44,087 nucleotides of DNA, taken from contig CANMTR010000019.1 of NCBI GenBank assembly GCA_947500825.1, forward strand, positions 1 through 44,087. The letters are read 5' to 3'. Both the position numbers and the translations under genes were made by a program. Source of the DNA: an uncultured Paracoccaceae bacterium. GTDB taxonomy: Bacteria > Pseudomonadota > Alphaproteobacteria > Rhodobacterales > Rhodobacteraceae. Below, in pieces: positions 1 through 44,087 of this stretch. Position 1 is the stretch's first letter, and every line of letters begins with the position of its first letter. The notes under the pieces are model-generated. The model was given only the letters and a program-made list of their open reading frames with translations. It did no database searches and was not told the DNA's origin.

Positions 1-61
1 TCCATAAAGACGTCGTTATGCACGTGTCTTAGACGGTCGGATCGAGGTCAGGCACGCGGTC

Positions 62-700
62 CAAAGCGGGCGGTTACGGCGATCTCGACGTCGAGCCCGG
101 CGATCCGCTCATCAAGGTGGCGCAGGCCGTCCACGAGGACCTGACGCATGCTCGCGGCCCCTTGCGGGACGACCTCGCCGAATTCGGTCAGATGGCCATG
201 TCACGCCGAAGGCGGGCTTTAAGCACGACGCGTCGATCGTCTGGGTGCGCTGCCGGATCAGCAATTCGCGCACGCGGAACACCGCGGCCGCGCCCTGCGT
301 CTTCTCGCCCTTCACCGGCACGAACCGCATGTCCGGGCGCTGGTTTGTCACCTTCCATCGATCCACTGGATCAATGCATCGCTTCGCGACCGGCTCGAAC
401 CCTTCGCAGATCGCCTCAGCATCTGGCGGCATCATTCTTCTGCCTGCGCACGGACGGTTTCACGTAGGCCGGCGGGATTAGCCTGACCTCATGGCCCAGC
501 TTGCCGATCTCCCGGCCCCGGTAATGGGCACCGCCGCAGACCTCCACCTCAACGGTGCAGGACGGCCCTCCGGCGAGAAACATCAGCACCTGACCCCGCC
601 ACAACTTCCTGCGGAGTACCGCGCGCCCTGTCGCGTCAGCCCCATGCAACTGGAACACGTTCTTCGCCAGATCGAGCCCGATTGTGATAATCTCCAACAT
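62..700 (-). pseudogene. IS110-family transposase remnant (5' part, frameshifted)
   Basis: Read from about 700 downwards, the protein opens with TIGLDLAKNVFQLHGAD, the typical N-terminus of IS110-family transposases, which carries the first acidic residue of the DEDD (RuvC-like) active site. The frame is lost after RRQKNDAA near 430 and resumes in another frame with DAEAICEG and RFVPVKGEKTQGAAAVFRVRELLIRQRTQ, both family motifs. Within it, about 20 extra residues sit between AICEG and the RPDMRFVPV segment. A third frame near 62-130 reads LDERIAGLDVEIA, like the mid-region helix. The C-terminal catalytic half is absent. Several frame changes and the truncation make this inactive. Confidence 0.6.
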
Positions 701-986
701 GACCGCTCCCTCACGTGGATCGTCGCTGACCCACCTTGGTACATCGGATACCGTCGGGGGGGGGCGGTCACACCATCAAAGCTACTGGCGTGGTATCTCC
801 ACGTGCTACGACAGGTGCGCCAGGATATTTCCGTACGCCGTCGCCACGGCCGCGGCCGTTATCTTCTGGCTTTAAAGATCAATGAGTTTGGGCCATAAGC
901 TGCGAGATCGTTCGTGCCGCTTACTATTAAAGGGATAAGTCGCTTTGAACCTCGGGCGAAAGTTCTACGGCAATGTCGCGCTGATC
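701..986. other. Non-coding stretch between IS110 remnant and glycosyltransferase
   Basis: No reading frame here resembles a protein I recognise. The first part is probably the left end of the IS110 element, since it lies directly upstream of the transposase start; I cannot place a clear end or target site. Base composition falls from GC-rich to AT-richer towards 950, marking entry into the atypical glycosyltransferase segment. Confidence 0.3.
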
Positions 987-1943
987 CTAAATTTTGAACG
1001 GTGAGTAAATCCTAACAATCTCTAGTAAAGATTTGATGTTTGGATGCTTTCTAATATCAGATATAATAACTTTGAGACCTTCGCTTTTCTTGTTTGACGT
1101 AGCTAGAATTCTCGCAACTCTTCTTGCTGCGTTATTCCGCATACCCTTCGCTACTTTTATCATACCGCTGCTTTTCTCTTCCTTTTCCATCCTTGCAACT
1201 AATAGATCCATCGCCTCGATGCGACCAGACCAACTCGCCAGTTGGTCCTTAGACAGACTGCCGGCTCGGAACGTATAAACTACTAGAGGTTCAGTTATAT
1301 AAGCCATTCCATATTCGGCAGAAAAATCAAGAAATAGAAGTGTATCTTCACCGTTTCTAAGGGATTCATTCCAAGGAGAGGTGCCCAGCCTCTTGATAAT
1401 TGCCTCTCTTCTTAGGAGAGTGGCAGAAGGAATGAACTTACCACTTTCTTTTGAGAAAATGTGAAAGAACTTTTCGGGCAAATAATAACTGGTTTGAACT
1501 TGCTCCACAGTGTTGTCGAAAATATTCTCGGTTGTTCCTATGTCTTCAATTGGAACTGTAATCTGGGCAGACGAGGCGGCGTTGTAGCCCCCTGAATCCA
1601 GCTCATGAACCATTATATCGTAAAAATTCGATGATATGTAGTCATCAGAATCCAAGAAGTGAATAATTCTTCCGCGGGATATTGAAAACCCATAATTTCT
1701 CGCAGCCGAGACACCCTTATTTTCCTTCAAGTCAACAAAAGTCAATCTAGGATCCCGGATGTCCACGTACTCACGTGGATCAACACCTGCGTCGTTGACT
1801 ACGATGATCTCTAGATCTGTGAACGTTTGACCGAGGACGCAATTAATAACGCCAGGCAAAGTATCAAGATTATTAAAAGTTGGAATGATAGTGGAAACGT
1901 GAGGTGCTGATTTCTCGTAAACGGAAGTGCTGTCGAGCGTCAT
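987..1943 (-). CDS. Family 2 (GT-A) glycosyltransferase
   Basis: A 318-residue glycosyltransferase that would transfer a sugar from a nucleotide-sugar donor, most likely in surface polysaccharide or O-antigen assembly at the cytoplasmic face of the membrane. The GT2 fold is clear: VSTIIPTFNN at 16-25, the nucleotide-contact strand IIVVNDAG at 46-53, the metal-binding DxD-type motif LDSDD at 97-101, and the candidate catalytic-base ED at 199-200 in NGED. No membrane segment is evident. The gene is markedly AT-rich, with many TTT, AAT and ATA codons, unlike the roughly 70% GC genes to its right. Flanking transposase remnants support horizontal acquisition. The substrate cannot be deduced; the gene itself appears intact. 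Confidence 0.85.
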   Translation of the reverse strand: MTLDSTSVYEKSAPHVSTIIPTFNNLDTLPGVINCVLGQTFTDLEIIVVNDAGVDPREYVDIRDPRLTFVDLKENKGVSAARNYGFSISRGRIIHFLDSDDYISSNFYDIMVHELDSGGYNAASSAQITVPIEDIGTTENIFDNTVEQVQTSYYLPEKFFHIFSKESGKFIPSATLLRREAIIKRLGTSPWNESLRNGEDTLLFLDFSAEYGMAYITEPLVVYTFRAGSLSKDQLASWSGRIEAMDLLVARMEKEEKSSGMIKVAKGMRNNAARRVARILATSNKKSEGLKVIISDIRKHPNIKSLLEIVRIYSPFKI

Positions 1944-1971
1944 TTTCCTAACCTTCCCGAAAGGCGTGGGG

Positions 1972-2166
1972 TTACTGTCTTGAAAGCATCCGACCGAAAT
2001 AATTCTTTACATCTTCCGCGCTCATGGTGATTCTATCTCGTCGGGTTAGAAACTCTTGTAAGTAGCTGCCGTAATTGACGATTTCTAAGTCTTTTGCAGG
2101 GATGCGTCTCGGCCGGATAAGAACGTTCGATAACCAAGTTACCAGGTGTACACAAGCTGCTTCCAG
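1972..2166 (-). pseudogene. C-terminal fragment of an unrecognised AT-rich gene
   Basis: An open frame of about 64 codons ends with TAA (complement of 1972-1974), 28 bp upstream of the glycosyltransferase start. It has no start codon near its beginning, where an in-frame stop (complement of 2167-2169) lies. The peptide includes RPRRIPAKDLEIVNYGSYLQ and SAEDVKNYFGRML, which look like genuine folded protein sequence with the same AT-rich codon use as the neighbour. I do not recognise the family. It is probably the surviving 3' end of the preceding gene of a polysaccharide cluster, but could be chance. Confidence 0.35.
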
Positions 2167-2289
2167 TTAAGCCCTCAACTGGTCTTCCACTAGACATCGT
2201 TAGGCCAGATTCGAGACCGGCAAGATCTAGAATGGTTGCAGTAGAAATTCACCGGACGGATTTTCACACGATTTTAATAATATTTCAGC

Positions 2290-2420
2290 TTAAAGCGTTC
2301 CCCATCTTCCTCGATAAGTTCGGACGACGGGCTCGATCTCGGCCCTGCCAATGGCCAAGAAGCGGTTCATGATTTCGGCGTGGATCTCTTGCGCGAGCCA
2401 ATCGGCTTCGCGGTCGGACC
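2290..2420 (-). pseudogene. Possible C-terminal scrap of an IS5-type transposase
   Basis: On the minus strand a short stretch ends in EIHAEIMNRFLAIGRAEIEP. This resembles the tail of the IS5-type transposase also found decayed at 3728-4278, whose end reads RVALMNRFPGTGTVETLRLA. The shared MNRF-x3-G-x2-E pattern is suggestive only. If correct, two IS5 remnants lie in opposite orientation on either side of the IS256 remnant. Confidence 0.3.
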
Positions 2421-3617
2421 GGCATGCCCTACGGCGAGAAGAGCCTGGAACGGCAAGCTCAGCGCAATGGCTACCGTGACCGTGGCTGGCAGACCCGGGC
2501 CGTGAACGTGAAGCTGCGCACTGCACGTCGGTAGCTGCTTCCCGTCATTCCCGGAGCTTTGCAAGGTGCCCCGGAAGTCACTCACGGCGGTGATCCAGGA
2601 GGCCTGTGTCTACGGCGTCTCGCCGCGAGCTATGGACGATCCGGTGCGGGCCATGGGCGGGCCGGCATCTCCAAAGCTTGGGGAGCCGACTGTGCGAAGA
2701 AGAGCGGTGTCCGTCATCGGTCCAAGAACGATGGCGAGCTGCGGGCGGATCGTTGCCTTCCTGACCCGACCGATCGACGGCGAATGGCTCTCCCTCTGGA
2801 TCGACGCCACCGGTCTCAAGGTTCGGCAGGGCGGGCGCATCGTGTCTGCCGCCCTCACCCTCGCGGTCGCCGCGAACAGTGGGCCGCCACTGGTTCGAGC
2901 CCATTGGCAAACTGCCGGCGTGAGCTCCTCTACAGGCGATTGGACCGTCCGAAGCTGAGACGTTTCGGACCGACGTCCTGCGCGATCTCGCGCGCCGGGG
3001 TCTGTCGGGCGTGAAGCTGATGATCAGATCTTCCGAAGAGAAACAGCGTGGGGCGCTGTTTGTCGGCATACCGCAAGAGGGTATCAAAGCGACCGTTGCT
3101 CGCGCGCTCTCCACCATCTGGCAGCGCTAGCGGGTGCATCTTCATAGGAATGCCTTGGCCCATGCCGGCAGGAGCAAACTGCGCGTGGTGTCCGACCTTC
3201 ATCGCCACGGCCTTCGCCCGGCCTGACCACACCGCGGCCAATGCCGAGTGGCGTCTCGTCGCCGATCAGATGCGCGGCACGCTATCCCGGCTCGCCATCC
3301 TCATGGACGGGGCCGAAAAGGATGTCCTCGGCTACATGACCTTTCCCCGGCAGCATCGCACGAAGCTGCACTCGACGAACCTCATCGAACGCCGGAACAG
3401 GAAGATCAAGATGCGCGAAGATGTTGTCGGCATCCTCTCCAGCGAGGCCGCCATCCCTCGCCTCGCCGGCGCGATCCCGATGGAGCAGACCGAGGAATGG
3501 ACGGGTCAGCGCGGCCGATACGTGACGATGGAACCGGAAGTCCGCGAAGTGAAACCCCGGCACCGGTCTGCAACGATCCCGTCGGCAGCCTGTTTGCCAC
3601 GCAGACAGACGGAGTAG
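2415..3617 (+). pseudogene. IS256-family transposase, multiply frameshifted
   Basis: Successive segments in different forward frames rebuild most of an IS256 (mutator-type DDE) transposase: YGEKSLERQAQRNGYRDRGW near 2430, RKSLTAVIQEACVYGVSPRA near 2570, FLTRPIDGEWLSLWIDAT near 2760 (with the first catalytic Asp in WIDAT), then GPSEAETFRTDVLRDLARRG near 2945. From 3190 to 3480 it continues with FIATAFARPD, YMTFPRQHRTKLHSTNLIER and VVGILSSEAAIPRLAGAI. An in-frame stop follows KLRTARR near 2535, and at least three frame changes occur. The element is long dead. No intact inverted repeats are obvious. Confidence 0.75.
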
Positions 3618-3727
3618 CCCGGCCACGCCGCCATCCGTCAGTCATAGGAGAAACCACGCCACGTGGTGAGACGCGATCTCGGCGCTATCCTAGCGCGACA
3701 CGATGCTGATCTGCGTAGACTTGAAGA

Positions 3728-4278
3728 TTGCTTCGCTGCCGCCGCATTGAGGTCGCCCTGACCACCCGTCTTCTGCGATGCCGCCATCCGGTTCCGCCTA
3801 TCGATCTAGGTGCTCCTCAAGCTACCGGTCGACAGTACCGGGATCAGGTTTCTCGGCGATGGCGAATGGCCGGCGCGTATGCATGCCCCAACGGCCGATG
3901 GCGCAAGGTGCATTTGGCCATGGGCGCAGCCACGTCCGATATCCGGGCGGTCGTACTCCCTCCCGGGAGCGCCGTCGCCAGCCCGATCATTCTCGTTCGG
4001 AAAAACAGGCGTTTTTGAACGGAGAACTACCCAGGCCGAAAAGGCTTGGAACGAAACGCTGCGCGCCATACAACACCACGGCCGGGCGTTCCCAATGCAC
4101 TGGACCGGATATCACGCCCGAAGCCGCATCGAGGCGAAGATGCGATGCTTCGAGGCAAGCGTCGAAAGCATCGCCGCGAGAATCCCCGACGGCCAGACCG
4201 CAGAGACCCACCTCCCGCGTCGCCCTCATGAACCGCTTCCCGGGCACCGGCACCGTCGAGACCCTTCGCTTGGCCTGA
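3728..4278 (+). pseudogene. IS5-family transposase remnant
   Basis: Forward-frame segments match an IS5-type transposase in order: PVDSTGIRFLGDGEWPAR near 3825 (DSTG catalytic region), WRKVHLAMGAATSDIRAV near 3895, then KAWNETLRAIQHHGRAF near 4045 and WTGYHARSRIEAKMRCFEA near 4100, which holds the Y-x2-R-x3-E C-terminal signature. The tail RVALMNRFPGTGTVETLRLA ends at a stop at 4276-4278. About 90 residues of the central region, including the second catalytic Asp, are missing and the frame changes at least twice. It is inactive. Confidence 0.7.
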
Positions 4279-4342
4279 CATGGACGGGGAAAGGGGGCGT
4301 CACGCCTCAGGCAGGAGGTCTGCGACAACGTCGCTTCGAGCC

Positions 4343-4729
4343 CTAACGGACATTCCTTCGAGACGAGGCGCGCGCCTGTATCTCGTCCAGCGCATCGGCA
4401 TTTCGCCGCCCCCAATCGTAGACCGTTTCGACCAAATCCACGAAGCGCCGCCCGAGCGGCGTCAGGCTGTAGCGCACCGCCGGGGGGACGGCGCTCTCAA
4501 CATGGCGCTCGATCAGGCCGCTCTCCTCCATCTCGCGCAGGGTCTGGACCAGCATCTTCTTGGAAATCCCCGGCAGGCTGCGATGCAGGACCCCGGTGCG
4601 CGCCTGGCCGTCGTGTCGCGCGTGGAGTGTGTGAAGGACCATGCTCGTCCACTTGGTCGAGAAAATCTCGAGAACCCGCCGCGGCGCGCAATCCTCGCGC
4701 CATTCCCGCTCGTCGCTGCCCGGCTGCAT
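4343..4729 (-). CDS. HxlR-family transcriptional regulator
   Basis: A 128-residue winged-helix regulator of the HxlR/HypR type; members respond to electrophiles or redox stress, and many act on a divergent oxidoreductase gene. The conserved N-terminal cysteine is C14 (CAPRRVLEIFSTKW). The recognition region LHRSLPGISKKMLVQTLREM and the wing RYSLTPLGRRFVDLV are typical. The start at 4729 is chosen because a strong AGGAGGT lies 4 nt upstream; longer in-frame starts run back across the divergent gene. It faces the PRISE reductase at 4824, which is its likely target. Confidence 0.88.
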   Translation of the reverse strand: MQPGSDEREWREDCAPRRVLEIFSTKWTSMVLHTLHARHDGQARTGVLHRSLPGISKKMLVQTLREMEESGLIERHVESAVPPAVRYSLTPLGRRFVDLVETVYDWGRRNADALDEIQARASSRRNVR

Positions 4730-4823
4730 GGTTACCTCCTGGTGCCTATGTCCCAATTCGGTGCCGTCTAGCGCGCTTGCACCTGCCTGCCTAGGTACCT
4801 GTCCACGAACGATGGAGAGCGAC
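4730..4823. promoter_or_regulatory. Divergent control region, HxlR regulator / reductase
   Basis: This 94-bp interval separates two divergently transcribed genes and should hold both promoters. It contains a perfect 8-bp palindrome, AGGTACCT, at 4793-4800, a reasonable core for a dimeric winged-helix regulator site. The role is inferred from position and symmetry only. Confidence 0.4.
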
Positions 4824-5890
4824 ATGAGCAAGCGCGCATTGGTGGTCGGCGCCACCGGTATCCAGGGCCGCGCCCTGACGGACAAACTGGTCGAAGACGG
4901 ATGGAAGGTCTTTGGCCTCGCCCGGACGCCCAAGGAGCAGCCTGGAGTGACCCCGGTGGCAGCTGACCTGCTCGACCCCGACAGCCTCGGCACGGCCCTG
5001 GAGGGGATCGACCCTACCCACGTCTTCCTGACCACGTGGCTTCGTATGGAAAGCGAAGCCGAAAACATCCGCGTCAATTCGCAGATGCTGCGCAACCTCT
5101 TCGCGGCCCTGCGCCCCGCGGGATCGGTCGAGCACGTCGTGCTCGCGACCGGGCTCAAGCACTATCTCGGCCCTTTCGAAGCCTACGGGAAGGGCGAACT
5201 GCCAAAGACGCCGTTCCGAGAGGATCAGGGCCGGCTGGACGTGGAGAACTTCTACTACGCCCAGGAGGACGAGGTTTTCGCCGCGGCCGAGCAGAATGGA
5301 TTCTCCTGGAGCGTCCATCGCCCCCACACGGTCATCGGCAAGGCCGTCGGCAACGCCATGAACATGGGCCAGACGCTCGCCGTCTATGCCACGATCTGCC
5401 GTGAAACCGGGCGCCCGTTTCGCTTCCCCGGTTCGCAGGTGCAGTGGGAAAGCCTGACCGACATGACCGACGCGCGACAACTCGCGGCGCAGATGGCCTG
5501 GGCAGCCACGAGCGCCGAGGCCCGGAACGAGGACTTCAACGTGGTCAACGGCGATGTCTTTCGCTGGAACTGGATGTGGCACCGCATCGCTGAGTGGTTC
5601 GGCATCGAGGCCGAGGAGTTCGACGGCACCGAGGCTCACTCGAAGATCAGATGGCCAGCGACGCCGAAATCTGGGCCGAGATCGCCGATCGTCACGGTCT
5701 CGCAGAGCGCGACCTTGGCCGTCTCGCGTCGCCGTGGCACACCGATGCCGACCTTGGTCGACCGATAGAGGTCGTCACCGACATGTCCAAGAGCCGCAAA
5801 CGGGGCTTCACGGGCTATATCGCCACGGATGAGGCGTTCTTCGACCTTTTCGAAAAGCTCCGTGCGGACCGCATCATCCCGGGCGCATGA
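4824..5890 (+). pseudogene. PRISE-type short-chain reductase, single-base frameshift
   Basis: An NAD(P)-dependent reductase of the atypical SDR group containing progesterone 5-beta-reductase and iridoid synthase (PRISE), enzymes that reduce enone double bonds. The dinucleotide-binding motif VVGATGIQG is at 7-15, the GLKHY lysine motif at about 110-114, and the hallmark NFYYAQED at 142-149. Near 5637-5645 the frame breaks: GTEAH continues out of frame, while the expected tail (LEDQMASDAEIWAEIADRHG to the end at 5890) continues one frame over. The span is one base short of 356 codons, so a one-base deletion or a sequencing error explains it. Active-site regions precede the break; the C-terminal 80 residues would be lost. 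Confidence 0.8.
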
Positions 5891-7177
5891 ACCGATACTT
5901 GGTGGTCGGGGGCCCGATCCGGGCCCCCGGAAAGAGGCGGGCCAGAGAACAGGAAACGCGCGACGCGTGGAACGGTCGGAAAGTCCGCAGGGTGCGGGTT
6001 CGGTCGCCGCTTGACCATGCGAACGCGGCGAACGGCTGATCGGGCCGGCCCCCCATGCGGCATCGGCCGCGGCGATGAACGGCAGTTCCGGGCCGATGCC
6101 GTTGGAAGAGTCCGCCTGATTGGCGTGTTAGCTGCGGATTCAGTTCCTCCGTGTCGGGGTTCTGGCGGCGACGAGGGGGTTTCGGCAATCGATACGGGGC
6201 GCTCTGTTCCACGAGTTCTTGCTTGAGGAGCACGTTCTGACGGATCACCTGATCCGATCGATCGATCGGGTCGTGGATCGCGAACCCCGGAGCTCGACCG
6301 GCTGTGCCCCAGTGGACCGGCCGGAGCGGAAGGCGAATTCCCCCTCATTGCCAACGCCCAGAACAGAAAGCGACGTTTCACCCCTATCGCCTCCACCGAG
6401 CCTGCCCAAATGTCCGCGGCTCAAGCTGCGACCTCGACGGCCATGTCGGTGAATATCCATGGCAACCGTCTCGGGGGTGGCGCGTAGGCAAGGGGGATGG
6501 CTCGACGCCGTTCATCTTGCGGATGGCGACAGTGGAAGCGATCCGGCTCGAGGCGCCTCGTCGTCTCCCGTGAGGAGCGCGTTCGTGCGACCGGCAGCCA
6601 GATCTCGACAAGGGTGCTGTCCGCCTCGACCCGGTCGTCCTCGGCAAATTGGATCGTGACATGGGCGCGGCGGATGTCCGTGCCCACGCCGGAAATCGGC
6701 GGGATGCATGGCCACCGCGATCGGCAGGCGAGGCCAGAGCCGGAGCCGGACTGGCCTTCACGACTCAGGCGCCGCTCAGCGTCACCTGGGGCGGAACCGG
6801 CCGATGCCGCCGTGCCACCCCGCCGATGGTTACCCCGGTCGCGGAGCACTTCGCCACGATCCGCAGCCTTGTTTCAGGAGGGCATGTCCGACGCCCTTTC
6901 GGAAACGCCAGGACCCGATTGATGCAGATGCAAGGCTGCGATGCGGATTATATAGGGGCGGGGCCGTCCGTCTTCGTGGCCGAAACCCATTCTGCCATCA
7001 GGGCGAGGTCCGAATGTGCGAACGGCTCTGGATGGAGACGCGGGTGCGGACTGCGAAGGTGACTAGGCGACGGTGAAGCATTTCCTGCGATCCGTGTCGC
7101 AGGTGAGCCGTCGGCCGATGGCAACCGGCGGGGACGTGGCCGCGGCGATGGCGGAGATGGTGCGACCCACGGTAGCG
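5891..7177. other. About 1.3 kb without a supportable gene
   Basis: Reading frames in all six frames here have the arginine-, proline- and glycine-rich character of noise in GC-rich DNA, and none shows a family motif I recognise. A short inverted repeat GGATCA-CC-TGATCC lies at 6242-6255, followed by repeated GATC units (6253-6269). A −10-like CCTATATAATCC lies on the minus strand near 6950. It may be the relic of a decayed gene or of a rearrangement between the frameshifted reductase and the NUDIX gene. Confidence 0.4.
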
Positions 7178-7861
7178 TCAGCTGGGGCGCGCGTCGTCGC
7201 GCACTTGGCCGGTGTCGTCGTTGACGAAGAAGGGCACCCGCGCGGGCGCCGAAAGGTCGGGCAGGAGTGCAGCGACCTCGCCAAGCACCACCGAGGTGAT
7301 GAACGGAAGGTCGAGGGCGCGCACCTGGCCGAGCGACACCCAGTGGAGATGGCGCAATTCATCCTCGGCGCGGGAGAAGTCGTCCGCGTCGGTGGCCAGT
7401 GCCTCGGCGGGCAGGAGGAAGAAGCGCGCGTCGAAGCGGCGCGTGCGGCCGGGCGGCGTGATCGCGCGGAAGGCATAGACGAGGCGCGAGGCGTCGGGCC
7501 GGTGGCCGGTGGCGGCGAAGCCGCGCCAGCCCGGCGGCGCGTCGCCCCAAGCGGCGGGGGTTCCCGCCACCTGGCCCGTTTCCTCCCATAATTCGCGGAT
7601 GGCGGCGGCGGCGAGGGCCTCCGGGGCGGGCTGGCCGGGGCGATCGAGCCGCGCGCGCGTCGTGGCGTCGAGGCCCAGGCCAAGGGGGATGGCGGCGTCG
7701 CCCGCGTCCACCGCGCCGCCGGGGAAGACATATTTCGACGGCATGAAGGTCGCTGCCGCGCCACGCTGGCCCATCAGGAGAGCGGGCTCGCCGCCAGCAT
7801 CACGGACAACGATCACCGTCGCCGCGTCACGGATCAGAATCCGTGCATCCTCTTGGCCCAT
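7178..7861 (-). CDS. NUDIX hydrolase
   Basis: A 227-residue NUDIX enzyme hydrolysing a nucleoside-diphosphate-linked substrate. The NUDIX helix reads EALAAAAIRELWEETGQ, with the metal-binding RE at 89-90 and EE at 93-94; the leading glycine sits one place off the consensus spacing. FMPSKYVFPGGAVD at about 39-52 matches the long NUDIX subgroup near RppH/CoA-pyrophosphatase-like proteins. The start at 7861 overlaps the end of the DUF983 gene by 28 bp, so the two are translationally linked. The substrate is unknown. Confidence 0.85.
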   Translation of the reverse strand: MGQEDARILIRDAATVIVVRDAGGEPALLMGQRGAAATFMPSKYVFPGGAVDAGDAAIPLGLGLDATTRARLDRPGQPAPEALAAAAIRELWEETGQVAGTPAAWGDAPPGWRGFAATGHRPDASRLVYAFRAITPPGRTRRFDARFFLLPAEALATDADDFSRAEDELRHLHWVSLGQVRALDLPFITSVVLGEVAALLPDLSAPARVPFFVNDDTGQVRDDARPS

Positions 7862-8223
7862 TGGAACCCCACCATCGCGCCCTTGATCCGGGGCAAGAGG
7901 TAGAGTGAGAGCCCCGCGGTGAAGGTACAGAAAATCGACGCCAGAACCAATGGCTCGGGACGAAAGGCGACGAAGGTCACGTGCAGGAGCGGCGCCATGA
8001 CGTGGCCGACGATCAGGATGGTGAGATAGGCAGGGCCGTCGTCGGCGCGGGCGTGACTGAGATCCTCGCCACAGATGGCGCAGCGCGCGCGCAGCGTCAG
8101 GTAGCCGCGCAGGAGCGGACCGGCGCCGCAATGGGGGCAACGGCGGCGAAAACCGCGGGCGAGCGCGGGACGCAAGGGGCGTTCCACAGCCTGGTCCGCG
8201 TGGTCTGAGGTAGTGTCGAACAT
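7834..8223 (-). CDS. DUF983 membrane protein with zinc-ribbon-like N-terminus
   Basis: A 129-residue protein with two CxxC pairs, C29/C32 (CPHCG) and C48/C51 (CAICG), which should form a small zinc-binding knuckle. Two hydrophobic segments follow at about 70-87 and 91-109, ending in basic residues. This is the DUF983 pattern; no biochemical role is established. In alphaproteobacteria it commonly sits beside a NUDIX gene, as here, often near rnr and rpmG, neither of which I can find in this window. Confidence 0.85.
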   Translation of the reverse strand: MFDTTSDHADQAVERPLRPALARGFRRRCPHCGAGPLLRGYLTLRARCAICGEDLSHARADDGPAYLTILIVGHVMAPLLHVTFVAFRPEPLVLASIFCTFTAGLSLYLLPRIKGAMVGFQWAKRMHGF

Positions 8224-8315
8224 GAACTCGTTCCGGATGGCACGAAGATCACGTAACCGCTAGCGCCCGGCGATGATAGCCCGCGCGACATCCTTGCGCG
8301 GCTTTGTCGCGAGGA

Positions 8316-9722
8316 TCAGCCGGCCGCCTTGCGCGGGCCCTGGTCGCCGAAGGCGGGGTGGCCGAAATCGTCTGGTCCGGCCAGCTCGCACCGGTTGCGC
8401 CCGCCGGACTTGGCCCGGTAGAGCGCCGCATCGGCGGCGGCGATGGCCTCCTCGGGGGAGGCCGACACGGTGCAGGCGACCCCGGCGCTGATCGTCACCG
8501 TCAGCGCCTCGCCGCCGGCGACGACGGGCGCGCCCGAGAGCGCGGCGCGCAGCCGCTCTGCGGCCTGCATGGCCTCGGTCGGGCAGGTGTCGCTCAGCGC
8601 CACCAGGAACTCCTCGCCGCCGAAGCGGGCGACCATATCGTGGTCGCGCAGGTTGCCCTGCAGCCGCTCGGCCACGGCGCGCAGGGTGATGTCGCCGGCG
8701 GCGTGGCCGAGCCGGTCGTTGACGGACTTGAAGTGGTCCACATCGATCAGCACCACGCCGTAGCTGCGCCCCTCGCCCCTGCGAAGGGTGACCAGGTCGG
8801 CCAGATGGTGCATGGCATAGCGGCGGTTGTAGAGACCGGTCAGGTGGTCCTGGGCGGCCATGGTCAGCGTGCGGTCGAGCTGGGTGCGCATCTCGTCGGC
8901 CTCTACCTTGGCGGCAAGCTCGCGCCGGATCAGGAGCGCGCGCTCGGCGGGGCAGGCGTCGCGGCGCAGGAGAGCGTTGGCGCCTTGGTCGAGCGCGCGG
9001 ATACCCGCGGAGCGGTCGGTGTCGTCGAACTCCATCAGGATCGCGGCGCGGCGCGAGGCGTGATGGCTGCGCAACTCCGCCAGGAGCCACAGCGCCTCGT
9101 CGGGGTCGTCCTCGGTGGCGATGACATGCAGGTCGGCGGGTGGGCGCGGCGTTGCCGGGTCCAGCACCTCGGTGGGCGTGAGCGCCTCGATCCGGCAGTC
9201 GAGATGGGCAGAGAGCCCCTGCATCACCCGTCCAACGGCGGCACGCGAGGCGCCCACCAGGGCGACCCGGCGCGGACGGGCGAAGCCGCTCGCGGGCTCG
9301 GCGAAACCCAGCTTGCGCGCGGTGCCTACCTGTCGGGCGATCTCGGCCCGGGCGCCGTAGGCGCGCAGGAGGGCGCGGATGTTCGACAAGACCCACGCCT
9401 TGTCGATGGGGCGGCTCAGGACCGCGGCGGCGCCCGCCTCGAGCCAGCCGGCGCGCAGATCGGATGTGCTGCGGCTCGTGACCACGATGAAGGGGGGCAT
9501 GTCGGTGCCGGTGGCGGCCATGTCCTCGGCCAGGCCGGAGGAGGCGAAATCGGTCAGGCCCGCATCGGCGATGACGATGTCGGCGTTGCCCGCCGCGATC
9601 TCGGCGCGAGCCTCGGCGCCGGTGGGCACGGCCACGACCTGATAGCGGGCCGCGGCGAGCATGGCCTTGAGCGCAATACGGTCTGTTGCCGTTTGATCCG
9701 CAATCAGGACACGCCGTGCCAT
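8316..9722 (-). CDS. pleD: PleD-like diguanylate cyclase (REC-REC-GGDEF)
   Basis: A 468-residue response-regulator diguanylate cyclase that makes cyclic di-GMP from two GTP. The first receiver (1-120) has its phospho-acceptor at D53. A second, degenerate receiver spans about 151-270 without a clear acceptor, as in PleD. The GGDEF domain (about 285-445) has DHLTGLYNRR, a complete GGEEF active site at 368-372, and an inhibitory-site RDHD at 359-362 exactly five residues upstream, so product inhibition is expected. DivK, the usual partner gene, is absent nearby. It is divergent from the DUF3572 gene, an association frequent in this order. Confidence 0.9.
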   Translation of the reverse strand: MARRVLIADQTATDRIALKAMLAAARYQVVAVPTGAEARAEIAAGNADIVIADAGLTDFASSGLAEDMAATGTDMPPFIVVTSRSTSDLRAGWLEAGAAAVLSRPIDKAWVLSNIRALLRAYGARAEIARQVGTARKLGFAEPASGFARPRRVALVGASRAAVGRVMQGLSAHLDCRIEALTPTEVLDPATPRPPADLHVIATEDDPDEALWLLAELRSHHASRRAAILMEFDDTDRSAGIRALDQGANALLRRDACPAERALLIRRELAAKVEADEMRTQLDRTLTMAAQDHLTGLYNRRYAMHHLADLVTLRRGEGRSYGVVLIDVDHFKSVNDRLGHAAGDITLRAVAERLQGNLRDHDMVARFGGEEFLVALSDTCPTEAMQAAERLRAALSGAPVVAGGEALTVTISAGVACTVSASPEEAIAAADAALYRAKSGGRNRCELAGPDDFGHPAFGDQGPRKAAG

Positions 9723-9823
9723 GCTGTCTCCGTAAAAGGCCGTCGGACGGGGGAAGGCCCGATCCTTGTGTTTAAATCTGAAGCGATTTTGTTAAGAAAG
9801 TATTTCCCGCAATGGAGAGGACA

Positions 9824-10102
9824 ATGAACCGCGAGGCGGCGATGGCGCTGGCACAGGACGCGCTGATCTGGCTGGCCAGGCACGAGAACCTGATGCCGGT
9901 TTTCCTGAATGCGAGCGGAAGCGACGCCCCGAGCGTGCGCTCAGGCGCCCGCGACCCGCACTTCCTGGGCTCGGTACTCGACTTCGTGCTGATGGACGAT
10001 GCCTGGGTCGTGGCCTTTTGCGACGAGCGGGATCATGCCTACGAGGCGCCGGCGCGAGCCCGCGCGGCGCTGCCGGGAGGCCAGCAGGTCCACTGGACCT
10101 GA
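9824..10102 (+). CDS. DUF3572 family protein
   Basis: A 92-residue soluble protein of the DUF3572 family, function unknown, found mainly in alphaproteobacteria beside divK/pleD genes. Conserved segments are ALAQDALIWLARHENLMPVF near the start, DPHFLGSVLDFVLMDDAWVV in the middle, and a C-terminal ALPGGQQVHWT. I chose the ATG at 9824 over 9812 because GGAGAGG lies at the right spacing upstream. It is divergent from the pleD-like gene, with about 100 bp of AT-richer promoter DNA between. Confidence 0.85.
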   Translation: MNREAAMALAQDALIWLARHENLMPVFLNASGSDAPSVRSGARDPHFLGSVLDFVLMDDAWVVAFCDERDHAYEAPARARAALPGGQQVHWT

Positions 10103-10176
10103 TGCGCCCGGTGAGGAAGGATTAAGACTCGTCGGCTATCTCCGCGTCCACCCCGGGTAGGGAAGGGACGACGGCG

Positions 10177-10755
10177 ATGAACGGTATAGCGGCGCGGGCA
10201 ATCGAGAGGTTCGTCTGCGATACCTACGGTGAGGCCGCGTGGCACGACGTGGTGCGCAGGGCCCGGCTACACGTGAGCTCGTTCGAGCTGCTGCTGACCT
10301 ATCCCGAGAACACCACCGCGCGGCTCGTGGCGACCTCGACGGCAGTTCTGGGCCGGCAGGTACACGACCTGATGGAGGACTTGGGCACCTACCTGGTGAC
10401 CCACGACAACATGGCCGCGGTGCGGCGCCTCCTGCGTTACGGGGGGGCCGATTTCGAGAGCTTCCTCGACTCGCTCGACGACCTTCCCGACCGCACGCGA
10501 CTGGCCTTCCCGGAGTTGGTGCTGCCGCGGTTGCGCACCCGCCCGCGGGGGGCCGGGGCCTTCGATGTGGAGTGCGGCGAGGCCACGCCCCTGATGGTGC
10601 ATGTCTTGGCGGGCGCGATCCGGGCGATGGCGGACGATTACGGCGCGCTGGCCGTCCTGGACGTGGACGCGCCTGCGCGCCGCATCGCGGTCTCGGTGCC
10701 CGCGCTGCGCCATAGCGCGGGGCGGGACTTCCACCTTGGGGGGGCTACGCGATGA
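10177..10755 (+). CDS. H-NOX (HNOB) domain protein lacking the heme-ligand histidine
   Basis: A 192-residue protein whose N-terminus (MNGIAARAIERFVCDTYGEA) and helix pattern match the heme-NO/oxygen-binding domain of soluble guanylate cyclase and bacterial NO sensors. In canonical H-NOX proteins the proximal heme ligand lies in a segment like FLMMMDEVH; here it reads FLDSLDDLP, so position 104 is proline. The YxSxR motif that holds the heme propionates is also unrecognisable (FDVECGEATP, 129-138). No other histidine sits at the ligand position. It probably does not bind heme in the standard way and may act as an apo-partner. The stop overlaps the start of the HNOBA-GGDEF gene by 4 bp (ATGA). 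SD AGGGAAGGGA lies upstream. Confidence 0.8.
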   Translation: MNGIAARAIERFVCDTYGEAAWHDVVRRARLHVSSFELLLTYPENTTARLVATSTAVLGRQVHDLMEDLGTYLVTHDNMAAVRRLLRYGGADFESFLDSLDDLPDRTRLAFPELVLPRLRTRPRGAGAFDVECGEATPLMVHVLAGAIRAMADDYGALAVLDVDAPARRIAVSVPALRHSAGRDFHLGGATR

Positions 10756-11744
10756 TGCCGGAGGCGGAGATGCCGGCGCTGGGGCCTGGGGCGCTCGACG
10801 CGCTGATGCCCATGCATCTGGCGCTGGACGCGCATGGCGCGATCATGGCCTCGGGACGCGCGCTGCGCCGGCTTGCGGGAGAGGCTGCAGCGCCGGGATG
10901 CGACGTCTTCGACGGGTTCCGGGTGGTTCGCCCCGAAGGGGTGGAGGACGCGGGCGCGCTCCTTGCCCACGCGGGGAGGCCGCTGGTGATGCGGACCATC
11001 GTGGCGGGACGCGAGGTGACCCTGCGCGGTCACCTGGTGGCGGACGCGGCCGGGCGGGGCCTTCTGAACCTGGCGCTGGCGGTCTCGGACCTGCCCGACC
11101 TGGGCGGCGCGGACCTCACCGCGCAGGACTTCGCCCCCACCGACCCCACGGTGGACATGCTCTACCTCCTGGAGGCCAAGGAGCTGGCCTTTGCCGAGAC
11201 GCGGCGCCTGATCGGGCGGCTGCAGGGCGCCAAGAGCCGGGCCGAGGCGGAGGCGCTGACCGACGCGCTGACCGGGCTGGCCAATCGCCGGGCGCTGGAG
11301 ATGCGGTTGGCGGGGGTGGTGCGCGAGGGGCGCGCCTTCGCCCTGTGCCACGTGGACCTCGATTACTTCAAGGCTGTCAACGACACGCTGGGCCACGCCG
11401 CGGGAGATGCGGTGCTCCGCGCCGCGGCCCGTCGGCTGGGGGAGATCGTGCGGACCAGCGACACGGTTGCGCGCACCGGCGGGGACGAGTTCGTGCTCCT
11501 GTTTCCCGGGCTGGTGGAGATCGCGCGGCTGCGGGAGATCGCGGGCCGGGTGGTAGCCGAGTTGGAGCGGCCCGTGGCGTTCGGCGGGCGGGAATGCCGG
11601 ATCTCGGCCAGTATCGGGATCAGCCTGTCCACCGCCTACGAGCGACCGGACCCCGACCGGATGATCGCCGACGCGGATGCCGCGCTCTATGCCTCGAAGG
11701 TGGCGGGGCGGGCGCGCCACACCTTTCATGGCGGGGCGGGATGA
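10752..11744 (+). CDS. HNOBA-like sensor domain fused to GGDEF diguanylate cyclase
   Basis: A 330-residue protein. Residues about 20-135 resemble the H-NOX-associated PAS-like domain (HNOBA) of soluble guanylate cyclases: HLALDAHGAI, a VFDGFRVVRP segment, VTLRGHLVADAAGRGLLNLA, then DLTAQDFAPTDPTVDMLYLL. A helical linker at 136-170 (LLEAKELAFAETRRLIGRLQ) matches the signalling helix that precedes the catalytic domain. The cyclase follows, with DALTGLANRR, an intact GGDEF at 243-247 and inhibitory RTSD at 234-237. Cyclic di-GMP synthesis is therefore expected. Coupling to the H-NOX gene by an ATGA overlap implies the two proteins form one sensor unit. Confidence 0.85.
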   Translation: MMPEAEMPALGPGALDALMPMHLALDAHGAIMASGRALRRLAGEAAAPGCDVFDGFRVVRPEGVEDAGALLAHAGRPLVMRTIVAGREVTLRGHLVADAAGRGLLNLALAVSDLPDLGGADLTAQDFAPTDPTVDMLYLLEAKELAFAETRRLIGRLQGAKSRAEAEALTDALTGLANRRALEMRLAGVVREGRAFALCHVDLDYFKAVNDTLGHAAGDAVLRAAARRLGEIVRTSDTVARTGGDEFVLLFPGLVEIARLREIAGRVVAELERPVAFGGRECRISASIGISLSTAYERPDPDRMIADADAALYASKVAGRARHTFHGGAG

Positions 11745-11783
11745 GACCGCCCCTTCGGGGAGGGTATTTCGACAAAGGGTGAT

Positions 11784-11806
11784 AAGGGCGCGGGGCGCGC
11801 GCCCTT
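11784..11806. terminator. Stem-loop between convergent genes
   Basis: A 9-bp perfect stem, AAGGGCGCG pairing with CGCGCCCTT around a 5-nt loop, lies between the end of the GGDEF gene and the end of the lytic transglycosylase gene. It could end transcription from both sides. There is no strong U-tract on either strand, so efficiency is uncertain. Confidence 0.45.
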
Positions 11807-11813
11807 CCAGTGG

Positions 11814-12617
11814 TCAGCCGTCGATGCGGGCGGCCATCAGCGCGATGGCGCGCTGGTAGACGCCGGCGGCGTTCCAAGCGCGGATGGCGCCGAAGTTGGG
11901 CTGCCCCTCGGCGTAGCCCAGCCCCGGGCGCCAGCCCTTGCCGCGAAGGAAGTTCGCCGTGGAGGCCAAGGCGTCGACTTCGCGGGTGAGGTCCACCCGA
12001 CCGTCGCCGTCGCCGTCGACCCCGTAGCTCAGCACGTTGCCGGGCAAGAACTGGGTATGGCCCCATTCGCCGTGGCGCGCGCCGACCGAGGCGGGCGTCA
12101 GCGCGCCGGTGTCGACCAGGCGCAGGGCGGCCAGGGCATGGGGGGTGAAGAAATCGGATCGGCGGCAATCGTAGGCCAGCGTCAGGATCGAGGAGACCAC
12201 CCGACTGTCGCCCATGAAGCGGCCGAAGCCCGTCTCCATCCCGTGGATCGCGATCAGCACACCCGCGGGAACGCCGTAGCGCTGTTCAAGGGCCTGGTAC
12301 AATCCGGGGTTCTGCGCCTTTCTCTGCCTGCCCTGGGAAACGATCGTCTCGGCGCCGCGAACCTCCATGAAACGCTCCAGCGAATAGTCGAAGCTGCTCT
12401 GGTCGCGATCGGCGGCGATGGTTGCGGTGGCGTAGCTGGCCTGCTGAAGGGCCGACAGGCCGCGTCCACCCACGCCCGCGGCGCGCGCCTCGCGGGCGAA
12501 CGCCTCCTTCCATGGCTCGAACTGGCCGCCGGTATCGGCGCAGAACGCCGCCCAACCGGTGGCAGGCGCGAAGGCGAGAAGGGCGGCCAGGAGCGACCGT
12601 CGGATATGGCGGGGCAT
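11814..12617 (-). CDS. Lytic murein transglycosylase, MltB family
   Basis: A 267-residue periplasmic enzyme that cleaves peptidoglycan glycan strands to 1,6-anhydromuropeptides. Residues 1-23 form a signal peptide (basic start, hydrophobic core, cleavage after GWA); no lipobox is evident at the cleavage site, so it is probably soluble. The catalytic glutamate is E128 in IHGMETGFGRF, and HGEWGHTQFLPGNVLSYGVD is the characteristic MltB (SLT_2) segment. GDGDGRVDL is a calcium-loop-like motif also seen in the family. The short length fits the Rhodobacterales form without a C-terminal peptidoglycan-binding domain. Confidence 0.9.
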   Translation of the reverse strand: MPRHIRRSLLAALLAFAPATGWAAFCADTGGQFEPWKEAFAREARAAGVGGRGLSALQQASYATATIAADRDQSSFDYSLERFMEVRGAETIVSQGRQRKAQNPGLYQALEQRYGVPAGVLIAIHGMETGFGRFMGDSRVVSSILTLAYDCRRSDFFTPHALAALRLVDTGALTPASVGARHGEWGHTQFLPGNVLSYGVDGDGDGRVDLTREVDALASTANFLRGKGWRPGLGYAEGQPNFGAIRAWNAAGVYQRAIALMAARIDG

Positions 12618-12719
12618 GGGGGATCTCCCGGAACGAGACAGGTTGTGCGAAGCCTATCGCGAAACGGGCACCTGGCCAACGGCTTGGAGCGGGGGTGTGG
12701 CGCGCTATCCTCGCTTTCC

Positions 12720-13571
12720 ATGGACAACGTGGCGATCATCGGGGCGGGGCTGGCCGGATTGACGGCGGCGGCGGAGCTCGTCGCGGCGGGGCGCGAGGTG
12801 ACGGTCTTCGAAAAGAGCCGGGGGACGGGCGGACGCCTGGCCACTCGCAGGGGCGAACCGGGTCCTTTCGACCACGGCGCGCCGCGGGCCCATGGCGGTG
12901 CGGATTTCGACGCGGCCATGTCAGTGATCGGGGCGGTACGGAGCGGCGACGGCTGGGCCGGCACGCCGGGGATGAGCGGCCTCGTGAAGCCGCTGGAACG
13001 GGGGGTGGAGATCCGCCGGGGCGTGCGGATCGTGGCCCTGGAGGAGCGGAGCGGCTGGCGTCTGCATGATACGGAAGGGGAGACGCACGGTCCCTTCGCG
13101 GCGGTGATCGTGGCGATCCCGGCGCCCCAGGCGGCGGATCTCGTCCCCGAGGCGGACCTGTCGGGCGTGATGATGATACCGCAATGGACCCTCATGGCGG
13201 CCTGGGAGGATGCGGTTGCGCCGAGGGCTGTTGCCCCGTTCGAGACGGTCGAGGGGAGGGATGGGCGTGTCGTGGCCCATGCCGGGCCGGACTGGAGCGC
13301 GGCCAACCTTGAGCGGGGTGCCGACGAGGTGGCGCGAGATCTGGTCGCGGCGCTCCGGGCGGGGTCGGATCTACCCCCGCCTGTCCATGCCGCCGCCCAT
13401 CGCTGGCGCCACGCGCGGACTGCCACGGCGCTGGGCCGCCCCGTACTTGCGGTGTCGGAGACCTGCCTTCTGGGCGGCGACTGGACCCTGGGACCGCAGG
13501 CGGGGCATGCCTTGAAGAGTGGACGGGCGCTGGCGCGGGCCTGTCTGGGCAACGGCGACGGGCTGTCGTAA
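12720..13571 (+). CDS. Renalase-like FAD/NAD(P)-binding oxidoreductase
   Basis: A 283-residue flavoprotein. The N-terminal Rossmann motif VAIIGAGLAGLTAAAELVAAG (residues 4-24) binds FAD ADP, followed by VTVFEKSRGTGGRLATRR at about 28-45, the GGR(L/M)-type motif of renalase and amine-oxidase relatives, and FDHGAP. The C-terminal FAD segment is CLLGGDWTLGPQAGHALKSG. Bacterial renalases oxidise off-isomer dihydronicotinamides, but substrate identity here is unproven. No signal peptide is seen. mnmH begins 10 bp downstream, so the two are probably co-transcribed. Confidence 0.82.
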   Translation: MDNVAIIGAGLAGLTAAAELVAAGREVTVFEKSRGTGGRLATRRGEPGPFDHGAPRAHGGADFDAAMSVIGAVRSGDGWAGTPGMSGLVKPLERGVEIRRGVRIVALEERSGWRLHDTEGETHGPFAAVIVAIPAPQAADLVPEADLSGVMMIPQWTLMAAWEDAVAPRAVAPFETVEGRDGRVVAHAGPDWSAANLERGADEVARDLVAALRAGSDLPPPVHAAAHRWRHARTATALGRPVLAVSETCLLGGDWTLGPQAGHALKSGRALARACLGNGDGLS

Positions 13572-13581
13572 GGCGCGCACC

Positions 13582-14625
13582 ATGAGCTACAGACCGACAA
13601 GCCTCCGCGCGCTCCACGAGGCGCCCTTCGACACGCTGATCGACGTGCGCTCGCCGTCGGAGTTCGCCGAGGACCACGTGCCGGGCGCGATCAACCTGCC
13701 CGTGCTCGACGACGCCGAGCGCGCCGAGGTCGGCACGATTTACGTCCAAGAAAGCGCGTTCCGGGCGCGCAAGATCGGCGCCGCGCTTGTGGCCCGCAAC
13801 GCCGCAGCCCATATCGCGGGGCCCCTCGCGGACCACGGCGGGGGCTGGCGACCGCTGGTCTATTGCTGGCGAGGCGGGCAGCGCTCCAATTCCTTTGCCG
13901 CGATCCTTGGCCAGATCGGCTGGCGGGTGGACGTGGTGGAGGGGGGCTACCGCAGCTACCGCGCGCTGGTGAAGGCGGCGCTCTACGATACGGCGTTCCC
14001 CGCGCGGGTGGTACTGATCGACGGCTTCACCGGCACAGCCAAGACCGACATTCTGGCCGCAGCAGCCGCGCGGGGGGCGCAGACCATCGACCTCGAGGGG
14101 TTGGCGAACCATCGCGGATCGCTGTTCGGCGGCATGGGCGGTCAGCCGGCGCAGAAGGGATTCGAGAGCGCGCTGGCCGATATCGTGCACGGGCTCGACC
14201 CCGCCCGCCCGGTTCTGGTGGAGGCGGAGTCGTCGAAGGTAGGCGAGCGCGTGGTGCCGCCCGCGCTCTGGGCGGCGATGCGCGCCGCACCCCGGATCAC
14301 GGTGCGTGCGCCGATGGCGGCGAGGGCGGCCTACCTGGCGCGGACTTATGACGGGTTCGACGCCGATTCCGCGCGGCTGGACGCGATCCTGGCCTCCATG
14401 ACCCGGCTGCAGGGCCACGACCGGGTGGCGCTTTGGCGCGGGATGGCCGTCTCGGGTGCACATGAGGAGCTGGCCGCGGAGTTGATGGAGCATCATTATG
14501 ACCCCCGCTACGCGCGGCAGCGGTCGCGCGACGAGGACGAGCTTCTGGCCACGATCGACGCGGAGCGGCTAGACGCCGAAGAGATCGGGGCAATCGCGGA
14601 CGAGGTGGCGCGACTTTTGTCCTAG
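13582..14625 (+). CDS. mnmH: tRNA 2-selenouridine synthase
   Basis: A 347-residue enzyme (MnmH/SelU/YbbB) that replaces 2-thiouridine sulfur with selenium at the wobble position of certain tRNAs, using selenophosphate from SelD. The rhodanese domain (1-125) has its active cysteine at C95 in VYCWRGGQRS. The P-loop domain begins VVLIDGFTGTAKTDIL; the loop GFTGTAKT (148-155) has alanine where the P-loop consensus has its second glycine. GGYRSYR and the SLFGG-x-GGQPAQKGFES region are typical. Convergent selD supplies the selenium donor. Its stop TAG shares CTAG with the stop of selD. Confidence 0.93.
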   Translation: MSYRPTSLRALHEAPFDTLIDVRSPSEFAEDHVPGAINLPVLDDAERAEVGTIYVQESAFRARKIGAALVARNAAAHIAGPLADHGGGWRPLVYCWRGGQRSNSFAAILGQIGWRVDVVEGGYRSYRALVKAALYDTAFPARVVLIDGFTGTAKTDILAAAAARGAQTIDLEGLANHRGSLFGGMGGQPAQKGFESALADIVHGLDPARPVLVEAESSKVGERVVPPALWAAMRAAPRITVRAPMAARAAYLARTYDGFDADSARLDAILASMTRLQGHDRVALWRGMAVSGAHEELAAELMEHHYDPRYARQRSRDEDELLATIDAERLDAEEIGAIADEVARLLS

Positions 14626-16769
14626 GCGGTGACGCGCAGGCGGGGTGGGCCGTCCGTGAGAGTGCCGATGCGCGCCGCGCCCGGGAGCTCGGCCAGCAGC
14701 GCCGCGACACGGGCCTCGGGGATCGCGGCCAGGAGGCCGCCGGCGGTCTGGGGGTCGAACAGGATCTCGTGCAGGGGATCGGCGGGCAGGTCCATGGCGC
14801 TGGCTGCCTCGCGGTTGGCCGCGTGCAGGGTGGAACGGTGACCCCGGCGCAGGAGCCGTGCCGCGCCGGGCAGGAGTGGCAGCGCCGAGAGGTCGATTTC
14901 CGCGCCCGTGCCGCTCGCCTCGCAGAGGCCGAGGAGGTGGCCCGCAAGGCCGAAACCGGTGACGTCGGTCATGGCGTGGGCGTCGCGCAGGGCGGCGGCG
15001 GCGGTGCCCTGCGGGGTGGCCATGGCACGCCAGCAGGCGGCGGCCTCGGTGCCGCGGGCGGCGAGCGCCATCTCGGCGGCGAGGATCACGCCGGTGCCGA
15101 GGCCGCGGGTCAGCACCAGTGCGTCGCCGGGACGTGCGCCCGAAAGCGGCGTGCCGGGGGCGTCGAGCGTTCCGGAGACGGTGAAGCCCACCTGCAGCTC
15201 GGGGCCGGTGGCGGTGTGCCCGCCCACCAGCGGCGCCCCGGCCGCGTCGAGTACGGCGGAGGCGGCAGCGAGGATCTCCGACAGGGTGCGTGCTTCGAGC
15301 CGGGGGGAGAGGCGGGGCAGGGTCAGGATCGACAGGGCCGCGCGCGGCGTGGCACCCATGGCCAGACAGTCGCCCAAGGCGTGGAGCGCGGCCACCCGCG
15401 CCATCAGGCCCGGATCTGCGACGAAGGCGCGGATCTGGTCCACCGTCAGGACTTGTCGCACACCGCCCACCGCCAGGATCGCCGCGTCGTCGCCCGCGCC
15501 GGCCTCGATGTCGTCGCGCCTCGTCTGGGGCAGGGCGGCGAGGGCCGTGGCGAGGGGGCCGCGCCCGACCTTGGCACCGCAGCCGCCGCAGGGGATCTGG
15601 GCCGAGTGCCGCTCCACGCCCTCGGCATGCTCGGCCGGGGGCCTGGGCGGAGCCATGGGGGAGAGGTCTTGGAGCCGGGCCATGAAGCGCCGGTCGATCA
15701 GGTCCTTCCAGGCCCAGAGGAGCGGGCCGGAAAGGGTGCGGCCTGCGCGGTCGGCGACGGCCGAGCGGCGGCCCGTGGAGACGAGCTTGAGGTAGCCGCG
15801 CTGGGGGCGGAACCGGCGCGGCGACCGCCCCGTGGCGGCGGCCCGCAGGTTGGCGAAGAGGACCGGCGCCTGGCGCACGGCGAAGACGCCGGCCTTGGGA
15901 CGCGGCGCATGGGCCATGTGGGCGCAGTCCCCGCTGGCGAAGAGGGCCTCGTCGGAGCTGCGCAGGGTGGCGTCCACGTCGACGAAGCCGTCGGTGAGGG
16001 ACAGCCCCGTACCCGCGAGCCAGCCGTGGGGCCGGGCACCGGCGGCGCCGGTGACCAGGCGGGCAGGAATGTGGCGGCCATCGGCCAGCTCGACGCCTTG
16101 GGCGGTGACGCGCGTGACCTCGGCCCCCTCGATTACCGTGACGTGGTTGCGTTCCAGCTCCCGGCGGAGGCGGGTGCGGGCCCTGTGGGACAGGCCGGCG
16201 AGCGCTTGGCCACGCTCGATCATGGTGACGGGCGCGCGGCCGGTGCCGTAGCTCATGGCCATGGCGAGCTCGGCCCCGCCGACGCCGCCGCCGATGACCG
16301 CCATGGGATCGCGGGTTCCCTCGCGTCGCCATGCCGCCCAGCCGCGGGCGAAGCGGCCCAGCGGCTTGGCCGGAAGGCCGTGCTCGGCGAAGCCGGGCAG
16401 GTCGGGCATGTCGGAATGGATGCCGATATCGAGGGAGGCCACGTCGTAGCCGATGGTGCGGGGCCCCAGGATCTCGTCCTCCACCGCGATCTCGCGCGCG
16501 GCACGGTCGATGGCGGTGGCATGGCCCAGGATCAGCCGGGCGCCGGCGAAGCGGGCCAGGCGCACCAGGTCGATGTCGAGCGTTTCGCGGTCGTAGTGGC
16601 CGGCGACAAAGCCGGGCAGCATGCCCGTATAGGGCGCGGTCGGGCCGGGATTGATCAGGGTCAGGCGCGCGCCGGCCAGCGGGTCCATACCCCAGCGGCG
16701 CAGGACGAGGGCGTGGGCATGTCCTCCGCCGACGAGGACGATGTCGCGTGTGGCCGGCCAGTCGTGCAT
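14622..16769 (-). CDS. selD: Selenide, water dikinase fused to N-terminal flavoprotein domain
   Basis: A 715-residue bifunctional protein. Residues 1 to about 370 are a pyridine-nucleotide-disulfide oxidoreductase/NDH-2-like domain, with IVLVGGGHAHALVLRRWG at about 10-27, a second NAD(P) motif AVIGGGVGGAELAMAMS, and an FAD-type LFASGDCAHMA. The rest is SelD, making selenophosphate from selenide and ATP. Its catalytic cysteine and lysine lie in PCGGCGAKVGRG, and GDDAAIL and VDQIRAF follow. Such fusions are known in bacteria; the flavin domain may feed reduced selenium. The ATG at 16769 follows the PNPOx stop by 4 bp. It is the last gene of a five-gene operon. Confidence 0.93.
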   Translation of the reverse strand: MHDWPATRDIVLVGGGHAHALVLRRWGMDPLAGARLTLINPGPTAPYTGMLPGFVAGHYDRETLDIDLVRLARFAGARLILGHATAIDRAAREIAVEDEILGPRTIGYDVASLDIGIHSDMPDLPGFAEHGLPAKPLGRFARGWAAWRREGTRDPMAVIGGGVGGAELAMAMSYGTGRAPVTMIERGQALAGLSHRARTRLRRELERNHVTVIEGAEVTRVTAQGVELADGRHIPARLVTGAAGARPHGWLAGTGLSLTDGFVDVDATLRSSDEALFASGDCAHMAHAPRPKAGVFAVRQAPVLFANLRAAATGRSPRRFRPQRGYLKLVSTGRRSAVADRAGRTLSGPLLWAWKDLIDRRFMARLQDLSPMAPPRPPAEHAEGVERHSAQIPCGGCGAKVGRGPLATALAALPQTRRDDIEAGAGDDAAILAVGGVRQVLTVDQIRAFVADPGLMARVAALHALGDCLAMGATPRAALSILTLPRLSPRLEARTLSEILAAASAVLDAAGAPLVGGHTATGPELQVGFTVSGTLDAPGTPLSGARPGDALVLTRGLGTGVILAAEMALAARGTEAAACWRAMATPQGTAAAALRDAHAMTDVTGFGLAGHLLGLCEASGTGAEIDLSALPLLPGAARLLRRGHRSTLHAANREAASAMDLPADPLHEILFDPQTAGGLLAAIPEARVAALLAELPGAARIGTLTDGPPRLRVTA

Positions 16770-16773
16770 GGGA

Positions 16774-17325
16774 TCAGGGCGCCAACCAGCGAGGGTCGCG
16801 GGCGGGCTCAAAAAGGGCGCGGCGGTGCAGGTCGCCCAAGTGCAGTATGTCGAGCGAAGTGACCTCGGCCGAGAGGATGGCGAATCGCTGGCGCTCGGCC
16901 GTTTCCTCGTACTCCCCTGCGGCGCCCATGGGGGTGGAGGGGGGCGGTTGACCGCCGTAGTTGTGGCGCGCATCTTCCGGCACGGCTTCCCATTCGGCCT
17001 CCACCACGCGACCCGTTCGCACGGTGACGCGGGCCCGGGCGCGGACCTGCAGGCTGTCGGGGCCGTGCCAGAACAGGAGCGTGGCGAGAGGGGTGGCCTG
17101 CAGCTCGTCGACCTTGCGAGAGGCGCGATCGGTCTGGGCCTCGAGCCGCCAGGCGTCGCGGTCGGCCCCGCGCAGGACCATCATCCGCGCCTCGGCCGCG
17201 CCGCCCAGGCCCGTGGTGGACAGGCTGAAGAGCCGCATCGCTCCGTTCGATCCCGCGCCCGCCCGCTCCAAGTGCTCCCATGCGCGGGCCGAAAGCCCGT
17301 CGAGGGTCTCGAACCACTCAGTCAT
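16774..17325 (-). CDS. Pyridoxamine 5'-phosphate oxidase-fold flavoprotein
   Basis: A 183-residue protein of the PNPOx-like split-barrel family. LFSLSTTGLGGAAEARMMVL (32-51) and the DRASRKVDELQATPLATLLFW segment are the FMN-contact pattern of this family, and the C-terminus (SAEVTSLDILHLGDLHRRAL) is typical of a subgroup often annotated 'pyridoxamine 5'-phosphate oxidase family protein'. True pdxH is separately present at 41542, so this is not the main vitamin B6 enzyme. It overlaps the AttH-like gene by 8 bp and lies 4 bp before selD. A role linked to either neighbour is inference. Confidence 0.8.
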   Translation of the reverse strand: MTEWFETLDGLSARAWEHLERAGAGSNGAMRLFSLSTTGLGGAAEARMMVLRGADRDAWRLEAQTDRASRKVDELQATPLATLLFWHGPDSLQVRARARVTVRTGRVVEAEWEAVPEDARHNYGGQPPPSTPMGAAGEYEETAERQRFAILSAEVTSLDILHLGDLHRRALFEPARDPRWLAP

Positions 17326-18367
17326 ATCCCGTCATCTCCAGGTATCCGATGCCGTCATGGCTGCCCCCGATCCCTACGGGACCTTCCCAGTAGGGGAAAC
17401 CCAGATCCATCCAGGCGGCATCGTTGATCGCCGCGACCTCCGCGTCGAGGCCGCGGTCGGACAGGCGCACGCGCCAGCGCACGGGGATGTCGCGGCCCGC
17501 CACCTGCGCCGTCTCCAGCGGCTCGGCCGAGAAAGCACCGTCGCCGTAGGGGGTGGGGGTGCCGTCGGGCGTGATCCACGTGGCCGAGGTGTAGGGGGCG
17601 CCGCCCGTGTCGCGCAGGCGAAATCCCATCACCTTCTCGCCCGTGTCGAGATGGAGGGAGAACCAGTCCCACCCCGTCTGGGTGCGCGCGAGGGGCGAGG
17701 AGGACCATTCCCGGTCGAGCCAGGCGCGGCCCGTGACGCGGGATGTCTCGCCGTCGAGCGTCACGGTCCCGTCGGCGGCGTAGAAGGGCTGGGAATAGTA
17801 GTTGCTGGCCTGCCCCTCGGCCGATTTCACCGAATAGCCGTCTTCTCCCTGGGGGACGAAGGGCCTGTCCGTCGCGAGGCGCAGATCGTAGGCGAAATCG
17901 GGCGTGGCGGCCTGGAGGCGCACGGCCGAAAGCGAGGGGCCGGACATGCGCCAGTCGTCGATCCAGGCGTCGAAGGGGGCCGCCGTGACGCCCGCCTGGC
18001 CGATGCCGCCGCGTGCGAGCCGCTCGGCGGCCATGTGGCGTTCGGGCGTGGTGACGGCGGCGTGGCCGAGCCACGCCTGGGGCGTGGCCCACCCGGCGCC
18101 CCCGCCCGTGGCTAGCGCCGAGCGGAACAGCGTCCATTGCAGGCCGCAGGGGGTGCCGTCTGGCATCGCGAGGTTGGCGGTGACGTACCACCACTCGATG
18201 CGGAAGTCGGGGTGGGGGCCGTGGTCGCGCGGGAAGGCGAAGCCGGTCCCCGGTTGCGGAACGGCGAAGTCGCCCGACCCGGCTCCCAGCCCGGCGAAAC
18301 CCTGCGCCATAGCCGCCCCCGGAAGGGCCGACAGCAGGAGCGTGCGGCGGGTGATCCTAGCGTTCAT
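17318..18367 (-). CDS. AttH/CrtC-like lipocalin-type protein, Tat-like signal
   Basis: A 349-residue exported protein of the AttH/hydroxyneurosporene-synthase-like family (tandem lipocalin-type beta domains). The N-terminus carries a twin-arginine signal, TRRTLLLSALPGAAMAQ. Family motifs include DHGPHPDFRIEWWYVTANL at about 49-67, SNYYSQPFY near 188, and WLDREWSSSPLARTQTGWDW near 217-236. AttH genes regularly sit with an FtsX-type permease and LolD-type ATPase, as here, suggesting a partner that receives or delivers a hydrophobic ligand at the membrane. The start overlaps the end of the permease gene by 11 bp. The ligand is unknown. Confidence 0.85.
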   Translation of the reverse strand: MNARITRRTLLLSALPGAAMAQGFAGLGAGSGDFAVPQPGTGFAFPRDHGPHPDFRIEWWYVTANLAMPDGTPCGLQWTLFRSALATGGGAGWATPQAWLGHAAVTTPERHMAAERLARGGIGQAGVTAAPFDAWIDDWRMSGPSLSAVRLQAATPDFAYDLRLATDRPFVPQGEDGYSVKSAEGQASNYYSQPFYAADGTVTLDGETSRVTGRAWLDREWSSSPLARTQTGWDWFSLHLDTGEKVMGFRLRDTGGAPYTSATWITPDGTPTPYGDGAFSAEPLETAQVAGRDIPVRWRVRLSDRGLDAEVAAINDAAWMDLGFPYWEGPVGIGGSHDGIGYLEMTGYD

Positions 18368-20767
18368 GGGCGAAGACCTTCAGAAGCTCGGCGGGCGGCG
18401 TTCGCGACAGGCGCCGCGCGGGCAGGGCGGCAGCGAGCGCCGCGGCGAGCGCCGACAGCGCCAGGAGGCGCAGCCAGTCCAAGGGGAAGAGGTGCATGGG
18501 CAGCCGCCAGCCGAACGCCTCGACATTGATGACGGCCAGGAGCACCCAGGCCAGCACCAGCCCCACCGGGATCGCGGCGAGGAAGGTCAGCCCCGCCAGC
18601 ATCAGCGCGCGCAGCACCTCGAGCCGTGCGAGGCGCGTGCGCGTGAGCCCCAGCGCCCAGACGGGGGCGAGCTGGGGCTGGCGCATGGTGGCGATGGTCA
18701 GGAGCGAGGTCAGGATCGCTAGCCCCGCCACCCCAAGCGTGAGCACGTTGAGTGCCGCCGTCACCGTGAAGGTGCGATCGAACACCGACAGGGAGAGCGC
18801 CTTGACCGAGGCCTGATCGGTCACCTGGTCAGGGGGAAGGCCGAAGCGGTCGAGGATGTCGGCGCGCAGGTCCGCCACGTCGCCGGGATCGAGGCGCAGC
18901 CCGAACTGGCGGTCGGGGGCGTCGGGGAACATGATGGCGAAACGGTCGAGCCCCACCATGGCTTGGGGGCGGGGGTTGCCGTAGTCGCTGTAAACCCCGG
19001 CGATGGGCGCGTCCCAGCCGGGCAGGGCCACGGTATCGCCGGGCCAGCGACCGGTGCGGCGCGCGAACTGCTCGTTAACCAGCACCGCTCGGCCCGCGTT
19101 CACCCGCGGCCAGACATCGGGGGCGGCGGCGACGAGGGGCCAGTTCTCGGAATAGGTGGGGTGGTCGGCCACGCCCACGATCTCGCCCGCCACGCCGGCG
19201 AGGTCGGCCTCGACCGAGCGGATGGGCAGGATCGCGCGGGTGCGGGGAGCGAGATAGGCGCGAATCTCGTCCCCTTGAGCATCGCTGTCGGCGCGCACGT
19301 AGAGCTCGGCGGCGAGGCGCTGGTCGAGCCACCCGGCGAAGGTGAGGCGGAAGGACGAGACCATGGTGCCGACGCCGATATTGGTCGAGAGCGCCAGCAG
19401 GAGCGCCATAAGCGCCAGCCCGAGGCCCGGAAGCTGCTGGCGGGTATCGGCCCAGAACCATTCCGAGCGGGGACCGCGGGCGGTTCGGGCGAGCCCGCCC
19501 AGTACGAGGTGGAGCGCGACGGGCAGGAGGAGTGCCGCGGCCACCAGGAGCGCGCCGAGGAGCACGAACCCCGCCACCAGCCCGTCGAAGCCCCCCCAGG
19601 CGATCCCGGCGACGGCGAGGCAGGCGAGTGCCGCCGCGCCCTGAAGGCGCAGGGCGCTCTCGGAGGCGCGCGCCCACGCCCGCGGCTGGGCGGGCGCCAG
19701 CAGCGGCATGGCGGCGGTGCGCCAGAGCGAGGCGGCGGCGGCCACGGCCGTACCCAGCACCGCGATGGCCAGCCCCGAGAGCCACCACGAGGGCGAAAGG
19801 GTCAGCGCGCCGGGCACCCGCGCGCCGTAGAGGCCGCGCAGGGTCGCGGCCACGTCGGGGATGAGCAGGCTCGCCATCAGCCAGCCAAGCGCGACGCCCA
19901 TGGCCCCGGCGACGAGCGCCAGGATCAGCAGCTCCGCGGTCAGGAGCGACAGGAGACGGGCGCACGACAGGCCGAGCGCGCGCAGCGTGCGGAACATCTG
20001 GCGGCGCTGCTCGAACGCCAACCCGATGGCGCCGCGCACGATGAAGAGGCCCACCGCGAAGGACAGGAGCCCGAACGCGGTGAGGTTGAGGTGGAAGCTG
20101 TCGGTCAGCCGTCCCAGATCGGCTTGCGCGTCAGGTGCGGCGCTCGATAGCTCCGGGGCGAGGTCGGCGAGAGGAGGGGCGCCGATCGCGGGGGGGCCGA
20201 GGACCAGGAGGCGGCCCACGTCGTCGCGGTCCAAAAGGCGCTGGGCGATGCCGAGATCGGCGTAGGCGGTACCAGGGGGCACGCCCTGGGCCGCGACGCG
20301 CGGCGGCAGGTCGGTGCCTGCGAGATCCTCCTCGGTCGCGGGGGCGACGAGGAGCTGTCCGGGGGGCGTGATGAAGTCGAGCGCGGGGGCCGCGCCCTCG
20401 CCGGTGCCGGTCCCGCCGGCATCGCCCGGAAGCTCGCCCGCGGGCAGGGTGAAGGCATCGAGACCCAGCAGGCGCAAGGGCCCGGCGGGCGTGTCGATCT
20501 GTCCCTCCAGAACGGGGGTGACGGGCCAGCCGGCGCGGCGCAGGCGTATGAAGGTCGCTTGGGCGACGCCGCCTTCGGCGGTGAGGACCGCCTCGGCCCC
20601 GGCGCCGATGCCGCTCGCAGCCTGATCGTAGCTCTTGCGCGCCTCGGCGTTGATCGCCTGCACTCCAGACCAGAGCGCGGTGGCGGTGGCCAGCCCGATC
20701 AGCAGCGTCAGGAGCTGGAACGGCGCGCGCACCCAGTGGGACAGGAGCGCCTGCAGGGCGGCGCGGG

Positions 20768-20771
<4 letters not shown>
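18357..20771 (-). CDS. FtsX-like ABC transporter permease (AttF/G-type)
   Basis: An 804-residue permease with two FtsX-type units. There is a hydrophobic segment at about 15-35, a large periplasmic stretch, then clusters of membrane helices near 235-255, 285-310, 330-350, 385-430 and 450-475. The second extracytoplasmic region precedes C-terminal helices near 680-800. LFIVRGAIGLAFEQRRQMFRTLRALG and TIATMRQPQLAPVWALGLTR are the cytoplasmic coupling elements seen in LolC/MacB-like permeases. It should extract or move lipid-like molecules rather than import solutes. Its start overlaps the ATPase stop by 4 bp (ATGA). Confidence 0.9.
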
Positions 20772-21433
<662 letters not shown>

Positions 21434-21495
21434 AAAGCGCGATCTATGCGCCGCGCCGCTGCGCGACAGGGGGTGCGGGCAATCGCCGCTGCCCT

Positions 21496-21514
21496 GGGGC
21501 GAGGCCTGCGCCCC
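21496..21514 (-). terminator. Stem-loop downstream of metF
   Basis: GGGGCG pairs with CGCCCC across a 7-nt loop just after the metF stop. There is no U-run, so this is a weak or Rho-assisted terminator at best. Confidence 0.35.
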
Positions 21515-21521
21515 GCGCCCC

Positions 21522-22379
21522 TCAGGCGACGTTTTGCAGGGCCGGATCGGGGACGAGCCCCAAGGCGTGGACCACGTCGCGCGTCAGGTCGGGCTTGTTC
21601 AGGGTGTAGAAATGCATCGCCTCGACCCCTTCGGCGCGCAGGTCCGAGCACATCTCGGTGCACAGCGCCGTGGCCAGCAACTCCGACCGGCCGTCGCGCT
21701 GGGCGGCATCGAACGCCCGGTCGACCCAGGCGGGGATCACGGTGCCGCAGGACTTGGCGAACTTGCGCACACCCTTCCAGTTCTCGATGGGCAGGATGCC
21801 GGGCACGATGGGCGCGGTGATTCCGGCGGCCATGCAGCGGTCGCGGAAGCGCAGGAACGTCTCCGTCTCGAAGAAGAACTGGGTAATCGCCTCGGTGGCG
21901 CCAGCGTCGAGCTTGCGCTTGAGGTAGTCCACGTCTGCCCGCTCGTCGGCGGCCTCGGGGTGACGGTCGGGATAGGCGCCCACGCGGAGGGTGAACTTGC
22001 CCGTGGCGGCGAGCGCCTCGATCAGCTCGACGCTGTCGCGGAACCCCTCGGCGTGGGGGACGAAAGTGCCGCCGCCGGGCATGTCGCCCCGCAGCGCCAC
22101 GATATCGGTGATCCCGGCCTCGGCGTAGCTCTCGGCGATTTCCATGGTCTCGGCGCGGCTCGCCTCGACGCATGTCAGGTGCGCGGCGACCCGCAGGCCG
22201 GTGGATTTCGAGATCGTCGTCACCGCCTCGTGGGTGAGCTTGCGGGTGGTCCCGCCCGCCCCGTAGGTGACGGAGACGTAGTCGGGCGAGAGCGGCGAGA
22301 GAGCGTTCAGCGTGTCCCAGAGGCGGAACGAGGCCTGCAGCGATTTCGGCGGAAAGAACTCGAAGCTGATGCGGGTCAT
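21522..22379 (-). CDS. metF: 5,10-methylenetetrahydrofolate reductase
   Basis: A 285-residue flavoenzyme reducing 5,10-methylene-THF to 5-methyl-THF, the methyl donor for methionine synthesis. The start ISFEFFPPKS carries the conserved catalytic Glu (FEFFPP). YVSVTYGAGG, AHLTC, DIVALRGDMP and the C-terminal MHFYTLNKPDLT are family signatures, and length fits bacterial MetF. The ATG at 22379 is the only one that places FEFFPP at the usual distance; longer frames run into the divergent gene. It is divergent from a MetR-like regulator, the classical arrangement for control by homocysteine. Confidence 0.96.
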   Translation of the reverse strand: MTRISFEFFPPKSLQASFRLWDTLNALSPLSPDYVSVTYGAGGTTRKLTHEAVTTISKSTGLRVAAHLTCVEASRAETMEIAESYAEAGITDIVALRGDMPGGGTFVPHAEGFRDSVELIEALAATGKFTLRVGAYPDRHPEAADERADVDYLKRKLDAGATEAITQFFFETETFLRFRDRCMAAGITAPIVPGILPIENWKGVRKFAKSCGTVIPAWVDRAFDAAQRDGRSELLATALCTEMCSDLRAEGVEAMHFYTLNKPDLTRDVVHALGLVPDPALQNVA

Positions 22380-22434
22380 GTCACGGGCATCCTGCGGGAA
22401 AACGGGTCCGGCGCTTGTCCCACGGGGGGCGGTG

Positions 22435-22470
22435 TGAGACAAACTCATAATCCTAAACATCATCATGAGT
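22435..22470. promoter_or_regulatory. Probable MetR-type operator in metF/metR intergenic region
   Basis: TGAGACAAACTCA at 22435-22447 is a perfect inverted repeat TGAG-N5-CTCA with T-N11-A geometry, close to the enterobacterial MetR site TGAA-N5-TTCA. The same right half-site pairs again with ATGAGT at 22465-22470 (ACTCAT-N16-ATGAGT), so there may be two overlapping sites. The region is AT-richer than its surroundings, and likely holds both divergent promoters. Confidence 0.55.
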
Positions 22471-22482
22471 TCCGCAGGGTCA

Positions 22483-23388
22483 ATGCATATCGAGTTCCGC
22501 CACCTGCGCACGGTCAAGGCAATCCACGACGAGGGCGGGCTCGCGCGCGCCGCCGACCGGCTCAACATCACCCAGTCGGCCCTGTCCCACCAGGTTAAGG
22601 GGCTTGAGGAGCAGGCGGGGGTGGAACTGTTCGTGCGCCGCTCCAAGCCCATGAAGCTGTCGGCCGCGGGGATGAAGCTCTTGCGCGCGGCCGAGCGGAT
22701 ATTGCCGGAGGTGGCCGCGCTCGAGGCCGAATTCGCGGGGCTGGTCGCCGGCCGGTCGGGGCGGCTCCATATCGCCATCGAGTGCCACGCCTGCTTCGAG
22801 TGGCTGTTTCCCGTCCTCGAGCAGTTCCGCCGGGCCTGGCCCGAGGTCGACGTGGACATCCGCCCCGGCCTCGCCTTCGGGGCATTGCCTGCGCTCCAGC
22901 GCGAGGAGGTGGACCTGGTGATCTCCTCGGACCCCGAGCCTCTGGAGGGGGTGACGTTCACGCCGCTCTTCGACTACGCGCCGCTCCTCGTGGCGGCCTC
23001 GGCCCATCCGCTGGCCGAGCGGGATTTCGTCGTGGCGGAGGACTTCGCCGACCAGACGCTCATCACCTACCCGGTGCCGCGCGAGCGGCTCGACGTGTTC
23101 ACCGAACTGCTGACGCCCGCGGGCGTGGCCCCTGCGGCGGTGCGGCAGGTGGAGCTGACGGCGATGATCCTGATCCTGGTGGCAAGCCAGAGGGGCGTGG
23201 CCGTCCTCCCCGACTGGGTGCTGCGCGACATCCGCCTGCAATCGGACTACGTCACGAGGCCCCTGACCGCCCGTGGCGTGACGCGCCGCCTCTATGCCGC
23301 GACGCGGGGCGAGGAGACGGGACTGCCATGGATGGCCCATGTGCTGCGCCTGGCCCGGACCGAGCCCTTGAAGCTGATGCGACGCTAG
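22483..23388 (+). CDS. metR: LysR-family regulator, MetR-like
   Basis: A LysR regulator (301 residues from this start). The HTH reads FRHLRTVKAIHDEGGLARAA with LNITQSALSHQVKGLE; LFVRRSKPMKLSAAG follows, a MetR-specific stretch. MetR senses homocysteine and activates methionine genes, and divergence from metF supports that role. Two ATGs are possible: 22465 would add six residues, but it lies inside the inverted repeat that looks like the operator, while 22483 has AGGG upstream and matches MetR N-termini (MHIEFRHLRT). I prefer 22483. Its stop shares CTAG with the convergent DUF1428 gene. Confidence 0.85.
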   Translation: MHIEFRHLRTVKAIHDEGGLARAADRLNITQSALSHQVKGLEEQAGVELFVRRSKPMKLSAAGMKLLRAAERILPEVAALEAEFAGLVAGRSGRLHIAIECHACFEWLFPVLEQFRRAWPEVDVDIRPGLAFGALPALQREEVDLVISSDPEPLEGVTFTPLFDYAPLLVAASAHPLAERDFVVAEDFADQTLITYPVPRERLDVFTELLTPAGVAPAAVRQVELTAMILILVASQRGVAVLPDWVLRDIRLQSDYVTRPLTARGVTRRLYAATRGEETGLPWMAHVLRLARTEPLKLMRR

Positions 23389-23741
23389 GCCTCGACCACG
23401 GGGGTGAAGCCGCCCCAGATCATCCGCTTGCCGTCGAACGGCATCTCGCTCATCTCCGCCCAGCGCGGATCGTCACCGCGCTCCATGGCGGCGAAGCAGG
23501 CGTCGGCCGTCTCCCTGTCGGGCCATTCGATCCAGGAGAAGACGACCGCCTCGCCCTCCTTGCGCTTCACCGCGAGGGGGAAGGAGGTGACCTCTCCGTC
23601 GGGCACGTCCTCCTCCCAGCATTCGCGCACGGCGATGGCGCCCGCCTCCCGGAACAGGGCGGCGGCGCGGGTGGCGTGATCGACGAAGGCGGTGCGGTTT
23701 GCGCTCGGCACGGCGGCGAGAAATCCGTGGATGTAGGGCAT
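23385..23741 (-). CDS. DUF1428 family protein
   Basis: A 118-residue protein of the DUF1428 (dimeric alpha-beta barrel) family, function unknown. The signature is visible from the N-terminus MPYIHGFLAAVPSANR, through ECWEEDVPDGEVTSFPLAVK and VVFSWIEWPDRETAD, to MPFDGKRMIWGGFTPVV at the end. I chose the ATG at 23741, which gives the normal family length; a longer frame adds unrelated residues. It is divergent from the inositol monophosphatase gene and convergent with the metR-like gene. Confidence 0.88.
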   Translation of the reverse strand: MPYIHGFLAAVPSANRTAFVDHATRAAALFREAGAIAVRECWEEDVPDGEVTSFPLAVKRKEGEAVVFSWIEWPDRETADACFAAMERGDDPRWAEMSEMPFDGKRMIWGGFTPVVEA

Positions 23742-23854
23742 GGACGAAGGACTCCGCAGGTTATCGCCGCCAGTATAGCAGGTTTCGGGGGCGCGCGTGG
23801 TTGGAAACCGGCGGCGAGGCGCATATAGGCCGGAGCCGGACAAAGGAGCGGATC

Positions 23855-24640
23855 ATGCTGGGCAGTGCGAATCTCAACGTCATGGTGAAGGCCGCGCGCA
23901 CGGCGGCGCGCAAGCTCGTGCGTGATTTCCGCGAGGTGGAGAACCTGCAGGTGAGCGTGAAGGGGGCGGGGGATTTCGTCACTCGCGCCGACACCGCCGC
24001 CGAGGCCACGATCCGCGAGATCCTGACCACCGAGCGGCCCAACTACGGCTGGCTCGGGGAGGAGAGCGAGGAGGAGCGGGGCAAGGACCCGACCCGACGC
24101 TGGATCGTCGACCCGCTGGACGGGACGACGAACTTCCTCCACGGGCAGCCGCACTGGGCGGTGTCGATCGCGCTCGAGCACAAGGGCGAGATCGTGGCCG
24201 GGGTGATCTTCGACGCGGCCAAGGACGAGCTGTTCGTGGCCGAGAAGGGGGCGGGTGCGTTCATGAACGACCAGCGCATCCGGGTGTCGGGGCGACGGCG
24301 GCTGATCGAGTGCGCCTTCGCCACCGGCCTGCCCTTCGGCGGCCGGTCGGACTTGCCGCTGACGTTGAAGGACCTGGGCCGGGTGATGCCCGCGGTGGCT
24401 GGCGTACGCTCCACCGGATCGGCGGCGCTGGACCTCGCCCATGTGGCGGCGGGCCGGTTCGACGGCTACTGGGAGCGGCGGATCCATGCCTGGGACGTGG
24501 CCGCGGGCCTGTTGATGGTGCGCGAAGCGGGCGGCTTCGTGGAGCCGCTGGCGGGCGATGACGTGTTCGGATCGCGCACCGTGGTCGCGGCCAACGGCAA
24601 CGTCTTCGCGGCGCTCGCCGACCTCGTCCGGCAGGGCTAG
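23855..24640 (+). CDS. Inositol monophosphatase family protein
   Basis: A 261-residue magnesium-dependent phosphatase of the SuhB/IMPase family, acting on inositol-1-phosphate or similar sugar phosphates; SuhB also influences rRNA transcription in some bacteria. Metal ligands are in place: GEE at 68-70, WIVDPLDGTTN with D86 and D89, and HAWDVAAG with D214. GGRSDLP and GVRSTGSAALDLAHVAAGR are typical. AAAGGAG lies 8 nt before the ATG, and GCATATAGG just upstream resembles a −10. The stop shares CTAG with the convergent GFA-family gene. Confidence 0.92.
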   Translation: MLGSANLNVMVKAARTAARKLVRDFREVENLQVSVKGAGDFVTRADTAAEATIREILTTERPNYGWLGEESEEERGKDPTRRWIVDPLDGTTNFLHGQPHWAVSIALEHKGEIVAGVIFDAAKDELFVAEKGAGAFMNDQRIRVSGRRRLIECAFATGLPFGGRSDLPLTLKDLGRVMPAVAGVRSTGSAALDLAHVAAGRFDGYWERRIHAWDVAAGLLMVREAGGFVEPLAGDDVFGSRTVVAANGNVFAALADLVRQG

Positions 24641-24999
24641 CGGTCGCTGGGGTGGGTACGCCCGTCCGTCCAGGGGATCGGCTCCAGGGACCGGATGTCC
24701 ACGCCCTCGATGCAGGCGGCGTTGAGGCCGAACTCGGCCGGGTTCGAGCGGCGGCGGTGGTGAGTGTAGATACCGCAGCGGGAGCAGAACCAGTGCTCCG
24801 CCGTCATGGTCCCCCACTGATAGAGCGTGAGCATGCCGGCGCCGCGCACCACCTTCACCTCGCCTGCGCGTGCAGAGACCGGCGCGGCCTGGCGGCGCGC
24901 GCAGAACGAGCAGTCGCAGCGCCGTATCGTGGCCAGCCCGTTGAGGAGATCCGCGCGGATCTCCACCGCGCCACAATGGCAGGTAAGGCGACAAGTCAT
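24637..24999 (-). CDS. GFA-family (glutathione-dependent formaldehyde-activating-like) protein
   Basis: A 120-residue zinc protein of the GFA/CENP-V fold. The cysteine pattern is complete: CHCGAV near the start, CDCSFCARR in the middle, and FCSRCGIYTHHRRRSNP towards the end. The founding member was proposed to catalyse formaldehyde-glutathione conjugation, but that activity is doubtful for the family as a whole, so the substrate is open. The start overlaps the rhomboid stop by 4 bp (ATGA), so translation is coupled. Confidence 0.88.
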   Translation of the reverse strand: MTCRLTCHCGAVEIRADLLNGLATIRRCDCSFCARRQAAPVSARAGEVKVVRGAGMLTLYQWGTMTAEHWFCSRCGIYTHHRRRSNPAEFGLNAACIEGVDIRSLEPIPWTDGRTHPSDR

Positions 25000-25778
25000 C
25001 GGCGGTGTCCCGACTTGGGGATGGGAGACGGTCGCGGCGCCGAGCCGGGCGCCTCGGGCGCGACCCAGATGTCGCGGGAGGGCCGCACGGTGCGGTCGCG
25101 GCGTGCGACGCGGGGATGGGGCGGCAGGCCATGGGCCCTGGCCCAGAACGCCGTACCCCCGAGCCGCAGCCAGAGCGGCACGGTCATGCCCAGCCCGGCG
25201 GCGAAACCGCCCGCATGGGCCCAGTAGGCGACGCCGCCCTGCGACGGGGGGGCGCTGATCCCCGACAGGACCTGGATGGCGAACCAGATCGCCAGCACCG
25301 CCCACGCGCGGACCGGGATCACCTTGAAGAAGACGATGAAGATCAGGAGCACATCCACCCGCGCGCGGGGAAACATCAGCAGGTAGCCCCCCATCACGCC
25401 GGCGATGGCGCCCGAGGCACCGACCATGGGCAGGGTTGACCCTGGGTCCGGCACGATCTGTGCGATCGCGGCGGCCACGCCCGACAGCAGGTAGAAGGCG
25501 AGGAACCCGAGCCGGCCCATCCGGTCCTCGAGGTTGTCGCCGAAGATCCACAGAAACAGCATGTTGCCGCCCAGGTGCAGCAGGCCGCCATGAAGGAACT
25601 GGGAGGTGATGAAGGTCCAGGGCGCGGACCGGGCCGGGATCAGCGACCACTGCGCCAGGAAGCGCGGGTCGTCGAGGTGGCCTGCGGTCATGGCGTAGAT
25701 GATCACGTTCGCCGCGATCAGCGCCACGGTCACGAGGGGAGTGGACCGCGAGGGGTTGTGGTCGCGAATCGGGAACAT
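24996..25778 (-). CDS. Rhomboid-family intramembrane serine protease
   Basis: A 260-residue, six-helix membrane protease that cleaves within or near transmembrane segments. The catalytic dyad is visible: S122 in the motif GASGAIAG and H188 in YWAHAGGFAAG. The HGGLLHLGGNMLFLWIFG motif, with the conserved H and N of helix 2, lies at about 63-80. A 50-residue polar, arginine/proline-rich cytoplasmic tail follows the last helix. It is the first gene of a coupled pair with the GFA-family gene. The substrate is unknown. Confidence 0.92.
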   Translation of the reverse strand: MFPIRDHNPSRSTPLVTVALIAANVIIYAMTAGHLDDPRFLAQWSLIPARSAPWTFITSQFLHGGLLHLGGNMLFLWIFGDNLEDRMGRLGFLAFYLLSGVAAAIAQIVPDPGSTLPMVGASGAIAGVMGGYLLMFPRARVDVLLIFIVFFKVIPVRAWAVLAIWFAIQVLSGISAPPSQGGVAYWAHAGGFAAGLGMTVPLWLRLGGTAFWARAHGLPPHPRVARRDRTVRPSRDIWVAPEAPGSAPRPSPIPKSGHRR

Positions 25779-25819
25779 GGTCCGGAGATGGGGCCCCCGG
25801 CCGGGTGATCAAGCACGCC

Positions 25820-26548
25820 CTAGCGGAAGCGGTCCACCAGCCGTTCGAGCGGCGAGCGGGTGTCCTCGGGCGCGGAGTCCGGCGACGCATCGGGCGCGGG
25901 GCCCGGCGACGGTTCTGCCCCCGCGGCAGGCTTGGCCACCGGCGCGGGGTCGGGCCGCCTGGTGCCGGTGGAGGGTCGGGCAGGCGCGAGACGCTGGGAG
26001 ACGGCGTTCATGAACCGGCTCGTGTCGCCCGCGGCGAGGTCCGCCGCCCCGTCCGAGATGCCGCGCAGCATGTCATCGAGCCAGACCTCGTCCGCCTTGG
26101 GGAAATCGCTCAGGACGTATCCCGGCACCTTGTCCTTGTGGCCGGGATGACCCACGCCCATCCGCACCCGGGCATAGTCGGGACCTATGTGGGCATGGAG
26201 CGAGCGCAGCCCGTTGTGGCCGGCATGTCCACCGCCCGACTTGCACTTGAGCTTGCCCGGCGCGAGGTCGATCTCGTCGTGGAACACGACGATGTCGGCC
26301 GGGTCCACCTTGTGGAAGCGCGCCGCCGCGCCCACCGAGCGACCTGACTCGTTCATGTACGTTTCGGGCAGAAGGAGCGCGACCTTTGTGCCGCGCAACT
26401 GTCCCTCGGACAGACGGCCCTGGAACTTGGCGCGAAAGGGGGCGAAGCCGTGATCCTCTGCGATCCGTTCGACCGCCATCCACCCGATGTTGTGGCGGTG
26501 GCGGGCGTATTTGCGGCCAGGGTTCCCGAGCCCGACGAACAAGCGCAT
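25820..26548 (-). CDS. pth: Peptidyl-tRNA hydrolase with C-terminal extension
   Basis: A 242-residue enzyme that frees peptide from drop-off peptidyl-tRNAs. Core residues are present: LFVGLGNPG with N9, H19 in RHRHNIGW, the substrate motif PETYMNESG, VFHDEIDL with the catalytic-partner Asp, and GGHAGHNGLRS. The core ends near residue 190; bacterial Pth is usually about 190-200 residues. The remaining ~50 residues are a proline/alanine/aspartate-rich low-complexity tail ending ERLVDRFR. It follows the response-regulator gene by 10 bp. In relatives pth usually follows rplY directly; here a sensor kinase pair lies between. Confidence 0.95.
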   Translation of the reverse strand: MRLFVGLGNPGRKYARHRHNIGWMAVERIAEDHGFAPFRAKFQGRLSEGQLRGTKVALLLPETYMNESGRSVGAAARFHKVDPADIVVFHDEIDLAPGKLKCKSGGGHAGHNGLRSLHAHIGPDYARVRMGVGHPGHKDKVPGYVLSDFPKADEVWLDDMLRGISDGAADLAAGDTSRFMNAVSQRLAPARPSTGTRRPDPAPVAKPAAGAEPSPGPAPDASPDSAPEDTRSPLERLVDRFR

Positions 26549-26558
26549 TGGAAGCTCC

Positions 26559-26933
26559 TCAGTTCGGGGCGGCCGCTAGGGCGACGGCGCGTTCGGCGAC
26601 CTCGCTGCTGGCCGATGGCTTGGGAATCAGCTCCGCTTGGATGCGCGCGATCAGCTCCCCTTGGCGCATGAGGTCGCCCGAGTGCAGCAGGAAGGGGATG
26701 TCGAGTTCCTCGAGCCGGCGCGCGACGGACTCGCAGGTCGTGCCGCGCCCCAGATTGACGTCGAGGATCGCGGCGTCGGGGCGGGCGCGGTCGATCGCTT
26801 CGAGGGCGCGGTCGACCGTGTTGGCGCTCACGGGATTGGCGCCCTCGTCCTCCACGGCGTAGGACAGTTCCATAAGGATCAGCGGCTCGTCCTCGAGGAT
26901 CAGGATGCGTGGCGGAGCGGTGGGGGCGGTCAT
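26559..26933 (-). CDS. Single-domain response regulator (LovR-like)
   Basis: A 124-residue stand-alone receiver domain. It has the acidic pocket LEDEP at 13-17, the phospho-acceptor D58 in AILDVNLG, and a lysine in LIPKPS near 104. No output domain is attached, so it probably acts as a phosphate sink or as a protein-interaction switch for the adjacent LOV kinase; only one base separates the two genes. Caulobacter LovR, partner of the blue-light kinase LovK, has this form. The assignment as its functional equivalent is inference from domain type and context. Confidence 0.85.
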   Translation of the reverse strand: MTAPTAPPRILILEDEPLILMELSYAVEDEGANPVSANTVDRALEAIDRARPDAAILDVNLGRGTTCESVARRLEELDIPFLLHSGDLMRQGELIARIQAELIPKPSASSEVAERAVALAAAPN

Positions 26934-26934
26934 T

Positions 26935-28014
26935 TCAGTCGGCCTCTTCGGGAATGTCGATCTGTGCGGTCAGCCCGGCCGGCGCCCAGTCCGTCGTCAG
27001 GGTGCCGCCGATGGTGGACAGGAGCGTGTCGACGATGCCCAGGCCCGAGCCCGCGCCACGGGAGGGGGGGGTAACGGCGGGGCCGCCCCGCTCGCGCCAG
27101 CGCAGCGACAGCACGCCGTCCGCGTGGCTCCAGGTGAGGGTCGCGGTACCCTCGTCGCCCGAGAGGGCGCCGTACTTGATCGCGTTCGTCGCAAGCTCGT
27201 GCAGGCTAAGGCCGAGGGTCGAGACCAGGGCCGGATCGATCCGGTCCGCAGGCCCCTCGAGCCGGATGCGGTCCCCGGCGGGATCGTAGGGCGACAGGAC
27301 CGCCTCGATGGCGGGACGGATGTCGACCGTGCCGCGGGACGCTTCGTCGAGCGTGGTCTCGAAGGCGCGGCCCAGGGCCCGGATGCGGTCGTTGATCTCA
27401 GCGGCCTCGGCGCGGATGCCGCGCGTGCGGCCGGTTACGGTGACCAGCCCCGCGATCACCGAGAACATGTTCTTCATGCGGTGACTGAGCTCGCGCGCCA
27501 TCATCTTGGCGTGCTTCTCGTCGGCGCGGGCGGCGTGGACGTCCGAGACATCCCACTGGGAGCCGAAGTAGTAGATCAACTCGCCGGTGTCGCCGTAGAT
27601 CGGACCGAGATGGAGCGCGTTCCAGAACGGCGTTCCGTCCTTGCGGTAGTTCAGCATCTCGACGACGATTACGTCCTCCTCGGCCAGGGCGCGCCGGACC
27701 TTGGCGACTGTCTCCGGATCGGTCCCGGGCCCTTGCAGGAAGCGGCAGTTCTGCCCCAGGACGTCGTCTTCCTCGTAGCCCGTGAGCGTGACGAAGGCGC
27801 GGTTGACGAAGACGATGGGCATGTCGTCGCGCCCGGGGTCGGCCAGGCACACCGCCATGCGGGTCTGGGCCATGGCCTGCTCGAACAGTACGCCCGAGGC
27901 ACCGGAGAAATGTGAGTCCGGGTTCGCCTCCCGGAAGCGTTTGGGGCTGTCGTCGAAACGCATATGCGCCTGGCGCCCGTCGTTCTCGGAGCTGTCGTCT
28001 TCGCGGTCGATCAT
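26935..28014 (-). CDS. LOV-domain blue-light sensor histidine kinase, HWE family
   Basis: A 359-residue soluble kinase. Residues about 45-160 form a LOV domain with the photoactive cysteine C90 in GQNCRFLQGPGTD and the flavin-contact residues N122 and N132 (LNYRKDGTPFWN) and Q153 (FGSQWDVS), so FMN binding and light-driven cysteinyl-adduct formation are expected. The kinase part has phospho-acceptor H178 in ELSHRMKNMFSVIAGL, N-box HELATNAIKYGAL, and the HWE-family WRERGGP motif, then GSGLGIVDTLL. HWE LOV kinases control general stress responses, adhesion or virulence in other alphaproteobacteria. The partner is probably the receiver gene downstream. Confidence 0.93.
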   Translation of the reverse strand: MIDREDDSSENDGRQAHMRFDDSPKRFREANPDSHFSGASGVLFEQAMAQTRMAVCLADPGRDDMPIVFVNRAFVTLTGYEEDDVLGQNCRFLQGPGTDPETVAKVRRALAEEDVIVVEMLNYRKDGTPFWNALHLGPIYGDTGELIYYFGSQWDVSDVHAARADEKHAKMMARELSHRMKNMFSVIAGLVTVTGRTRGIRAEAAEINDRIRALGRAFETTLDEASRGTVDIRPAIEAVLSPYDPAGDRIRLEGPADRIDPALVSTLGLSLHELATNAIKYGALSGDEGTATLTWSHADGVLSLRWRERGGPAVTPPSRGAGSGLGIVDTLLSTIGGTLTTDWAPAGLTAQIDIPEEAD

Positions 28015-28096
28015 AGGTCGGGGGCCATCTTCGTGCGGGCGCGATTCGATGCGCCAGGATTATCCGGCAAAACTAGTACGGCGGGCCGAAAGACAA

Positions 28097-28123
28097 ACGG
28101 CGCGGGGGCTGGCCCCGCGCCGT
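28097..28123 (-). terminator. Rho-independent terminator after rplY
   Basis: On the minus strand ACGGCGCGGGG pairs with CCCCGCGCCGT (11 bp, 5-nt loop) and is followed by TTTGTCTTT. This is the strongest intrinsic terminator in the window. It separates rplY from the LOV kinase pair, so the kinase should have its own promoter in 28015-28096. Confidence 0.75.
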
Positions 28124-28150
28124 CGTCTCGAACCGGCGGTCCGGTCGGTC

Positions 28151-28828
28151 TCAGCTCTCGGAGCCTTGGCCCTCGGCGTCTTCGCCGGCTTCCATCTCGG
28201 TCGCGGGAACCTCGTCGGCGGCGACATCGTCCTCTTCCTCGTCTCGCTGGCTCTGGAGGCCGGAGGGAGCGGAGATGTTGGCGATCACGAAGTCCCGGTC
28301 GATCGTCGGGCGCGTGCCCTTGGGCAGCGTCACCTCGGAGATGTGGACGGTGTCGCCGATCTCCTTCTGGGAGACGTCGATCACGACCTCCTCGGGAATG
28401 TCGCCCGCGGTGCAGCGCAGTTCGACCTCGTTACGCACCATGGTCAGCACGCCGCCGGCGGTCAGGCCCGGGCACTCTTCCTCGCCCTCGACGCGGACGG
28501 GGATGTAGAGCGACACGCGGCTGGAACGGCGCAGGCGCACGAAATCCACGTGGGTGGGCAGGTCACGGACCACATCGCGCTGCACGTTGCGGCAGATGAC
28601 GCGAACGTCGTCGTGACCGTCGACCTTGAGGTTGAACAGGGTCGACAGGAACCGGCCGTCCTTGAGCCGCTTGAGCAGCTCGTTGAAGGGCAGGTTGATG
28701 GGGAGCGGATCGGTTTCGCCGCCATAGACGATGCCGGGCACGAGGTTCTCGCGCCGGGCCTGACGGGCGGCCCCCTTGCCTGTCCCCGTCCGTTCCATGG
28801 CGATGATGTCTGGCGTTTCGCCGGCCAT
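28151..28828 (-). CDS. rplY: 50S ribosomal protein L25 (Ctc/TL5 form)
   Basis: A 225-residue two-domain L25 that binds 5S rRNA. The N-terminal domain reads [20 protein letters not shown], then [40 protein letters not shown] starts the TL5/Ctc C-terminal domain. The last ~25 residues are very acidic ([10 protein letters not shown] and onwards). The ATG at 28828 has AGGAG 9 nt upstream; a longer frame adds unlike sequence. In some bacteria the Ctc form is stress-induced. The transcript probably ends at the terminator at 28097-28123. Confidence 0.96.
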
Positions 28829-29004
28829 GATGGTGATCTCCTGAAATTGCGTCGCCCCCGCCGCCTCCAAGGGTGGGCCCACGGGGGATGGGCGCCTATA
28901 GGACAGACGGGGCAAGTTGAAAACCCCTCTCATCGCCGCTCTTGCGCGGGCACGCGGGCCCGTTCCAGCATCAAGCCTGAATACGGATCCGGAGGGGAGC
29001 CTTG

Positions 29005-29313
29005 ATGCGGACATACGTGACGGCCGTCTTTCGCGCCAACGAGGGACACGAGGACGAGGTGGAGCGGATTTTCCGGTCCTTCGTGACCCCCACCCACGAG
29101 AAGGACAGGGGCTGCGTGAGCTACGCGCTGAACCGCGGGCAGGACGACCCGCGCACCTTCGTATTCATGGAGGAGTGGGACAGCCGCGAGGACCTGGAGA
29201 CACATCTGGAGACCGACCATATCCAGGAGGGGCTCGCCGCGCTCGCGGGCAAGCTGGAGAGTCAGAACATCATCCTCCTCGAGCGGCTGGAGGGAGGCGA
29301 CGTGAATGGCTGA
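29005..29313 (+). CDS. ABM-domain (quinol monooxygenase-like) protein
   Basis: A 102-residue dimeric alpha-beta barrel protein of the antibiotic-biosynthesis-monooxygenase family, related to YgiN-type quinol monooxygenases and heme oxygenase-like small proteins. Motifs are [20 protein letters not shown], the [32 protein letters not shown] stretch (in pieces), and the closing helix. The ATG at 29005, with GGAGGGG upstream, is preferred to the TTG at 29002. It overlaps the cupin gene by 8 bp. The substrate cannot be told. Confidence 0.8.
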
Positions 29314-29737
29314 TGAACGGGGCGCGGGGACGAGGTCCGCGCGCTTCGTGCCCGCCGAGGCGGCCGCGCGCCTGCCCGAGAGCGTCGAGGCGATGATCGC
29401 CGACGAGTATCTCGTGGACCGTGCGGATGCCTCGTGCCGGGTGTTCCGCATCTACCGGGGCGTGCCGGCGCACTTCCACCGCCAATGTGACGAATACCTC
29501 TATGTCCTGTCGGGGCGGGGGACGTTCTGGATGGAGGATCCGGAGATGGAGGCCGAGTTCGCGCCGGGCCACCTGCTCTATTTCGAGCGCGGCGTCGTCC
29601 ACGCCACCCCGCGGCTGATCGAGGAGCCGGTGACGTTCCTGTCCATAGATGCGCCCCGCCGCGACCCAGGAGACATCACCTTCGTCGACAACGGAAGCGG
29701 GGGCGCGTCAGACTTCATGGACCGCAATCGGGGCTAA
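29306..29737 (+). CDS. Cupin-domain protein
   Basis: A 143-residue single-domain cupin. Motif 1 is visible as PAHFHRQCDEYLYVLSGRG, with two histidine-type ligands and Glu; motif 2 is APGHLLYFERGVVHATPR, with the second-motif histidine. Metal binding is therefore likely. The first ~30 residues are an added helical stretch. Translation is coupled to the upstream ABM gene by an 8-bp overlap, which suggests a joint oxidative pathway, unidentified. Confidence 0.82.
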   Translation: MADERGAGTRSARFVPAEAAARLPESVEAMIADEYLVDRADASCRVFRIYRGVPAHFHRQCDEYLYVLSGRGTFWMEDPEMEAEFAPGHLLYFERGVVHATPRLIEEPVTFLSIDAPRRDPGDITFVDNGSGGASDFMDRNRG

Positions 29738-29768
29738 TATCCACCTGCCGGGGGGTCCTTTTCCGGAT

Positions 29769-29793
29769 GGCGCGGCCCCGGAGGGGCCGCGCC
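29769..29793. terminator. Bidirectional stem-loop between convergent genes
   Basis: GGCGCGGCCCC pairs perfectly with GGGGCCGCGCC around a GGA loop (11-bp stem). It lies between the cupin stop and the DUF1194 stop. A U-tract is lacking on both sides, so termination strength is uncertain. Confidence 0.6.
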
Positions 29794-29798
29794 CGCGG

Positions 29799-30581
29799 TC
29801 AGCTCCGCCGCCTGCCGAGCCTGCCGATCGCGGCGAGCGCGGAAAGCAGAAGGAGACCGCCGGCCGGCAGCGGCACCGGGCTGGGCATCGGTCCCGGCTC
29901 GGGGGCGGGGCTCGGTCCGGGCATGGGCATGGGCTCGGCGATCTCGCGCCCCAGCTTTTCGCTGACGGCGGTGCCGAAATCCTCGAAGGAATTGGCCGCA
30001 ACGACGAAGCCATCGGCGGTGATCACGCTGTCGGTATAGAAGGCCTCGATGCTGCTGGAGCCACCGATCGGCAGACCGTTTACCGTGATGCCTTCCGCCG
30101 CCGAGAGGTCGCGCGCCTCTTGGGTCGCGAAGAGGTTGCTGCCGCCGTCGCCCGACACATCCTGAACCAGGCGGGTCCCCTCGAACCCGTTGGCGAAGAG
30201 CGAGCGGCCGAAGGTCAGCGCCCCGTCGATCGAGGTGCCACCGCTGAACGGACGGGCGGCCGCGGTCACGGAATCCGCGAAGGCGTTGGCGCTGTCCGCT
30301 CCGTCGATCAGCGTCCAGTCCACCGCGACGGCCTGCGACGAGAAGCTCGACCAATAGACGAGCTGAGTGGCGATGGAACCGATGTCGCCGTTCCCGACCG
30401 CGTCGATGATGCCGGTGCTGCGGAAAGCGTCGGCGTACCCGTCCCGCTGGAGGGCGAATTCCGAACCGCTGACGCTGCCCGAAACGTCGACCAGCAACTG
30501 CAATTCGAGGTCGACGGGAACGGCAAGCGCCGGAGCAGCGAAAACGGGCGAGAGCATCGCGACGAAAAGTGCGTTTTTCAT
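29799..30581 (-). CDS. DUF1194 VWA-like protein with VPLPA-CTERM sorting signal
   Basis: A 260-residue exported protein. The signal peptide covers residues 1-20 (MKNALFVAMLSPVFAAPALA). A von Willebrand A-like domain follows, with the metal-site motif LLVDVSGSVSGSEF and GGTSIDGALTFG, as in DUF1194. A proline/glycine linker (MPMPGPSPAPEPGPMPSP) leads to VPLPAGGLLLLSALAAIG and an RLGRRRS end, the tripartite motif-helix-basic layout of exosortase substrates of the VPLPA type. The protein is probably anchored, then cleaved and released or modified by an exosortase encoded elsewhere. ATG at 30581 is chosen because it starts the signal peptide. Confidence 0.88.
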   Translation of the reverse strand: MKNALFVAMLSPVFAAPALAVPVDLELQLLVDVSGSVSGSEFALQRDGYADAFRSTGIIDAVGNGDIGSIATQLVYWSSFSSQAVAVDWTLIDGADSANAFADSVTAAARPFSGGTSIDGALTFGRSLFANGFEGTRLVQDVSGDGGSNLFATQEARDLSAAEGITVNGLPIGGSSSIEAFYTDSVITADGFVVAANSFEDFGTAVSEKLGREIAEPMPMPGPSPAPEPGPMPSPVPLPAGGLLLLSALAAIGRLGRRRS

Positions 30582-30675
30582 CAAAAATCCCCAGGATCGG
30601 GTTTCAATCACGGCGGATGTCGGCATGAGATCCGCTACGGCAACCGGGCGAGTTCGATCGGTCGCTAACGTTACG

Positions 30676-30693
30676 TTAATTAATAATGGTTAA
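30676..30693. promoter_or_regulatory. AT-rich promoter region with CtrA-like TTAA repeats
   Basis: Upstream of the DUF1194 gene, TTAATTAATAATGGTTAA contains three TTAA words at 30676, 30680 and 30690; the last two are spaced TTAA-N6-TTAA, one base short of the CtrA consensus TTAA-N7-TTAA. Rhodobacterales CtrA sites are variable, so this is a candidate only. The stretch is the most AT-rich part of the right half of the window. Confidence 0.35.
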
Positions 30694-30752
30694 CGCGGTC
30701 AATCGCGCAATCGTGTTTCAACCCTCTGGTTGATCCATTTGAGTGGAAGACG

Positions 30753-30767
30753 CAGCGGTTACCGCTG
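30753..30767 (-). terminator. Stem-loop downstream of amylosucrase-family gene
   Basis: CAGCGG-TTA-CCGCTG forms a perfect 6-bp stem, followed on the minus strand by GTCTTCC. A second hairpin, TCAACC-CTCT-GGTTGA, lies at 30718-30733. Together they fill the gap between the end of this gene and the DUF1194 promoter; one or both may end transcription. The rest of 30582-30833 holds no gene that I can support. Confidence 0.4.
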
Positions 30768-30833
30768 GGGCGTTCAATAAAGCCTCACAGAACAGCCGCT
30801 AGCTTAAGAGCCTTAAAATGCGGCACGTCGGCA

Positions 30834-32720
30834 CTAGTCGTTCGAATGCAACCAGAGGGCGGCATACGGCGGCAGGATCAGGCGGTCGTCTTCGCGCGCG
30901 GGCGGTTGCCCGGTCAGCAGGTCCAGAGGAGCGTCCTGTGCATCGCGTCCGATGCGATGCGCCTCGATCTGCTGGCTCTCGGCCGTGAAGTTGTAAAGCC
31001 CCGTCACACTCTCCTCGCGGCCCGGGCGCAGCACGCAGAACAGCTTGTCGTGGCCGGTATCGAGGATGCAGGCGGGCACGTCGCCGCGGAGCGCGGGCGT
31101 GATTGCGCGGACCGCCAGGATCTCGCGGGTACCACGGTAGATGCGTCCAGAGGGCGCGTTGCTGCCAGGTGCGGCGTCGGCGCGCGTCCAGTCCATGGCG
31201 GGGCGCTGCATCCAGCGGCCGTCGCCGGCAAGGTCTGGGTCCTCGAGATAGGCGGTTTCGTTCGTCAGGCCGATCTCGTCGCCCATGTAGATCAGGGGCA
31301 GGCCGCCGAAGCCGGCGATCAGGGCGTGGCCGAGGAGGATACGCGCCACGGCGAGGTCGATATCCGCCTCGGTCGTCGCCGCTTCGAGCCCGGCCAGCGA
31401 GGCCAAGGTGCCGTTGGTGCGCGCGTCCCCCGTGGCCTCGTTGACCTGGAAGTCGGCCCCGCGGGCGAAGGAGCCTGGGAAGCGGCCGGCGTAGAAGTCG
31501 GACAGGAACTTGCGGTGGCCGGGCCCCGTCACGCCGCGCGCCTCGGCGTCCTCCTCGGTGATGGCCCAGCCGATGTCGTCGTGGCAGCGGATATAGGTGG
31601 CCCATTCGGCGCCCACGAAGCGGTCGGGGAAGTGACGGCGCAGGGTGTCGGTCATCAAGCCTGTCTCGCCGGAGGCCAGCGCCGACCAGAACTGGACCAT
31701 GAGCGAGTTGTGGTAGGCGAGGTTGCACACCTTGCCCGTGTGCCGCCCGGCGCCGAGATAGGGAACAAGTTCCTGTGGGCCGACGATCGCCTCGGCCTTG
31801 AAGATTGTGGCGGGCGCGGCCACCGAGGCCGCCTGGTTGATCGCCTGGAGGATATCGTGGACCTCGGGCTCGTTCTGGCAGACCGTACCCATCCGCTTCC
31901 ACATGAAGGCGACCGCATCCAGCCGCAGCACTTCGGCGCCCGAGTTGGCGAGGTCCAGCACGATGCCGAGGATGGCGAGGAAAACCTCGGGGTTCTCCCA
32001 GTTGAGGTCCCACTGGAAGGTGTTGAAGGTGGTCCAGACCCACCTCTCCATCTCCTTGTTCCAGGTAAAGTTGCCCGGCGCCTGGTCGGGGAAGACTTCG
32101 AGAAGGGTGCGCTCGTAGGCAAGCGGCGTGTCGTGGTCGTCGAAGAGGTGGTAGAAGCCTTGGTAGTGAGGGTCGCCCGCCCGTGCCCGCACGGCCCAAT
32201 CATGTTCCATCGCGGTATGGTTGAGCACCATGTCGATGCAAGGGCTGATCCCGGCGGCACGCATGGCGGCGGCGACCGCGCGAAAATCGTCCATCGTGCC
32301 CAGGCGCGGGTCGATCCGGCCATAGTCCATCACCGCGTATCCGCCGTCGGAGTCGCCCGGGCGTGGCATCAGGCAGGGCATGAAATGGGCGTAGCGGATG
32401 CCCAGGTCGCACAGGTAGGGGATGCGCTCGGCCACGCCTGCCATGGAACCCGCGAACCGGTCCACGTAGAAGACGTAGCCGGCCATCGACTGGTCCTGAA
32501 ACCACTCGGGGGAGAGGTCGCGCGCGAGGTCCAGAGCGCGCAGGTCGCGGGGCCGCTCCGCCCATTTGCGCGCCAGGAGCGCGCGGAGCCGGTCGCGCAA
32601 GGCGTCGGGCGACATGCGCTTGCCGTAGAGGCGCAAGAGCGGCGCCATCAGGTCGGCCGCGGCCCTTTGCCAGCGCAGGTCGAAGAGGGCGTCGTCGTCG
32701 ACGGTCGCGGTGCGGGTCAT
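30834..32720 (-). CDS. Amylosucrase-family GH13 glucosyltransferase / sucrose-active enzyme
   Basis: A 628-residue cytoplasmic enzyme with the domain order of amylosucrases (helical N-terminal domain about 1-85, then GH13 barrel, then C-terminal beta domain). Catalytic residues are visible: nucleophile D268 in VLRLDAVAFMWKR, acid/base E310 in FKAEAIVG, and the HDDIGW transition-state motif at H380-D381-D382. GGYAVMDYGRIDPRLGTMDD and IDMVLNHTAMEHDW are hallmark segments. It should act on sucrose, making alpha-1,4-glucan or simply hydrolysing it; transfer versus hydrolysis cannot be decided by eye. The ATG at 32720 follows kynU by 60 bp and may share its transcript. Confidence 0.88.
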   Translation of the reverse strand: MTRTATVDDDALFDLRWQRAAADLMAPLLRLYGKRMSPDALRDRLRALLARKWAERPRDLRALDLARDLSPEWFQDQSMAGYVFYVDRFAGSMAGVAERIPYLCDLGIRYAHFMPCLMPRPGDSDGGYAVMDYGRIDPRLGTMDDFRAVAAAMRAAGISPCIDMVLNHTAMEHDWAVRARAGDPHYQGFYHLFDDHDTPLAYERTLLEVFPDQAPGNFTWNKEMERWVWTTFNTFQWDLNWENPEVFLAILGIVLDLANSGAEVLRLDAVAFMWKRMGTVCQNEPEVHDILQAINQAASVAAPATIFKAEAIVGPQELVPYLGAGRHTGKVCNLAYHNSLMVQFWSALASGETGLMTDTLRRHFPDRFVGAEWATYIRCHDDIGWAITEEDAEARGVTGPGHRKFLSDFYAGRFPGSFARGADFQVNEATGDARTNGTLASLAGLEAATTEADIDLAVARILLGHALIAGFGGLPLIYMGDEIGLTNETAYLEDPDLAGDGRWMQRPAMDWTRADAAPGSNAPSGRIYRGTREILAVRAITPALRGDVPACILDTGHDKLFCVLRPGREESVTGLYNFTAESQQIEAHRIGRDAQDAPLDLLTGQPPAREDDRLILPPYAALWLHSND

Positions 32721-32780
32721 GGGGCCTCTCTGCCGGGACGGGCGCGAGAGTAGCGACACGCGCCGCGGCGGCAAGGCGGG

Positions 32781-33974
32781 TCAGGTTACGGCGGCGCGGG
32801 CGGCGTAGGCGGGATCGTCCCAAAGGCGCCGGTCCAGCACCTCCGCGAGTGTCGCGACGCAACGATCGATCTCGGCCTCGCCCAGGTAGAGCGGCGTTAT
32901 TCCGAAGCGCAGGATGTCGGGGGCGCGGAAGTCGCCCACCACCCCGCGCGCGATCAGGGCCTGCATCACCGCGTAGCCCCGGGGGTGGCGGAACGAGACC
33001 TGGGAGCCGCGCCGCGCGCCCTCGCGCGGGGAGGCGAGGGCGAGGCCGGGGCAGGCGGCTTCCACCCCCGCGATCAGGCGCTCCGACAGCTCGAGCGCGC
33101 GGGCGCGGACGTCGTGGATGGAGGCGATGTCCCACACGTCCATCGCCGCGTCGAGCGCGGCCATCTGAAGGACCGGGGGCGTGCCCACGCGCAGGCGGCG
33201 CACCGCGTCGGCGGGGCGGTAGGCGGTGTCGAAGTCGAAGGGCGCGGCATGGCCCAGCCAGCCCGCCAGCGCCGGCTCGATCCTGTCGGCGAGCCCCTCG
33301 CGGACATGGATGAAGGCGGGGCCGCCGGGGCCCGAGTTCAGGAACTTGTAGGTGCAGCCCACGACGAAATCGACACTCGTGCGGGCCGCGTCAACCGGTA
33401 GGGCTCCGGCGGAATGGGCAACGTCCCAGATCGTGACGATGCCCAGGGCACGCGCGCGGGCCACCAGGTCGGCCATGTCGTGGCGCCGTCCGGTACGGTA
33501 ATCCACCTCCGTCAGCATCAGGATCGCCACGTCCTCCGAGAGGTGGTCGGCGACTTCCTCGGGCGGGGGCGTCTTGAGGCGATGGCCCCGGTCGAGGGTG
33601 CGGATCAACCCCTCGACCATGTAGAGATCGGTGGGGAAGTTGCCCGAGTCCGACAGGATCGTTCGTCGGCCCGGCTTGAGCGCGAGCCCTGCGGCCAACG
33701 CCTGGTAGACCTTGATCGACAAGGTATCGCCCGTGGTCACAGTGCCGGGAGAGACGCCGATCAGCGGGGCGATGCGATCGCCCAGCCGATCTGGCAGGGC
33801 CATCCAGCCGGCGTCGTTCCACGACGCGATCAGGCCCTCGCCCCATTCCTCGCGAATGGCACGCTGGACCCGGTCGGGCACCTTGCGCGCCATGGGGCCA
33901 AGGGAGTTGCCATCGAGATAGGCGACCCCGACGGGCAGGTCGAACATGGCGCGAGTGGCGGCGAAGTCTGTCAC
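32781..33974 (-). CDS. kynU: Kynureninase
   Basis: A 397-residue PLP enzyme that cleaves L-kynurenine to anthranilate and alanine in tryptophan breakdown. YLDGNSLGPMARKV at the start, WDVAHSAGALPVD around 183-195 (PLP-interacting Asp), and the Schiff-base lysine K210 in GCTYKFLNSGPGGPAF are diagnostic. RVGTPPVLQMAALDAAMDVW and DILRFGITPLYLGEAEID match kynureninase C-terminal segments. No other kyn gene (kynA, kynB) is in the window, so the pathway would be completed elsewhere. Confidence 0.94.
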   Translation of the reverse strand: MTDFAATRAMFDLPVGVAYLDGNSLGPMARKVPDRVQRAIREEWGEGLIASWNDAGWMALPDRLGDRIAPLIGVSPGTVTTGDTLSIKVYQALAAGLALKPGRRTILSDSGNFPTDLYMVEGLIRTLDRGHRLKTPPPEEVADHLSEDVAILMLTEVDYRTGRRHDMADLVARARALGIVTIWDVAHSAGALPVDAARTSVDFVVGCTYKFLNSGPGGPAFIHVREGLADRIEPALAGWLGHAAPFDFDTAYRPADAVRRLRVGTPPVLQMAALDAAMDVWDIASIHDVRARALELSERLIAGVEAACPGLALASPREGARRGSQVSFRHPRGYAVMQALIARGVVGDFRAPDILRFGITPLYLGEAEIDRCVATLAEVLDRRLWDDPAYAARAAVT

Positions 33975-34008
33975 GGCGAAAAGCTCCTCGGGCGGTCGGC
34001 CCGGGCAC

Positions 34009-34446
34009 CTAGCGCGTCGGGCGCCCCCGCGTCGAGGGATGGTGCGACGCCATGCGGCCGTCGCCGGGCGTCACGTCCTTCGCGATGTCCTCAGGCGGCA
34101 GGGTGCGCTCCACGTGCTCGCGGATCAGGGCGGCGTTGCGGCGGTTGGCCTTCCAACCCACGTCGAACACGTCGCCAATGAGCGGCACGGAGCCCACGAT
34201 CGCATCCACGCCGATGTTGAATATCTGCCGCGCCAGCAGGGAATTGGGGGCGCCCATCCTCCGGCTTTCGTAAACGATGTAGGCACCGGGTACGAACCCG
34301 GCGGCGTCGCCGATCCCCGGGATCAGGCCGATGATCGAATCATAGCCGAGCCGGATACGGGTGCCGGGGATGCGGAACGCGCTGTCGAGCTGGTGGGCCA
34401 GCCCGTCAATCCGGTCGAGACGGTCGAAATGGGGATGTCGTGTCAT
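34009..34446 (-). CDS. DUF4112 family protein
   Basis: A 145-residue protein of the DUF4112 family, function unknown. The family core is plain: RLDRIDGLAHQLDSAFRIPG, RLGYDSIIGLIPGIGDAAGF, then NIGVDAIVGSVPLIGDVFDV and WKANRRNAALI. The two hydrophobic glycine-rich segments probably insert into or lie on the membrane. The ATG at 34446 has no good Shine-Dalgarno; instead a stem-loop GCGGG-TTT-CCCGC abuts it. The small proline-rich ORF 41 bp upstream is probably on the same transcript, started from the EcfG-like promoter. Confidence 0.82.
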   Translation of the reverse strand: MTRHPHFDRLDRIDGLAHQLDSAFRIPGTRIRLGYDSIIGLIPGIGDAAGFVPGAYIVYESRRMGAPNSLLARQIFNIGVDAIVGSVPLIGDVFDVGWKANRRNAALIREHVERTLPPEDIAKDVTPGDGRMASHHPSTRGRPTR

Positions 34447-34487
34447 GGGCGGGAAACCCGCGCCGTTCGGCGTGGTTCCGCCCGCGA

Positions 34488-34577
34488 TCAGATCGCGGCC
34501 CAATCGGTGAAACGGTGCGGCTTTTGCGGGGAAGGACGGACGGGTTTGGCCGGTGGCTTGGGGTGCGAGCGGTTCAT
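34488..34577 (-). CDS. 29-residue proline-rich basic small ORF
   Basis: A small ORF, starting MNRSHPKPPAKPVRP and ending HRFTDWAAI, with 7 prolines and 6 Lys/Arg residues. AAGGCG lies about 8 nt before the ATG. It lies between an EcfG-like promoter (34647-34672) and the DUF4112 gene and is in position to be the first gene of that transcript. I recognise no family. It could be a stress-induced microprotein, or a leader ORF controlling DUF4112 translation. Chance occurrence cannot be excluded. Confidence 0.45.
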   Translation of the reverse strand: MNRSHPKPPAKPVRPSPQKPHRFTDWAAI

Positions 34578-34646
34578 GGGATGCGCCTTGTAAATTCGAT
34601 TGGATCGACCCCTCCCGCATACGGTTCGGGGAATGTTGGAGCGTGC

Positions 34647-34672
34647 AACGCAAGGCGTTTACGGAGCGTTCC
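34647..34672 (-). promoter_or_regulatory. EcfG-type (general stress sigma) promoter candidate
   Basis: On the minus strand GGAAC (complement of 34668-34672) is followed by exactly 17 nt and then CGTT (complement of 34647-34650). This matches the alphaproteobacterial EcfG consensus GGAAC-N16/17-CGTT with no mismatch. Transcription would start near 34639 and read through the small ORF and DUF4112. The promoter sits just 25 bp past the hybrid kinase stop. Confidence 0.6.
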
Positions 34673-34696
34673 CGGCACTTTCGAAAGACACTGTTT

Positions 34697-36901
34697 CTAA
34701 TCGTCGGTGTCATCGAGAAGCCCGATCAGGCGGCGGTGATCGAGCGGTTTGGGCACAAGCCTGACGCCGGCCTCGCGGCAGGCATCGACGATATCCTGGC
34801 GCCGGCTGGCGGAGATCACGCGGGCGGGAATCTCGCCGTGGCCCGCCCGGAGGTGGCGCAGAACGTCCAGCCCGGTGATGCCCGGGCCGAGTTGGTAGTC
34901 GAGCAAAAGCCGATCGGGGGTGATGTCGATTTCGTCCACCAGGGCGAGGGCGTCCTCGCCCCCCTCGGCATGGACGACGTGGTTGCCCCAGCCCTCGATG
35001 GTCAAGGTCAGGGCATGGGCGACCTCGGGGTCGTTCTCGACGAGGAGGACGACCAAGTCGCGGGCGCGGGGGCGAAGCTCCCCCTCCGGAACGAGCGGGG
35101 CGCCGCCGCTCACCCGCCCGAGGCGCGGCGTGGACACGGCGAAGCACGAGCCTTCGCCCGGGGCGGAGCGAAGGTCGAGCCGGTGGCCCAGCATGGCGCA
35201 GGCGCGCTCGACGATCGTTAGCCCCAACCCCAGCCCCTTGGAGCCCGAGGCCGAGGGACCGAGCTGGCGGAACTCCTGAAAAATCGCGGTCTGGTCGCTC
35301 GCAGCGATGCCCGGTCCGGTGTCGTGGACCTCTATTCGGGTGCGGTTGCCCGCGAGCCGGGCGCCGACGAGGATGCGGCCCGCGTCGGTGTAGCGGATCG
35401 CATTGGTCACCAGGTTCTGCAGGATGCGGCGCAGGAAGACCGGATCGGAGCGGACGACCTGCGTCGAGTCGAGCACCGTCAGGCGCAGGCCCTTGGCCTC
35501 CGCCGCGGGCGTAAGCTCGGTTCTGAGAGAGGTGAGAATCCGGCCCAGGGGCACCTCCTGCAGGCTCATTCCGGTCTGCCCCGAATCGAGCTTGGAGATG
35601 TCGAGGAGAGCCTCGATGATCTCCTCCACCGAGGCGAGCGCCGAGACGGCCTTGGCGGCGGTGGCCTTGGCGGTGGGGTCGCCCGCCCGGTCCTCCAGAT
35701 AAGAGACGAAGAGCTTGGCCGCCGACAGCGGCTGGAGCAGGTCGTGGCTCGCGGCGGCGACGAAGCGGGTCTTGGAGGCATTGGCGCGCCGGGCCTCCTC
35801 GAGCGCGTGGCCCAGCTCGTCGGTGCGCTCCTCCACTCGACGCTCCAGGGTCTCGTTCATGTCGCGAAGCGCGCGTTCGGCTTCCCGCTCGGCGGTCACG
35901 TCGGTAAAGGAGATGACGAAGCCACGGTCGGGCATCTCCTGGGCGAAGACCGACAGGACCGTGCGCGGTCCCTTGCGCACCTCGAAGGTGATGGGGCGGC
36001 GGGGGCGGCTGCGATGGGCCCAGGCCACGAGATGCTCGCGCGAGAAGAATGCGGAGAACACCACCTGCTCGTCGAGCCGGCGCAGGAGGGCGTCGAAGGA
36101 GATGCCCACCAGGTGGCCGTCGATCGGGCGGTCGAGAAGATCCTCCATCCGCGTGTTCCAGCCCACCAGCCGCAGGTCCGACGAGAAGATGCACACGCCC
36201 TGGTTCAGGTGGTCGAGTGTGGCGCGCACCATCTGCGCCTGGGCGTCCATCAGGCGGTCGCGCTTGAGCCTCTCGGCGCGCATGATGTCGCTGACGTCCG
36301 TCTGCAGGATGACGGTGCCGCCGGAGGCGGTGCGGTGCTCGCCCACCTGCAGCCAACGGTCGCGGGTGAGACGCACGTTGAAGATGGTGGAGCTGTCGGA
36401 ATGGCGCGCCATGCGGCCAGCCCGCCATTCCGCCGTGCTCTCGTCCGCGGGCAGGTCGAGGCAGCGCGAGCGCGACACGAGGTCGACGTACTGGGCGAAG
36501 CGCAAACCCGGCTGGACCGAGGGGGCGATGTCCGACAGGTCGCGGCAGAAGCGTGAATTGCTCATCACCAGCACGTCGGCGCGGTCGAACAGGGCGAAGC
36601 CCTCGTGCACCGACTCCACCGCCTCGGCGAGGTTGGAGCGTGCCTTCTCGGCGGCTGCGTTGGCGCTGCCCAGCCTCGAATTGGCCTCGTGAAGAAGCTC
36701 CAGGGTGCGTTCCAGGTCGACGGTGCGCTGGCGGACCTGTGCCTCCAGGAGGGCCGCGCGCTCGAACTGGGGATAGGCGAGGCCGGGCTGGTCGTCCGCC
36801 TTCTCGATCTTGGTGATGAGCGATTCCGCGATCCGCAACAGCTTTGCGTTCTGGATCTCCGGCGGATCTTCCGGATCGACGAGGGAGGCGCCGGTACTCA
36901 C
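34697..36901 (-). CDS. Hybrid sensor histidine kinase (PAS-PAS-HisKA-HATPase-REC), NahK-like
   Basis: A 734-residue cytoplasmic hybrid kinase with no membrane segment. An N-terminal coiled coil (about 45-95) precedes PAS-like domains at about 95-205 and 225-340 and a second coiled coil near 335-375. HisKA has phospho-acceptor H386 in AAASHDLLQPLSAAKLFVSY; the HATPase has NLVTNAIRYT, HDTGPGIA and GLGLGLTIVERAC. A C-terminal receiver (615-730) has D668 in RLLLDYQLGPG. This layout and the SHDLLQPL-type H-box match NahK/ErcS'-type kinases, which pair with FIST/NosP proteins. It starts with GTG, overlapping the FIST stop as GTGA. Confidence 0.9.
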   Translation of the reverse strand: MSTGASLVDPEDPPEIQNAKLLRIAESLITKIEKADDQPGLAYPQFERAALLEAQVRQRTVDLERTLELLHEANSRLGSANAAAEKARSNLAEAVESVHEGFALFDRADVLVMSNSRFCRDLSDIAPSVQPGLRFAQYVDLVSRSRCLDLPADESTAEWRAGRMARHSDSSTIFNVRLTRDRWLQVGEHRTASGGTVILQTDVSDIMRAERLKRDRLMDAQAQMVRATLDHLNQGVCIFSSDLRLVGWNTRMEDLLDRPIDGHLVGISFDALLRRLDEQVVFSAFFSREHLVAWAHRSRPRRPITFEVRKGPRTVLSVFAQEMPDRGFVISFTDVTAEREAERALRDMNETLERRVEERTDELGHALEEARRANASKTRFVAAASHDLLQPLSAAKLFVSYLEDRAGDPTAKATAAKAVSALASVEEIIEALLDISKLDSGQTGMSLQEVPLGRILTSLRTELTPAAEAKGLRLTVLDSTQVVRSDPVFLRRILQNLVTNAIRYTDAGRILVGARLAGNRTRIEVHDTGPGIAASDQTAIFQEFRQLGPSASGSKGLGLGLTIVERACAMLGHRLDLRSAPGEGSCFAVSTPRLGRVSGGAPLVPEGELRPRARDLVVLLVENDPEVAHALTLTIEGWGNHVVHAEGGEDALALVDEIDITPDRLLLDYQLGPGITGLDVLRHLRAGHGEIPARVISASRRQDIVDACREAGVRLVPKPLDHRRLIGLLDDTDD

Positions 36902-38031
36902 GGAGCGTCGCCTCCGTTCCCGTCCGCCGGCGGGTAAAGCGCCACACCTGTCATAGTGTGGTTGATATGGATCGGCCCGATCTGCTCGCCGTAGGTGGAG
37001 AAGCCCACGACGCGGTGCCGGGCCAGCACCTCGGAGACGGCGCGGCCTTGCTGGAGGTGCTCGGCCTCGATCCGGCGCAGGATGCAGTCGCAGGCCAGGA
37101 TGTCTGCGGGTGCCCCGGTGGCAGACAGGGTCGACAGCTCCCCCTCCAGGTGGGCGGTCATGTCGCCCGGCGTCGCCACCGACAGGACCATCCCCTCCTC
37201 GATGGCGGAGAAGAAGACCAGGTCGCCAGCCTCGGTCACCCGCTGGATGGCACGGACATGGTGGTCCTCTCCCAGCCGCACCACGACGGGGTGGGCGGCG
37301 AAGGTGAAGGTGTCGAGCTGCTCGGGGTCACGCCCCATGAGGCGGGCGTATTCTCGCGCGGCCGGAGCGCCGTTGATCTCGCGCACAGTGCGGGTCGCCG
37401 GGTCGGCACCGGTGACGACCATGCGCCGCTCGGTGGGCGTCATGTGATCGAGGCTGAAGACCTGGACCCGGCAATCGGTGGCGATGAGCGTGACCACGGC
37501 GGCGTTGTCATAGACGTGCCCGTCGCAGCCCAGAAGGGTGCTCTCGAAGCGGCGCCCGTCGCCGGCCGATCCGCCGAAGAGGGGCATGTGACCCAGTCCC
37601 GGCGCGATCTCGGACAGCAACACGTCTTCGGCGCGTGACAGGCCATCCACCAGGGCGAAACCGAACAGGGACACAAAGTGCGGCGGCGCGCCCCCCGACA
37701 GGGACAGGCGGCGGCGCACGACCTCGCCGGCGAGGTCGGCCCGGGCCAGGCCGTCGAGGGGTTGGGCCACGACCACGTCGGTGGCGAAGTGGCGCGCGGG
37801 CAGGCCCACAGCGATGATCGTGTCGTCCACGTATCCTTCGGGCCCGATCTCTCCGGCGGTGGTGCAAGCAACGGTGCGGCAGCCCGGAAATGCGGCGCGG
37901 GCCTCCGCCACCACGCGGGCGAAGTCGCAGGTGGGGCTGACGAACAGGAACAGGTGCGCCAGTGGCGCGTCGCCCAGTTGTGCGGCGAGGTTGGAAATGG
38001 GCGCAGAGGCGGGGATCGCGGCGCGTATCAA
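36898..38031 (-). CDS. FIST-domain sensory protein, NosP-like
   Basis: A 377-residue protein with FIST_N (about 25-215) and FIST_C (about 220-365) domains. Recognisable stretches are FLFVSPTCDFARVVAEARAA, VACTTAGEIGPEGY, GLGHMPLFGGSAGDG, and the C-terminal LACDCILRRIEAEH with VVGFSTYGEQIGPIHINHTM. FIST proteins in several proteobacteria (NosP) bind heme and sense nitric oxide, inhibiting the adjacent kinase. Context here is the same: a hybrid kinase follows with 4-bp overlap. Heme binding is not provable from sequence alone. Confidence 0.88.
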   Translation of the reverse strand: MIRAAIPASAPISNLAAQLGDAPLAHLFLFVSPTCDFARVVAEARAAFPGCRTVACTTAGEIGPEGYVDDTIIAVGLPARHFATDVVVAQPLDGLARADLAGEVVRRRLSLSGGAPPHFVSLFGFALVDGLSRAEDVLLSEIAPGLGHMPLFGGSAGDGRRFESTLLGCDGHVYDNAAVVTLIATDCRVQVFSLDHMTPTERRMVVTGADPATRTVREINGAPAAREYARLMGRDPEQLDTFTFAAHPVVVRLGEDHHVRAIQRVTEAGDLVFFSAIEEGMVLSVATPGDMTAHLEGELSTLSATGAPADILACDCILRRIEAEHLQQGRAVSEVLARHRVVGFSTYGEQIGPIHINHTMTGVALYPPADGNGGDAP

Positions 38032-38094
38032 GACGCCGCCGGTGGCCGCTCCGACCAGGTCGGTACTGCTACTCGCGAAATCCCTGATCGCGGT

Positions 38095-38116
38095 ATCCTC
38101 CCTCGGACGGGAGGAT
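38095..38116. repeat. Perfect hairpin between regulator and FIST gene
   Basis: ATCCTCCC pairs with GGGAGGAT across a 6-nt loop, directly after the LuxR-type gene stop and 64 bp before the FIST start. It lacks a U-tract. It could be an attenuator or mRNA processing/stability element separating expression of the regulator from the sensor pair. Confidence 0.4.
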
Positions 38117-38119
38117 GGG

Positions 38120-38809
38120 TCAGGTTTCGGACCTTGGCAAGATGGTCGCGAACTTAGCCTGCTGCGCCACGAGCACGGCCTGTGTGCGGCTTTGCACAGC
38201 GAGCTTGCGCATGATCGCCGTGACGTGGGCCTTCACCGTGGTCTCGGCGATCGACAGCTCGAAGGCGATCTGCTTGTTGAGCTTCCCGTCGCAGATCAGC
38301 TCGAGGATGCGGGCTTGTTGGGCAGTGAGCGACGCCAGCCGCGTCACGGCGTCTGAGCGGTTGGGAGATCGCTCGCATTCCACGAAGTTCTCGGGCAGGT
38401 AGGTGGCCCCGCCGAAGATCGCCTCCAGCGCGGCGCGGAACTCGCCATGGGGGCTGTGCTTGGGGACGTAGCCAGCCGCCCCGGCCTCGATCGCGGCAGA
38501 GATGATTGCGTTCTCGGCCATGGAGGAGACGACGATGATCGGCGTTTCGGGCGCCTGGGTCTTGAGGCGGATCAGTCCGTCGAGCCCGGTCACGTCGGGC
38601 AGGTTGAGGTCGAGGACGATGAGGTCGCGGCGGGCCCCGTCGCCCTTCAGCGCCTCGATCCCGCCGGCGAGGGTCGCCGCGGTGGCGATGTCGTCGAAAT
38701 CGGCGGCATTGCGCAGGGTCAGTTCCAGCGCGTCGCAGAACAGCGGGTGATCGTCGATCACCAGGGCGCGGCGATGGATGTGATCCGTCTGGGGGCTGTC
38801 GACCTGCAT
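38120..38809 (-). CDS. LuxR/NarL-type response regulator
   Basis: A 229-residue two-domain regulator. The receiver has ALVIDDHPLFCDAL at 15-28 and phospho-acceptor D67 in LIVLDLNLPD, with VPKHS as the conserved lysine region. The C-terminal HTH reads LTAQQARILELICDGKLNKQ, then IAETTVKAHVTAIMRKL. The ATG at 38809 has TTAGGA upstream and is preferred to 38854. It precedes the FIST and hybrid-kinase genes in the same direction, so it is the likely output of that phosphorelay. Confidence 0.9.
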   Translation of the reverse strand: MQVDSPQTDHIHRRALVIDDHPLFCDALELTLRNAADFDDIATAATLAGGIEALKGDGARRDLIVLDLNLPDVTGLDGLIRLKTQAPETPIIVVSSMAENAIISAAIEAGAAGYVPKHSPHGEFRAALEAIFGGATYLPENFVECERSPNRSDAVTRLASLTAQQARILELICDGKLNKQIAFELSIAETTVKAHVTAIMRKLAVQSRTQAVLVAQQAKFATILPRSET

Positions 38810-38863
38810 GGTGGGAATCCTAAGCGGTTCGCCTCGGGAGATCACATAGGCCAAAGGTCTCGG

Positions 38864-38880
38864 GGGGCCGGGACGGCCCC
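38864..38880 (-). terminator. Stem-loop after gpt
   Basis: GGGGCCG-GGA-CGGCCCC, a perfect 7-bp stem, starts 2 bp past the gpt stop. It probably marks the end of the fabI-lysE-lysE-gpt transcript, though a U-run is missing. Confidence 0.5.
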
Positions 38881-38882
38881 GC

Positions 38883-39404
38883 TCAGTCCTGGCCGCGATA
38901 GGGAGGGACGTATTGCATGGCCATGTCCCAGGGAAAGAAGATCCAGGTGTCCTGGCTGACTTCGGTGATGAAGGTATCCACCTGTTCGCGCCCCTTGGGC
39001 TTGGCGTAGATGGTGGCCATGTGGGCGCGAGGATAGCGGGCGCGCACCAGCTCCAGCGTACGTCCCGAATCCACCAGGTCGTCGACCACGAGAATGCCGG
39101 TTCCGTCGCCCATGACGGTTTCGTCGGGGGCCTTGAGCACGTGGGCCTCGGACTGGGTCTGGTGGTCGTAGGACTTGACGCTGATCGTGTCGACGGTGCG
39201 GATGTCGAGCTCGCGCGCGACGATCATCGCGGGAGCCATGCCGCCACGGGTGATGGCAACCACCGCGCGCCAGCCGCCGCCCCGTTCGCCCGCCTCGCCG
39301 GCCGGGCCGGTCCCGTCGAGGCGCCACGCAAGGGCGCGGGCGTCGCGGTGGAGCTGGTCCCAGCTGACGTGGAACCCCTTTTCGTGCGGTAGTCGGTCTG
39401 GCAT
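38883..39404 (-). CDS. gpt: Xanthine(-guanine) phosphoribosyltransferase
   Basis: A 173-residue purine-salvage enzyme that joins PRPP to xanthine/guanine. The PRPP loop [11 protein letters not shown] is at 106-116 and [19 protein letters not shown] at about 50-68 forms the conserved pyrophosphate region. [14 protein letters not shown] and the C-terminal TWIFFPWD are typical of Gpt. Both the start and stop fit the family. It is last in the operon after two LysE-type genes, 14 bp apart. Confidence 0.93.
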
Positions 39405-39418
39405 CGCGTTTCTCCGCG

Positions 39419-40030
39419 TCAGGTGAGGGCGACCTTCGCGCCGAGTGCGCCGAGGATGCCGCCCATGGCGCGGTCAAGCCAGTGCTTGGCCGCGGCATAG
39501 GCATCGCGCGGGCGGGGCAGCGAGAAGAGCCGGGCGGTAAGGATGTACCACATCGTCTCGATCCAGAGGATGTTGAACAGGACGACCGCGCGGTCGCCCA
39601 GTCCGGCGGTGGGCGGGATCAGTCCGACGAAGACGGCGCCGAAGAAGACCGCCGGCTTGGGGTTGGCGATCTGGGCGGCAAAGCCGAGCCAGACGGCCGA
39701 GAGCATCCCGCGCGGTGGCGCGGCACCGGCATCGGGCATCGGGTCGTGGGCGTGGCGCCACATGCCGACGGCGATCCAGACCAGAAACAGGCCGCCCCCG
39801 ATCTTGAGGACCTGGAACAGGGGCGGGACTATCTCGAACAGGAGCGCGAGGCCGGCGAGGGCTGCGCCTGCCCAGACTGTCGCGCCGAGCCCGAAGCCCA
39901 AGGCCAGCGCCGCAGCGGAGCGGAACCCCTCGGACGCGGCCGTTCGCACCGACAGCACGAAGGCCGGCCCCGGAGAGATCGCCGCGAGCAGGTGGGCGAA
40001 GGCCACCCCGACGATCGCCGCGAGCGTCAC
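39419..40030 (-). CDS. LysE/RhtB-family exporter (second of tandem pair)
   Basis: A 203-residue inner-membrane protein with about six helices. [20 protein letters not shown] at the start holds the LysE signature (SPGP), and [20 protein letters not shown] is the conserved mid-region (NPK). Such proteins export amino acids or derivatives. It starts with GTG in a GTGA overlap with the upstream LysE gene, so synthesis is coupled; the pair may act as a heteromer, although LysE proteins usually work as homomers. Cargo is not predictable. Confidence 0.88.
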
Positions 40031-40641
40031 CGGGGCGCCATCAGCAGGCGCAGGCCCAGGGCCACCATGGCCGCGCCCGTCACGCGGTCGAAGGTGGCCT
40101 TGGCGCGCAGGTAGGCGGCCCGGGCAGACGGGCGCGACAGGAGCGTGGCGAGGGCTGCGTAGAAGGCAAGCTCCACGGCCAGGTGGTCGGCCATCACGAG
40201 CGCCATGGCGTGGGGCGACAGGTCGGGCTGGAAGACCACGATCAGCGCCGAGGCAGCGAACAGGATCGACTTGGGGTTGGCCAAGTTGATGGCCGCCCCG
40301 CGCAGCAGAGCTCCACACACCCCGTGCCGTGGCACGCGGGGCGCGGCGAGGGGCGCCGTGGCGTCCGCGATGGTGCGCAGGCCGAGCCAGACGAAATATG
40401 AGGCACCCGCGCCCTTCAGCCCGATATAGGCCCAAGGGACGAGGGTGAAGATCCGGTCGAGCCCGAGAAGGGCGAGGCCCGTCCATCCCGCTGCCACAAG
40501 CGCCAGCCCTGCGCTGGTGGCGAAACCGGCCACGCGCCCTTCAATCAGGGTGGCGTGCAGGCGGGCCACACGCGCGGGGCCGGGCGTGAGGATCGCGGCC
40601 GCCAGCACGACGTTGAAGGCCAGGAGGTGGGCGGCCTCCAT
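40027..40641 (-). CDS. LysE/RhtB-family exporter (first of tandem pair)
   Basis: A 204-residue membrane protein of the same family as its downstream neighbour: AAAILTPGPARVARLHATLI near the N-terminus (TPGP) and AINLANPKSILFAASALIVV (NPK) in the middle, with six hydrophobic helices. The two share only family-level similarity, so the tandem is not a recent duplication. It begins 4 bp after fabI, placing an exporter pair in a fatty-acid synthesis operon. Confidence 0.88.
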   Translation of the reverse strand: MEAAHLLAFNVVLAAAILTPGPARVARLHATLIEGRVAGFATSAGLALVAAGWTGLALLGLDRIFTLVPWAYIGLKGAGASYFVWLGLRTIADATAPLAAPRVPRHGVCGALLRGAAINLANPKSILFAASALIVVFQPDLSPHAMALVMADHLAVELAFYAALATLLSRPSARAAYLRAKATFDRVTGAAMVALGLRLLMAPR

Positions 40642-40645
40642 CGCG

Positions 40646-41452
40646 CTATTCCTTGGTGATGTCGGGCGCGTCGGGAGCCTTCATGCCCACCACGTGATAG
40701 CCCGCGTCAACGTGCAGTACCTCGCCCGTGGTGGCGGTGCCGAGATCGCTCAGGAGATAGAGCGCGGCCTTGCCCACCTCCTCCTGGGTGACGGTGCGGC
40801 GCAGGGGCGAATTGTACTCGTTCCACTTCATGATGTAGCGGAAGTCGCCGATACCCGAGGCGGCGAGGGTCTTTATCGTGCCTGCCGAGATGGCGTTGAC
40901 GCGGATGCGGTCCTTGCCGAGATCCTCGGCCAGGTAGCGCACCGAGGCCTCCAGCGCCGCCTTGGCCACGCCCATGACGTTGTAGTGGGGCATCACCTTC
41001 TCGGCGCCGTAATAGGTCAGCGTCAGCCCGGAGCCGCCGTCGGTCATCAGCTTTTCGGCGCGGTTCATCACGGCGGTGAAGGAGTAGCACGAGATGTCGA
41101 GCGAGCGGCGGAAGTTCTCGCGGCTGGTGTCGACGTAGCGGCCGCGGAGCTGGGCCTTGTCGGAGAAGCCGATGGCATGGACCACGAAGTCGAGCCGGCC
41201 CCATTTTTCCTCCAGCGCGGCAAAGAGCGCGTCGAGCGAGTCCATGTCGTCGACGTCACACTCGATCATCGTATCCGAGCCGAGCTGCGCAGCGAGCGGA
41301 CCCACGCGCTTCTTGAGCGCCTCGCCCTGATAGGAGAAGGCAAGTTCGGCGCCGTGGTCGGCAAGGGTCTTGGCGATGCCCCAGGCGATGGACTTGTCGT
41401 TGGCCAGCCCCATGATCAGCCCGCGCTTGCCCGCCATCAAATCTGTCGCCAT
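40646..41452 (-). CDS. fabI: Enoyl-[acyl-carrier-protein] reductase (NADH)
   Basis: A 268-residue SDR enzyme for the last step of each fatty-acid elongation cycle, and the triclosan target. The cofactor motif GLIMGLANDKSIAWGIAK (11-28) is the FabI form. Active-site residues Y147 and the Y157-x6-K164 pair are present. HAIGFSDKAQLRGRYVDTSR and DAGYHVVGM complete the pattern. It is divergent from pdxH across an 89-bp control region, and heads the fabI-lysE-lysE-gpt operon. Confidence 0.96.
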   Translation of the reverse strand: MATDLMAGKRGLIMGLANDKSIAWGIAKTLADHGAELAFSYQGEALKKRVGPLAAQLGSDTMIECDVDDMDSLDALFAALEEKWGRLDFVVHAIGFSDKAQLRGRYVDTSRENFRRSLDISCYSFTAVMNRAEKLMTDGGSGLTLTYYGAEKVMPHYNVMGVAKAALEASVRYLAEDLGKDRIRVNAISAGTIKTLAASGIGDFRYIMKWNEYNSPLRRTVTQEEVGKAALYLLSDLGTATTGEVLHVDAGYHVVGMKAPDAPDITKE

Positions 41453-41541
41453 GGGACCCGCTCCGCCTGCTGGTTTCGGACTTTCGGTGCCAATAGGCGA
41501 TCGCTATCAGGGCTGCAAGACCGCAGCACAGGAGGCCTTCC

Positions 41542-42147
41542 GTGACCCCGCAGGACAGCATTTTCGACGCCACGGACCCGGTCGCGCTGGTCCGCTTGTG
41601 GATGGACGAGGCCGCGAGGCTCGAGCTCAACGACCCCAACGCGATCGCTCTGGCCACCGTCGATCCCGCCGGGATGCCCAATGTGCGGATCGTGCTCCTG
41701 AAGGAGATCGAGGCGGACGCCTTCGTGTTCTACACCAACTACGACAGCGCCAAGGGCCGCGAGATCGACGCGGCGGGCCAGGCCGCCTTCTGTATCCACT
41801 GGAAGTCCCTGCGCCGGCAGGTGCGGGTGCGCGGCACGGTGTCGCGCGAGGAGGGCGCGCAGGCCGACGCCTATTACCGCTCCCGCGGCTTGGGCTCGCG
41901 GCTCGGGGCTTGGGCCTCTGACCAGTCGCGCCCGCTGGCGGACCGGGCGACCCTGGAGGCGCGTGTGGAGGAAGCCGGCGCGCTGCACGGCGACGATCCG
42001 AAGCGGCCGCCCTTCTGGGGCGGGTTCCGCCTGAGACCGACCGAGATCGAGTTCTGGCGCGACGGCGCCGACCGCCTGCACGACCGGGAAAGATGGAGTC
42101 GGGAGGGGGTGGAAGACCCGTGGTATGTAAAAAGACTTTTTCCTTAG
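41542..42147 (+). CDS. pdxH: Pyridoxamine/pyridoxine 5'-phosphate oxidase
   Basis: A 201-residue FMN enzyme making pyridoxal 5'-phosphate, used for example by kynureninase in this window. [53 protein letters not shown]-like [18 protein letters not shown], and the C-terminal [18 protein letters not shown] and RLFP are diagnostic. It starts with GTG at 41542, with GGAGG seven bases upstream. The 3' end holds an A5-G/CT5 inverted run (AAAAAGACTTTTT) inside the last codons. Confidence 0.95.
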
Positions 42148-42260
42148 CGAAAACTTGCGTAGGAATAGTGCCTATTGCGCGACTTGATGCCCGGATTTGC
42201 AGGGCGTCTTCGATGTCGGGGGCATGCGGATGACGGGCGGGATGCCCGACGGGGATGGTA

Positions 42261-42833
42261 ATGGCACAAGCCGGTCAATTCGACGAGCGAACCTACACCG
42301 GGAAAGTGAAGTGGTTCGACAGCGCGAGGGGCTTCGGCTTCGTGGTCGTGCCGGACGTACCGCGCGACATCCTGCTCCATGCCAATGTCCTGCGTAACTT
42401 CGGCCAGAACAGCATCTCCGACCGTAGCCGGATCACCCTCCTCGCGGTGGAGACCGATCGCGGGATCCAGGCGCAAGAGGTGATCGCGATCGAGCCTCCC
42501 GACATCGACGAGGACGTCGAAGAGCCGCAGTCCGCGCTGCCCTTCGACGAGACGCTGCGCGGCGGCCCGTTGGAGGCCGCGCGGGTGAAGTGGTTCGATG
42601 CCGCCAAGGGCTTTGGGTTTGCGAATGTCTTCGGTCTGGGCGAGGATGTGTTCATTCACGTGGAGGTGCTGCGGCGTTCCTCCCTCGCGGATCTGCAACC
42701 CGGCGAAGCCATCGCCCTGCGGGTCGCCGAAGGAAGCCGTGGCAAGCTGGCGACGCAGGTGTCGGTATGGGAAAGCGGGATCACGCAATCGCAGGCCGAG
42801 ACGGTCTGGCACGCCAGCGAGGCGGCGGAGTGA
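42261..42833 (+). CDS. Double cold-shock-domain protein
   Basis: A 190-residue protein with two cold-shock (OB-fold) domains. The first has GKVKWFDSARGFGFVVVPD and DILLHANVL; the second RVKWFDAAKGFGFANV and DVFIHVEVL, i.e. RNP1 and RNP2 in both. An acidic linker (DIDEDVEEP) joins them. It should bind single-stranded RNA/DNA and act as an RNA chaperone. Two ATGs (42255, 42261) are near; I take 42261, with GGGGAT upstream. A small hairpin AATAG-TGC-CTATT at 42164-42176 lies in the upstream region. The 3' end overlaps the DUF192 gene by 4 bp. Confidence 0.9.
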   Translation: MAQAGQFDERTYTGKVKWFDSARGFGFVVVPDVPRDILLHANVLRNFGQNSISDRSRITLLAVETDRGIQAQEVIAIEPPDIDEDVEEPQSALPFDETLRGGPLEAARVKWFDAAKGFGFANVFGLGEDVFIHVEVLRRSSLADLQPGEAIALRVAEGSRGKLATQVSVWESGITQSQAETVWHASEAAE

Positions 42834-43291
42834 TCGCCGCACTCTTGGTGGCTTTTGCCGGGACCGCGGCCTCGGCGCAGGGATGCGCTCCCGAAGCGAT
42901 TGACCTGCGGGGCGGCTGGGGCAAGGCGCGCGTATCCGTCGCCGTCGCCGACGACCCGGCCGAGCGCGCTCAGGGCCTCATGGGCGTCGAATCGATGCCC
43001 GCCATGAGCGGCATGCTGTTCCTCTACGAGCGTCCGCAGCCGGTGAGTTTCTGGATGCGCAACACCCTGATCCCGCTCGATATGATCTTCCTCGACCGGA
43101 GTGGAACGGTGATGCGGGTCCACGAGGAAGCCGTGCCGTTGGACGAGACTGCGATTCCGGGGGGCGACGATGTGCTGGCGGTGCTTGAGTTGAACGGTGG
43201 CATGGCCGAGCGTCTTGGGATTGCGCCGGGCACCGAGTTGCGCCACCCCGATCTACCCCAGGACGCCGCTGCCTGGCCTTGCCCGGAATGA
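42830..43291 (+). CDS. DUF192 family exported protein
   Basis: A 153-residue secreted protein of the DUF192 family, function unsettled. A signal peptide (about 1-17, ending ASAQ) is followed by the family core: [37 protein letters not shown] and [17 protein letters not shown]. The start is a GTG overlapping the cold-shock stop as GTGA. The coupling of an RNA chaperone with a periplasmic protein is frequent in Rhodobacterales but unexplained. Confidence 0.88.
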
Positions 43292-43340
43292 CGCGACCCC
43301 GTCTTCCCTCGGGCGTCGCGATTGGATAGGGACGGGGCGT

Positions 43341-43417
<77 letters not shown>

Positions 43418-43656
43418 TTCGCCGAGCTTTCGATTGCCACGATGGTCTTCCTCGTCGGTCACTATCCTTCCTCAAACGAAGGATTGGACGAGGGCCAGGC
43501 GATGGCGAGCAGAGACAAGGCTGCTGCCTCGCATCCAGGTCAGCGCCGCTGCAATTTCCTCAATTCTGACAGTGAACGCGGGGCGCGATGGTCGTCCTTG
43601 TCATCGGTTAGCAGGACTGCGATCGACCCATAGCTGCCATTCGACGAGCCGACGGA
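43418..43656. other. Intergenic, no gene supported
   Basis: I see no coding motif here on either strand. No strong hairpin with U-tract follows the tRNA. Confidence 0.4.
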
Positions 43657-43980
43657 TCACGGTCGCTTCCGGCCAAAGACATTCCCGCGCGTTCTTCGTG
43701 ATGGTACTTTGCCTGGGCCGCGGGTCAGTAGTGCGCCAAGCGCCAGTCCCGCGGCAAGCGCCCCGAACGTTTCCGCGACCGACCTTGCGGGAAGCGCAAG
43801 GTGCCAGCCCGGCGACAGGCGGCGGGGCACCACGCCATAGTCAATTACCCCGGCGATGATGCCCGTCGCTGCTGCGCCTCGGACGATGTCCGCCGTCGAC
43901 GTTTCGCGACGTGTAGTGAGCCACCACGCGAGCGGCACTGCCCAGAAGATCGAAGCCCCGTGATTGATCGCTGCCCCCAC
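43657..43980 (-). pseudogene. Small membrane protein, probably truncated or frameshifted
   Basis: A frame of 107 codons from a GTG encodes hydrophobic segments NHGASIFWAVPLAWWL and IVRGAAATGIIAGVIDYGVV, then VPRRLSPGWHLALPARSVAE and a last helix GALAAGLALGALL, like small uncharacterised integral membrane proteins. Sequence upstream of the GTG is still protein-like in the same frame (EADLPHTG), while an adjacent frame carries MSYTMQWDTIRR with its own upstream open frame to the window edge. A one-base frameshift would join these into one longer protein running past 44087. It may be intact if that is a sequencing error. Confidence 0.4.
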
Positions 43981-44087
43981 TCCCGTGTGTGGAAGGTCGG
44001 CTTCGTCGACGGATCGTGTCCCACTGCATGGTGTAGCTCATGGCAGGCCCGACGGATGTCGGCGTGGCCGAGCTGATCAGTCCGTCT

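Follow-up and report, generated by a model that had tools for sequence, protein, structure and literature searches.

What does an H-NOX protein do when the histidine that should hold its heme is missing? The question is raised by one gene of the window, the whole 44,087-nucleotide stretch of DNA from an uncultured Paracoccaceae bacterium that was analysed here. From the letters alone, its product had been predicted to keep the H-NOX pattern with a proline in place of the proximal heme histidine. Activation of canonical H-NOX proteins is thought to run via rupture of the Fe-His bond (PMC12329717). The reading that we prefer, with a probability of about 0.68, is that the gene encodes a heme-independent H-NOX subunit that would regulate the diguanylate cyclase of the overlapping downstream gene.

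The fold and the missing ligand

The frame is intact, as had been claimed: the open reading frame list and its translation give an ATG start and zero internal stops (Table 1). The product matches the Pfam HNOB profile (PF07700) with 74 bits against a curated cut-off of 25.5. An AlphaFold2 model, computed from an alignment in which 49 named relatives join the window protein, reaches a pLDDT of 91.7 and a pTM of 0.85. Foldseek finds 48 matches to this model in the PDB at E<=0.001, and to judge by the titles each is either an H-NOX domain or an sGC beta chain; some entries, 3m0b and 3nvr among them, have titles without a domain name and are taken to be Tt H-NOX. The best match is 4iae_A (TM 0.75/0.79, E 6.9e-11) and the best matches lie at a TM of about 0.75-0.8. 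Profile, model and structural matches all bear out the H-NOX fold that the original prediction had proposed and had suggested checking by structure prediction.

Table 1. Features of the hnox locus and their positions in the window.
Feature	Position	Strand	Details and evidence
TTAA half-site only, roughly where related loci have their CtrA-type box	10122..10125	+	window sequence
hnox-like gene, predicted H-NOX fold without proximal His	10177..10755	+	192 aa; Pfam, phmmer, AlphaFold2, Foldseek
G70, hinge glycine by position, without V. cholerae H-NOX alignment	10384..10386	+	Gly in 162/162 His-less proteins
Residues 83-90 RRLLRYGG, signature of the Rhodobacteraceae orthologous group	10423..10446	+	alignment
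Codon CCC for P104, proximal heme-His position (Alr2278 H105)	10486..10488	+	alignments
P117	10525..10527	+	alignment; Pro in 162/162 His-less and 25/25 canonical-type proteins
Residues 133-137 CGEAT, site of YxSxR in canonical H-NOX	10573..10587	+	alignment
G146, second hinge glycine by position	10612..10614	+	Gly in 162/162 His-less proteins
Partner gene: sub-threshold HNOBA-like N-terminus, coiled-coil-like linker (by eye), GGDEF domain	10752..11744	+	Pfam; intact GGDEF and RxxD

In a phmmer search against PDB chains, residues 1-130 align with Nostoc Alr2278 and P104 stands opposite the histidine of the Alr2278 stretch 'LHAR', which is H105 as counted in that alignment. The same placement is found in an alignment of 210 HNOB proteins (see below). 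In the 25 of these proteins that have no GGDEF partner, our canonical-type comparison set, column 104 is histidine in 24 and glutamine in one, and columns 133, 135 and 137 are Y, S and R in 25/25; the window protein has C133, E135 and T137. Other histidines had been named as candidates for the ligand position, and we looked for them by alignment. H63 lies away from the ligand column, H76 is 28 residues from it, and the proline stays. The loss of both the proximal histidine and the YxSxR motif, as first read, holds. By sequence and model the window protein is thus a predicted H-NOX fold that lacks these two marks of a heme-based NO/O2 sensor. Canonical proteins (Nostoc Alr2278, a Shewanella H-NOX and loci L001 and L229, described below) resemble it in fold and in Gly70, Gly146 and Pro117, the last of which we take to be the heme-proximal proline. 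They differ from it in having the proximal histidine and, where checked (L001 and L229), YxSxR.

The partner cyclase

The stop codon of hnox and the start codon of the partner share the sequence ATGA at 10752. The partner's GGDEF domain scores 135.8 bits in Pfam, and its match to HNOBA (PF07701) scores 18.1 bits, below the cut-off of 23.4. The coupling that had been described is supported, to a GGDEF gene whose N-terminus is HNOBA-like at a sub-threshold score. When the partners of the window gene and of 40 named relatives were scanned with Pfam, GGDEF was found in 41/41 and HNOBA in 36/41 at E<=0.01. With its GGDEF and RxxD motifs intact, the partner is a predicted diguanylate cyclase.

The arrangement is general in the orthologous group defined below. 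Measured from the hnox stop, the GGDEF frame starts at -30 to +100 bases in 184/184 loci, 127 of which have an overlap of 4 bases. The GGDEF motif is intact in 22/22 loci whose hnox product has the histidine and in 160/162 of the His-less loci; one of the two exceptions reads SGEEF and the other is cut by a contig end.

On the 5' side of hnox lie a DUF3572 gene (9812-10102, + strand) and a response-regulator GGDEF gene (8316-9722, - strand) that is PleD-like by domain order. Two cyclase genes, this one and the hnox partner, are thus found within 3.5 kb.

A member of a published group

Proteins of this kind have been described before. The H-NOX proteins of Paracoccus denitrificans and R. sphaeroides were reported to be without the axial histidine in 2017 (PMC5588039), and Lee-Lopez and Yukl (2022; PMC8738867) describe a group 5 in which under 10% of the proteins have the proximal histidine and most have proline, no cysteine is conserved, the hinge glycines are kept and a GGDEF gene is the neighbour. 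The same authors raise the question of how group 5 proteins sense anything. In another survey the histidine was invariant across 598 sequences, which had been collected with the V. cholerae protein and did not extend to the His-less group (PMC7108781).

The window protein has P104, G70 and G146 (hinge glycines by position) and an adjacent GGDEF gene. These are traits of group 5, to which the P. denitrificans protein (Pden_3719) belongs; in strain HAMBI_2443 the ligand site reads ELPGR and the group signature is present. One difference is H76, which the window protein has and the P. denitrificans protein has not. At 36% identity and with an RRLLRFGG-type signature in the latter, we place the two in the same cluster, a judgement made without rebuilding the published network. 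We see no essential difference between the window protein and group 5, of which it is, by sequence, a further member. Because both papers already describe the trait, our finding at this locus is another member of a known group. The original prediction was right about the fold, the lost histidine and YxSxR, selection and the coupled gene; its alternative of a differently ligated heme fared less well (see below), and it missed that the trait is family-wide and published and that some members bear the histidine. What we add to the literature is the placement of Dinoroseobacter shibae Hnox, the repeated changes of state, the coupling of positions 104 and 135, an estimate of selection and a promoter element. 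Our searches of open-licence papers gave no report that positions 104 and 135 are coupled or that group 5 includes D. shibae Hnox.

Distribution in the Rhodobacteraceae

In a search of the genus, HNOB genes were found in 13/14 genomes, the window's own included. Of its relatives 12/13 have the gene, and in 12/12 of these the ligand column holds P, A or V in place of histidine, so the missing histidine is not a chance event in one genome. In the family search HNOB was found in 181/248 genomes. The loci studied further were 100 lower-scoring places among the matches listed and the best 80 named loci. The latter were ranked by their match to an alignment headed by D. shibae Hnox, and this named sample is therefore enriched for proteins with the histidine. 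A class-wide sample gave matches in 8/289 genomes; the three at full strength (239-284 bits) are all from Rhodobacteraceae.

From 224 HNOB proteins 14 identical ones were removed, leaving 210, of which 185 have a downstream GGDEF frame and 25 do not. One protein of canonical type with a GGDEF partner (L036) was moved out by hand, so that the orthologous group has 184 distinct members, 162 His-less and 22 with the histidine. With L036 removed, the ligand column of these 184 reads P122, H22, S11, A7, Q5, R4, N3, K3, V2, T2, G2 and D1; eleven different residues replace the histidine. As the GGDEF partner was part of the initial selection, we used the signature as a partner-independent check. At least two of R83, R84 and R87 are found in 183 proteins, all of which (183/183) have the partner, and the signature is found in 0/25 of the partner-less proteins, which makes the grouping independent of the partner criterion; L048, with one arginine of the signature, was retained. 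The 184 members come together in one group (support 99, with a long stem) on a tree that also includes seven outgroup rows. R83, R84, R87, E67, D68, D153 and Y155 are nearly invariant in the group and are not shared by canonical-type proteins. No cysteine is invariant, and the commonest is present in 104/162 His-less proteins.

Counted by genome, 11/103 in the family sample have the histidine and 92/103 lack the heme ligand. Cereibacter (Rhodobacter) sphaeroides 2.4.1 (L116) is among the latter, with proline at the ligand column, as in P. denitrificans HAMBI_2443 (L237).

One of the weaker class-wide matches (L229, G509:C3), also from Rhodobacteraceae, is canonical, with the histidine and YYSER, and falls outside the His-less group. 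It adjoins a frame that is HNOBA-like with GGDEF, and with an EAL-like stretch by eye. In another locus (L039, G098:C4), canonical in type and from a VHVEV-like paralog group, YxSxR is kept and glutamine stands for the proximal histidine; this would be a separate loss outside the Rhodobacteraceae His-less group.

D. shibae Hnox

Locus L105 comes from a genome with a plasmid stretch that shows 100% identity across 8000 bases with the D. shibae DFL 12 plasmid NC_009955.1, and it is that D. shibae genome's only HNOB match among the matches listed. D. shibae Hnox is reported to sense NO and to inhibit Dgc1 (PMC7232146, PMC8846402). This pair (Dshi_2815 and its neighbour) shares the orthologous group and the GGDEF operon with the window gene, and the two H-NOX proteins are 41% identical. 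However, D. shibae Hnox reads DDLHDR at the ligand site, with H104 and W135 where the window protein has P104 and E135. By alignment, then, the NO-responsive D. shibae Hnox belongs in a mostly His-less group and has retained the histidine. Its sister on the tree, from Dinoroseobacter sp. MO_035.B25 (L144; support 98, 52% identical), has arginine at the ligand position and keeps W135. Genes of this group are named NO-binding or NO sensors in records and papers. Since about nine in ten genomes of the family sample are without the ligand, NO sensing is not transferable from D. shibae by homology alone.

Selection and evolutionary history

The His-less hnox genes are under purifying selection, as the original prediction had supposed from the intact frame and the coupled gene. 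By the Nei-Gojobori method the median dN/dS is 0.115 and the maximum 0.30 in 31 His-less pairs; these are among 34 with usable dS (the other three have the histidine) out of 52 pairs with at least 72% identity. Branches are shared between pairs, and dS is often >1.

The ligand position itself has changed repeatedly. Column 104 shows 40 amino-acid changes on the tree, near the column median of 45, and columns 103, 106, 110 and 117 show 7, 2, 5 and 0. Columns 135 and 137 show 79 and 104. Switches between histidine and any other residue number at least 10-16, according to which tree and rows are used: 11 and 12 in two analyses, 10 on 80 rows and 12-16 over 21 trees. The direction of these changes is less clear. 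With seven outgroup rows (191 in all), parsimony does not distinguish a root with histidine from one without (13/13), and likelihood with a flat root gives histidine 0.86. In the same setting irreversible loss reaches lnL -77.5, against -53.2 for a reversible model and -54.2 for gain only from a root without histidine. Repeated simple loss is disfavoured by this much worse fit, and gain only fits nearly as well as the reversible model. A tree in which the 22 proteins with the histidine form one clade was rejected too (p-AU 0.018, on these 22 and 58 of the 162 His-less rows), so that a single event, whether loss or gain, does not fit. The backbone supports of the tree are weak.

Positions 104 and 135

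Does the rest of the heme site follow the histidine? At position 135, the serine of YxSxR, tryptophan or histidine is found in 18/22 proteins with the proximal histidine, in 10/122 with P104 and in 15/40 with other residues, so that W or H is also present there in 25/162 of the His-less proteins. A model of correlated evolution between the state of 104 and W/H135 gives a likelihood ratio of 35.5. When 115 columns, 135 included, were treated alike, the next column reached 18.1 and the 95th percentile was 13.2. Among nine tested columns 135 is the highest on 21/21 trees (one FastTree tree and 20 resampled), with a median of 35.0 and a range of 26.0-44.8. Position 135 was chosen post hoc after the scan of all columns and the tree is weak; the 115-column control and the 21 trees are the safeguards. 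An independent-pairs test had only 4 usable pairs. The broader idea that the whole YxSxR loop co-varies with 104 was dropped, as the top ten columns include 133, 136, 137 and 141 but also 80, 160, 164, 167 and 186, and across the 21 trees the median for 133 is just 6.6 and the out-of-loop columns 80 and 160 score as high as 136, 137 and 141.

Because residue 135 changes together with the histidine, the pattern suggests that loss of the histidine meant loss of heme rather than re-ligation; in taking this step from coupled residues to heme binding, we infer. Matched orthologs with and without the histidine make the published question of sensing testable, and the coupling predicts which of them would bind heme.

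A possible mechanism and its rivals

In the mechanism that we propose, the window H-NOX would bind no heme and would dock on the HNOBA-like and coiled-coil part of its partner. H-NOX domains dock thus in sGC-type architectures. There, the alpha subunit brings an H-NOX domain without heme into a cyclase complex; this domain is eukaryotic and fused to guanylate cyclase, and the window protein is likened to it in this respect. The window H-NOX would probably in the main inhibit its cyclase; we propose this sign because NO-bound D. shibae Hnox is reported to inhibit Dgc1 (PMC7232146), because the hnoX genetics of P. denitrificans agree (PMC5588039) and because a protein with no Fe-His bond to rupture should lie nearer to the activated state. 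Canonical activation is also taken to involve a conserved proline and two hinge glycines (PMC7108781; for the glycines also PMC8738867), and P117, G70 and G146 are all kept in the His-less proteins (Table 1), their equivalence to the published residues being by position. The window protein may be constitutive or may answer another signal. That a His-less member matters in vivo is argued by P. denitrificans, where the HAMBI_2443 protein has ELPGR and lacks H76 and an hnoX deletion mutant of strain Pd1222 is biofilm-deficient; a double cyclase mutant overproduces biofilm (PMC5588039). The same paper models the His-less protein as NO-responsive, which counts against a heme-independent reading. 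In P. denitrificans c-di-GMP is reported to have resisted quantification (PMC12582929). Signalling through a heme-free H-NOX fold has a precedent in the redox-sensing protein of V. cholerae (PMC7108781). That protein has a three-cysteine zinc site, and a zinc site of this type (three cysteines plus His/Gln) was rejected for the window protein, which has two cysteines in all.

A heme-free regulatory subunit, one of three readings first offered, remains the best: the fold and the presumed hinge are kept, the histidine and YxSxR are gone, selection acts and the operon encodes a GGDEF protein. Another was a heme protein with a different iron ligand, still sensing NO or O2, most likely through a distal-side H76. 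This residue, present in the window protein and in 123/162 His-less proteins, stands opposite Alr2278 Y77 in the phmmer alignment, presumably near the distal heme face. However, it is no commoner where the proximal histidine has gone (15/22 among proteins with the histidine, Fisher p 0.44), so compensation is not seen and H76 was set aside as a replacement ligand. It is missing from 39/162 His-less proteins and from that of P. denitrificans, and no replacement histidine is conserved across the 162. With YxSxR gone and residue 135 changing with the histidine, we consider a re-ligated heme improbable.

The third reading, a sensor of another ligand, would have the former heme cavity bind a different small molecule or a metal and switch the cyclase. 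It would be a special case of the heme-independent subunit, and the odds of the two overlap. Regulation may well be retained, because the fold, the presumed hinge glycines and the group-specific residues (R83, R84, R87, E67, D68, D153 and Y155) are kept, and Pfam detects no further input domain in the partner protein. Against this, no ligand motif was recognized, the extra conserved residues may be a partner interface and columns 135 and 137 change often; we think this version rather unlikely. Absence of the ligand residue and of the heme motif would also be expected of a decaying pseudo-sensor without function, which is hardly credible given the low dN/dS, the intact frames, the family-wide operon and the P. 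denitrificans mutant phenotype (PMC5588039).

A wider proposal, which we hold tentatively and below even odds, is that the Hnox-Dgc operon flips between a heme-based, NO-sensing mode and a heme-independent one over the evolution of the Rhodobacteraceae. The change would involve residue 104 and an aromatic W/H135, without altering the fold, the hinge, the partner cyclase or the TTAA upstream of hnox. If so, heme sensing would be a module that a conserved cyclase switch can shed and, to judge by the present tree, perhaps acquire again.

An upstream CtrA-type element

TTAA is found within 150 bp upstream of hnox in 173/183 loci, about 48 bases before the start, against 513/6744 control windows. 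A degenerate form, TTRR-N7-TTAA, was tried after viewing the stacked sequences and is thus post hoc; it occurs in 66/184 loci (8/22 with the histidine and 58/162 without) against 4/10157 in the control. With other spacings the counts among the 184 loci are 12 for 6 bases, 2 for 8, 1 for 5 and 2 for 10. The full CtrA motif, TTAA-N7-TTAA (PMC6180460, PMC4046655), is found in 1/183 loci. The box fits this motif, and it also fits the report that D. shibae hnox is regulated within the quorum-sensing/CtrA network (PMC7232146); many members of the group have such a putative CtrA-type box upstream of hnox.

A second H-NOX and denitrification

Besides the hnox of this locus, the window's genome encodes another HNOB protein (L001, G000:C63, frame 1429-1986, - strand), with the histidine and YRSSR. 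It is followed by a frame that is HNOBA-like with histidine kinase and receiver parts (the latter two by eye). The genome thus keeps one canonical-looking H-NOX beside the His-less one.

Is the histidine kept where NO is made? Genomes were called denitrifying by a NirK match (TIGR02376) over cut-off or by PF02239 at E<1e-90, taken as NirS-type. On this basis 6/11 genomes with the histidine and 31/92 without it count as denitrifying (Fisher p 0.20). In the window's genome, G000:C34:3378-4253 (+ strand) matches copper nitrite reductase (TIGR02376, NirK; 322.6 bits), so its own metabolism may be a source of NO alongside the His-less H-NOX.
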